This document shows positions 1-43,221 of a DNA stretch of 43,221 nucleotides, in pieces. The position numbers and the translations under genes are program-made. The notes under the pieces are model-generated. The model saw only the letters and a program-made list of their open reading frames with translations, made no database searches and was not told where the DNA came from. How positions within the stretch are numbered: the stretch's first letter is position 1; every line of letters starts with the position of its first letter. Source of the DNA: Candidatus Competibacteraceae bacterium (GTDB lineage: Bacteria > Bacteroidota > Bacteroidia > CAIKAF01); contig JACSSC010000016.1 of assembly GCA_014879445.1 (NCBI GenBank), positions 1 through 43,221 of the forward strand. The letters run 5' to 3'.

Positions 1-19
1 AGATGTGTATAAGAGACAG
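1..19 (+). other. Nextera/Tn5 mosaic-end adapter (not genomic)
   Basis: The first 19 bases are AGATGTGTATAAGAGACAG, the Tn5 mosaic end carried by Nextera-type library adapters. The reverse complement stands at the other end of the window. These bases are untrimmed library sequence, and in frame they encode the artefactual peptide MCIRD. Confidence 0.97.
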
Positions 20-239
20 GATTCGCACCATCCAATATGCTGATAAGAGCATTGGGGATTATCCTCAGATACTTACGATACAAGAGATCGAATCAATTTT
101 CATATTTGCGGAGAGTAAGAGGTTAGAGAATGAACTTCGTTATATCAACATTTCTCCCCATCTACAGATCGTAATATATCCAAGAATCCTCATCCAATCA
201 GGGGCCATTTCTTTAAATACAAACCTGTTTATAGAGTAA
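20..239 (+). CDS. 3' fragment of an unidentified gene, cut by the contig edge
   Basis: An open frame enters from the left edge and ends at TAA (237-239), giving about 72 genuine C-terminal residues (IRTIQYADKSIGDYPQ... to ...NLFIE). The apparent ATG at position 3 lies in adapter sequence and is not a start. The residues are mixed hydrophilic and beta-prone, with no motif I recognise, no sorting domain and no membrane segment. The next gene begins within a few bases of this stop, so the two may be co-transcribed. Family unknown; real coding sequence is likely because the frame stays open through to the closely spaced next gene. Confidence 0.5.
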
Positions 240-241
240 GC

Positions 242-2128
242 ATTAAATCAAGAATTTTACACATATTTTTTGCCATCATACTGGTATTTATGCCATATAT
301 GATTTGGGCGCAACCCGCCAATGATAATTGTAGCGGTTTTGTTGAATTATTCGATTGCCCACCGGATGGTGCTACAGCCGGCACGACAGTGGGTGCTACG
401 CAGAGTTTTGCCCCTTATGGTTGTTATGGTGGGGAGGGCGATGTTTGGTATATACATGTAACCGGTCCAACTGACAATACATTGAATTTGACTGTAACAG
501 CAGGAACGCTGGGCGGGAATGTTCAAGTCGGGTTGTTGGTGGCCAATTGTGCTAGTTTAACCGGTGGTTTTTGTAATTGTCCGCGCCTGTTGGTTAATAC
601 ATGGTGTGCTCCCGGCGCTGTAACGGTTTCGAATTATTCAGTTTCACCCAATACGATTTATTTTATTATGATTTCAGGTTCTGGCGCTCAGGGTACATTT
701 ACTGTTTGCGCCGAGTCGAGCTCGTTGCCTCCTCAGCCGGGGCAGGATTGTCCAACCGCTGAAATATTGTGTGACTATACAGGCCCTATTACCCTGCCTT
801 TGATTGCTAATGGCTTAGGTGCTATTAATGAGGGTAGTTGGACAGGTGATTGTATTGGAGCAGAAAGGAATTCGCAATGGTATCAATTTACAGTAAGCCA
901 GTCCGGCTCTTATGCCCTTTCTGTCAATCCTACTTATTATGTTCAAGCAGCAACTTCTGACTGGTGTGGTAGTCCGGCTAATGATCCATGCAGGGGCGAT
1001 GATTATGATTTTGGTTTATACAATATTACTTCCACGGGATGCCCTGCTGCATCAACCAATGTTTCTGGCATTACATTAGAGTGTGATTACAGTGCATGTC
1101 GAGGTTCTACAGGGTTTGCCAATACACCGCTTTCAGAATTTGCTCAAGTTGCCGGTACGCATTATTGTAATGTAGATTTGGGAGGATCTTGCGGATTGAA
1201 TTGTACTACCTCACCACAATGGAATATTAATACAGTTACGCTTACAGCCGGTAATCGCTATGCCTTATTGGTGCAAAATTACACAGGAAGCGCCAATGGC
1301 GTTACAATTTCTATGGGTGGCTCTGCTGTTATTGGGCCCCGTGCCGATTTTAATACCAATATTTCAGGATGTGATGTTACAATTAATAATTTGTACCCGT
1401 CTGTTCCCAATTATTTATATTCCTGGGATTTTGGTGACGCCACCAGTTCAACATCTTCGGCGGCTTCTTTTGTGAAATCCTATTCAACCGGTGGCTCATA
1501 TACTATAGCACTAACAGTAGTTGATCAATTAGGTTGTGTAAAATCCTTTACACAAGATATTGTGGTATGCCCGTTGCCTATTGTTATGAAAAACTTTTCT
1601 GCACATCATATTTCCATGTCGGAATCCAACAAAGTTGAATGGATAACATCGTCCGAAATAAACAATGCATATTTTACGCTTGAATCCAGTCCTGACGCAA
1701 TTTCGTGGAAAGAGATTGCCGTGATACCCGGCGCCGGCAACAGTAATGAGTTGTTAAGTTATTCGTTTGATGATAAGAATTATTATAATCTTACCTACTA
1801 CCGTTTAAAGCAAACTGATTACGATGGGCAATATGAGTATTTCGGACCCATATCTGTGAATGTGCTTGGTAGTATGCCACTTGCCAACAACCAATTGGAA
1901 GTTGAAATATATCCTAATCCGGCCCGTGATGATGTATTTATCAATTTTCCGAATCAACAGGATGCATTTTTGATGATATATGATATGACAGGCAGGCAAA
2001 TATATTCTCAGTTGCTTCTTAATCAAAAGAGCAATAGGATTCAGGTTTCATCTTTAGATAAGGGTACATATTTTTTCTATATTGAATCGAAGCAGCAAAA
2101 TGTCATTAAGAAAGTGGTGATAAACTAA
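242..2128 (+). CDS. T9SS-secreted PKD-domain protein (non-standard start)
   Basis: Predicted exported surface or extracellular protein. The N-terminal half of the mature chain is Cys-rich and begins PANDNC, with beta-sandwich-like segments. A PKD domain (ADFNTNISGC... YSWDFGD... SYTIALTVVD) lies at about residues 350-430 counted from the ATG at 290. A fibronectin-like segment (VEWITSSEINNAYFTLESS...) follows, then a C-terminal type A T9SS sorting domain with YPNPARDD, YDMTGRQIY and LDKGTYFFYI. The only ATG (290) leaves a useless eight-residue leader. Upstream in the same frame, ILHIFFAIILVFMPYMIWAQ is an obvious signal peptide preceded by Lys and Arg. No ATG, GTG or TTG exists between the upstream stop (131-133) and 290. 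I place the start tentatively at the ATT codon at 242, three bases after the previous stop. The start is uncertain; the protein class is not. Ligand or catalytic activity is unknown. Confidence 0.8.
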   Translation: MKSRILHIFFAIILVFMPYMIWAQPANDNCSGFVELFDCPPDGATAGTTVGATQSFAPYGCYGGEGDVWYIHVTGPTDNTLNLTVTAGTLGGNVQVGLLVANCASLTGGFCNCPRLLVNTWCAPGAVTVSNYSVSPNTIYFIMISGSGAQGTFTVCAESSSLPPQPGQDCPTAEILCDYTGPITLPLIANGLGAINEGSWTGDCIGAERNSQWYQFTVSQSGSYALSVNPTYYVQAATSDWCGSPANDPCRGDDYDFGLYNITSTGCPAASTNVSGITLECDYSACRGSTGFANTPLSEFAQVAGTHYCNVDLGGSCGLNCTTSPQWNINTVTLTAGNRYALLVQNYTGSANGVTISMGGSAVIGPRADFNTNISGCDVTINNLYPSVPNYLYSWDFGDATSSTSSAASFVKSYSTGGSYTIALTVVDQLGCVKSFTQDIVVCPLPIVMKNFSAHHISMSESNKVEWITSSEINNAYFTLESSPDAISWKEIAVIPGAGNSNELLSYSFDDKNYYNLTYYRLKQTDYDGQYEYFGPISVNVLGSMPLANNQLEVEIYPNPARDDVFINFPNQQDAFLMIYDMTGRQIYSQLLLNQKSNRIQVSSLDKGTYFFYIESKQQNVIKKVVIN

Positions 2129-2220
2129 TCACACATTTGTATTCTTATGCTAATTGATTTCTAAAAGAAGAGTTATTCTTATGTCAGTTATTCATTAACC
2201 TATTCTGTTATAGAAATCAC

Positions 2221-2228
2221 TACCTTTG
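2221..2228 (+). promoter_or_regulatory. Bacteroidota -7 element upstream of obg
   Basis: TACCTTTG is an exact match to TAnnTTTG and ends 16 bases before the obg ATG. No clear TTTG -33 box is visible at the usual spacing. It suggests obg has its own promoter, separate from the T9SS gene before it. Confidence 0.6.
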
Positions 2229-2244
2229 CGGTATATTAGCAGGC

Positions 2245-3246
2245 ATGAGTGGTTCCAACTTTGTTGATTATGTAAAAATTTGTTGTCGGTCGGGAGACGG
2301 AGGAGCTGGCTATATGCATTTTCATCGAGATAAATTTACAGCCAAGGGCGGGCCTGATGGTGGTGATGGTGGACGTGGCGGACATATTATATTAAGAGGC
2401 AACAAGCAATTATGGACATTATTGCATCTTAAATATCGTAAGCATATTCATGCTGATGACGGAAAAAGGGGCGATGCTGCGTTGCGTCATGGGGCCAATG
2501 GCAAAGATGAAATACTCGATGTGCCTTTAGGAACAGTTGCCCGTGATGCTGAAACAGGAAAAGTATTGGGCGAGATTACTGATGAGGGCGAAGAGATGAT
2601 ATTGGTGCCAGGAGGGCGTGGTGGTTTGGGGAATGATCATTTTAAAACCCCAACAAGGCAGGCGCCCCGCTACGCACAGCCGGGCGAACAGGGCATTACA
2701 CAATGGATTATTCTTGAATTAAAAGTGTTGGCTGACGTTGGTTTAGTTGGATTTCCTAATGCCGGTAAATCAACTTTGCTTTCCAAAATTACAGCAGCAA
2801 AACCCGAAATTGGCGATTATCCATTCACAACCATTGTGCCCAATCTAGGTATTGTGTCGTATTACGATCATCAATCGTTTATGGTGGCCGATATTCCCGG
2901 TATTATTGAAGGCGCACACGAAGGTAAAGGCCTTGGCCTTCGTTTTCTTCGACATATCGAACGCAATTCCGTTTTGTTGTTCTTAATTCCTGCCGACTCA
3001 AAAGATATTCGCGAAGAATACAACATCTTGAATAATGAGTTGAATACATATAATCCTGAGTTGGCACTTAAAGACCGGTTGATAGCCATCACGAAATCAG
3101 ATATGCTGGATGAAGAATTAATACAAGCAATCAGTGCTGAATATCCCGAACTACCACTCATTTTTATATCATCGCATACTGGGTTTCAGCTTAACCAACT
3201 TAAAGATCAGCTTTGGAAACTCATCAATAAACCCATTGAAGGATGA
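2245..3246 (+). CDS. obg: Obg-family GTPase (CgtA)
   Basis: Essential ribosome-associated GTPase acting in late 50S subunit assembly and stringent-response signalling. The 333 residues show the Gly-rich Obg fold at the N-terminus ([34 protein letters not shown]; residues 1-155), followed by the G domain: G1 GFPNAGKS at 169-176, the switch threonines in YPFTTI, G3 DIPG at 216-219, G4 TKSD at 283-286 and a G5-like SSH at 309-311. There is no long C-terminal OCT domain, which is usual for the shorter Obg proteins. The ATG at 2245 follows a -7 promoter element. The gene overlaps the following PAP2 gene by four bases (ATGA), so the two are probably translationally coupled. Confidence 0.97.
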
Positions 3247-3839
3247 AGCATATTGAGCAAATTGACCACAATTTACTTTTAATGCTCAATGGCTGGGGGC
3301 CTCTCGAAATGGATTTTGTTATGATTTGGGCCTCTGATAAATACATTTGGATTGTATTGTATATCCTAATTATAATTTTCTTATACTATAAATTGCGACA
3401 GCGTATATGGTTGGCTATGCTAGCAATCCTCATCACTTTTACGCTTACCGATTTGGTGAGTGTAAATGCATTTAAGGAGGTTTTTCAGCGCTATCGCCCT
3501 TGCCATCATCTCGAACTTAAAGAAAGCATACGTCTTGTTTCGGGTAGGTGTGGCGGATTATATGGATTTGTTTCGTCGCATGCAGCTAATACGATGGGCT
3601 TGTTTTCAGTGCTTGTTTTTTCAGGCATGGTTAGATTTGTAGGTAGAAAATTGTGGGAGCATTTGTTGGCATGGTTATTATTGTTTTATGTTTTGATGAA
3701 TTGCTACAGCCGAATATATTTGGGTGTTCATTATCCATCGGATGTGATCGGAGGGGTAATGTTAGGTGCCTTGATTGGATGGATGGTAAGCAGAGGCCTT
3801 GTTTGGGGATTGCAATTTATCGAGAAGAGGCGAAGATAG
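3243..3839 (+). CDS. PAP2-family membrane phosphatase
   Basis: Inner-membrane phosphatase of the PAP2 superfamily, likely acting on a lipid phosphate such as undecaprenyl pyrophosphate or phosphatidic acid; the substrate cannot be told from sequence. All three signature motifs are present: KX6RP (K78 to R85-P86), the central SSH (H113) and SRX5HX3D (S156-R157, H163, D167). Several hydrophobic segments lie around residues 35-75, 115-130 and 140-180, as expected for this fold at 198 residues. The start overlaps the obg stop (ATGA). Its stop lies two bases from the stop of the convergent lolD, leaving no room for a separate terminator. Confidence 0.92.
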
Positions 3840-3841
3840 CA

Positions 3842-4501
3842 TTATACAATTTTCCCGTCAAGCATATGTATATTTCGGTCGGCCAGTGTTGCTAACTCCT
3901 GATTGTGCGTAACAATTACAAAAGTTTGGCCTCTTTCGTTTCGAAGTTTCAAAAACAATTCGTGAAGTTCTTGCGAATTTTGTGTGTCGAGATTGCCAGA
4001 GGGCTCATCGGCAAAGATGGCATCAGGCGAATTAATCAGGGCACGTGCTACAGCAACACGCTGCTGTTCTCCACCCGACAACTGTGCCGGTTTATGAGTA
4101 AAACGGTGTGATAATCCAAGATAATCAAGCAACTCTTTTGCTCTATGTTCGGCAACATTACTTCGTATTCCTTGAATAAATGCCGGAATACAGACATTTT
4201 CAAGTGCTGTAAACTCAGGTAGCAGATGGTGAAACTGAAAAACAAATCCAATATGCCGGTTTCGGAATGCTGAAAGTTTGCGGTCGGATAATTGTTCAAT
4301 TCTTTGTCCGTCAAAACTAACAGTTCCAGAGGAGGGTTTGTCGAGTGTGCCCAAGATATGCAACAATGTTGATTTGCCTGCACCAGACCTTCCAACGATG
4401 GAAACTATTTCGCCACGATTGATGCTGATAGAAACGCCTTTTAGCACTTCCAGATCACCATATTTTTTATAAATGTTTTCGGCATGTATCATTGCAAGCA
4501 T
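3842..4501 (-). CDS. lolD: LolD-like ABC transporter ATP-binding protein
   Basis: ATPase subunit of a LolCDE/MacB-type ABC transporter, which in Gram-negative bacteria releases lipoproteins from the inner membrane for outer-membrane sorting. The 219 residues carry Walker [10 protein letters not shown] (37-45), the signature [15 protein letters not shown] (141 on), Walker [13 protein letters not shown] (161 on) and the switch His in VTHN (199). The wording of the signature and Walker B regions is typical of the LolD/MacB/FtsE group. No LolC/E permease lies in the window, so the partner is elsewhere. Start ATG at 4501; Met4 is an alternative. A -7 element lies about 20 bases upstream. Confidence 0.88.
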
Positions 4502-4520
4502 TGTTTGATTGCCATTTGGT

Positions 4521-4528
4521 CAAATATA
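4521..4528 (-). promoter_or_regulatory. Bacteroidota -7 element upstream of lolD
   Basis: On the minus strand the bases read TATATTTG, an exact TAnnTTTG match ending 19 bases before the lolD ATG. Confidence 0.55.
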
Positions 4529-4548
4529 GCACAAGATTTTGAATCCAT

Positions 4549-6060
4549 TCAGTATGTGAGTTGCAATCGTCCGTATCCATCCAATAAAAGAGAATGGCCT
4601 TCGGTTCGGAATGTAAGTAGTTGATGTTTTATATGCCGTACATTGGTTTGTGAGTTTTCAGAATGTATAATCTGAATGTCGGCAGTAATTTGAAGCGTAA
4701 TATGACCATTTGAGAAAATTTGCAATGGTTCCCAAAATCCGGTAATACGATAATGGTTTTCGGCTATACGAATTTGTTTGCCATATTGTTCAGAGATTTG
4801 ATATCTGAGAATTTCAAAAGTTCCATTCGATCTAAAAACTGCCTCGTATTCGTTTGTTTCAGCACCTTGCAGCATACTAATCGGCAAATCGGAATAGTCG
4901 GTGCGGCGAACTGTATCGGAAAGCAATACGACTTTTCTATCCTTAACATAGATGCGATGGTTAAGAACAGGGCTGAGCATGCTGGTTTGCAAACTGTCAA
5001 ACATTCTTTTTGACTTAACAGCAGCCGAGTCGGGATAAGGAATATAATAGCGAGCACCATCAAAAAGGCGTATTTCGGAAAAGGACATGTTTTTTGTTGA
5101 AAGCAGACGGAGCGTGTAAAGCCGGCTCACCATGGGTGATGATAGGATGTGCTCATTATATCCCGGTTTTAGGGTGAAGCTTGCTTCGGGCCTGCCGGCG
5201 ATTGAGAGAATCACTTTTTGTACAAATCCCAACTCCGGTTTGTTTTCAATTCCATTCCATAAAGCAATGCGTGTTACCGGTGTAAATGCTTCAAATGCCA
5301 GATTGATTTTGTGTTCTATTCTATCTTTTACATTCCAGCCCGTATGGCTATTTCCATCCGTAATCAAACGGCTGTCAGTACTGCTCCACATATTGATTTT
5401 GGCTTTGCGAACAGGAATGGCTTTTACGGGTATTAATTGGTTATTGTTATCCATGAATTTAAGCTCGGCCAAGGCAAAACTACGTGAATTATAATGCGAG
5501 GCGTATGTCATGTAAGCAATACGAGTAGTGCTTGTTGTGTCCTGTTGAAATGGTGGTTTTACGCTGTTCAATCCATCTGCATCAATGGCTCTGATTTTGA
5601 TTTTATAAATAGGGAAGGATAGCGGGATGTTAGCATTGGCAGGGTAAATGCCCGATATGGAGTCGTTGAGCGTAACTTCGAGTTGCGACACACGAGCCAC
5701 AATAAAACTGTCAATAGGCAAAATTTGTAAACGAGCTGCTTGAAGTGCAGAGAAATGAAATTCAATCCATTCACCGGCATGAAGCCCTGATTCGGAAAAC
5801 CATCCGGTATTGTCATTCCCATCGAAAAGTTGTTGTAGTCCGAATTCACTTACGGGTTCACGCTGTGAAGAAACGCGTTGGTGCATAGGGTATATCGAAG
5901 AATCAGGACCTTTTTCTATATAGGCCTTATAGTCCATAGAATCTAGCTCGGGTATAGAAATACGATTATTATTTTTCGTTCCGCAACGACTAATAATCAA
6001 TCCGGATAGAATAAAAACCGATGTTAATAAAACCCGATGACGATAGTGTATTTTCCTCAC
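4549..6060 (-). CDS. Exported envelope protein with two discoidin-like/glycan-binding modules
   Basis: A 503-residue exported protein of unknown function. A GTG start gives a basic N-terminus and a hydrophobic stretch ending in LIISRCG; Cys26 could be lipidated, although Arg just before it is not a standard lipobox residue. Two related modules are visible. The first (about 65-130) contains LFDGNDNTGWFSES followed by GEWIEFHFS; the second (about 225-300) contains LITDGNSHTGWNVKD and then HKINLAFEAF. A 'D-G-x-x-x-T-G-W ... hydrophobic strand' layout is typical of F5/8 type C (discoidin) and NADase-type glycan-binding domains. The C-terminal part (about 370-503) is beta-rich and resembles nothing I know. 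An envelope or carbohydrate-binding role is inference. The gene is divergent from the M15 peptidase across 41 bases. Confidence 0.72.
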   Translation of the reverse strand: MRKIHYRHRVLLTSVFILSGLIISRCGTKNNNRISIPELDSMDYKAYIEKGPDSSIYPMHQRVSSQREPVSEFGLQQLFDGNDNTGWFSESGLHAGEWIEFHFSALQAARLQILPIDSFIVARVSQLEVTLNDSISGIYPANANIPLSFPIYKIKIRAIDADGLNSVKPPFQQDTTSTTRIAYMTYASHYNSRSFALAELKFMDNNNQLIPVKAIPVRKAKINMWSSTDSRLITDGNSHTGWNVKDRIEHKINLAFEAFTPVTRIALWNGIENKPELGFVQKVILSIAGRPEASFTLKPGYNEHILSSPMVSRLYTLRLLSTKNMSFSEIRLFDGARYYIPYPDSAAVKSKRMFDSLQTSMLSPVLNHRIYVKDRKVVLLSDTVRRTDYSDLPISMLQGAETNEYEAVFRSNGTFEILRYQISEQYGKQIRIAENHYRITGFWEPLQIFSNGHITLQITADIQIIHSENSQTNVRHIKHQLLTFRTEGHSLLLDGYGRLQLTY

Positions 6061-6101
6061 AAAAAAATAATTATATTGTCGTTATTTTGTAAGAAACAAA
6101 A

Positions 6102-6914
6102 ATGAGAACTAAAGTTGGATTAATAATCATGACGGGCTTTCTTTTTTTTCATTGTCATTCAGATGTGCCATCTCGACAGCCCATCATGCAATCACAAACA
6201 TTGGATTCAGGCTTTCATGCTGAATTACCGAAAGCACATACCCGTGATTTCTCGTCAGATGAATTGTTAGGTCGATTTGAACCGGCCACACATCCTGATT
6301 TTGTAAAAATACAAACTACGCATACCAGCAAATCTGAAGCATATTTGCGTGCTGATGCCTATACCGCCTTTGTTAGCATGTATGATGCAGCTCGTAAGGA
6401 CGGAATTACCTTAACTATTATTTCTGCAACGCGAAATTTCTCGGCACAAAAAGGTATTTGGGAGGCCAAATGGAATGGTGACCGACTGGTGGAGGGAAAG
6501 AATTTGAAAACAGATGTGAAAGACAGTGTGGAGCGGGCTCGGATGATATTACGTTTTAGCTCAATGCCCGGTACTTCACGTCATCATTGGGGCACCGATA
6601 TTGATATCAATAATCTCGAAAATCAGTATTTCGCAAATGGTAAAGGAAAGTTGGAATACGAGTGGTTGGTGAAGCACGCCGGCAATTACGGATATTATCA
6701 GCCCTATACGGTCAAAGATAGTTTGCGTCCATATGGATACGAAGAAGAAAAATGGCATTGGAGTTATTTGCCTTTATCAAAGCAAATGACACAACAATAT
6801 AAGGATAAAATTACTACAGATTCAATCAGCGGATTTAAAGGCAGTGGCACAGCCGGATTGATAGATGTCATCAATCGCTATGTATTAGGTATTCATCCTG
6901 AAGGATTGCCCTAG
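6102..6914 (+). CDS. M15-family D-alanyl-D-alanine carboxypeptidase (VanY-like)
   Basis: Zinc peptidase predicted to trim peptidoglycan stem peptides in the periplasm. The family metal-binding patterns are intact: SRHHWGTDID supplies S159, H161, G164 and D168 of SxHxxGxxxD, and EKWHW supplies E216 and H219. The segment SATRNFSAQKGIWEAKW (about 108-124) matches the substrate-side region of VanY/DdcB proteins. The N-terminus has a short hydrophobic stretch ending in HCHSD, possibly a lipoprotein signal with Cys18, though the lipobox is poor. Length 270 is normal. Start ATG at 6102. The gene is divergent from the discoidin-like gene and faces the adhesin gene tail to tail. Confidence 0.88.
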   Translation: MRTKVGLIIMTGFLFFHCHSDVPSRQPIMQSQTLDSGFHAELPKAHTRDFSSDELLGRFEPATHPDFVKIQTTHTSKSEAYLRADAYTAFVSMYDAARKDGITLTIISATRNFSAQKGIWEAKWNGDRLVEGKNLKTDVKDSVERARMILRFSSMPGTSRHHWGTDIDINNLENQYFANGKGKLEYEWLVKHAGNYGYYQPYTVKDSLRPYGYEEEKWHWSYLPLSKQMTQQYKDKITTDSISGFKGSGTAGLIDVINRYVLGIHPEGLP

Positions 6915-6942
6915 TTTTGTTTCTCTCTATATTTTGATAGTA

Positions 6943-9774
6943 TTAGAAAGTACGTACGGCACGCACAAGCATATTTGTTGACTTAGTAGCAGCGCCTGTT
7001 TCAGAATTACTGAAATGCAAATACATTCCTGCTGATGAATCGTATTCAAAACTGCTCCAGTATGAGTTATTAAAAGATAATTGCGTAAATCCTCCCCAAT
7101 GTAAGGCCTTATTAACATGCATCCTTGCATTAAATAGCAGAATCAGTTGATCAATTGATGGCAAAAACCATTCGCTTGTAAAATTAGTAGAAACCCAATC
7201 TCTAGCTGTACTGTTAAACATCAATACCATGTTATATGAGCCATCATAAGTTCGGTCAGCACCAACCAATCCTGAAGAGGAAGACCAGTTAGCAGTTGTC
7301 TCCGTTTTGGAAACGATGAGGCCGTGTTGTTCACCATTTGCATCAAGATAGATGTAATATACATAACCTCCTAGTGTATCTTGTCCCAAGTAAAATTTGG
7401 GTTTGCCAGCGCTGATGGTATATGGTGTAGCAGTAGTTCCATTGCCTGTTACAGTAATATTATTGCCTGCATTTACTTTGGTTTCGGAGCCATCCATAAC
7501 TATTGGACTTCCATTTTTTCTAATTTCTCCGGTAAAGTTGATGTCGCCTGTTACATCAAGGTTGTATTGAGGATTATTTGTACCTAAACCAATTCGTGAT
7601 GAAGAAAAATCACCATATATCAAAGGCGTGCTGGTAGAACTATTAGCAATGTATAATTTATTAGAACCCGTTTCGTTGTAGCCAGCTTGGTAACCTAAAA
7701 AAACATTGCCCGAACCTGTTGAATTGAGGTACCCAGCTTCATAACCCAGTGCTGCATTATTATTTCCCGTGGTAAGGCTTTTATTGGAATACATACCAAA
7801 ACCTGAATTATGAATCCCACTGGTTAATGTCATCAGTGAGCCATAACCAGCTGCAGTATTTCCCCCTCCGGAAATGTTTGCATTTAAAGCTAACGCACCA
7901 AATGCAGAATTGTGGGTGCCAATTGTGTTTAAAACTAAAGCATTGTCACCAATTGACGTGTTCCAGTTCCCTGTGGTGTTGTTTTTCATACTTTCTGCGC
8001 CAATTGCAGTATTTCGACTTCCTAAAGAATTACTTGATAATGACAGGTACCCAACAGCAGTGTTACGGTCGCTTGATGTGTTATTGTTTAATGTGTTGGC
8101 TCCAATTGCAGTATTGGTAACTACATTTCCATTTCCTCTGCCTACTCTAACGCCATTAAATGATGCATCAGCAATTACTTCAAGTTTGAAGGTTGGGTTA
8201 TTCGTGCCTATGCCTACATTTTCGGAGCCAAAATCCCCATATATTAAGGGTGTTGCTGTAGAGCTATTGGCAATGTACAGCTTGTTTGAACCTAACTCAT
8301 TGTATCCGGCTTGATAACCAATGAAGATATTGCCTGAACCTTTACATTTCCAACCTGCTTCATAACCTAATGCTACATTTCCACTACCGGTATTATTTTC
8401 TTTCATAGAATGTAGTCCTACTGATGTATTGTTATGCCCACTAATATTATGTATCAAAGCGCCATACCCAAATGCAGCATTACCGCCACCTGTAGCATTA
8501 TCAACCAAAGCGACACCTCCAACTGCTGTATTGTGTGTGCCTGTTGTATTTGTATATAAAGCTCCGTTTCCCATTGCAGTACACCATTCTCCTGTTGTAT
8601 TATTTAGCATTGCATTACTTCCGACAGCAGTATTTCTACCCAATCCGGAATTGGCACGCAACGCTTTATATCCAATAGCGGTATTGCCATGAGATAAAAA
8701 ATTACTTGTTGTTTGAAAGGCCTGGTATCCTATGGCTGTATTTTCAAGTGCTGTATTGTTCATTCCGGCTTGATAGCCCAAAAATACATCTCCGTTTGAT
8801 CCGACCCTACCGGCAAATTGATTATTTACTCTGAAATTTAATGGAACATTATCCGTTGTTCCGATAAAATGAATTACATCAACCGTTCCGTTATTGCCAT
8901 TGATTTTCCAAGCTTGGTTTATCTGGTTATTCCAATTTGTAATGTCTGTTGATGTAATTCCGGCAGATGGTGAGCTGCTATACAATGGATCGGTTTCGGT
9001 ATATCCGGTCAGATATCCTGCGTCGTTGGTAAATGCACTCACATTCGTAGGCACAGTCGGTATCACTGGTGCATTGGAGAGGTCGTTGTAATCTCCAGAG
9101 AAGTGATTATTCCAATTTGCAGTATCCACGGCAGTAATTCCTGCAGCTATGGAAGCGTTGAAAACCGGATCAGTTTCAGAAGTCAAATACCCGGCATCGT
9201 TGGTGAAAGCACTGACGTTGGTTGGAACCGTTGGAATAACTGGCTGATTGGTCAGGTCGTTGTAATCTCCCGAAAAATGATTGTTCCAGTTAGCCGTATC
9301 TATGGCTGTAATACCTGCTGCTACAGAAGTGTTGAATATTGGATCGGTTTCGCTGATGCTTCCAGTTATGTTTTCGGCAGTTTTTGCATGTAAGGCATAA
9401 GGTACGCTTAATAATTGACTGGTGCCCGAAATGCTATAATTTACACCTCCGCTTGGGTCTGTTTCTGTTTTAATGAAATATGGGCCATTAGACCAGTCAA
9501 TATTTCCAAACACGCCATTTATCACAGTACCATTGCCAATCTCAATACTGGCCAAACCGTTGGCGTTGGTAGTTGTTGTATGTGTTTCGGTGTAAATCGA
9601 ACTGCCGGATGAGGAACCTTGCAGAATGCTGATTCGCATACCCACAGTTTGATTTGAAACCAATTGATTGGTGCTGTTTCGTATCACGGCTTGATAACTC
9701 ATTTTATCAGGCGATTGAGCAAAAATTCCTGAAGCGAGGATAATGGCGGAATACAACGTAATGATTCGTTTCAT
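6943..9774 (-). CDS. Large surface adhesin: YadA-head repeats plus DUF1566/Lcl-like C-terminal domain
   Basis: A 943-residue secreted protein. The start is taken at ATG 9774 because MKRIITLYSAIILASGIFAQ is a clean signal peptide; the frame is open further upstream but begins with non-signal residues. In order: a conserved Bacteroidota N-terminal domain (MSYQAVIRN ... LLSVPYALHAK, 25-131); two near-identical repeats of about 58 residues starting ETDP and ending FTNDAGYLT (142-258); YadA/Hep-type head repeats of the NTAIGYxAL kind in two large blocks (328-535 and 555-742), each ending in GYQAGYNE-type and LYIANSST segments; and a C-terminal DUF1566/Lcl-like domain (about 790-943) with WFLPSIDQLILL, YWSSFEYD and VRAVRTF. 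There is no T9SS sorting domain. A trimeric, adhesive surface role is inferred from the head repeats. Confidence 0.85.
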   Translation of the reverse strand: MKRIITLYSAIILASGIFAQSPDKMSYQAVIRNSTNQLVSNQTVGMRISILQGSSSGSSIYTETHTTTTNANGLASIEIGNGTVINGVFGNIDWSNGPYFIKTETDPSGGVNYSISGTSQLLSVPYALHAKTAENITGSISETDPIFNTSVAAGITAIDTANWNNHFSGDYNDLTNQPVIPTVPTNVSAFTNDAGYLTSETDPVFNASIAAGITAVDTANWNNHFSGDYNDLSNAPVIPTVPTNVSAFTNDAGYLTGYTETDPLYSSSPSAGITSTDITNWNNQINQAWKINGNNGTVDVIHFIGTTDNVPLNFRVNNQFAGRVGSNGDVFLGYQAGMNNTALENTAIGYQAFQTTSNFLSHGNTAIGYKALRANSGLGRNTAVGSNAMLNNTTGEWCTAMGNGALYTNTTGTHNTAVGGVALVDNATGGGNAAFGYGALIHNISGHNNTSVGLHSMKENNTGSGNVALGYEAGWKCKGSGNIFIGYQAGYNELGSNKLYIANSSTATPLIYGDFGSENVGIGTNNPTFKLEVIADASFNGVRVGRGNGNVVTNTAIGANTLNNNTSSDRNTAVGYLSLSSNSLGSRNTAIGAESMKNNTTGNWNTSIGDNALVLNTIGTHNSAFGALALNANISGGGNTAAGYGSLMTLTSGIHNSGFGMYSNKSLTTGNNNAALGYEAGYLNSTGSGNVFLGYQAGYNETGSNKLYIANSSTSTPLIYGDFSSSRIGLGTNNPQYNLDVTGDINFTGEIRKNGSPIVMDGSETKVNAGNNITVTGNGTTATPYTISAGKPKFYLGQDTLGGYVYYIYLDANGEQHGLIVSKTETTANWSSSSGLVGADRTYDGSYNMVLMFNSTARDWVSTNFTSEWFLPSIDQLILLFNARMHVNKALHWGGFTQLSFNNSYWSSFEYDSSAGMYLHFSNSETGAATKSTNMLVRAVRTF
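7549..8793 (-). repeat. Internal duplication of YadA-head modules in the adhesin gene
   Basis: Two blocks within the coding sequence, about 8170-8793 and 7549-8112, encode parallel series: NTAIG/NTAVG repeats, then GSGNxFxGYQAGYNExGSNKL, then LYIANSSTxTPLIYGDF and GxGTNNP. The order of submodules is the same in both, consistent with a tandem block duplication of about 0.6 kb. Confidence 0.75.
8998..9351 (-). repeat. Tandem ~175-bp repeat (ETDP...DAGYLT units) in the adhesin gene
   Basis: Two adjacent coding units of 58-59 codons each begin with ETDP, pass through AAGITAxDTANWNNHF and SGDYNDL, and end in VSAFTNDAGYLT. A third, shortened unit follows (ETDPLYSSSPSAGIT...). Such units are also common in phage tail-fibre-like and adhesin stalk regions. 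Confidence 0.8.
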
Positions 9775-9859
9775 ACTGATTGTTTTATGTTTTTTTTTTG
9801 ACTTAAAATTATTTTTCAGAATTATAGAATAATTCAAAAGATTTTTGAAAAGCGTTTGA

Positions 9860-10354
9860 TTAATGATTTTTAATGATTTTGAATGTATGTATGATTGTGT
9901 TGTTTTGGGTGATATGTACAAAATAGGTGGCTGCTCTCAACTGATTCATGTCAATCAATGTATTGCTTGATACAATCTGTTCAACTTGAATGTGTTTTCC
10001 GTTTAAATCCATCAAATGAAATTGTAAATTTTCATGGTTAAATTGACTGATTTCTAACGTAAGAAAATCGGTAGTTGGATTAGGAAATATATTGAGGGAA
10101 AAAGGCAGTTGAATTTCGCTGATATGCACATTGTAAATTTCGTAGGCATGCTGCACGCCCTGTGCAACGGTTCCGGTGGAGCCACTTATTGTAGTGTATG
10201 CCGTTTGCCCAATCGAAAAAGCAGCTGACCCACCGGTGCCGGAAGCATCTCCACCCGACGTATGTACAGATTGTTGTGCATTCAAAGCACATGATACACA
10301 TACCATGCCCCACATTAATATAAATCTTAAATGGGGTAACAAGATTTTTTTCAT
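9860..10354 (-). CDS. Short T9SS-secreted protein (sorting domain plus conserved N-terminal segment)
   Basis: A 164-residue protein with a signal peptide (about 1-26, ending LNAQ), a short mature segment with the recurrent Bacteroidota pattern SGGDASGTGGSAAFSIGQ ... VAQGVQHAYE (about 29-72), and then a type A T9SS sorting domain: IFPNPTTDFLTLE, HLMDLNGKHI, LRAATYFVHI. Proteins of this kind are common and their function is unknown. The stop is 85 bases upstream of the adhesin start on the same strand, so the two may share a transcript driven by the TACCTTTG element in front of this gene. Confidence 0.85.
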   Translation of the reverse strand: MKKILLPHLRFILMWGMVCVSCALNAQQSVHTSGGDASGTGGSAAFSIGQTAYTTISGSTGTVAQGVQHAYEIYNVHISEIQLPFSLNIFPNPTTDFLTLEISQFNHENLQFHLMDLNGKHIQVEQIVSSNTLIDMNQLRAATYFVHITQNNTIIHTFKIIKNH

Positions 10355-10373
10355 AAACTAGAATTATCTTATA

Positions 10374-10381
10374 CAAAGGTA
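10374..10381 (-). promoter_or_regulatory. Bacteroidota -7 element upstream of the short T9SS protein
   Basis: The minus strand reads TACCTTTG, an exact TAnnTTTG match 19 bases before the ATG at 10354. It may also serve the adhesin gene downstream. Confidence 0.6.
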
Positions 10382-10524
10382 CAGCGTGATTATGGGTTAA
10401 AATATGATGTAAATCATGAAATCAAGGTATATTCAAAGTATTTGACTTTTGCCATGCAATCAGAATGATACTAACTCAAATGGATAGAATACACAGATTA
10501 CACGCTATGAATTATTTGTATCCT

Positions 10525-10532
10525 TACTTTTG
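10525..10532 (+). promoter_or_regulatory. Bacteroidota -7 element that fixes the GH18 gene start
   Basis: TACTTTTG matches TAnnTTTG and lies 19 bases before ATG 10552. Transcription from here would start inside the longer open frame that begins at 10465, which rules out the upstream ATGs and supports the start followed by a signal peptide. Confidence 0.6.
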
Positions 10533-10551
10533 TTCAAAATTCAATAGCAAG

Positions 10552-13464
10552 ATGCGGGTTATTATTTTTTTATTCTACTCAATTTGTTTTTTCACGATTG
10601 CAACGGCTCAGATTTCAATTCGTCAACAGGAGATGACAGAGCATAACATGCCTGATGACTGGTATGCCAATACCAACATTCCAGCAAATCTCTCCACACA
10701 AAGGAGCAATTGTCAACTCAATCGTATGGTTTTTGGCTGGCATCCATACTGGCAAAATGGTTATGAGTCGAATTATCAGTGGAATTTGTTGAGTGATTTG
10801 TGTTTTTTTGGGTATGAAGTAAATCCATCTACCGGCAATGCGCTGAATACACATGGATGGGCCACGAATGCAGCCGTTACAGCAGCACTCAATCAAGGCA
10901 CGCGTGTTCATTTGTGTGTGATACTTTTTAGCGACCATGCTACATTCTTTGGCAGTTCGACAGCCCAAAATACCTTGATAGCCAATCTGGTGTCTGCTGT
11001 ACAATCAAGAGGCGCACATGGTATAAATATTGACTTTGAAGGATTGCCGTCATCTCAATCAGTTGCTTTTAGTAATTTTATTATCAATCTTAGCAATGCT
11101 TTGCATGCCGCCAATCCATCCTATCAGCTTAGTATTTGTTTGTATGCAGTTGATTGGAGCAATGTTTTTGACGAACCTCTGCTTACCAATTATGTTGACT
11201 TTTTTACGATAATGGGATATGATTATTATTGGACAGGAAGTTCGCAGGCAGGCCCCAACGATCCGCTCTATGGGTTTACGGCAAGTTACGACAGGTCGTT
11301 ATCCCGAACGGTTACTTATTATCGCAATGCAGGCATTCCCAGTCAGAAATTAGTACTTGGTTTGCCATATTATGGCAGAGAATGGGAAACTACGTCATCG
11401 GCTGTGCCATCTTCTACTACTGGTAGTAATGTGTATAGTCGAACATTCCGTTATGTTAAAAACAATGCCACAGGTTATTATTCATCAGCTAATGCACAGT
11501 ATAATGAGAAATCGGTGAGCACTGCTTATATATTTCAGAATGCAGGCACCTGGCGTCAGTGTTGGATTACTGAAGGGTATGCTATAAAAAAAAGGTTTGA
11601 TTTTGTTAATCAACGCGATCTCAAAGGAATTGCTATCTGGGCATTGGGATATGATGACGGATATACCGATTTTTGGGATGCAATCGAGCAAAAATTTACG
11701 GATTGTTCAGTTGTTCCTTGTATTGATACAATTTATGACGGTGGTGGTCCTTTGACTGATTACTACGATAACGAAAATTACAGTTTTACCATAGCCCCAA
11801 CACAAGCTGCTCAAGTATCGTTATCATTTCAATCTTTTGCTACAGAAGCTGGATATGATACGTTGTGGATTTATGATGGCCCCAGCACTTCTTCGCCACT
11901 CATAGGAGCGTATCAAGGAACAAATATGCCGGCCCCCATTCTCTCATCATCTTCTTTTCTTACTTTGCGATTCAAATCTGATGCATCTACACGTGCTGCC
12001 GGATGGAAAGCGATTTATCAATGCATCACTGATAATCAGCCGCCCACAACACAGTTGCTTATTCCACCTGGATGGATTACTTCGTCTTTTCATACCTCTT
12101 TTTCCGATAATGATAACCTCAATTTGGATGGCACATACTGGAACGTAGCAGGTTTTAATGGTATGGAATGGAGATCTTCACATACCAATGGTTTTTTTAC
12201 CGATCACTTTGATTCTATTCTTCATTCTGAATGGCAAATGACAGACGGTAGCTGGAGTATCATGGCACATGCTTTACAACAATCCGACGAATCTGTTAAC
12301 AACACTAATCTGTATGCCTTGCTGAATCAATCGTTGAGCAACGAATATGTTTATGAATGGAAAGGAACAACATCAGGCAGTGGAACGAATCGTAGGTCGG
12401 GCTTTCATTTTGCATCCGACAATGGCGCTTTGCCCAACAGAGGGAATTCATATTTCGTTTGGTTTAGGTTGGATAATCAAAACTTGCAGTTTTATAAAGT
12501 TACCAATGATGTTTTTTCGCTTGTTCACACGATACCTTTTGTTACCATCCCCAATCAGGAATATTTGTATCGCGTTATCTACAATCGCATTTCCGGCCAA
12601 ATACGTGTTTACGTAAACAATCAATTAGTTGGACAATGGACGGATAGTAATCCTTATGCAAACGGACAATATGTATCATTCAGGTCAGGTCATTCCATAT
12701 ATCGGGTTGATGATTTTGTGGTGTATAGAAGTCGTGGCAATGTTGAATATGTTAGTGTAGGACAGGACTCTATGATGTCCTTTCAAAACCCTTCTCCACA
12801 AATTCCGGCGGGTCGCATATTTTCATTGGTTAAAGATCAGGTACATTTATTCGCTCAATCTGACACGTTATTGGATGTTGACTGGACGCCTCCTATTCAT
12901 AATGGTTATGTTTGGGATGGTTCAGTAACTGACTGGGATACGCTGACAAATCCAATTTTTATTACGGCATCCTGGCAAGGATGGCATGATCCACATTCGG
13001 GTATAGCTGAGTATCATTTAGGAGTAGGAGATATACCATCCTCTGATAATATAATCCCTTTTACATCTGCAATGCTCAGTGATACGCTTCAATATGTACC
13101 ATTCCCTTCATTGCAATATGATCAATTGTATTTTCATGCTGTAAAATCACTCAATCATGCCGGTTTGTGGAGCGACACGGTTTCAAGTAATGGATTTGTT
13201 CTTTTGTTAAATACGGCAACGAATTATATTTTGCCCAATACGGATATGGTAATGCTATACCCAAATCCTTCGCAATCCATCATCTATATTACATCGAATG
13301 ATCTTATCAAAAGTTTGCGAATTACGGATATGCAGGGAAGAGAATTAGATAGTCAATCCATTCATTCTAATCAATGGCAATGTGATGTTTCGTCATATTT
13401 GCCTGGCGTGTATTTGTTTTGGATTGATGATGCTCCACCAAGAAAAGTGGTAGTGACTCCTTAA
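10552..13464 (+). CDS. T9SS-secreted GH18 (chitinase/YaaH-like) protein with CUB and LamG-like domains
   Basis: A 970-residue extracellular glycan-active protein. Signal peptide MRVIIFLFYSICFFTIATAQ (1-20). The GH18 TIM barrel spans about 55-385, with HGINIDFEG holding D161 and the catalytic acid E163; the strands ending IMGYDYYW, LVLGLPYYGREW and GIAIWALGYDDGY are typical of the family. A CUB-like domain follows at about 388-495 (CIDTIYDGGGPLTDYYDNENY ... GYDTLWIYDGPS). A concanavalin/LamG-like domain covers about 540-730 (DHFDSILHSEWQM ... YVNNQLVGQW), then a fibronectin-like segment and a T9SS sorting domain (LYPNPSQSIIYI, ITDMQGRELD, LPGVYLFWI). The first two acidic positions of DxxDxDxE are His156 and Asn159, as in some YaaH/SleL-type enzymes, so peptidoglycan or a modified glycan is as likely a substrate as chitin. 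Confidence 0.9.
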   Translation: MRVIIFLFYSICFFTIATAQISIRQQEMTEHNMPDDWYANTNIPANLSTQRSNCQLNRMVFGWHPYWQNGYESNYQWNLLSDLCFFGYEVNPSTGNALNTHGWATNAAVTAALNQGTRVHLCVILFSDHATFFGSSTAQNTLIANLVSAVQSRGAHGINIDFEGLPSSQSVAFSNFIINLSNALHAANPSYQLSICLYAVDWSNVFDEPLLTNYVDFFTIMGYDYYWTGSSQAGPNDPLYGFTASYDRSLSRTVTYYRNAGIPSQKLVLGLPYYGREWETTSSAVPSSTTGSNVYSRTFRYVKNNATGYYSSANAQYNEKSVSTAYIFQNAGTWRQCWITEGYAIKKRFDFVNQRDLKGIAIWALGYDDGYTDFWDAIEQKFTDCSVVPCIDTIYDGGGPLTDYYDNENYSFTIAPTQAAQVSLSFQSFATEAGYDTLWIYDGPSTSSPLIGAYQGTNMPAPILSSSSFLTLRFKSDASTRAAGWKAIYQCITDNQPPTTQLLIPPGWITSSFHTSFSDNDNLNLDGTYWNVAGFNGMEWRSSHTNGFFTDHFDSILHSEWQMTDGSWSIMAHALQQSDESVNNTNLYALLNQSLSNEYVYEWKGTTSGSGTNRRSGFHFASDNGALPNRGNSYFVWFRLDNQNLQFYKVTNDVFSLVHTIPFVTIPNQEYLYRVIYNRISGQIRVYVNNQLVGQWTDSNPYANGQYVSFRSGHSIYRVDDFVVYRSRGNVEYVSVGQDSMMSFQNPSPQIPAGRIFSLVKDQVHLFAQSDTLLDVDWTPPIHNGYVWDGSVTDWDTLTNPIFITASWQGWHDPHSGIAEYHLGVGDIPSSDNIIPFTSAMLSDTLQYVPFPSLQYDQLYFHAVKSLNHAGLWSDTVSSNGFVLLLNTATNYILPNTDMVMLYPNPSQSIIYITSNDLIKSLRITDMQGRELDSQSIHSNQWQCDVSSYLPGVYLFWIDDAPPRKVVVTP

Positions 13465-13523
13465 TGTTCACGATTAATAATGCCTTAAACCTTGTATATT
13501 GCAGTCCTAAATAAGCAACTTGC

Positions 13524-14387
13524 ATGAAGGTGAAAATAAAAAAATGGTATCAGTTTTTGTCAAATCGTTATCAAACGGCATTTCTAGATTATCCCGTTCA
13601 TCCTGTTCCGCGTCTTTTGCCCGGTAATCATGCATTCGAAAAATTAAATGATCTGATAAGTAAAAACGACAAGAAGTATCAATTGTTTTTATCTCAAACC
13701 CTGCAATACAAAGAGCAATTTTGGGAGATTCAGCCCGCTGAGAAAATTCAACAAAACGATATACAGCCGGTTTGGAATAATGGTTTTTTGCCAGGCCTTG
13801 ACATGATTGCTTTATATGGTATGTTGGCCCAACATCAGCCGCAAACCTATTTGGAAGTGGGCTCAGGCAATTCAACCCTCCTGGCTAGAAAAGCAATTAA
13901 CGACCAACAGCTTTCTACAAAGCTTATCTCAATTGACCCATTCCCACGTCGAAACATTGAGGGCGTTGCCGATGAAATAATCCGTCAACCTCTTGAAAAT
14001 ATTAATGTGCAGCAACACATTCTTCAACGATTACAAGCCAATGATATTCTCTTTATTGATAATTCACATCGTTCATTTTCTAATTCCGATGTAACTGTTT
14101 TTTTTCTTGAGATTCTTCCATTTCTACGTTCCGGAGTAATTGTTCATATTCATGACATCTATCTACCATACGATTATCCGCAGGTAATGTGCGACCGATT
14201 ATATAATGAGCAATACCTGCTTGCTTCTACAATCATTTCAAATCAGCAGTGTTTTGAAACGATATTTCCCGGATATTATGTTTTTATGAATCCCTCAATG
14301 AATGAACTTATTGCACCGGTATGGAATCATCCTAATTTGGAAAACGTAGAAAAGCATGGCGGATCTTTTTGGGTACAAGTTTTATAG
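13524..14387 (+). CDS. Class I SAM-dependent methyltransferase
   Basis: A 287-residue protein with a Methyltransf_24-like Rossmann core. Motif I is YLEVGSGNSTLLARKAI (109 on), and the acidic residue for the SAM ribose is in LISIDPF (D138). LFIDNSHRSFSNSDVTVFF and the post-motif segment GVIVHIHDIYLPYDYP are typical of cephalosporin-hydroxylase and sugar-methyltransferase-like proteins of this group. The substrate cannot be read from sequence. The gene opens a run of three overlapping genes: its last 32 bases overlap the paraoxonase-like gene, which points to coupled translation. Confidence 0.82.
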   Translation: MKVKIKKWYQFLSNRYQTAFLDYPVHPVPRLLPGNHAFEKLNDLISKNDKKYQLFLSQTLQYKEQFWEIQPAEKIQQNDIQPVWNNGFLPGLDMIALYGMLAQHQPQTYLEVGSGNSTLLARKAINDQQLSTKLISIDPFPRRNIEGVADEIIRQPLENINVQQHILQRLQANDILFIDNSHRSFSNSDVTVFFLEILPFLRSGVIVHIHDIYLPYDYPQVMCDRLYNEQYLLASTIISNQQCFETIFPGYYVFMNPSMNELIAPVWNHPNLENVEKHGGSFWVQVL

Positions 14388-15384
14388 GCCGGCTTTATGG
14401 CTGCTGATGCTGTTGGCAATGATGCAGCATGCATGCCAATCAACGCAATATCACGAATCTCAAATGCAGTATGAGCGTATTGTTACCGGCCCTGGCCCTG
14501 AAGACATGACACTAGACACATCACATACACCCCGATTTATTATTTCATGTTCTCAACGCAGAAAAGACAGTTTGCCTCATCAAGAAATATGGCAATTAGA
14601 TTTGCAAACGCAACAATCATCCATTCTGCCACGCCAAGGACATCCCGATAGTATTCTTTTTTCTCCACATGGATTAGATATGGGATATCATAACGGATTA
14701 CCTTATTTGCTGGTTGTTAATCATGAAGAGAAGATAAACCGTCACACCATATTGCGTTATCATATTTGGCCAGATCGATTGATTTATGATACTGTATTTG
14801 TATCATCGCTTATTCGTTCACCTAATGATGTATCTACCGGTCATTATCCAGCTTTTTGGGTAACCAATGATGCCTCATCACGCCATAGTGCTCTCGAAAC
14901 ATTGCTCAAAATAAAAGGAGGAAATGTTGTGTATTATGATGGAAGAGTATTTCGAAAAGCTATACCACGACTGGCTTATCCTAATAGTGTAATGATGGCA
15001 GATAGCTTATTGTTTGTATCTACTACTCGTCAGAATCGCTTATTTGTATATACAAAAAAATCGGATGGACCCGTTAATCCTGCATCCCGAAAAATGATAG
15101 CCAAAGCGCCCGGTTGGGATAATATTAGTCGTGTTACCGACAGCACGTTTTTGTGTACGGCACATGTAAATCCGACTCGCTTTTATAAGCATTACAAGAA
15201 TAGCAAAAATCAGTCGCCGATAGCTGTTTATCAATGCAATATTCTTACACTAGAATGCAACTGTTTGTTTTATACAGATGGGCGTGCTATCAGTGCCGGA
15301 TCTACGGCCTGGATTTATCAAGACCAGTTGTATATTTGTCAGGTATTTGACTCCTTTATTTTAAAAGTATCTCTGCAAAGATGA
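14356..15384 (+). CDS. Paraoxonase/arylesterase-like beta-propeller lipoprotein
   Basis: Predicted calcium-dependent esterase or lactonase of the paraoxonase (PON) type, anchored as a lipoprotein. The N-terminus has a hydrophobic stretch ending in MQHACQST (Cys27 as lipidation site). The body follows the six-bladed PON propeller: FSPHGLDMG ... YLLVVNH, then SPNDVSTG ... FWVTND, then YYDG ... AYPNSVMM, WDNISRV, and the closing RAISAGSTAWIYQDQLYICQVFDS. These correspond to the calcium- and active-site-bearing loops of PON1 (HG, ND, N, DN). Substrate is unknown. It overlaps the genes on both sides (32 bases before, 4 after), so it belongs to the same operon as the methyltransferase and the Smr protein. 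The long N-terminus before the hydrophobic stretch leaves the exact start a little uncertain. Confidence 0.82.
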   Translation: MADLFGYKFYRPALWLLMLLAMMQHACQSTQYHESQMQYERIVTGPGPEDMTLDTSHTPRFIISCSQRRKDSLPHQEIWQLDLQTQQSSILPRQGHPDSILFSPHGLDMGYHNGLPYLLVVNHEEKINRHTILRYHIWPDRLIYDTVFVSSLIRSPNDVSTGHYPAFWVTNDASSRHSALETLLKIKGGNVVYYDGRVFRKAIPRLAYPNSVMMADSLLFVSTTRQNRLFVYTKKSDGPVNPASRKMIAKAPGWDNISRVTDSTFLCTAHVNPTRFYKHYKNSKNQSPIAVYQCNILTLECNCLFYTDGRAISAGSTAWIYQDQLYICQVFDSFILKVSLQR

Positions 15385-16025
15385 AACCAGGTATTCGCGT
15401 ATTTTTTTTACATGAGAAGGGTGGTGGTGTTTTAAAGCGCATTGAAGGACAAACAGGATATGTGGAAACGGACGAGGGCTGGGAGTTGCCATATCCGCTT
15501 TCTTCATTGTCTCCCATGCCTGAAAATGATTCTGTACCGAAAGAAAATAATGAAAAATCCAAACCACTACCTAAAGAAGCTTTACAACAAAAGGTCGGCA
15601 ATTTGAACCCTGAAAAAATGGAATGGGATATTCCGAAGAAAATTATTCCACGCAAAAAAGACCCTGCATTTCGAATTGATAAAAATCAAATTGGAGAAAC
15701 GGCTCGTCATGAGAAGAAAAAAGTTTCGACCAACAAGGAGGAAGTTTGGGAGGTTGATTTGCACATTCATGAGTTACTCGACGATTATAGGCATTTGAGC
15801 AATGGGGAGATTGTGCAAAAACAACTTATGGCATTTCATGCATTCATGGAGAAAGCCATTCGGCAACACATCCGTAGAGTAATAATAATTCATGGAGTGG
15901 GCACAGGTAAATTAAAAGAAGAAGTATACCAGGCAACATCACGTTATCATGTTATCAGCATACATGACGCTTCCTATCAAAAATATGGAAGAGGAGCCAC
16001 AGAGATTATTCTATCAATGCAATAG
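15381..16025 (+). CDS. DUF2027/Smr-domain protein
   Basis: A 214-residue cytoplasmic protein. The C-terminal third (about 122-214) is a Smr domain with DLHIH (126-130) and IIHGVGTGKLKEEV (170 on), the motifs of the MutS2-type nicking or RNA-cleaving fold. The N-terminal part (1-45) matches the small barrel of the Bacteroidota DUF2027 family (GVLKRIEGQTGYVETDEGWELPYPLSSL), joined by a charged, low-complexity linker rich in Lys and Glu (50-120). Smr domains act on branched DNA or on mRNA in stalled ribosomes; which applies here is not known. The start overlaps the previous stop by four bases (ATGA). Its stop lies two bases from the convergent OsmC gene. Confidence 0.87.
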   Translation: MKPGIRVFFLHEKGGGVLKRIEGQTGYVETDEGWELPYPLSSLSPMPENDSVPKENNEKSKPLPKEALQQKVGNLNPEKMEWDIPKKIIPRKKDPAFRIDKNQIGETARHEKKKVSTNKEEVWEVDLHIHELLDDYRHLSNGEIVQKQLMAFHAFMEKAIRQHIRRVIIIHGVGTGKLKEEVYQATSRYHVISIHDASYQKYGRGATEIILSMQ

Positions 16026-16027
16026 AC

Positions 16028-16444
16028 CTAAAGGTACTCGATGCGAAAAACAACATCGCTAAACTGTCGAAACATAAAACTCACTCCACAATACTTTTCC
16101 TGTGAAAGCTTAACGGCCTTTTCCATTTTCTCACGATCTTCATTAGCAATGCGAATGGAGTAAATGATTTCGGCTTGTCGATATGTTTGTGGTTCTTCGT
16201 CTGATAAACTACCATTAACATCAACAGAGAGATGTGAAAAATCAATTCGCATTTTTTGTAGTAATGATGCAACGTCCATGGCTGTACAACCTGCTAATGC
16301 AGCCAGCATCAATGGCTTCGGTTTTAATCCAATATCTTGGTTTTCTTTTGTCGGATTGCCGTCTAACCATATTTTATTTCCCATTATATCGGCCTCAAAT
16401 CGAATCCCTTTTTCCCATCGTAACGCTACATGATGTTTCTTCAT
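16028..16444 (-). CDS. OsmC-family peroxiredoxin-like protein
   Basis: A 138-residue OsmC/Ohr-fold protein that would reduce organic hydroperoxides with a reactive Cys pair. The two conserved cysteines are present: Cys53 in LAALAGCTAMDV and Cys119 in EKYCGVSFM. The spacing and sequence fit the YhfA-like branch rather than classical Ohr. It lies 11 bases downstream of trxA on the same strand, and the pairing with thioredoxin gives a plausible reductant. Start ATG at 16444. Confidence 0.9.
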   Translation of the reverse strand: MKKHHVALRWEKGIRFEADIMGNKIWLDGNPTKENQDIGLKPKPLMLAALAGCTAMDVASLLQKMRIDFSHLSVDVNGSLSDEEPQTYRQAEIIYSIRIANEDREKMEKAVKLSQEKYCGVSFMFRQFSDVVFRIEYL

Positions 16445-16455
16445 AAGTATAATAA

Positions 16456-16752
16456 TTAACTGTATTGCTTAATGATATGCTCCAACTGATGAGCCGGCAC
16501 CACGCCACTTTGTCTCCATAAAATGGAACCATTCTTAAACAAAATCAAAGTGGGCACACCCTGAATGCTATAATGAGCTGCAGCTTGCGGATTTTTATCC
16601 ACATCAATTTTGATAATTGAAACAACATCGCCTACTTTTTCAGCTACTTCTTTTAATATGGGGCTCATCATTTTGCATGGGCCACACCATTCAGCCGAAA
16701 AATCAACCAAAACGGGTCTGTCTCCTGAAATTAGTTCTTGAAATGACTTCAT
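16456..16752 (-). CDS. trxA: Thioredoxin
   Basis: A 98-residue thioredoxin that reduces protein disulfides in the cytoplasm. The active site is WCGPC (22-26) within [16 protein letters not shown], and the cis-proline loop [11 protein letters not shown] follows. The frame stays open to an ATG at 16809, but the TAAATTTG promoter element at 16765-16772 sits between the two candidates, so the short start (MKSFQELI) at 16752 is correct. The OsmC-family gene follows after 11 bases and is probably co-transcribed. Confidence 0.94.
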
Positions 16753-16764
16753 GTTTTTTTTCTG

Positions 16765-16772
16765 CAAATTTA
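16765..16772 (-). promoter_or_regulatory. Bacteroidota -7 element upstream of trxA
   Basis: The minus strand reads TAAATTTG, an exact TAnnTTTG match 12 bases before the trxA ATG. It decides the start of trxA. Confidence 0.6.
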
Positions 16773-16858
16773 CAACAGCAAATACATTATGTTCTGTGAC
16801 TTTAGTCATATAACTTTCCGGCTACTCTGTCAGCTATGCTCTCCAAAGGAGATAATAT

Positions 16859-16866
16859 TATCTTTG
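16859..16866 (+). promoter_or_regulatory. Bacteroidota -7 element upstream of the thioesterase gene
   Basis: TATCTTTG matches TAnnTTTG and ends 19 bases before ATG 16886. Confidence 0.6.
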
Positions 16867-16885
16867 CTTCTTATTATTCCCAAAA

Positions 16886-17314
16886 ATGTGGTTTAAACCT
16901 TATACAATAGAAGAAATTAACTCCATCAGGGGTGGAAATATGATTGGTCATTTGGGTATTCAATTTACTAAAATGACGGAGCAATCGCTAACAGCCACTA
17001 TGCCAGTTGATGAACGAACGTGTCAGGCAGCCGGAATTTTACATGGTGGCGCTTCAGCTACCTTGGCCGAAACTGTTGGCAGCGTCGCTTCTTATATGAT
17101 TATTAATCCGTCAGTTCAGATTTCTCTCGGGTTAGAACTGAATATTAATCATATTCGATCAGTTACTTCGGGTATGGTTATAGCCACAGCAGTTCCTGTT
17201 CATATTGGTCGATCAACCCATGTTTGGAACATACGCATTGAGGACGAACATGATAAATTAGTGGCTTATAGCCGGCTTACAATTGTGATTATGGATAAGC
17301 CCTCATCAAACTAA
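16886..17314 (+). CDS. Hotdog-fold acyl-CoA thioesterase (PaaI/MenI-like)
   Basis: A 142-residue single hotdog domain predicted to hydrolyse an aromatic or aliphatic acyl-CoA. The family signature is AGILHGGASATLAETVGSVAS (49 on), with His53, Gly54-Gly55 and the general-base Glu62. The sequence resembles the group holding 1,4-dihydroxy-2-naphthoyl-CoA thioesterase, which would fit a menaquinone-using Bacteroidota organism, but no other men gene lies nearby, so the substrate is inference. Start ATG at 16886 follows a -7 element. Confidence 0.88.
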   Translation: MWFKPYTIEEINSIRGGNMIGHLGIQFTKMTEQSLTATMPVDERTCQAAGILHGGASATLAETVGSVASYMIINPSVQISLGLELNINHIRSVTSGMVIATAVPVHIGRSTHVWNIRIEDEHDKLVAYSRLTIVIMDKPSSN

Positions 17315-17350
17315 TCATTCATTTTTTATCTTTACGCTGAAAAAGAAATC

Positions 17351-18049
17351 ATGAAATACATCAGTTACATATTTTCTTTTTTTCTATTGTATATGCCTTT
17401 GCATGCTCAGGATGTATGGGTGGCAGATGCATCCATTGGTATTGCCATACCGATAGGTAATGCAGCGGCTGACGATATGTCTTCACCCAAATCAGGGTTT
17501 GCAGGAATCGGAGGAGCTATTCGATTTTATACAGCACTCAAACCTTCTAAACATCTTGGCTTCTTAGTGCAGCTTGATGCAGCAATGTTTCAACCCAAAA
17601 CCGGAGCGTTGTCTGAGTATGTAATGCAACAATATGGATTAAACATACAACCCACAACAACCTATTATCGGTATGGTGCAGTACATGGCGGAATGTTTAT
17701 GAGTGGAATTATTCGCGGTGATTATTGGGCATTGGATGGTCGTGTTACTGCAGGATATATGTGGGCTCAATCACCAATGATTGAATATCGAATGGGGCAA
17801 GATATCTACTACAAACTTTATGAATCAAATGGTGGTGGCGTTTCCTTTAATGCCGGATTTGGCGCCAGATACAAATTCTGGAAATTTATGTTTACTTCCA
17901 TGGCTTTCGATTTTGTAGGCGCTTTTCCTCGTTTCGAAAATGTTATAACCGAAACACGTGTAGGACCCGAAACGCAAACATCCATGAATAGCTATTTTCA
18001 ATTTATTGGCAATTTTATTATAACCGGAGGTATCGGAATATCTTTTTAA
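17351..18049 (+). CDS. Predicted outer-membrane beta-barrel protein
   Basis: A 232-residue exported protein with signal peptide MKYISYIFSFFLLYMPLHAQ. The mature part alternates hydrophobic and polar residues in about eight amphipathic strands (GIGGAIRFYTAL, GFLVQLDAAMF, GDYWALDGRVTAGYMW, GVSFNAGFGARY, FQFIGNFIITGGIGISF) and ends in Phe, as expected for a small outer-membrane barrel. No enzymatic motif is visible. It is followed after two bases by the RlmI-like methyltransferase. An imperfect TATCTTTA element lies about 17 bases upstream of the start. Confidence 0.72.
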   Translation: MKYISYIFSFFLLYMPLHAQDVWVADASIGIAIPIGNAAADDMSSPKSGFAGIGGAIRFYTALKPSKHLGFLVQLDAAMFQPKTGALSEYVMQQYGLNIQPTTTYYRYGAVHGGMFMSGIIRGDYWALDGRVTAGYMWAQSPMIEYRMGQDIYYKLYESNGGGVSFNAGFGARYKFWKFMFTSMAFDFVGAFPRFENVITETRVGPETQTSMNSYFQFIGNFIITGGIGISF

Positions 18050-18051
18050 TC

Positions 18052-18951
18052 ATGACATCCATTCAACTTTTTTCACCGGCACACTGGACAGATTACGAAT
18101 TAATAGATTGCGGTGGCTTTGAAAAACTCGAAAGATTTGGCTCATTTATAACTGTTCGCCCCGAGCCACAAGCTATTTGGGATAAACAGCTCACAGAAAA
18201 TGAATGGCGCCATCAAGCACATGTGAAATTTATTGGTACATCTAGCAATAGCGGCCGATGGGAAAAATGGAAAAATATACCAGATAACTGGTTGATGGAA
18301 TATCGGTATAAAAAAATGAAATTGCAGTTTAATTTGGCACTGACAGGATTTAAACATGTTGGTATTTTTCCTGAGCAGGCCATCAATTGGGATTATATTT
18401 TTGATACCATCAAAAAAATTCAATCGCCACAACCTCGATTCCTTAATTTATTTGCCTATACGGGCGGTGCTTCTTTGGCAGCTAAAGCAGCAGGCGCTGA
18501 TGTAGTGCATGTGGATGCCATCAAACAAGTTGTAAGCTGGGCAAACAGAAATATGGAAAGCAGCCGACTGCATGACATCCGCTGGGTAGTAGAGGACGCC
18601 ATGAAGTTTGTAAAACGTGAAATCAAACGCGGAAAATCATATCATGGCATTATCCTCGATCCACCGGCCTTTGGACACGGCCCTCAGGGCGAAAGTTGGA
18701 AACTCGAAAAACAAATCAATGAACTTGTTAAAGATGTTTTGCAACTCCTAGACAAAGAACAGTTCTTTATTATTCTAAATACATATTCGCTCGGCTTTTC
18801 AAGTTTGATTATTCAAAACATGATTCAACCTCTGTTGCCTAAATATGATTTAATCCCTACACGTTTTGAAACAGGCGAACTTTTTCTCTCTTCAAACACC
18901 CAATTGCTCCTGCCTCTTGGTGTGATGGCACGCATTGATTCACTTAACTGA
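18052..18951 (+). CDS. RlmI-like class I rRNA methyltransferase
   Basis: A 299-residue SAM-dependent methyltransferase of the RlmI/RlmK-like group, likely modifying a base in 23S rRNA. The Rossmann core carries motif I FLNLFAYTGGASLAA, the acidic HVDAIKQVVSWANRN segment and motif IV LDPPAFGHGP. The N-terminal segment (ERFGSFITVRPEPQAIW) resembles the lead-in of this family but there is no full PUA domain, which makes the protein shorter than E. coli RlmI (about 396 residues). A specific target position cannot be assigned. It sits between two outer-membrane protein genes, two and three bases apart, probably in one transcript. Confidence 0.85.
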   Translation: MTSIQLFSPAHWTDYELIDCGGFEKLERFGSFITVRPEPQAIWDKQLTENEWRHQAHVKFIGTSSNSGRWEKWKNIPDNWLMEYRYKKMKLQFNLALTGFKHVGIFPEQAINWDYIFDTIKKIQSPQPRFLNLFAYTGGASLAAKAAGADVVHVDAIKQVVSWANRNMESSRLHDIRWVVEDAMKFVKREIKRGKSYHGIILDPPAFGHGPQGESWKLEKQINELVKDVLQLLDKEQFFIILNTYSLGFSSLIIQNMIQPLLPKYDLIPTRFETGELFLSSNTQLLLPLGVMARIDSLN

Positions 18952-18954
18952 TAC

Positions 18955-21183
18955 ATGCCTTTCGTGTACGCATATCGTTTCTTCCTCTTTTTTATTGTAG
19001 TTATACAATCTCTCAGCCATAATGTATTTGCACAATATAGTTATACTGAACCAAGAAGTTTGCATATACGAAAAGCAAATTCACCCATTCTTATAGATGG
19101 GTTGCCCGATGATGAGCCCTGGCAATTTTGCACTCCTGTGGGCCAATTTATTCAACAGTTCCCGTTTGATACGGCTCAGGCATCCTCACAAACATCAGTT
19201 CGCATTACATACGATGATAAAGCAATTTATATTCTGGCTGAATGTTATAATGCCAAACCCGGAAAATATGTAGTTGAATCAATGAAGCGTGATTTCTCTC
19301 CCAAAAATAATGATTGTTTTTTGGTATTGATAGACCCCTTTGATGATAAAATCAATGGTTTTACTTTTGGCGTAAATGCCTATGGTGCGCAACGTGAAGG
19401 ATTAATTGAATATGGGGGAAACTTTGACGCCAACCTGCGTTGGGATAATAAATGGTTCTCGGCTGTAAAACGCTTGCCTGAAAAATGGATTGTCGAAATG
19501 AAAATTCCTTTTAAAACCATTCGATATAAATATGGACTGAGTAATTGGTCTATCAATTTTGTGAGAAGTGATGTGGCAACCAACGAACTATCTGTATGGA
19601 ATCGCGTCCCCCTTAACTTTAATTATGCATCATTGGCCTATACCGGTCGTCTGATTTGGGATATGCCTCCAAGAAAACCAGGTGTCAACATTTCATTGAT
19701 ACCTTATGCCATAGGCGGATTAAATCATGATTACATAAAAGATGAAACCAGATGGATATATAATGGAGGTGGCGATGCTAAAATTGCCATAACCCCTTCA
19801 CTTAATCTTGATATTACCGGAAATCCTGATTTTTCTCAGGTGGATGTGGACCAGCAGGTTACTAATCTCACTCGCTTTAGCTTATTCTTCCCTGAGCAGC
19901 GTCAGTTCTTTTTAGAAAATAGTGATCTGTTTGCCCGTTTCGGCTTCTCTAAAATCAGACCTTTCTTTTCGCGTCGTATTGGCTTGCACAATGGCGAACC
20001 TGTACCTATTTTTGCTGGACTGCGACTTAGCGGAAAAATTCATAAAAAAATACGTATTGGAGCCATGAATGTACAAACAGGTGCTAGCTCTATAGTCAAT
20101 GTGGAAGCTCAAAACTATTCCGTTGCTGCACTACAATGGCAAGCATTCGGACGCTCAAATATTGGATTCATTTTCGTTAATAGACAGGGATTTGAGGGAT
20201 GGAGAATCTCATCTGCTGATTATAATCGTGTTGTCGGTATTGATTATGATTTGCAAAGCAAAAACAATAAATGGATTGGCAAATTTTTCTTTCATCATTC
20301 TATATCGCCTCAAAATAATTTTAATGCATTGGCGCATGCTTCTTTTGTGAGATACAGCGATAGAAAATGGAGTATAATGTGGAATCATGAATATGTTGGA
20401 AAAAATTATAATGCCGAAACCGGTTTTGTGCCACGCCAAACTATTTATGACGGCCAACAAAATATATGGGTTAAGCAAAGTTATTGGCGTATAGAACCTA
20501 TGATTGAATATTCATTCTTCCCCAAATCAAAATCGGTCTATCGGATTACTCCCGGTGTTTACAATAGTTTATATGCTGACTCTGTGTTCTATCCAACTGA
20601 TGCAATTACCAGCTTATATGTCGGTATCCAGTTGTATAATACCATGTATTTTAGCTTTGGATACAACGAACTGTTTACACGTTTGCAATTTCCAATTGAC
20701 CCATCAGGTACCGGATCTAAAGTTTTGCCTGTAGGTAATTATGATTATCGCGAAGCTGTCTTCTCTTTTAAATCAGATCTGAGAAAAAGATTTACCTTTA
20801 ATGTGAGTGGTGCAGTTGGATCTTTTTTTAATGGATTAAAACTTTCTTATGGGCTTACATTGAATTATCGCATTCAGCCATGGGGAAACTTGGGAATAAC
20901 TTTTAGTAGAGACGAAATATGGAATCCCGAACCCTACGATGATATTCACCTCATGTTGCTAAGCCCTCGAATGGAATTTACATTCCGCAAAAATATTTTT
21001 TGGACAACATTTGTTCAATATAATGAGCAAATTCAAAATTTAAATATTAATAGCCGCTTTCAATGGCGGTTTTTACCCATGTCCGACCTGTTTGTTGTTT
21101 ATACTGATAACTTTAATACAGTAGATTTCTCCTCTAAAAGTCGTGGAGTGATTATTAAAATAGTGTATTGGCTTACTATCTAA
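18955..21183 (+). CDS. DUF5916-family outer-membrane protein with CBM9-like N-terminal domain
   Basis: A 742-residue envelope protein. After the signal peptide (1-27, ending NVFAQ) comes a CBM9/DOMON-like carbohydrate-binding domain at about 35-230 (ILIDGLPDDEPW ... VRITYDDKAIYILAECYN ... NKWFSAVKRLPEKWIVEMKIPF). The rest matches the DUF5916 pattern: FSQVDVDQQVTNLTRFSLFFPEQRQFFLENSDLF and FFSRRIG near 290-345, then many amphipathic strands with terminal aromatic residues, consistent with an outer-membrane barrel. DUF5916 proteins are widespread in Bacteroidota and remain uncharacterised; a role in binding a glycan or its products is inference. Start ATG at 18955, three bases after the methyltransferase stop. 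Confidence 0.88.
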   Translation: MPFVYAYRFFLFFIVVIQSLSHNVFAQYSYTEPRSLHIRKANSPILIDGLPDDEPWQFCTPVGQFIQQFPFDTAQASSQTSVRITYDDKAIYILAECYNAKPGKYVVESMKRDFSPKNNDCFLVLIDPFDDKINGFTFGVNAYGAQREGLIEYGGNFDANLRWDNKWFSAVKRLPEKWIVEMKIPFKTIRYKYGLSNWSINFVRSDVATNELSVWNRVPLNFNYASLAYTGRLIWDMPPRKPGVNISLIPYAIGGLNHDYIKDETRWIYNGGGDAKIAITPSLNLDITGNPDFSQVDVDQQVTNLTRFSLFFPEQRQFFLENSDLFARFGFSKIRPFFSRRIGLHNGEPVPIFAGLRLSGKIHKKIRIGAMNVQTGASSIVNVEAQNYSVAALQWQAFGRSNIGFIFVNRQGFEGWRISSADYNRVVGIDYDLQSKNNKWIGKFFFHHSISPQNNFNALAHASFVRYSDRKWSIMWNHEYVGKNYNAETGFVPRQTIYDGQQNIWVKQSYWRIEPMIEYSFFPKSKSVYRITPGVYNSLYADSVFYPTDAITSLYVGIQLYNTMYFSFGYNELFTRLQFPIDPSGTGSKVLPVGNYDYREAVFSFKSDLRKRFTFNVSGAVGSFFNGLKLSYGLTLNYRIQPWGNLGITFSRDEIWNPEPYDDIHLMLLSPRMEFTFRKNIFWTTFVQYNEQIQNLNINSRFQWRFLPMSDLFVVYTDNFNTVDFSSKSRGVIIKIVYWLTI

Positions 21184-21270
21184 TATCTTTTACTTTTAAA
21201 TGAAATAAACATTGTTTATACGACAAAATGTCATCATTGTCAGTTGTTTGTATGTTTTGTCATGCTTGCC

Positions 21271-21286
21271 TTAACTTATAAGTTAA
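21271..21286. promoter_or_regulatory. 16-base perfect palindrome before a near-consensus promoter
   Basis: TTAACTTATAAGTTAA is self-complementary and is followed by seven T residues. Seven bases after it lies TAGTATTG (21293-21300), one mismatch from TAnnTTTG, upstream of the phasin-like gene. It could be a factor-independent terminator for the DUF5916 gene, 88 bases after that stop, or an operator over the promoter's upstream half. The remainder of the 235-base gap (21184-21418) holds nothing else I recognise. Confidence 0.4.
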
Positions 21287-21418
21287 TTTTTTTAGTATTG
21301 ATAATCAGCTTGTTGAATAAAAAACGGGAGGCGTTTGCTCTCCAAATGTAAATAATGCACGGCTTTTGCAAGTGGCAGTTCATCACAATTAAAAAAAACA
21401 AATTAAAACACAAACATC

Positions 21419-21742
21419 ATGGAACAGTCATTGAAAAACTTTTTGTATGCCGGCGTTGAATTGGCGGCTAGTATGTCTGAAAAATTTGAGGCCAGCGTAA
21501 ATGATTTGGTAAAAAAAGGAAAAATTTCTGCCGATGAAGGTAAGAAAATAGTTGACGAATTTTTGTCAAAAAGCGAAACCAAAGCCAATGAATTTGAAAC
21601 TAAAGTAAAAGAGTTTACCGGAAAATTCAAGAAGAAAACCGAAGAAGAAGAATTAGAAGAACTAAAAAAGCAGGTAGCTGATTTGGAAGCCAAACTTGGC
21701 AAAGCCAAACCTGCACCCAAAGCTGCTGCTACCGCTAAATAA
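21419..21742 (+). CDS. Phasin-like small coiled-coil protein
   Basis: A 107-residue, highly charged, almost wholly helical protein. Residues 1-25 form an amphipathic helix (LKNFLYAGVELAASMSEKFEASVNDLVKKGKIS), the central part carries heptads (ETKVKEFTGKFKKKTEEEELEELKKQVADLEAKLG), and the tail is Ala/Pro/Lys-rich (AKPAPKAAATAK). This layout matches the phasin/PhaF-PhaI family associated with polyhydroxyalkanoate granules, whose members also act as small chaperone-like or nucleoid-binding proteins. No PHA synthase is present here, so granule binding is not shown. The gene stands alone, with a long leader and a strong terminator, which suggests an abundant monocistronic message. Confidence 0.75.
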   Translation: MEQSLKNFLYAGVELAASMSEKFEASVNDLVKKGKISADEGKKIVDEFLSKSETKANEFETKVKEFTGKFKKKTEEEELEELKKQVADLEAKLGKAKPAPKAAATAK

Positions 21743-21767
21743 AGCAACTTGAAATACTTTTCAGTAT

Positions 21768-21791
21768 GGCCGGAGCAATCCGGCCTTTTTT
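21768..21791 (+). terminator. Strong intrinsic terminator after the phasin-like gene
   Basis: A 7-bp perfect stem GGCCGGA / TCCGGCC with a GCAA tetraloop is followed by six T residues. It lies 25 bases after the stop of the phasin-like gene and is the most convincing intrinsic terminator in the window. Confidence 0.93.
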
Positions 21792-21864
21792 GTTTTGCAG
21801 CGTTAAATTTTTATAATCAACTCAAAAATACTTAGCATATTTAAAAAACATCCATCAATTTTGG

Positions 21865-21872
21865 TAGTTTTG
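21865..21872 (+). promoter_or_regulatory. Bacteroidota -7 element upstream of the UbiB-family gene
   Basis: TAGTTTTG matches TAnnTTTG, lies downstream of the strong terminator and 30 bases before ATG 21903. Confidence 0.55.
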
Positions 21873-21902
21873 CAGCACCAAAGCCAACCTTGCTAAGAGC
21901 CC

Positions 21903-23591
21903 ATGATTTTCAAACAAACATTTAAGAGCATTGGTCGCATTCGCGAAATCATCGCCATATTGATTAAGTATGGTTTTGAAGATATGGTGACCAATACAAC
22001 ACTTCGCTCTTTTGTTACCGAAAAACGTCGCGTATCATGGATGAGGCAGGAGAAACCTGTATTCTCATACACACGATGGGAGCGTCTTCGCATGGTGGTT
22101 GAAGAGCTGGGGCCTACCTTTGTAAAATTAGCTCAGGTGCTTAGCAACAGACCTGACATGCTGCCCGAGCCGCTGATTGTCGAATTCGAAAAGCTTCAAG
22201 ACAGAGTTCCCCCATTTGCTTATGATGAAGTAAAAAAAATCATTCGTGAAGAATCCGGCTTTGACATTGAGGATTTGTTTGATGAATTTACAGTCACTCC
22301 TATCGCTTCTGCATCCATTGGCCAGGTTCATAAAGCTCGTCTCAAAACCGGCCAGCAGGTTGTCGTAAAAGTGCAACGTCCTGACGTGGCCGAAACCATT
22401 GAACGAGATATGAGCATAGTTCACGAATTGGTGCGACGTACCGATAGATACCTTCGAAAACAAGGCATCCTCAATGCATCTGATATCGTTACGGTATTTG
22501 AACGTACCATGTCGCGTGAACTCGATTATACTAATGAAGCACGAAACCTCAATAAATTCAGAAAACTCTATTCACATAACGCAACTTTATATATCCCAAG
22601 GGCATATAAAGATTTGACCACTCGTCGCATGTTGGTGATTGAATATGTTGAAGGATGCAAAATAACCAATGTTGCTCAGATTAATGAATGGGGCCTCAAT
22701 CCGCATAAAATCGTTGAGCAGGGGATGGGTATTTACCTCGAAATGATTTTCGAAAAAGGTATTTTTCATGCCGATCCTCATCCAGGCAACGTCTTAGTTA
22801 GAAAAGACGGTGTGATTATTCTACTTGACTTTGGAATGACCGGCCATCTTATGCGTAAAGATAAGTACGCATTTGCAAATGTCTTTATTTCCATTGCCAA
22901 AGGTGATGCCCGTCAGGCAGCTGAATATATGCGTAAATTAGCTATTGAAGATCAGGTTGAAGATTTTAGAGCGCTGGAGTATGACATGCACGAATTAATA
23001 GAAGATTTTAGCAATCTCGACGTTAGTGAAGGTAGCATTGCTGATATTACTAAGCGCCTTCAGCAGATTATGCTCATTTATCAAATGCAGGTTCCTGCTG
23101 ATATCTTTATGATATTCCGAACCCTCGCCATTCTTGAAGGTATCGGTAAAATCATGCATCCCACGTTTAAAACCTTCGAGTTTATCAAACCATGGGGAGC
23201 AAAGGTAGTTGGCGACCAACTCAAACCTGAAAACCTGATTAAAGAATTAGAAAATCGCTATTTTAACCTTACAGCTTTCCTTTCTTCTGTGCCTGTAGAA
23301 ATTCGTTCAATCCTTCAGGCCACTCGTAAAGGGAAACTTCATTTCGAAGTTGAACTTCAGGGGTATGGATATCTGCTCAAAAAGCTTGACCAAATCACCA
23401 ACCGTATTTCACTAACATTTATTATTGTTGCTGTTGTAATTGCCTCTTCCTTGATGGCTTCCGTTACATTTTCACCTGTTCTTATGACGCCTTATGGCCT
23501 GAATTATTTGAGTTTAATAGGTTTTATCATTGCTGGTGGACTGTTTTTAATTTTGCTCTATCTCATCTTAAGGGTACGTAAATACAAGTAA
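21903..23591 (+). CDS. ubiB: ABC1/UbiB-family atypical kinase
   Basis: A 562-residue membrane-associated kinase-like ATPase of the UbiB/AarF/COQ8 family, which supports quinone or lipid metabolism; in Bacteroidota the relevant quinone would be menaquinone. Visible family features: the N-terminal LGPTFVKLAQVLSNRPDMLP (69 on), the Ala-rich ATP loop IASASIGQVHKA (134 on), invariant Lys156 in VVVKVQRP, the catalytic loop HADPHPGNVLV and the metal-binding LLDFGMTG, then two C-terminal hydrophobic segments (about 505-560). The hallmark KxGQ tetrapeptide reads KLAQ (75-78), with Gly replaced by Ala. The symbol is by family; biochemical equivalence to E. coli UbiB is not established. Confidence 0.9.
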   Translation: MIFKQTFKSIGRIREIIAILIKYGFEDMVTNTTLRSFVTEKRRVSWMRQEKPVFSYTRWERLRMVVEELGPTFVKLAQVLSNRPDMLPEPLIVEFEKLQDRVPPFAYDEVKKIIREESGFDIEDLFDEFTVTPIASASIGQVHKARLKTGQQVVVKVQRPDVAETIERDMSIVHELVRRTDRYLRKQGILNASDIVTVFERTMSRELDYTNEARNLNKFRKLYSHNATLYIPRAYKDLTTRRMLVIEYVEGCKITNVAQINEWGLNPHKIVEQGMGIYLEMIFEKGIFHADPHPGNVLVRKDGVIILLDFGMTGHLMRKDKYAFANVFISIAKGDARQAAEYMRKLAIEDQVEDFRALEYDMHELIEDFSNLDVSEGSIADITKRLQQIMLIYQMQVPADIFMIFRTLAILEGIGKIMHPTFKTFEFIKPWGAKVVGDQLKPENLIKELENRYFNLTAFLSSVPVEIRSILQATRKGKLHFEVELQGYGYLLKKLDQITNRISLTFIIVAVVIASSLMASVTFSPVLMTPYGLNYLSLIGFIIAGGLFLILLYLILRVRKYK

Positions 23592-23676
23592 TCTTATTCC
23601 CTTCTTATCCGATATTTTATTTTCAAATTGCGCAGTTGCCAAAATTATTTGAAATTCGCAGCATAATTCATATCGT

Positions 23677-25257
23677 ATGAATCGAATCTCAATGCTCGAA
23701 TCACTCAATGCACATACAGGAAAACCCTGGGATGTGATTGTTATTGGTGGTGGTGCCACAGGGCTGGGATGCGCCGTGGATGCTGTTACCCGTGGCTATC
23801 ATACTTTATTGCTCGAAAGTGCTGATTTTGCTAAATCAACTTCCGGTAAAAGCACCAAACTCCTGCATGGTGGTGTGCGATACTTGGCTAAAGGCGAGAT
23901 GGGACTCGTACGCGAAGCACTTCAAGAAAGAGGTTTGCTGGCGCAGAATGCCCGTCATTTGGTTCGTAATACTTCATTTATTATCCCGGTTTATCATGCA
24001 TTCGATAAGTATTTTTATGCAACTGGATTAAAAACCTACGATTGGCTTTCGGGTACTTTGAGTTTTGGTCCTTCTCTTATCTTATCTCCGGAAGAAGTTT
24101 TGGCTAAAATGCCTGGCATTTGTACAGATGGGCTTAAGGGAGGTGTGTTATATCATGATGGACAGTTTGACGATGCCCGCTTAGCGATTAATCTTTTACA
24201 AACCATCGGCGACAACCAGGGAATTGCTATCAATTATATGAAAGTATCAAACTTGCTTAAATCAAAAGCCGGTATGGTACATGGTGTTATGGCCGTTGAT
24301 AGGTTTACTGGAAAGGAGTATGAGATTGAAGCCAAAGTTGTGGTAAATGCAACTGGCGTATTTGCCGACGCCATTCAACAAATGGATACTCCGGAAAAAG
24401 AAAATATGATTCAGGCCAGCATGGGTGTGCATATTGTTCTCGATGCTTCATTTTTGCCTTCTCATTCAGCGTTGATGGTGCCTAAAACCAAAGATGGCAG
24501 GGTACTCTTTGCCGTGCCTTGGCATAATCGTATTGTGGTTGGTACTACAGATACCCCTACTGAAAACATCACTGATGAACCTATTGCAACGTCTGAGGAT
24601 ATCAGATTTATTCTTGATCATATTGCCCCGTATCTAAAACGCAAGCCCGTAATTGATGATATCTGCTCGGTATTTGCCGGACTTAGACCATTGCCAGTCT
24701 CTACAGGAAAGAATGGCCGAACGCGTGATATGTCACGTCGTCACCAGGTATTGTATTCTGCCAATGGCTTGGTGTCAGTTATTGGTGGTAAATGGACTAC
24801 TTATCGAAAGATGGCCGAAGATGCAATCAATATGGCACGAAAAATTGGCAATTTACCTGATTGCTCTTCACAAACCAAACATCTCTCAATACATGGTAAT
24901 TGTTTTCAATTCGATGTGAATGACCCTTTACATATTTATGGATCAGATGCTGATGAAATCAGAGCATTAGCTGCATCAAATCCTGAATGGAAAGCATTGC
25001 TTCATCCTGCATTTTCTTATACTTTGGCTGAACTCGTTTGGTGTATTCGTTTTGAAATGCCACAAACGCTGGAAGATTTATTATCCAGACGCACTCGTTG
25101 TCTTTTATTGAATGCAACTGCTGCCATGGAGTCGGCTCCAATCGCAGCTCAGCTTATGGCAAAAGAACAAGGTCAAAATGATGATTGGGTCGAAAATCAG
25201 ATTACATTATTCAATCAAATAGCTCGTTATTATAAACCTTCAGAAATTCTGGCATGA
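23677..25257 (+). CDS. glpD: Glycerol-3-phosphate dehydrogenase (FAD)
   Basis: A 526-residue FAD enzyme that oxidises glycerol-3-phosphate to dihydroxyacetone phosphate and passes electrons to the quinone pool at the inner membrane. The N-terminal FAD fold DVIVIGGGATGLGCAVDAVTRGY (19 on) is followed by LLESADFAKSTSGKSTKLLHGGVRYL, both diagnostic of GlpD. The middle carries NATGVFADAI, the substrate-side PWHNRIVVGTTDTP, and FAGLRPL ... SRRHQV. The C-terminal helical domain (about 400-520) is present. Start ATG at 23677. Its last 28 bases overlap the convergent TrmH-family gene. Confidence 0.96.
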   Translation: MNRISMLESLNAHTGKPWDVIVIGGGATGLGCAVDAVTRGYHTLLLESADFAKSTSGKSTKLLHGGVRYLAKGEMGLVREALQERGLLAQNARHLVRNTSFIIPVYHAFDKYFYATGLKTYDWLSGTLSFGPSLILSPEEVLAKMPGICTDGLKGGVLYHDGQFDDARLAINLLQTIGDNQGIAINYMKVSNLLKSKAGMVHGVMAVDRFTGKEYEIEAKVVVNATGVFADAIQQMDTPEKENMIQASMGVHIVLDASFLPSHSALMVPKTKDGRVLFAVPWHNRIVVGTTDTPTENITDEPIATSEDIRFILDHIAPYLKRKPVIDDICSVFAGLRPLPVSTGKNGRTRDMSRRHQVLYSANGLVSVIGGKWTTYRKMAEDAINMARKIGNLPDCSSQTKHLSIHGNCFQFDVNDPLHIYGSDADEIRALAASNPEWKALLHPAFSYTLAELVWCIRFEMPQTLEDLLSRRTRCLLLNATAAMESAPIAAQLMAKEQGQNDDWVENQITLFNQIARYYKPSEILA

Positions 25258-25997
25258 AACATAATAATCCCTGCTGCTACTGCCACATTGAGCGATTCAG
25301 GCGAAGTGTTCCCAAATGAAGGTATTGAAAGTGTTTGAATAGCAGAATGCTCCCAAACCGAACTGATGCCGTGCGATTCACTGCCAAGAATAATGATTCC
25401 CGGCTTCAATTTTTTTTCAGTTGATAACGGCTCACCTTTCATATCTGTAGCGTAGAGGGTATGCCCTTTTTCAATTGCATGATGTAAAAATGCTGTAGTT
25501 GAAGAAATATTTTTGATTTGTAATGCAGCCAGCGAACCCATGCTGGCCTGTACCACCTTGGGGTTGAAAATGTTTACACAAGAGTTGCATAAATATATAT
25601 GCATACATCCAAACCAGTGAGCTGCACGAAGTAATGTACCCATATTGCCCGGATCGCGAATCCCATCTAATATCAAACTCCATTCTAATGTGTCGGGTTG
25701 GTCGGTACTTGAAATCTCAGGCAAATGAAAAATGCCTAATATTCCAGGAGGGGTCTGTAATTGTGAGATGCGTTCCATCTCTTTTGAATCGATTGAAACA
25801 ACAGAAGAACTGATAGATTGTGCTTTTTCTAACATGCCATTTTCTTCAATAGCATACAACTCTACCAGCTTATAACCAAAGCGACATAGGTCCGAAATGG
25901 TCTTGCTGCCTTCTGCTATAAAGAGTTGGTGTTGCTCCCGAAATTTGTTTTGTGCCAGTTGGCGCAATTGTTTCAACTTGGCAAGTGATATCGACAT
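25230..25997 (-). CDS. TrmH/SpoU-family RNA 2'-O-methyltransferase
   Basis: A 255-residue SPOUT methyltransferase that methylates a ribose in rRNA or tRNA. The N-terminal substrate-binding domain (FIAEGSKTISDL ... VVSIDSKEMERIS, 1-95) is followed by the knotted catalytic domain with the three SpoU motifs: LDGIRDPGNMGTLLRAAHWFG, IIILGSESHGIS and LSIPSFGNTSPESLNVAVAAGI. The target nucleotide cannot be inferred. The stop overlaps the glpD end by 28 bases in convergent orientation, so the two transcripts are antisense there. Start ATG at 25997 with a TAGATTTG element just upstream. Confidence 0.92.
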   Translation of the reverse strand: MSISLAKLKQLRQLAQNKFREQHQLFIAEGSKTISDLCRFGYKLVELYAIEENGMLEKAQSISSSVVSIDSKEMERISQLQTPPGILGIFHLPEISSTDQPDTLEWSLILDGIRDPGNMGTLLRAAHWFGCMHIYLCNSCVNIFNPKVVQASMGSLAALQIKNISSTTAFLHHAIEKGHTLYATDMKGEPLSTEKKLKPGIIILGSESHGISSVWEHSAIQTLSIPSFGNTSPESLNVAVAAGIIMFHARISEGL

Positions 25998-26014
25998 CTT
26001 TAAAATTATGAAAA

Positions 26015-26022
26015 CAAATCTA
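26015..26022 (-). promoter_or_regulatory. Bacteroidota -7 element upstream of the TrmH-family gene
   Basis: The minus strand reads TAGATTTG, an exact TAnnTTTG match 17 bases before the ATG. It lies within the short gap after tcdA, so the two genes need not share a transcript. Confidence 0.5.
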
Positions 26023-26026
26023 CAAA

Positions 26027-26746
26027 TTATTTACACAGCTCTCGAATCACTAATGACGAACACACTCCACCAAATGCAGCCGGCAAATATGAGATTGTCC
26101 CATATGCCGATTTTTTATAATTTTTCCCGTCGGTGAGCATCAAAGATTCTTTGATAACTTTTTCGTCAGAGAAAACTACTTGTAGCCCTTCATATATCCC
26201 TTTCTCACGTAATCTTTTTCTTACATATTGTGCAAAAGGACAGGTATGAGTTTGCGAAATGTCTGCTATTTTTAGTTTGAGTGGGTCCATTTTGCCTCCG
26301 GCGCCCATCGAACTGATAACACGCATTCCGCCTTGCAATGCCGAAACCAAAAATGAAATTTTAGGACTAATACTATCAATGGCATCCAGCACAAAATCAT
26401 ACGAACATGCCTGAATAATGGTATGCGCCATTTCTGGTGTCATGAATTCTCGATAAATCTTAACCTCTATCTCAGGATTAATATGCAATACACGATCCCT
26501 CATTAATTCGGCCTTCAGCTTTCCGTGTGTGCTGGATAGTGCAATCAATTGGCGATTGCGGTTGCTGGGATCTACTATATCTCCATCAATAAGGGTTAAT
26601 TTGCCAATTCCTGCACGTGCTAAAAACTCTGTTGCATAAGAACCAACACCACCCAAGCCGGCTACTAGTACGTGCGATTTTTGCAGTTTTTCTATACCCT
26701 CCTCACCAATCAATAAAGTAGTGCGCTGCATCCAAAGGTTATTCAT
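26027..26746 (-). CDS. tcdA: tRNA threonylcarbamoyladenosine dehydratase
   Basis: A 239-residue ThiF/E1-like adenylating enzyme (TcdA/CsdL/YgdL) that cyclises t6A37 in tRNA to ct6A. The nucleotide-binding core is VLVAGLGGVGSYATEFLARAGIGKLTLIDGDIVDPSNRNRQ, with the family's Arg/Asn finger region. VLDAIDSISPKISFL and SSMGAGGKMDPLKLKIADISQTHTCPFAQYVRKRLR follow, as in the family. A TTG codon at 26761 lies in frame, but ATG 26746 (MNNLWMQRT) gives the usual N-terminus and is chosen. The nearest exact -7 element on this strand is about 275 bases upstream, implying a long leader unless a nearer weak promoter is used. Confidence 0.92.
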   Translation of the reverse strand: MNNLWMQRTTLLIGEEGIEKLQKSHVLVAGLGGVGSYATEFLARAGIGKLTLIDGDIVDPSNRNRQLIALSSTHGKLKAELMRDRVLHINPEIEVKIYREFMTPEMAHTIIQACSYDFVLDAIDSISPKISFLVSALQGGMRVISSMGAGGKMDPLKLKIADISQTHTCPFAQYVRKRLREKGIYEGLQVVFSDEKVIKESLMLTDGKNYKKSAYGTISYLPAAFGGVCSSLVIRELCK

Positions 26747-27053
26747 GGGCTTAATATTCAAATGTTATTTTTTTTGTTTTGAAATAATTACTTGCCGATG
26801 ATGACATGATGGAATAATTTGAGTTTAAAATGGCTTTAATATTCTGTTTTTTGTAAAATGGAGCGTATTTAGATTTTATCAATATGGTATGAATGCGCAG
26901 TCGGGATGACAGGATGCTAAGTAGAAACTGCCGGATACTAAAAACAACAACGAGGGAAGTTAAACTCATCTTACATTTGAATTATAGTCGTGTTTGTTTT
27001 TGGCGAATCATAACATTGACAAAGTTAAACTAACCTCTAATGAAATCGGGAAC
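26747..27053. other. 307-base gap between tcdA and pcm
   Basis: No convincing gene. A 72-codon minus-strand frame (26751-26969) is Ser/Ile/Leu-rich without a recognisable domain and ends five bases before the tcdA ATG. An exact TAACTTTG -7 element lies at 27020-27027 on the minus strand, so the stretch would be transcribed as a long leader of tcdA. I see no recognisable riboswitch. Confidence 0.4.
27020..27027 (-). promoter_or_regulatory. Bacteroidota -7 element far upstream of tcdA
   Basis: The minus strand reads TAACTTTG, identical to the elements in front of pcm and radC. Transcription from it runs towards tcdA through a leader of about 265 bases. Confidence 0.45.
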
Positions 27054-27068
27054 TTAAGTTCCCGATTT
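27043..27068. terminator. 26-base perfect palindrome over the pcm stop codon
   Basis: The arm AAATCGGGAACTT is followed directly by its reverse complement, with no spacer. The last codons and TAA stop of pcm lie inside it. On the plus strand it is followed by a T-run (GTTTTTTAG); on the minus strand only a few T residues follow. A hairpin that ends pcm transcription is the simplest reading. Confidence 0.6.
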
Positions 27069-27701
27069 GTTTTTTAGCATAGGCACAAAACGATAATTGC
27101 CTTCGTCACTAATATTAATTTCACCTTCGTTATTCTTTCGAATTACTTTCATGATTTGTACATCTCCTTCACCAACCGGAATCACCATGATTCCTCCGGG
27201 CTTGAGTTGTTTAACCAATGCATCAGGTATTTCGGGGGCACCACAAGTAACTAAAATTCTGTCGAACGGGGCAAATGCCGGCAGACCTGCATATCCATCA
27301 CCAAAGAAAAATTTGGGATGGTATTTCATCTGTGTGAGCTGCACTTTGGCCTTTTCGTAAAGGATACGTTGGCGTTCAATGGTATAAACCCTAGCGCCCA
27401 ACTCAAGTAAAATGCATGTTTGATAGCCCGATCCAGTACCGATTTCCAATACTTTCATACCTCTTTCCAATTCAAGGAGTTCGGTTTGTCGGGCTACCGT
27501 ATAAGGTTGTGAAATGGTTTGCCCTGCGTCAATCTTAAATGCCATATCCTGATAGGCAAACTTATCGAATTGACTATCCATAAAAAAATGCCGGGGCACT
27601 TTGCCTATGGCCTGAAGTATATGGATGTTGCGAATTCCTTTTTCGGTTAGCAACGCCACTAATTGCTTACGCATTCCCTGATGTTTGAACGAATCTATCA
27701 T
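27054..27701 (-). CDS. pcm: Protein-L-isoaspartate O-methyltransferase
   Basis: A 215-residue cytoplasmic repair enzyme that methylates L-isoaspartyl residues in damaged proteins using SAM. Diagnostic segments: VPRHFFMD and FAYQDMAFKIDAGQTISQPYTVARQTELLEL before motif I, motif I VLEIGTGSGYQTCILLELGARVYTIER, then FFFGDGYAGLPAFAPFDRILVTCGAPEIPDALVKQLKPGGIMVIPVG. The length is normal for the family. ATG 27701 is preceded by an exact -7 element. Confidence 0.96.
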   Translation of the reverse strand: MIDSFKHQGMRKQLVALLTEKGIRNIHILQAIGKVPRHFFMDSQFDKFAYQDMAFKIDAGQTISQPYTVARQTELLELERGMKVLEIGTGSGYQTCILLELGARVYTIERQRILYEKAKVQLTQMKYHPKFFFGDGYAGLPAFAPFDRILVTCGAPEIPDALVKQLKPGGIMVIPVGEGDVQIMKVIRKNNEGEINISDEGNYRFVPMLKNKSGT

Positions 27702-27720
27702 GCTTTTTTCAAGATTGCTG

Positions 27721-27728
27721 CAAAGTTA
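27721..27728 (-). promoter_or_regulatory. Bacteroidota -7 element upstream of pcm
   Basis: The minus strand reads TAACTTTG, an exact TAnnTTTG match 19 bases before the pcm ATG. Confidence 0.6.
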
Positions 27729-27810
27729 GGGTAAAATCATTGCTGTTTTTTTTAGGGAATTGCATTTTTTTAACGAATATTTGTCTGAAAATTTTTTCGA
27801 AATAACTGGC

Positions 27811-28794
27811 ATGATTAAAATTGGATTACTGGGTACAGGTCATTTAGGTAAGATTCATCTCAAACTTCTGAAAGAAATTCCCTCTTTTGAAGTGGTGGGT
27901 TTCTATGATTCAAACCCGGAGTGTGCGCAATCTGTTGCAAAGGATTTTAAGGTCAAAGCTTTTAATGATGTTGAATCCCTTTTGGCCGTTGTGGATGCGG
28001 TTGATATTGTTACACCTACAGTTTCTCATTTTGAATTGGCTTCTTTGTCTATCCGTCAAAATAAACACGTGTTTGTTGAAAAACCTTTAGTTACCAACAG
28101 AGAGCATACAATATTATTGAGCCGACTGGCTTCTGAGCATGACGTGAAAATTCAAGTAGGATATGTTGAAAGATTTAATCCTGCCTTTACTACTGCATTG
28201 CCATACATTCGCAAGCCATTGTTTATCGAATCACATCGCATTTCAGAATTTCATCTACGTGGCACTGATGTCCCGGTGGTATTAGACATGATGATTCATG
28301 ATATTGATATTATACTGCATATTGTTCAATCTCCTGTTAAGCGAGTATATGCCGGAGGTGTCGCAGTTGTTAGTGATTGGCCTGATATTGCCAATGCTAG
28401 AATTGAATTTGAGAATGGTTGTGTGGCTAATATTACTGCCAGTCGAGTGGCCTTAAATAAGGTACGCAAAACAAGAATTTTTCAGCGCGATTCCTATGTA
28501 TCTATTGACTATCTGAACAAAAAAGTGGAGGTGTATAATTTAGCAGAACCCGAACCGGCTCTCGACCCAATGGCTGTTGTTATAGGCAAACCAGGCGGCA
28601 AACAAAAGCAAATTCATATCGAACGACCTCGTGTGCCTGAAATTAATGCCATCCGAAATGAACTTGAAGAATTTGCTCGATCTATAAACGAAAATACTAC
28701 CCCAACCGTTAGCTTGCTTGATGGCATTTCCTCAATGGAGGTGGCTTTCCAAATCTTAGAACAACTTGATAAAAATGCTAAATTGTATGCTTAA
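27811..28794 (+). CDS. Gfo/Idh/MocA-family NAD(P)-dependent oxidoreductase
   Basis: A 327-residue sugar or cyclitol dehydrogenase-like protein. The Rossmann N-terminus is MIKIGLLGTGHLGKIHLKLL; the family's EKP motif stands in HVFVEKPLVTN; DMMIHDIDIILHIV supplies the conserved Asp/His pair of the catalytic region. A TTG codon at 27760 lies in frame, but ATG 27811 gives the normal start directly before the nucleotide-binding strand. The next two genes follow with overlaps of eight bases and one base: a lipoprotein and a polyprenyl-phosphate sugar transferase. A role in making or modifying a sugar for the cell envelope is therefore likely, but the substrate is unknown. Confidence 0.9.
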   Translation: MIKIGLLGTGHLGKIHLKLLKEIPSFEVVGFYDSNPECAQSVAKDFKVKAFNDVESLLAVVDAVDIVTPTVSHFELASLSIRQNKHVFVEKPLVTNREHTILLSRLASEHDVKIQVGYVERFNPAFTTALPYIRKPLFIESHRISEFHLRGTDVPVVLDMMIHDIDIILHIVQSPVKRVYAGGVAVVSDWPDIANARIEFENGCVANITASRVALNKVRKTRIFQRDSYVSIDYLNKKVEVYNLAEPEPALDPMAVVIGKPGGKQKQIHIERPRVPEINAIRNELEEFARSINENTTPTVSLLDGISSMEVAFQILEQLDKNAKLYA

Positions 28795-29659
28795 TTCGTC
28801 TCACGTCAGATTATTAAACCTCGGATCAGTAACCATACTGCTGATCGTTCTCCTGTCTTTTATGCCCATTATGAATGGATGTATAGACAAAGCCGAAATA
28901 CCTGCTTTTCTTCGTATTGATTCGATTGTTTTAGATTCGACCAGCTATGACTCTACCGGATCGGTTTCAAGTAAAATCAAATCCGCATGGGTGTACGTAG
29001 ATGATAATTTGCAGGGAGTGTATCAGTTACCTTTTCGTGTTCCAATCATAAAAAATGGAACATCTAATCTGAAAATATATGCAGGAGTTAATGAGAACGG
29101 GCTCTCTGAGCAGTTTCTCCGATATCCTTTTTATCAGCGCGACGAAATGATAGTGGATTTTGTTCCAGGTGATACCCTCACGGTTGTGCCACATGTGCGA
29201 TATAACAAAGGTCTGAAAATTCCATATATCGAAGATTTTAATGTGGATTTTACACAATCTATTTATAAAGATCAGGGAGGAGGGTATTTCGATTTTTTAT
29301 TGGATGCTTCTAAAGCTTTTGAAGGCAACGGTTGCGGCTATTTTTATCTGGGATCCAACGAGCCAGCTCTAATCTGCACTACCAAGGTTATTTATACACC
29401 TAAAAACCAGTTTGCTTATACCGTCGAGTTTAATTATAAAAACAATTGCGACTTTTTAGTGGGCCTGCGAACAGCCCAATCCGGTGAAACTATTTTGGGC
29501 ATTAGGCCAAGAACTGAATGGAATAAAATGTATATGAATATTACACCTGTAGTTGATGTATTACCTGGTACAGACCTGCAAATTTTCTTTATTATTCCTC
29601 AAGATACTTTGGTACCTATACAGGAGGTCTTCATCGATAACCTGAAATTGATTTATTGA
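28787..29659 (+). CDS. Lipoprotein of unknown function in the envelope-glycan operon
   Basis: A 290-residue exported lipoprotein: after a hydrophobic stretch (VTILLIVLLSFMPIMNGC) Cys32 sits in a usable lipobox (M-N-G-C). The mature protein is beta-rich; I recognise no domain, though the middle (SAWVYVDDNLQGVYQLPFRVPII) looks like a surface beta-sandwich and the second half (FNVDFTQSIYKDQGGGYFDF...) resembles a jelly-roll. In-frame TTG 28766 and ATG 28775 are alternatives; ATG 28787 overlaps the previous stop by eight bases and leaves the best signal peptide. It lies between an oxidoreductase and a sugar transferase and overlaps the latter by one base. Confidence 0.75.
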   Translation: MLNSSHVRLLNLGSVTILLIVLLSFMPIMNGCIDKAEIPAFLRIDSIVLDSTSYDSTGSVSSKIKSAWVYVDDNLQGVYQLPFRVPIIKNGTSNLKIYAGVNENGLSEQFLRYPFYQRDEMIVDFVPGDTLTVVPHVRYNKGLKIPYIEDFNVDFTQSIYKDQGGGYFDFLLDASKAFEGNGCGYFYLGSNEPALICTTKVIYTPKNQFAYTVEFNYKNNCDFLVGLRTAQSGETILGIRPRTEWNKMYMNITPVVDVLPGTDLQIFFIIPQDTLVPIQEVFIDNLKLIY

Positions 29660-31077
29660 TGAAGAATAAGCCCTTACAGGTTCTCAAATACGTTTTTCTT
29701 GATTTTTTGGCTGCCGAAATGGCCTGGGTACTCTTTTATCTTTTTCGAAAAAAAGTAATTGAGCCGAGAGTAATAGGTATGGAAATTCCATTTGTACCTG
29801 ACCTCAATTTTTGGCTCGGTACTTTTTTTATTCCTTTGTTTTGGATTATTCTTTCTTGGATGTCGGGATATTATCGTGATATCTACCGCCGTTCACGTAT
29901 CGTAGAATTGGGACAGACGCTTCTTACTACATTAGTGGGTACGCTCATTTTATTCTTTCTTCTTTTTCTGGATGATGTGGTTGATACCTACAAAAGTTAT
30001 TATCAAAGTGTATTGGTGTATTTTGGTATGCAGTTTATTTTTACGTATTCGTTTCGCCTATTTCTTACTTCGCAAACTATACGAAAAATCAGAAGAGGAA
30101 ACATTGGATTTCAAACGATTATTATCGGTAGCAAAAATAAAGCAATATCTCTTTATCATTCTATCAAAAATCAAAAACAACCTTCAGGCAACATGTTTGC
30201 CGGTTTTGTCAGTATTGATACTGATCACCATTCAGATTTGGCAAATCACATTCCTTATCTCGGCAACATAAGTAAAATCAAATCTATTATATTATATCAT
30301 CGTATCGAAGAAGTGATGGTTGCAGTGGAGCCCGATGAGCAAAATGTACTTCAACGACTCATTACTCAATTGGATGAAAAGAATGTAATGATTAAAGTTA
30401 CTCCTGATATGTATGATATATTATCAGGATCGGTGCGTTTCAATTCCATTTTTGGCACTCCTTTGATTGAAGTGAATGCTGTAGTAATGCCTCAATGGCA
30501 ACAATCGCTAAAACGCCTACTGGATGTTTCTGTTTCATTGTTGATGTTGATTATATTGTCGCCTTTGTTTGCTATATTAGCCATTCTCATTAAATCCGAT
30601 AGCCCTGGTTATATTATTTATCGTCAACAACGTATTGGTCGTTATGGTAAACCTTTTACTATTTTTAAGTTTCGTTCCATGAGAGTGGATGCTGAAAAAA
30701 ACGGGCCTGCTCTTTCTTCAGAAAATGATAACCGCATGACTCCTATTGGGCGTTTTCTTCGAAAATTCCGCCTTGATGAATTGCCTCAGTTTTATAATGT
30801 ACTGAAAGGCGATATGTCATTGGTTGGTCCTAGGCCTGAACGCCAGTATTATATTGACTTGATAGTGGAAAAAGCGCCTCAATATCGCTTATTGCAACGT
30901 GTGAGGCCTGGTATTACCTCTTGGGGGCAAGTTAAATTCGGATACGCAGAAAATGTCAATCAAATGATTGAAAGGTTAAAATTTGATTTACTGTATATCG
31001 AAAATATGTCACTTTTGCTCGATTTTAAAATATTGATATACACAATTTTAACAATTATTAAAGCAGAGGGTAAATAA
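29659..31077 (+). CDS. Polyprenyl-phosphate sugar-1-phosphate transferase (WcaJ-like)
   Basis: A 472-residue inner-membrane enzyme that starts glycan assembly by moving a sugar-1-phosphate from a nucleotide sugar to undecaprenyl phosphate. Four N-terminal membrane segments (about 10-150) are followed by a CoA-binding-like cytoplasmic domain (about 150-270), a further membrane helix (VSVSLLMLIILSPLFAILAILI) and the bacterial sugar transferase core: YRQQRIGRYGKPFTIFKFRSM, RRFLRKFRLDELPQ-type helix, GDMSLVGPRPE and VRPGITSWGQV. The start is ATG 29659, overlapping the previous TGA by one base; TTG 29656 is less likely. The donor sugar cannot be told from sequence. Confidence 0.93.
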   Translation: MKNKPLQVLKYVFLDFLAAEMAWVLFYLFRKKVIEPRVIGMEIPFVPDLNFWLGTFFIPLFWIILSWMSGYYRDIYRRSRIVELGQTLLTTLVGTLILFFLLFLDDVVDTYKSYYQSVLVYFGMQFIFTYSFRLFLTSQTIRKIRRGNIGFQTIIIGSKNKAISLYHSIKNQKQPSGNMFAGFVSIDTDHHSDLANHIPYLGNISKIKSIILYHRIEEVMVAVEPDEQNVLQRLITQLDEKNVMIKVTPDMYDILSGSVRFNSIFGTPLIEVNAVVMPQWQQSLKRLLDVSVSLLMLIILSPLFAILAILIKSDSPGYIIYRQQRIGRYGKPFTIFKFRSMRVDAEKNGPALSSENDNRMTPIGRFLRKFRLDELPQFYNVLKGDMSLVGPRPERQYYIDLIVEKAPQYRLLQRVRPGITSWGQVKFGYAENVNQMIERLKFDLLYIENMSLLLDFKILIYTILTIIKAEGK

Positions 31078-31092
31078 AAACTAGGCAAAATA

Positions 31093-31124
31093 TTTGGTAG
31101 AAATAAAAATGCATTTTACATTTG
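31093..31124 (+). promoter_or_regulatory. Full two-box Bacteroidota promoter (TTTG-20-TACATTTG)
   Basis: TTTG at 31093-31096, a spacer of exactly 20 bases, then TACATTTG at 31117-31124 match the -33 and -7 consensus of the Bacteroidota primary sigma factor. No other promoter in the window shows both boxes at the right spacing. It does not lead directly into a gene: a terminator follows about 60 bases later. Confidence 0.7.
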
Positions 31125-31135
31125 TATTGTAAAAT
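31113..31135. promoter_or_regulatory. Palindrome overlapping the promoter (candidate operator)
   Basis: ATTTTACA (31113-31120) and TGTAAAAT (31128-31135) are perfect inverted repeats with a seven-base spacer, lying across the -7 box and the expected start of transcription. A dimeric repressor site is the natural reading. Confidence 0.45.
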
Positions 31136-31219
31136 TGATTATAGTTTATTTCACTATATAAAATTTAATTAGGGTTGGTTTACGAAAGGCGTCTCCAAAA
31201 AGGGGCGCTTTTCGTTTTT
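31131..31219 (+). ncRNA. Predicted small RNA between promoter and terminator
   Basis: From the expected start (about 31131) to the end of the terminator T-run is about 90 nt. The stretch contains no ATG. It starts AT-rich and ends in the GC-rich terminator hairpin, the usual layout of a bacterial small RNA. The downstream gene has its own TATCTTTG element beyond the terminator. A 5' leader with an attenuator for that gene is the alternative. No known RNA family was recognised. Confidence 0.45.
31183..31219 (+). terminator. Intrinsic terminator of the predicted small RNA
   Basis: CGAAAGGCGTCTC pairs over 13 positions (three of them G-T) with GGGGCGCTTTTCG across a six-base loop, followed by five T residues. 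It lies 106 bases after the sugar transferase stop and could also end that operon. Confidence 0.8.
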
Positions 31220-31237
31220 AGTCATTTCAAATTCTTA

Positions 31238-31245
31238 TATCTTTG
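31238..31245 (+). promoter_or_regulatory. Bacteroidota -7 element upstream of the 3-hydroxyacyl-CoA dehydrogenase
   Basis: TATCTTTG matches TAnnTTTG, lies just after the terminator and 19 bases before ATG 31265. Confidence 0.6.
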
Positions 31246-31264
31246 TTCCTCCTAAAATTATCGT

Positions 31265-32152
31265 ATGAATAAAATTGCTGTTATTGGAGCCGGAACCATG
31301 GGAAATGGAATTGCTCATGTATTTGCTATGCATGGATATAAAGTATCATTGATTGATGTTTCGCAGCCAGCATTAGATAAAGCGCTATCAACCATCCAAA
31401 AAAATACAGACAGAATGATAGCTAAGGGCTCTTTTACGGAAGAAGCAAAAGCATCCATGCTGCAGAATCTAACCCTGTTTACCCATATCGCAGAGGGCGT
31501 ATATGGAGCAGAATTAGTGGTTGAAGCTGCTACAGAAAATATTGATTTGAAGCTCAAGATTTTTAAAGAATTAGATCAGGTAGCGCCTGAAGGTGCGATT
31601 TTGGCCTCCAATACTTCTTCTATATCCATAACCCGAATTGCTGCTGTTACAAGTCGCCCTCAGCTCGTTATTGGTATGCATTTTATGAATCCGGTCCCTG
31701 TGATGAAATTGGTAGAAATCATCAATGGATACAGTACCCACACAGAGATAACAAATCAGATTGTAAATGTTTCAAAGGCGTTGGGTAAAATTCCGGTAGT
31801 AGTTAATGACTATCCAGGTTTTGTCGCTAATCGCATTCTCATGCCCATGATTAATGAAGCTGTTTATGCCTTGTTTGAAGGAGTAGCCGGCGTTGAAGAG
31901 ATTGATACTGTGATGAAATTAGGTATGGCTCATCCTATGGGTCCATTACAATTAGCAGATTTTATTGGATTAGATGTTTGCTATTCTATTTTGCAGGTAC
32001 TATATGATGGGTTTGGTAATCCCAAATATGCGCCTTGTCCGTTATTGACCAATATGGTAACAGCTGGAAAACTGGGTGTGAAATCGGGCGAAGGATTCTA
32101 TATGCATACTCCCGGATCCAAAGAACTGATTGCTTCTCCTCAATTTAAATAA
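31265..32152 (+). CDS. hbd: 3-hydroxybutyryl-CoA dehydrogenase
   Basis: A 295-residue NAD(P)-dependent dehydrogenase that interconverts 3-hydroxyacyl-CoA and acetoacetyl-CoA-type products in short-chain acyl-CoA metabolism. The nucleotide-binding motif is IAVIGAGTMGNGIAHVFAMHGYKVSLID. The catalytic region GMHFMNPVPVMKLVEII (His and Glu of the family), VNDYPGFVANRILMPMINEA and the C-terminal AHPMGPLQLADFIGLDVC ... KSGEGFY complete the 3HCDH pattern. Length is typical of the stand-alone bacterial enzyme. Start ATG at 31265 with its own -7 element. It faces the GT117 gene tail to tail. Confidence 0.94.
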   Translation: MNKIAVIGAGTMGNGIAHVFAMHGYKVSLIDVSQPALDKALSTIQKNTDRMIAKGSFTEEAKASMLQNLTLFTHIAEGVYGAELVVEAATENIDLKLKIFKELDQVAPEGAILASNTSSISITRIAAVTSRPQLVIGMHFMNPVPVMKLVEIINGYSTHTEITNQIVNVSKALGKIPVVVNDYPGFVANRILMPMINEAVYALFEGVAGVEEIDTVMKLGMAHPMGPLQLADFIGLDVCYSILQVLYDGFGNPKYAPCPLLTNMVTAGKLGVKSGEGFYMHTPGSKELIASPQFK

Positions 32153-32216
32153 CCTTTTTGGAGCAAATAATCGAGCTTATCCAATTAGCAAAATCAACTA
32201 AAAATGCTACAGTAGA

Positions 32217-32258
32217 AATTCAAAAAATACAAGTATAATCTATTACATTTTTTGAATT
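32217..32258. terminator. AT-rich inverted repeat between convergent genes
   Basis: AATTCAAAAAAT (32217-32228) and ATTTTTTGAATT (32247-32258) are a perfect 12-bp inverted repeat with an 18-base loop. It lies 65 bases after the dehydrogenase stop and overlaps the last bases of the convergent GT117 gene. A weak two-way terminator is likely. Confidence 0.4.
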
Positions 32259-35200
32259 AAAAATTAAGCGTGTCTGGCAATTCAGGACTTGGCGAAATTG
32301 GCAAATTGACCTTGTCCATAAGCAACTGTGCCTGTTGTGCGATGTACTCAAACCTTCTTTCGTCTTCCTGTATTGATTTTGACTTGGTTTTAAGTTGTGC
32401 ATAGTAAGCCAACCACTGGTTGCTGCGCTCTTTTAATCTAGTGAGAATATGATTTGCTTTTTTAGTTTCACCAAGTGTTACATACAAATCACCCATCAAT
32501 AAGCTAAAATAGTTATAAGGTACTTTATTATCGGGAAGAAGCTCTTCAGCTTTATCGAGTACTTGGATGGCTTTTTCATTTTGTTTTTCAACCATGAGTT
32601 TGCTTGCCAATCGAATGAAATTATTTCTAAAATTCATGGTCATACGCATATTGGTTTCATCAAGATACACATCTGGATGGTTGATATTTCCCCAACGAAA
32701 TGTTTCAACAAAATTTCGATACATGGTTTCAGTATTGATTTCACCTTCTTGCCCGTCGTGGCTTTGCGTTTCAAATGGCACAAAGCGATATGCCATGCCA
32801 TCAAGCATGAAGAATTTTTCAAGACCAAAGTAGTTGCGACTGCCAACTGTTATGGCAAAATAAATAGGGCGATCCCAATTAAAATTGGCTAACAAATCCA
32901 CAATCATGACTTCAGCTTTGAGAATATATGGTTTATTGACTTCCCAACGCAGTTCTCTTTGAACCTTTGATTCGTATCCTGAAGGTACAATTCCGTTTGT
33001 AACTACTTTGGCTGAATCAACCGGCAAGATGAACTTATTTGAGCGCAAATAGTAAAGCTTGTCATTTCTGTTTACCTGAAGTTGATTGCTTCCATCTGTT
33101 GCAAGCAGAAATTTCATATGCTCTGCCATGCTGAAATACTGTTTATTTTCTCTATCCATTAGCACCTGATCGCGTGTGCCTTGCCTGTATTCAGTTTCTT
33201 TCATGCCAAAAGGTACGGGCAACCCATCATATGCCTTTCGTTTCATTTGATTAACGTACCAATCTGTATTGAGCAAACTCAGATTGACAATTCGTACATC
33301 TGTTCTTACGCCTTCCACTTCTTGAAGATACCAAAGCGGGAAAGTGTCGTTATCTCCATTGGTAAACAGAATCGCATTGGGGGCACACGAATTAAGATAA
33401 TTGTATGCAAAGTCGCGAGCTGAATATCTTTTGGCACGTGAATGATCGTCCCAGTTTTCGCGTGCTAAGAGCGCTGGTCCAACCAGCATGGTAATGGTAA
33501 GCATTAATCCACCAATGGCCATTTGGTTTTTGACCGACTTAAACAACAAATTAGGAATAAAAATAAAGGCGGTATATATGATTGATATAATAATTATCAT
33601 TAATCCCATACCTTCACTATTTGATGCTGTGCCTATGAGATATGCTGCCACGCCAAATCCAGTTCCAACAGCAGGTATGAGTAGGTCATTCTTTTTGATT
33701 TCTTTCATGTAATGCATAATAGCCATGAACGCTAATCCTATCCAAATAGCAAATGCATAAAACGATCCGGCAAAAGTATAGTCGCGTTCGCGGGGCTCAA
33801 TAGGCGGTTGGTTCAGATAAAAAACAGTAGCCAAACCGGTCATCAAGAAAAATAGTGCTACTACAATAAATGCTTGTCGGTCGCGGGTTAGTTGGAATAT
33901 TAGGCCGATCAATCCTAAAACCAAAGGTAAAAAATAGTATTTGTTACGTCCTCTATTATCTGTCAACTCATCCGGAAGTTGTGTTTGTGGCATTCCCGTG
34001 CTCCAGGCATCAACAGCAGAAATTCCACTCAGCCAATGGCCTTTATTGGCATCGCCATATCCTTGATTGTCGTTTTCTCGTCCGGCAAAATTCCACATAA
34101 AATATCGCCAATACATCCAGCCAAATTGATAGCGAAATAAGAATGTAAGATTATTGCCAAATTCAGGTTTACCACCTTTTTTTACATTACCCCAAAATTC
34201 ATATTCACTTCGGTGATTAGGGTCAGCACTATGCATACGTGGAATAAAAGTTTGTCTGTTAGGGTCATATACCATTTTCGGTTTGAACCCATTTTGTACA
34301 TATTGATTTACAATCTTCAAATTATCTTTTTCAGGATGATTCTGAATAAAATCTTCAGCTTCGCGCTTGATAGCAAATACACCCAGATTCTTGTTCTTTT
34401 TGTTTTTAACAACAAATGCTTGAATGTATATTGGCGTACTGTTTTTTGATTCAATAATTTCAGCATCATAATAAGGCCCTTTCAAAAGAGGTCGGTCGCC
34501 ATATTGTTCACGATTGAGGTACGAAATAAATGCATACACATTTTCAGGATTATTTTCATCCATCGGCGGATTGGCTGCTGAACGAATAATTATCATTCCG
34601 TATGATGAATACCCAAGAATAATGACAGCCGCGCTCCATAAGCTTAAGTTTAATATGGGTTTGTTTTGTTTAATAGAGTATAGAATTCCGGCAGCAAACA
34701 GCGCAGTAAGCAGAATCATATAGAAAATGATACCGTATCCAAAAGGTGTTCCTAAAGAATTCACAAAAAATTTATCGAAAAATCCACCCAAGCCCACGGC
34801 TCTTTGAATAATGCCGTATTGAACAAAGAGCAAAATGGCAGCCGAAGCAGCCAATGTGATAAGCATTCCTTTAGTGGACGGTTTGAATTTTCGGAAGTAA
34901 TAAATGAAAGCCAAAGCAGGAATAGTAAGTAAATTCAAAAGGTGAACACCAATGGATAATCCCATCATATAGGCAATCAAAATAATCCAACGATTGGCTT
35001 GCGGCTCATCTGCTACCTGCTCCCATTTAAGCATAGCCCAAAACACTACGGCTGTAAAGAACGATGAAAGTGCATAAACCTCGCCTTCAACAGCCGAAAA
35101 CCAAAATGTATCGGTAAACGTATAGGCCAATGCTCCTAAAAGTCCGCTGCCAATGGCTGTAAATACTTTGTGGTTGTCCCATTGAAAGGTTTTGTCTTTC

Positions 35201-35529
35201 GACATGTCGCGATATATTTTGAATACCAACGCAGTAATAGACCAAAACAAAAAGGCAACAGTAAGCGCGCTTACAAAAGCGGAAAATAAATTTACCATCA
35301 GCGCAACCTTCGTTACATCACCACCTGCAAAAAGGGTAAATACGCGTCCCATCATCGCAAATAAAGGAGCACCGGGCGGATGTCCTACTTGAAGCTTATA
35401 GGCCGTGCTGATAAATTCACCACAATCCCAAAAACTCGTTGTGGGTTCTACAGTTAGTCCGTAGGTTATCATGGCTACCGCAAAACTAACCCAACCAAAA
35501 ATAATGTTCAGTCGCTTAAAATTATTCAT
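32257..35529 (-). CDS. DUF2723/GT117 polytopic membrane glycosyltransferase-like protein
   Basis: A 1090-residue inner-membrane protein of the DUF2723 family (glycosyltransferase family 117), related in layout to lipid-linked-sugar protein O-glycosyltransferases. The N-terminus carries the family signature VEPTTSFWDCGEFISTAYKLQVGHPPGAPL with its acidic residues on the first external loop, then about a dozen membrane segments up to about residue 700. A large soluble part follows (CAPNAILFTNGDNDTFPLWYLQEVEGVRTDVRIVNLSLLN ... ) and the C-terminus (about 960-1070) has TPR-like helical repeats (KAIQVLDKAEELLPDN). Protein or envelope glycosylation is the likely role, by family. ATG 35529; an imperfect TATTTTCG element lies about 23 bases upstream. 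Confidence 0.9.
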   Translation of the reverse strand: MNNFKRLNIIFGWVSFAVAMITYGLTVEPTTSFWDCGEFISTAYKLQVGHPPGAPLFAMMGRVFTLFAGGDVTKVALMVNLFSAFVSALTVAFLFWSITALVFKIYRDMSKDKTFQWDNHKVFTAIGSGLLGALAYTFTDTFWFSAVEGEVYALSSFFTAVVFWAMLKWEQVADEPQANRWIILIAYMMGLSIGVHLLNLLTIPALAFIYYFRKFKPSTKGMLITLAASAAILLFVQYGIIQRAVGLGGFFDKFFVNSLGTPFGYGIIFYMILLTALFAAGILYSIKQNKPILNLSLWSAAVIILGYSSYGMIIIRSAANPPMDENNPENVYAFISYLNREQYGDRPLLKGPYYDAEIIESKNSTPIYIQAFVVKNKKNKNLGVFAIKREAEDFIQNHPEKDNLKIVNQYVQNGFKPKMVYDPNRQTFIPRMHSADPNHRSEYEFWGNVKKGGKPEFGNNLTFLFRYQFGWMYWRYFMWNFAGRENDNQGYGDANKGHWLSGISAVDAWSTGMPQTQLPDELTDNRGRNKYYFLPLVLGLIGLIFQLTRDRQAFIVVALFFLMTGLATVFYLNQPPIEPRERDYTFAGSFYAFAIWIGLAFMAIMHYMKEIKKNDLLIPAVGTGFGVAAYLIGTASNSEGMGLMIIIISIIYTAFIFIPNLLFKSVKNQMAIGGLMLTITMLVGPALLARENWDDHSRAKRYSARDFAYNYLNSCAPNAILFTNGDNDTFPLWYLQEVEGVRTDVRIVNLSLLNTDWYVNQMKRKAYDGLPVPFGMKETEYRQGTRDQVLMDRENKQYFSMAEHMKFLLATDGSNQLQVNRNDKLYYLRSNKFILPVDSAKVVTNGIVPSGYESKVQRELRWEVNKPYILKAEVMIVDLLANFNWDRPIYFAITVGSRNYFGLEKFFMLDGMAYRFVPFETQSHDGQEGEINTETMYRNFVETFRWGNINHPDVYLDETNMRMTMNFRNNFIRLASKLMVEKQNEKAIQVLDKAEELLPDNKVPYNYFSLLMGDLYVTLGETKKANHILTRLKERSNQWLAYYAQLKTKSKSIQEDERRFEYIAQQAQLLMDKVNLPISPSPELPDTLNF

Positions 35530-35697
35530 ATTACTTTTTGTTCTCAGATTGCGAAAATAAGAATATTCCTTAATAACCTTACAATAGTTGCCTTTTTAAC
35601 TATACAACAGAATGAATCTTAAGTAATCAAAAAAATAATAAGTTAATCTAATGCTAAATCATTATGATTGCTGACAATTATCATATTTTTATGGTGC

Positions 35698-35705
35698 TAA
35701 ATTTG
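35698..35705 (+). promoter_or_regulatory. Bacteroidota -7 element upstream of the universal stress protein
   Basis: TAAATTTG matches TAnnTTTG and ends 24 bases before ATG 35730. The rest of the 200-base divergent gap (35530-35729) is AT-rich with no other clear signal. Confidence 0.55.
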
Positions 35706-35729
35706 TTTAATTTGTGAAAAATATACGAT

Positions 35730-36560
35730 ATGAAAAAGATATTAGTGCCAACCGATTTGTCTGAAAATGCCAATCACGCTTTGCGTTATGCCATGAAATT
35801 GGGTAAACAAACCGGTTTTGATGAAATATTTTTACTGAATGCTACTACTGTTCCCGTTAATCCGGGTGATACCCTTCTTCCAGTTACTAAATTGCTGCTC
35901 GAAGATTCACAAAAGCAGATGGCTGAATTTCTAACAGAAGTAAAATCGTGGGAGGATGCCGAAGCTTTTGATATTCATATTCAGTCATCTGTAGATGATG
36001 CCGTATCTGCCATACGCGATTATGCCAATAAAATACAACCCGACTTGATTGTAATGGGAACAAAAGGCACCTCCGGTATTGGTGAATTTCTGTTCGGAAC
36101 TGTTTCAGCCGCCGTATTAGAGCAATCAGATGTTCCGGTTTTGGTTATTCCAGGCGATGTGCCATTCCATAAAATCACATCTATTGCTTTTGCTGCCGAT
36201 CTTAAGAATATTGAGAACATGGATTCGCTTCGAATTTTGAAAAATCTGTGTATTGCTCTACAGGCACGATTACATATTGTACACGTTGCCAGCGACTCTT
36301 CACTCAATATCGAAGAAAGTAAAGAAAAATCCGATTTGCTCAGTTATTTTCATGGATTGCAATTACAGTTTCATTCCATAACAAGCGAAAGCATATACAC
36401 AGGAATTGAGATTTTTATGCAGGATTTTGATCTGGATGCCATTGCTGTATTGTCAAGACGACGCAATTTTTTTGAGAAAATTTTTCATACCAGTATGAGC
36501 AAACGCATTGCTTATCGCACATTCTTGCCCTTGCTAAGCATGAAAGAACTTAGTGCATAG
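35730..36560 (+). CDS. Tandem-domain universal stress protein
   Basis: A 276-residue protein of two Usp domains. The first (1-141) begins KKILVPTDLSENANHALRYA and carries the full ATP-binding pattern G-x2-G-x9-G-T at Gly110, Gly113 and Gly123 (GTKGTSGIGEFLFGT), ending VPVLVIP. The second (about 148-276) keeps the fold (ITSIAFAADLKNIENMDSLRIL ... DLDAIAVLSRRRNFFEKIFHTS) but lacks the glycine pattern and probably does not bind ATP. Such pairs are common in Bacteroidota and are linked to stress, starvation or low-oxygen adaptation. It is monocistronic as far as can be seen. Confidence 0.92.
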   Translation: MKKILVPTDLSENANHALRYAMKLGKQTGFDEIFLLNATTVPVNPGDTLLPVTKLLLEDSQKQMAEFLTEVKSWEDAEAFDIHIQSSVDDAVSAIRDYANKIQPDLIVMGTKGTSGIGEFLFGTVSAAVLEQSDVPVLVIPGDVPFHKITSIAFAADLKNIENMDSLRILKNLCIALQARLHIVHVASDSSLNIEESKEKSDLLSYFHGLQLQFHSITSESIYTGIEIFMQDFDLDAIAVLSRRRNFFEKIFHTSMSKRIAYRTFLPLLSMKELSA

Positions 36561-36597
36561 ATTCTTGCCTTTCGCCATATAATTGACTTAAAATACG

Positions 36598-36605
36598 TAT
36601 GTTTG
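36598..36605 (+). promoter_or_regulatory. Bacteroidota -7 element upstream of the S46 peptidase
   Basis: TATGTTTG matches TAnnTTTG and ends 21 bases before ATG 36627. Confidence 0.55.
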
Positions 36606-36626
36606 TTTTTCTAAAAAACAAATCTT

Positions 36627-38774
36627 ATGCGGATTCGATTATTACTTACTCTTGTAGGCGCTTTATTTTTTAATTTTACACTACATGCCGTTGAAGGTAT
36701 GTGGCTTCCATTATTGCTTAAAGAACTGAATGAAAAAGAAATGAAAGCCATGGGAATGCGCATTAGTGCAGATGACCTATATGCGATAAACCAAACAAGT
36801 TTAAAAGATGCCGTATTTATTTTTGGTGGAGGTTGTACCTCTGAAATGATTTCAGATCAGGGATTAATTCTAACTAATCATCACTGTGGTTATGGTCAGA
36901 TTCAATCTCACAGCTCACTTCAAAACGACTATCTTAAGTATGGATTTTGGGCCAAAACAAAAGAAGATGAATTGCCCAATAAGGGCCTTACAGCCACTCG
37001 AATTGTACGTATGGAGAATGTTACAGAGATGGTATTAGATGGAGCAATTCGACAAGATGGAAGTGTGAATCAACAAGTATTAGACGCCAATATCAAACGA
37101 GTAGTTGCTCAAAGTGTTTCTGGTACACATTATGAAGCTAGTGTTAAACCCTTTTATTATGGTAATGAATATTATCTTTTTGTAACCGAAACTTTTAAAG
37201 ATGTTCGATTGGTGGGTACTCCTCCTTCATTTATCGGCAAATTTGGGGGAGATACCGACAACTGGATGTGGCCACGTCACACAGGCGATTTCGCTTTATT
37301 TCGTATCTATGCCGATGCCAATAACAAACCCGCCGAATATGCTTCCTCCAATCGTCCATACAAACCGCTTCATCATTTTCCGGTATCTATTAAAGGCGTG
37401 CAGGAAAATGACTTTACTTTGGTTTATGGATTCCCCGGTCGTACCCAGCAATATCTTCCATCGCCTATGGTTTCATTAACCATGAATGATTTGAATCCGA
37501 TTCGTATCAAAATTCGCAGCAAAGCATTACAGGTAATTGATGAGGCCATGGCATCTGCTGATGAGTTAAGAATTAAGTATGCTGCCAAGCAATCACGTAT
37601 TAGCAATGCCTATAAAAAATGGATTGGAGAAAATCGCGGATTGAAAAAATTAGATGCTCTTACGGTTAAAAAATTGATTGAAGACCAATTCTCTCAAAAA
37701 GTAAAAGGCAGCAGTTATGAGCCCCTTTTATCACAATTTGATGAATGGGTGGCCACTTTTCGATATTATGCTTTAGCGAATGACTATTACAACGAACTCA
37801 TCTTCTCAGGCCCTGAAATTATTCGATATGCATACAATTATGTAAAGTTTATGAAGAATTACGACGATTTGAAAGCTAAAGGTGAACTTGATAAAACCAT
37901 TGAATCGTTGCGAACCGGAGCTGAAGGATATTTTAAGAACTATGATATGATAACAGATAAAAAAATTATGATGGCTGTCTTACCTTTATTTATTGAAGGT
38001 ATTGACAAATCCATGGGACCCGATTATATGTTTGATGAGATAATCCGTTTTAAAAACAACTATGACGCTTTTGTAAATAATCTATTTAGTATTTCAATTT
38101 TCAGTTCCAAAGAAAAAGTACTATCTTTTTTAAATACGATTAATGATAAATCTGCTCTGAAAATAAAATCCGATCCGGCGTATCGTATGGCTGAATCTAT
38201 ATACACAAGCTATTTCAACAAGGTGAGCGATAAGTACGACGAAACAAATCAGCGAATTCAGAATGGCATGTTTCATTATATGAAAGCCCTACGTCAATTT
38301 TTACCCGATATTCGAAAATACTATCCCGATGCCAACAGCACATTGCGAGTATCTTATGGTCGGGTTGAAGGATATTCGCCTCAGGATGGTACATGGTATC
38401 ACTGGCAAACTACAATTGATGGTATTATGGCTAAATATGTGCCAGATGATACAGAGTTTGATTTAGACCAGCGATATATCAGTTTGTATCAACAGCGACA
38501 GTTTGGTCGCTATGCATCCGGTCAATCATTGCCTGTTGCATTTATAGCATCGAATCATACTACCGGTGGAAATTCAGGAAGCCCTGTATTGAATGCCCAT
38601 GGTCATCTGATTGGGATTAATTTTGACCGTACCTGGGAAAGCACAATGAGCGATATCATGTATGATCCTGAAAGATGTAGAAATATTTCTTGTGATATGC
38701 GCTACGTGCTTTGGGTGATTGATGTTTATGCCGGAGCTTCGCACTTGGTTAACGAAATGACCATCGTTCAATAA
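36627..38774 (+). CDS. S46-family dipeptidyl-peptidase (DPP11-like)
   Basis: A 715-residue exported serine exopeptidase that removes dipeptides from the N-terminus of peptides in the periplasm, feeding amino-acid catabolism. Signal peptide about 1-21 (LLLTLVGALFFNFTLHA). The chymotrypsin-like triad is visible: His86 in LTNHHCGYGQ, Asp221 in RHTGDFALFR and Ser650 in TGGNSGSPVLN. Eighteen residues after the catalytic Ser stands Arg668 (INFDRTWE), the position that is Arg in the Asp/Glu-specific DPP11 and Gly in DPP7. The N-terminal Trp (EGMWLPLLL) for substrate amino-group binding and the helical insertion (about 280-570) are present. Specificity for acidic P1 residues is inference from that one position. 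Confidence 0.94.
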   Translation: MRIRLLLTLVGALFFNFTLHAVEGMWLPLLLKELNEKEMKAMGMRISADDLYAINQTSLKDAVFIFGGGCTSEMISDQGLILTNHHCGYGQIQSHSSLQNDYLKYGFWAKTKEDELPNKGLTATRIVRMENVTEMVLDGAIRQDGSVNQQVLDANIKRVVAQSVSGTHYEASVKPFYYGNEYYLFVTETFKDVRLVGTPPSFIGKFGGDTDNWMWPRHTGDFALFRIYADANNKPAEYASSNRPYKPLHHFPVSIKGVQENDFTLVYGFPGRTQQYLPSPMVSLTMNDLNPIRIKIRSKALQVIDEAMASADELRIKYAAKQSRISNAYKKWIGENRGLKKLDALTVKKLIEDQFSQKVKGSSYEPLLSQFDEWVATFRYYALANDYYNELIFSGPEIIRYAYNYVKFMKNYDDLKAKGELDKTIESLRTGAEGYFKNYDMITDKKIMMAVLPLFIEGIDKSMGPDYMFDEIIRFKNNYDAFVNNLFSISIFSSKEKVLSFLNTINDKSALKIKSDPAYRMAESIYTSYFNKVSDKYDETNQRIQNGMFHYMKALRQFLPDIRKYYPDANSTLRVSYGRVEGYSPQDGTWYHWQTTIDGIMAKYVPDDTEFDLDQRYISLYQQRQFGRYASGQSLPVAFIASNHTTGGNSGSPVLNAHGHLIGINFDRTWESTMSDIMYDPERCRNISCDMRYVLWVIDVYAGASHLVNEMTIVQ

Positions 38775-38846
38775 TTACATAGTGTGATGTATCCTCGCAA
38801 TAACGAGTGATGAATTGATAAAGTCGTTGAACCCAATCTTCGTTTA

Positions 38847-39383
38847 TTATTTTAAATGAATGAGAGCAAACACCGCATAGTTAATCATGTCGTAATAATT
38901 GGCTTCAACACCTTCTGACGCAAGGGTTTTTCCTTGATTGTTCTCTATTTGTCTAATGCGTAGCACACGCATCAGCATCATGTCTGTGAAAGTGCTTACA
39001 CGCATATCGCGCCATGCTTCGCCATAATCATGGTTTTTCATTTCCATTAACGCTTTGGCCTTTTGTGCATGTTTGTCATATAATGATTCGATATTTTCGA
39101 CCTCGATAGATTCGGCACCTGTGGCAGAAGGCAGCTCAAGCTGAATAAGTGTTATGATACAGTAGTTTACAATGCCAATAAATTCTTGGGTAATGTCTTC
39201 TTCAATTCGTGATTCACCTTTTTGCTCAATCGTTCGTATGCGTTGCGCCTTGATGAATATCTGATCAGTAAGCGAGGATGGGCGAAGCACCCTCCACGAA
39301 GGGCCATAATCGGCATTTTTTTTCAAAAAGATATCTTTGCATATCTTTATCACTGCATTGTATTGTTCAGATGTATTGTTCAT
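38847..39383 (-). CDS. DUF1599-domain protein
   Basis: A 178-residue cytoplasmic protein of the Bacteroidota DUF1599 family, function unknown. It holds two related halves: KKNADYGPSWRVLRPSSLTDQIFIKAQRIRTIE ... NYCIITLIQLEL and MKNHDYGEAWRDMRVSTFTDMMLMRVLRIRQIE ... MINYAVFALIHLK, each with the DYGxxW ... R-hydrophobic-x-R pattern. The frame is open to an ATG at 39482, but ATG 39383 (MNNTSEQYNAVI) gives the family's usual start and keeps the gene clear of folP. It is divergent from folP across 23 bases, an arrangement often seen in this phylum. Confidence 0.88.
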   Translation of the reverse strand: MNNTSEQYNAVIKICKDIFLKKNADYGPSWRVLRPSSLTDQIFIKAQRIRTIEQKGESRIEEDITQEFIGIVNYCIITLIQLELPSATGAESIEVENIESLYDKHAQKAKALMEMKNHDYGEAWRDMRVSTFTDMMLMRVLRIRQIENNQGKTLASEGVEANYYDMINYAVFALIHLK

Positions 39384-39406
39384 CAGCTTTGCAAAAATTA
39401 ATTTCA

Positions 39407-40276
39407 ATGCCCAAAAATACACAAACAAATTATAACCGACAGCTTCATACACCACATGGACTTCTTGACCTGAGCAGGCCAATAGTCATGGGCATTATCA
39501 ATCTTACGCCTGATTCGTTTTATAGCCCAAGCCGAGCACAGGATGAAAATAGAATTCTTGAATTGGCTGCTGAAATGATTGAGCATGGAGCTGAAGTTCT
39601 TGATTTGGGTGCTATGAGTTCGCGACCGGGTTCTTTGCCTGTGGATGAAAATACAGAACGAAATCGCCTGGTATTCGCTCTAAAATCTATTCGGTATCAT
39701 TTTCCTCATATTATTATTTCGGTGGATACCTGGCGTGAACAAATTGCTGAAGAGGCAGTAGCAGAAGGCGCTGATATGATTAATGATATTTCTGCCGGAA
39801 AATTTGATCAGGGAATTATTCGTGTGGCAGCAGCAAACCAATTGCCATATATCCTTATGCATATGCAGGGCGAACCCCAAACCATGCAAGATAACCCTAG
39901 CTACGATAATGTTGTTGATTGTGTCGCAGATTTTTTTTCGTTTCATATTGCTAGGTTACATGATATGGGTATAAAACAGATTATTCTTGACCCTGGATTT
40001 GGCTTTGGCAAAACAACAAATCAAAATTATCAATTGCTACACGCATTACCCTCCTTTATTTCAATGTTTGATTTGCCTTTACTGGTGGGTGTTTCACGCA
40101 AGAGAATGGTGCAAGAACCCTCATCTTGTAATGCCGATATGGCGCTGCATACTACTTCAGCAGCCCACTCGCTGGCTGTATTGAATGGCGCATCAATTCT
40201 GAGAGTTCATGATGTTCAACCTGCTGTTGATGTTATTAATATAGTAGATTATTATAAGAATGTAAATGATTTATAG
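39407..40276 (+). CDS. folP: Dihydropteroate synthase
   Basis: A 289-residue enzyme of folate synthesis that joins p-aminobenzoate to a pterin diphosphate; it is the sulfonamide target. The family signatures are intact: VMGIINLTPDSFY, GAEVLDLGAMSSRPGS, the DMINDISAGKFD strand, QIILDPGFGFGKTTNQNYQLL and LVGVSRKRMV. The frame is open to an ATG at 39278, but that would place the N-terminus inside the divergent DUF1599 gene; ATG 39407 is chosen. cdaA follows after 24 bases on the same strand, a pair that recurs in Bacteroidota. Confidence 0.96.
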   Translation: MPKNTQTNYNRQLHTPHGLLDLSRPIVMGIINLTPDSFYSPSRAQDENRILELAAEMIEHGAEVLDLGAMSSRPGSLPVDENTERNRLVFALKSIRYHFPHIIISVDTWREQIAEEAVAEGADMINDISAGKFDQGIIRVAAANQLPYILMHMQGEPQTMQDNPSYDNVVDCVADFFSFHIARLHDMGIKQIILDPGFGFGKTTNQNYQLLHALPSFISMFDLPLLVGVSRKRMVQEPSSCNADMALHTTSAAHSLAVLNGASILRVHDVQPAVDVINIVDYYKNVNDL

Positions 40277-40300
40277 CAAATTCACATATTATATTTGAGC

Positions 40301-41095
40301 ATGCAATCATTATTATTTATACATATAGGTTGGATGGATATACTGGATGTGCTCTTGGTTGGCATCCTTATTTATCAATTATATCAGTTAGTTAAAGGGA
40401 CGGCAGCAATCAATATATTTTTTGGTATTCTATCCGTGTATGTCGTGTATTTGATTGTTGATGCGATGGGAATGAAGTTGTTGAGTCAAATTCTAGGACA
40501 ATTTATTGGCGTTGGAATGATAGCTCTCATTATTGTTTTTCAACAAGAAATTCGTCGATTCCTCTTGTTTATTGGTACTACAGGTTTGCAAAAACGCTTT
40601 AGATTTTTGAGAAAAGTTTTCCCGAACCTGTTTCGTCGAAGAGCTGCATCATCCCTGCATATTGAAGAATTAAGACAAATTATTTCAGAACTTTCGGATT
40701 CTCGAACCGGCGCTATTTTGATTCTACTTAGAAAGTCAGAACTCAAATTATACGTCAACACGGGTGTACTTCTGAATGCCCGTGTCAGTCCACAACTTAT
40801 TTCCAGTATTTTTTATAGAAATAGCCCGTTACACGATGGTGCTGTGATTATTCGAAACCATACGATTATCGCAGCTCGTTGTGTGTTGCCAATTAGTGAA
40901 AAAGCAGATTTTCCGGAAAATCTTGGCTTGCGTCATCGAGCAGCTGTTGGGGTTACTGAACATTCAGATGCTTTGGCCCTTATTGTATCAGAGCAAACCG
41001 GACAAATGAGCTTGGCCTATCAGGGTAAAATGCATCTGAATCTTGATGTGCATCAAATGATGAACTTAACCCAACGATTTATGCAGGATGATTAA
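40301..41095 (+). CDS. cdaA: Diadenylate cyclase CdaA
   Basis: A 264-residue membrane-anchored enzyme making cyclic di-AMP from two ATP, a signal for turgor, potassium and cell-wall balance. Three N-terminal hydrophobic segments (about 12-85) are followed by a short linker and the DAC (DisA_N) domain with the catalytic SPLHDGAVII (DGA at 179-181) and GLRHRAAVG (RHR at 211-213). ATG 40301 is chosen over TTG 40295. It follows folP closely and is probably in the same transcript. Confidence 0.95.
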   Translation: MQSLLFIHIGWMDILDVLLVGILIYQLYQLVKGTAAINIFFGILSVYVVYLIVDAMGMKLLSQILGQFIGVGMIALIIVFQQEIRRFLLFIGTTGLQKRFRFLRKVFPNLFRRRAASSLHIEELRQIISELSDSRTGAILILLRKSELKLYVNTGVLLNARVSPQLISSIFYRNSPLHDGAVIIRNHTIIAARCVLPISEKADFPENLGLRHRAAVGVTEHSDALALIVSEQTGQMSLAYQGKMHLNLDVHQMMNLTQRFMQDD

Positions 41096-41210
41096 CCCTT
41101 CGAGTTGTCTTTTCGATTTGGTTAGAATATTTTTAATCAAATCCATCCATGCTCTAATCATTATACACTTACAAATACTAACTTCATTCCGGTTAGAACA
41201 GATCATTAAC

Positions 41211-41218
41211 TAACTTTG
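41211..41218 (+). promoter_or_regulatory. Bacteroidota -7 element that fixes the radC start
   Basis: TAACTTTG matches TAnnTTTG. It overlaps the in-frame TTG at 41216, so translation must start downstream, at ATG 41258. Confidence 0.6.
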
Positions 41219-41257
41219 AATTTAGAAATCATAAAAATAAACCCATTTTTTTATTTC

Positions 41258-41971
41258 ATGAACAATAATTCTAATCAAAATAAAGTAGAGCGTATCAATA
41301 TTAAGCAATGGGCTATTGACGATCGTCCGCGTGAAAAAATGATTCAAAAAGGTCCATCGGCATTGTCTGATGCTGAACTGATTGCCATACTCATTGGCTC
41401 TGGCAATCGCAACGAAACAGCCGTTGATTTGGCCAAGCGGATTCTCCTTTCTGCTCATCATAATCTTTCTGAACTGGCTAAACTAACGCTTTCAGAATTG
41501 CAGGCATTCAATGGAATGGGCGAAGCAAAATCTATTCATATATTGGCAGCTCTTGAACTTGGTAAACGCCGAAAAGAATCAGACCGGCGATCTATGCCTA
41601 TTATTCGATCCAGTCGCGATGTCTTTGAACATATTGCTTCGCGCCTGATTGATTTATCCCATGAAGAGTTTTGGGTTTTGCATCTTAATCGATCTAACAA
41701 AATTATTCGAGATGTTTGTATCAGCCGTGGCGGTATTACTGGTACGGTTGCCGATTTACGCTTGATTTTTAAATCAGCCCTTGAATCCCTCGCTACATCT
41801 ATCGTCGTTTGCCATAACCACCCCTCTGGCAATCCTCAGCCCAGCCCAGCGGATCTCGATTTAACCTTGAAAATTAAAAATGCCGGCGAATTGCTCGACA
41901 TACATTTGGTTGACCATATCATCGTTACTGAAAAAAAATATTTCAGCTTTGCTGACGAAGGAAAATGCTGA
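41258..41971 (+). CDS. radC: RadC-family JAMM-domain protein
   Basis: A 237-residue protein of the RadC family, with a helix-hairpin-helix N-terminus (LSDAELIAILIGSGNRNETAVDLAKRIL ... LQAFNGMGEAKSIHILAALELGKR) and a JAB/JAMM metalloprotease-like C-terminal domain. The zinc ligands fit HxHx10D: His186, His188 and Asp199 (CHNHPSGNPQPSPAD), with Glu137 as base. Despite the name, a role in DNA repair is not established for the family, and its members are often near mobile or accessory DNA. The sequence ends FADEGKC as in homologues, so the gene is complete. Confidence 0.93.
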   Translation: MNNNSNQNKVERINIKQWAIDDRPREKMIQKGPSALSDAELIAILIGSGNRNETAVDLAKRILLSAHHNLSELAKLTLSELQAFNGMGEAKSIHILAALELGKRRKESDRRSMPIIRSSRDVFEHIASRLIDLSHEEFWVLHLNRSNKIIRDVCISRGGITGTVADLRLIFKSALESLATSIVVCHNHPSGNPQPSPADLDLTLKIKNAGELLDIHLVDHIIVTEKKYFSFADEGKC

Positions 41972-41983
41972 TTTTCTTTTTTT
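41959..41983 (+). terminator. Weak terminator over the radC stop codon
   Basis: GGAAAAT and ATTTTCT (one G-T pair) form a seven-base AT-rich stem around a GCTG loop, followed by a run of T residues. The radC TGA lies at the loop and right arm. Confidence 0.4.
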
Positions 41984-42034
41984 CTTATACAAAATAATTT
42001 CCCTACCGAAGATGAAATATTAAAAGCTCTTCGA

Positions 42035-42181
42035 ATGAAACAAGAAAATGGTGATTGGGGTGGAGAATTGATGTATTGCACAGAATCTGATGGAGTGACA
42101 CCGTGTAAAAGCTATGGAAAGGACTTACTATCATTGGCAGAAATAGTTAAGAAGAACTTCATAAAATATCTTACTGCATAA
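42035..42181 (+). CDS. Tiny ORF or 5'-truncated remnant after radC
   Basis: ATG 42035 gives 48 residues (MKQENGDWGGELMYCTESD ... KKNFIKYLTA). The same frame is open without a start codon back to the radC stop, and its residues (NNFPTEDEILKALR) look like genuine coding sequence, so this may be the tail of a larger gene lost by a junction next to radC. I recognise no family. The stop abuts the next ORF's start (TAATG), suggesting one operon. Confidence 0.35.
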   Translation: MKQENGDWGGELMYCTESDGVTPCKSYGKDLLSLAEIVKKNFIKYLTA

Positions 42182-42349
42182 ATGCAGTGTTACCAAAATG
42201 AGATTGAATGTTTAATTAAACTTAGGGAAGGATATCTGCAAAATCCAATTTCACCTAACATGTGGGTTCCATATTCATCCCAAATACAGCAACTGGAAAA
42301 TGAAATTAATGAAATGCAAAAACTACAAAACACCATAAATAATCTATGA
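42182..42349 (+). CDS. 55-residue hypothetical helical protein
   Basis: ATG 42182 follows the previous stop directly; the stop TGA overlaps the next ATG by four bases. The product (MQCYQNEIECLIKLREGYL ... IQQLENEINEMQKLQNTINNL) ends in a short coiled-coil-like helix. No family recognised. The start/stop overlaps on both sides support real, coupled translation. Confidence 0.4.
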   Translation: MQCYQNEIECLIKLREGYLQNPISPNMWVPYSSQIQQLENEINEMQKLQNTINNL

Positions 42350-42720
42350 AATGTTTATTGAGAATAATTTTATTGGTATGCTGTTCTTGTAATAATAATA
42401 GCAAAAGCAATACGGTTAATGCTAACAATTCTGACAGCGATTCTTCCTTTATCCAGAAGGATAGCCTTAAGAAAGTGTTTTTAGATCATAGCCAGTAAAT
42501 TACCATTATGGATACCATTTTCTCAAATAATTCCAATTTGATTTTTTCATCTTATTGGATTCAGGGAGAATATTCTCAGTTCATGGATTCAATAATTGTA
42601 AAAGTAATTAACAGGAGTGATACTTGCTTGCTTATATATGATGGTGTTGCGATTGCAGATGCGGTAGTTAAGAAATTGGGAATAAAAAAGGATAAACGAG
42701 AGAATATTTTTGTTTTATAA
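42346..42720 (+). pseudogene. Small lipoprotein gene split by an in-frame TAA
   Basis: The first part (42346-42498, 50 residues) starts MKCLLRIILLVCCSCNNNSKSN: a short lipoprotein signal with Cys in the VCCSC stretch, then an Asn/Ser-rich linker. It stops at TAA (42496-42498). The same frame reopens at once and runs to 42720: after three codons, ATG 42508 begins a 70-residue stretch (MDTIFSNNSNLIFSSYWIQ ... RENIFVL) without signal peptide. Read through, this is one lipoprotein of about 124 residues. Either a single nonsense change has broken it, or there are two separate small genes. Family unknown. Confidence 0.5.
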
Positions 42721-42754
42721 AATTTTATAGTGTTGCAACTCCTGGTTCTGAGCT

Positions 42755-42976
42755 ATGATTGCGTATAGGCAAGATGGAGACAAATTCCGTCAAATAACAT
42801 TTGATGGTGATAACTGTATTAGATATGGTCCGGATTGTGGATTAGATTCTGTTGATGTAACTGGATTTACAATGACTTGTTCCGTATTACCTCGCCTGGG
42901 ACGAAAAAACGATGAAACAAAGCTCTACGTTAAAAATTCCGATACATCATTTGCCTTGTCTAAGATAAAAAATTAA
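42755..42976 (+). CDS. 73-residue hypothetical protein abutting an inverted-repeat element
   Basis: MIAYRQDGDKFRQITFDGD ... SVLPRLGRKNDETKLYVKNSDTSFALSKIKN: a small, probably beta-rich soluble protein with no signal peptide and no motif I recognise. No ribosome-binding or promoter signal is obvious. Its TAA lies inside the first bases of the inverted-repeat element that follows, as is common for genes in integron cassettes. Confidence 0.35.
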   Translation: MIAYRQDGDKFRQITFDGDNCIRYGPDCGLDSVDVTGFTMTCSVLPRLGRKNDETKLYVKNSDTSFALSKIKN

Positions 42977-43153
42977 AGCAGCCCCTAACTCCGTATTTTT
43001 CATATGGACTATACTGTACACTAACAAAGTTAGTTGCAACTCACCCGCTTGGGCGTAATGAGAAAAATATACGCCCTGCTTACAGACCAGAGTAAAATAA
43101 AGTTACAGAAAATAAACCCGGTATGTTTGTAATTAGCAGTTAGGGGCGACTTT
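42975..43153. repeat. 179-bp element with 17-bp terminal inverted repeats (attC-like or MITE-like)
   Basis: The left end AAAGCAGCCCCTAACTC (42975-42991) matches the reverse complement of the right end CAGTTAGGGGCGACTTT (43137-43153) at 14 of 17 positions, with CCCCTAACT and AGTTAGGGG perfect. Inside are CTAAC-AAA-GTTAG (43021-43033) and a hairpin of GGGCGTA (43051-43057) with TACGCCC (43070-43076). The outer boxes resemble the attC pair (RYYYAAC ... GTTRRRY) except at the outermost base of each, and a CATAT/GTATG inner pairing is possible. A short start-like frame (ATG 43177) follows before the contig ends. Confidence 0.55.
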
Positions 43154-43202
43154 ATTTTCGGATTGATTTCAGATAAATGATTGACTTTGTATTCATTAAA
43201 AA

Positions 43203-43221
43203 CTGTCTCTTATACACATCT
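43203..43221 (-). other. Nextera/Tn5 mosaic-end adapter (not genomic)
   Basis: CTGTCTCTTATACACATCT is the exact reverse complement of the first 19 bases of the window. Genomic sequence ends at or before 43202. Confidence 0.97.

Follow-up and report, generated by a model that had tools for sequence, protein, structure and literature searches.

The 187-base intergenic gap at 31078-31264 of the 43,221-nucleotide stretch of DNA analysed here (the window) very probably holds a small RNA (sRNA) gene, previously uncatalogued and restricted to a single family of uncultured MAGs with a Flavobacteriales label. The best explanation of this gene, to which we give a probability of about 0.55, is that it encodes a trans-acting sRNA and that a second structured RNA under LytTR control, referred to below as RNA-2, sequesters the seed of this sRNA. 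It is a more tentative proposal, for which we would claim somewhat less than even odds, that these elements make up a LytTR-controlled sRNA-sponge circuit in Bacteroidota, in which a two-site, single-loop sponge has its own adjacent regulator and the three parts are inherited together. The features on which the argument draws are as follows (window coordinates, except for RNA-2).

29656-31077, + strand: upstream gene, exopolysaccharide polyprenyl glycosylphosphotransferase (sugar transferase; TIGR03025 above cut-off, PF02397)
31093-31096, + strand: sRNA promoter, -33 box TTTG (spaced 18-20 nt from the -7 box in 6/8 orthologues)
31113-31135, no strand: 8+8 palindrome ATTTTACA-N7-TGTAAAAT, judged coincidental
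31117-31124, + strand: -7 box TACATTTG of the sRNA promoter (perfect TAnnTTTG in 6/8 orthologues, TACTTTTA in the other two)
31130-31219, + strand: predicted sRNA transcript of ~90 nt, its start placed from the -7 box (fold z -4.8)
31140-31158, + strand: weak 5' hairpin UAUAGU...ACUAUA (fold prediction)
31169-31182, + strand: invariant, largely unpaired 14-mer UUAGGGUUGGUUUA, the proposed seed (identical in 8/8 orthologues)
31182-31219, + strand: intrinsic terminator, 13-14 pairs and U-run (stem 31182-31215, T-run to 31219)
31238-31245, + strand: separate -7 box TATCTTTG of the dehydrogenase gene (position conserved in G003, G001 and G002)
31265-32152, + strand: downstream gene, 3-hydroxybutyryl-CoA dehydrogenase (PF02737, 3HCDH_N, and PF00725, 3HCDH; NF004474 at 401.6 bits, cut-off 408)
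Contig C36 of the home genome (G000), about 4590-4790: RNA-2 (L182 about 1390-1590, L220 about 2330-2530; also L221-L226)

The first-pass annotation had predicted a regulated small RNA in this gap, with its own promoter and terminator. It was right about the length of the gap, the 13-pair terminator with its T-run, the lack of an ATG in the roughly 90-nt product (none in about 31131-31219) and the separate -7 element of the next gene beyond the terminator, which is kept in relatives as TACCTTTG, TATTTTTG and TATTTTTG (G003, G001 and G002). The downstream gene itself, which had been called an acyl-CoA dehydrogenase, is a 3-hydroxybutyryl-CoA dehydrogenase by its domains. The product (31131-31222) folds with z = -4.8, and its terminator is the strongest of the 14 terminator-like sites found in the 25-43 kb part of the window.

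Conservation among relatives bears out the call of a small RNA gene. The block comprising the 14-mer and the terminator (31162-31220) recurs in eight of the 16 species of the family, distributed over three genera: the home genus g1 (G000, G001, G002 and G003), g4 (G006 and G010) and g5 (G012 and G013). Motif and terminator are invariant or nearly so in all eight species, identity of the block within the home genus being 98, 95 and 83%, compared with 53-59% for the promoter stretch and 77-80% for neighbouring coding sequence. The gaps of the three other g1 species keep CTATATAAAATTTAATTAGGGTTGGTTTACGAAAGGCGTCTCC...GGGGCGCTTTTCGTTTTT with only small changes, the two g5 species have TTAGTTAGGGTTGGTTTAAGGAGAGCGTC and the hairpin at the same locus, between the sugar transferase and hbd, and a pattern search brought up the two g4 copies at another locus, where murF precedes them and a convergent gene faces them. 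In the terminator stem 98% of cells are paired across the eight species, and three pairs show two-sided changes. The 14-mer consists of G and U except for two A, with a mean unpaired probability of 0.42-0.93 in the predicted folds. A 5' hairpin of other sequence is predicted in G001 and g5, but it is missing from the folds of G002 and G003 and from g4, and is thus dispensable. A covariance model of the 14-mer and terminator scored 68-86 bits for the eight orthologues and at most 38 bits for everything else in 395 genomes of the class; the class-wide matches below about 38 bits were mostly generic terminators and were discarded. The home genome has a single strong match, and the exact form was found in GTDB contigs only in seven MAG records, Flavobacteriales- or Bacteroidia-labelled, which may be the same carrier species. 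Searches of Rfam with the window region, the orthologous sRNA loci and RNA-2 returned no credible family at E<=1.

The two-box promoter that had been reported (TTTG, 20 bases, TACATTTG) is present at 31093-31124, and a good -7 box lies upstream of all eight sRNA copies. Six of these have the full promoter, TTTG-18 to 20-TAnnTTTG (or TACTTTTA); in G001 and G002 the -7 box is perfect but TTTG lies closer to it. Contrary to what had been claimed, the sRNA promoter does not stand alone as a two-box promoter in the window: TTTG-N18-21-TAnnTTTG has four matches against 2.0 expected by chance, and 12 of 100 shuffles reach four. Since the two-box match taken alone is near chance, what makes the sRNA promoter credible is solely its retention in relatives, where the boxes outlast turnover of the intervening DNA. 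The distance from the end of the -7 box to the 14-mer is 41-44 nt in g1, 33 nt in g5 and 5 nt in g4; the g4 transcript should therefore start at the motif and be about 50 nt long.

The 8+8 palindrome overlapping the promoter is there as described, yet it proved no more than what chance provides, such arms arising in 10-12% of dinucleotide shuffles. In relatives with both flanking genes the promoter boxes were kept and the palindrome was not; it is absent from every relative and present only in the window's species. We have therefore rejected the palindrome as an operator, and with it the suggestion that the sRNA is regulated through it. LytTR-like repeats were not found at the sRNA promoter in seven of the eight carriers, and G001 has one isolated match. 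Upstream of the sRNA -7 box, both g4 species (L038, L039) share a conserved inverted repeat, TTTGAC...GTCAAA, which makes a better candidate for an operator than the window palindrome.

Two readings would do without an independent sRNA gene. The alternative kept by the first-pass annotation, a leader or attenuator serving the 3-hydroxybutyryl-CoA dehydrogenase gene, would fit an RNA that ends in a terminator and in g1 and g5 precedes that gene; yet the dehydrogenase gene has its own conserved -7 box past the terminator, and in g5 the gap to it grows to about 250 nt. The g4 copies rule this reading out, for behind murF and facing a convergent gene they have no downstream cistron to attenuate, and we regard it as barely credible. 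It is also very unlikely, if less so, that the element does no more than terminate the glycan operon, or is a 3' UTR processed from it, beside a chance promoter. The sRNA does follow the operon directly in g1 and g5, and the near-chance promoter match in the window would suit this reading, but termination does not need an invariant 14-mer upstream of the stem, the promoter boxes are kept amid sequence turnover, and at the unrelated g4 locus 5 nt separate the end of the -7 box from the motif. Some sRNA may additionally be processed from the operon mRNA.

The annotation had seen no clear target for the small RNA, and our searches for mRNA targets likewise gave none; a partner RNA was found instead. 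AAACCAACC near or just before ATG exceeded a reversed-pattern control only about 1.3-fold, whether or not the species carries the sRNA, and the sites sampled in the home genome were unconvincing start regions; targeting through this sequence was dropped. Full complements of the 14-mer with two mismatches at most were fewer than in the control, with no enrichment. The search for near-complete complements did lead, in G001 and G002, to sites lying in pairs at a spacing of about 25 nt within an intergenic RNA, RNA-2.

RNA-2 is a second structured RNA of about 150-190 nt and lies just downstream of a LytTR response-regulator gene (PF00072 and PF04397), which is itself preceded by a gene for a metallo-beta-lactamase-fold protein. 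Its 5' block CGTTCTTAyAATCGTTTTCATAGTGGGAGG is identical in three species. The 5' block has an invariant part, UUUCAUAGUGGGAGGAAACC, and TTTCATAGTGGGAGGwAACC (UUUCAUAGUGGGAGGwAACC in the RNA) occurs in exactly seven of the 395 class genomes, all sRNA-positive. A long helix, AACC..AGG.CCGGUAGU with ACUACCGG.CC..GGUU, encloses a loop of 56-100 nt; three of its eight counted pairs show two-sided changes, covariation that stands at the 5% level of the shuffle control. An orthologue of the regulator (E<1e-100) was found in seven species (G000, G001, G002, G006, G010, G012 and G013), with RNA-2 downstream in every one, so that seven of the eight sRNA carriers possess both regulator and RNA-2, and the eight relatives in the family that lack the sRNA possess neither. 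More distant paralogues of the LytTR type, with E-values of 1e-67 or weaker, turned up among carriers as well as in two non-carriers. In the remaining carrier, G003, regulator and RNA-2 were not found, which may reflect its fragmented assembly (340 contigs) or real absence. The co-occurrence has a Fisher p of 0.0014 within the family, a value not to be taken at face value because independent gains or losses are few: g5 is split into carriers and non-carriers, and the remainder may share descent.

The loop of RNA-2 could pair with 13 or 14 of the 14 positions of the sRNA motif in all seven species, the g5 site having one mismatch, and in all five g1 and g4 species there are two places that match at least 12 of 14. 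Among background tiles of 95 nt, 31 of 908 (3.4%) reach 13 or 14 and 15 of 908 hold two sites. RNA-2 was discovered through g1 only, so that g4 and g5 serve as independent tests. In species other than G001 and G002, 3-6% of loop shuffles reach the observed pairing. The energy of the duplex beats that of shuffled RNA-2 in six of the seven species (0-5 of 500 shuffles doing as well in five of these, 18 of 500 in G000) and is no better than shuffles in G010 (91/500). Among the RNA-2 sites, many differences consist in changes from C to U or from A to G that wobble pairing accommodates, and the sites are mostly unpaired (0.44-0.80) in predicted folds. Tandem AAACyAAyC sites show no general excess beyond RNA-2. 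On balance, RNA-2 is probably a real partner of the sRNA.

Upstream of RNA-2 are direct repeats, TACTAATT-N13-TAaTAATT (or TGCTAATT, TACTAATT; also TACTAATT-N13-TAATAATT), with a period of 21 bases. In G001, G002, G006 and G010 they stand at a constant distance before the RNA-2 -7 box TACATTTG; G000 keeps the first repeat and the spacing, its second repeat having diverged, and in g5 the repeats and a clear -7 box are both absent. Such a pair of repeats occurs in none of 616 background tiles of the window. LytTR regulators bind direct repeats about two helical turns apart, and we infer that the neighbouring regulator may bind those at the RNA-2 promoter.

We hypothesize that the gap would be transcribed from its own Bacteroidota-type promoter into a trans-acting sRNA ending at the intrinsic terminator, and that the unpaired 14-mer would be its working part, base-pairing with other RNAs in the cell. 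When active, the response regulator would bind the direct repeats so that RNA-2 is made, and the loop of RNA-2 would then capture the sRNA, as a sponge rather than a target, and lift its effect on mRNAs. What comparing the genomes shows is an sRNA gene conserved along with its promoter and terminator, a conserved RNA-2 helix, the repeats, the complementarity and the co-occurrence; transcription, pairing in the cell, binding by the regulator and a sponge role are the inferred parts of the scheme. Drift in the RNA-2 sites, set against an unvarying sRNA motif, points to the sRNA as a hub with further partners and to RNA-2 as a sponge.

Two other readings accept the sRNA and differ over RNA-2. Somewhat unlikely in our view, the sRNA could be an ordinary trans-acting one, with RNA-2 unrelated and the complementarity a coincidence in A/C-rich loops. 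All of the evidence for the sRNA holds without a partner, its near-G/U-only 14-mer makes wobble pairing easy (as the 3.4% of random tiles attests), and the motif is more rigid than pairing with RNA-2 requires and so must have other partners. Coincidence accounts poorly for sites that recur in three genera within loops that are otherwise unalignable, for two sites in five species and for the presence of RNA-2 tracking that of the sRNA in seven of eight. Less likely still is the reverse arrangement, with RNA-2 the effector through its 5' block UUUCAUAGUGGGAGGAAACC and the window sRNA its antagonist or sponge; that block is conserved at least as well as the sRNA motif, and it is RNA-2 that is tied to the regulator gene, but a pure antagonist needs no letter-invariant motif while its pairing sites drift by wobble, and a pair of sites in each RNA-2 is typical of sponges.

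The sponge reading that we prefer brings together, in the same species, a defined sRNA, a partner RNA whose sites are specified and a regulator whose DNA repeats are too. If it is correct, RNA sponges with a dedicated regulator also exist in a phylum lacking the usual RNA chaperones, and a LytTR regulator acts through RNA. To our knowledge, the non-coding RNA of Bacteroidota is nearly unmapped outside a few gut species, and few sRNA partners are known. The literature that we searched, coverage of which excludes most subscription journals, contained no sponge RNA from Bacteroidota.

The closest parallel is in Vibrio cholerae, where the QrrT gene lies immediately upstream of that of the QrrX sponge, which pairs with the conserved pairing domain of the Qrr1-4 sRNAs and is activated by QrrT (PMC9732341). 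There, as here, a regulator gene stands directly upstream of a non-coding RNA complementary to an sRNA seed. QrrT, however, is of the LysR type and the present regulator of the LytTR two-component type, and the Qrr sRNAs are four paralogues with Hfq, whereas there is one sRNA copy in our home genome. We claim no sequence relation to QrrT, QrrX or Qrr, and the proposed RNA-2 circuit comes from sequence alone. FopS of Bacteroides thetaiotaomicron resembles our sRNA in having a 5' single-stranded stretch followed by a Rho-independent terminator (PMC11697453), and FopS and GibS are bound by the RRM-1 protein RbpB (PMC11697453, PMC7366714); an RRM_1 protein gene is present in all eight sRNA carriers and is missing only in two non-carriers. 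FopS, reported from Bacteroidaceae, has 12-15 copies per genome (PMC11697453), while the sRNA described here is single-copy in its home genome and confined to one family. In the tests run it was unrelated to FopS and GibS, and it had no match in Rfam, which may not include FopS. The Rfp sRNAs of Flavobacterium psychrophilum are independent non-coding transcripts, some of which (Rfp18) are conserved across the genus (PMC9723704); by description only, they are likened to the present sRNA as an independent, genus-conserved non-coding RNA of Bacteroidota. Rfp18 is predicted to pair with protease mRNAs through the stem-loop of a strongly folded RNA (PMC9723704), whereas pairing through the unpaired 14-mer is proposed here.

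A number of similar elements were observed elsewhere. Four g5 genomes (G011, G013, G014 and G015; L072 (-), L146, L147 and L148) have a short RNA-like element, GTTTTTCATAGTAGGTTGGTTT, followed by a terminator and in G011 located behind a clp ATPase gene; it has TTTTCATAGTrGG in common with the 5' end of RNA-2 and GGTTGGTTT in common with the sRNA. The g4 genomes have two further terminators preceded by TTTGGGTTGGTTTA (L078 1501-1561 (+) and L087 (-)), which may be sRNA paralogues. In other families of the class (L066, L049), G/T repeats, GGTTTGGTTTGGTTT or GGTTAGGTTAGGTTAA, stand directly before terminators, a layout in distant Bacteroidota that is similar to that of the sRNA. Within the window, a perfect 11-pair hairpin followed by a T-run, AAATCGGGAACTTAAGTTCCCGATTT at 27043-27068, overlaps the 3' end of the gene at 27054-27701 (- strand).
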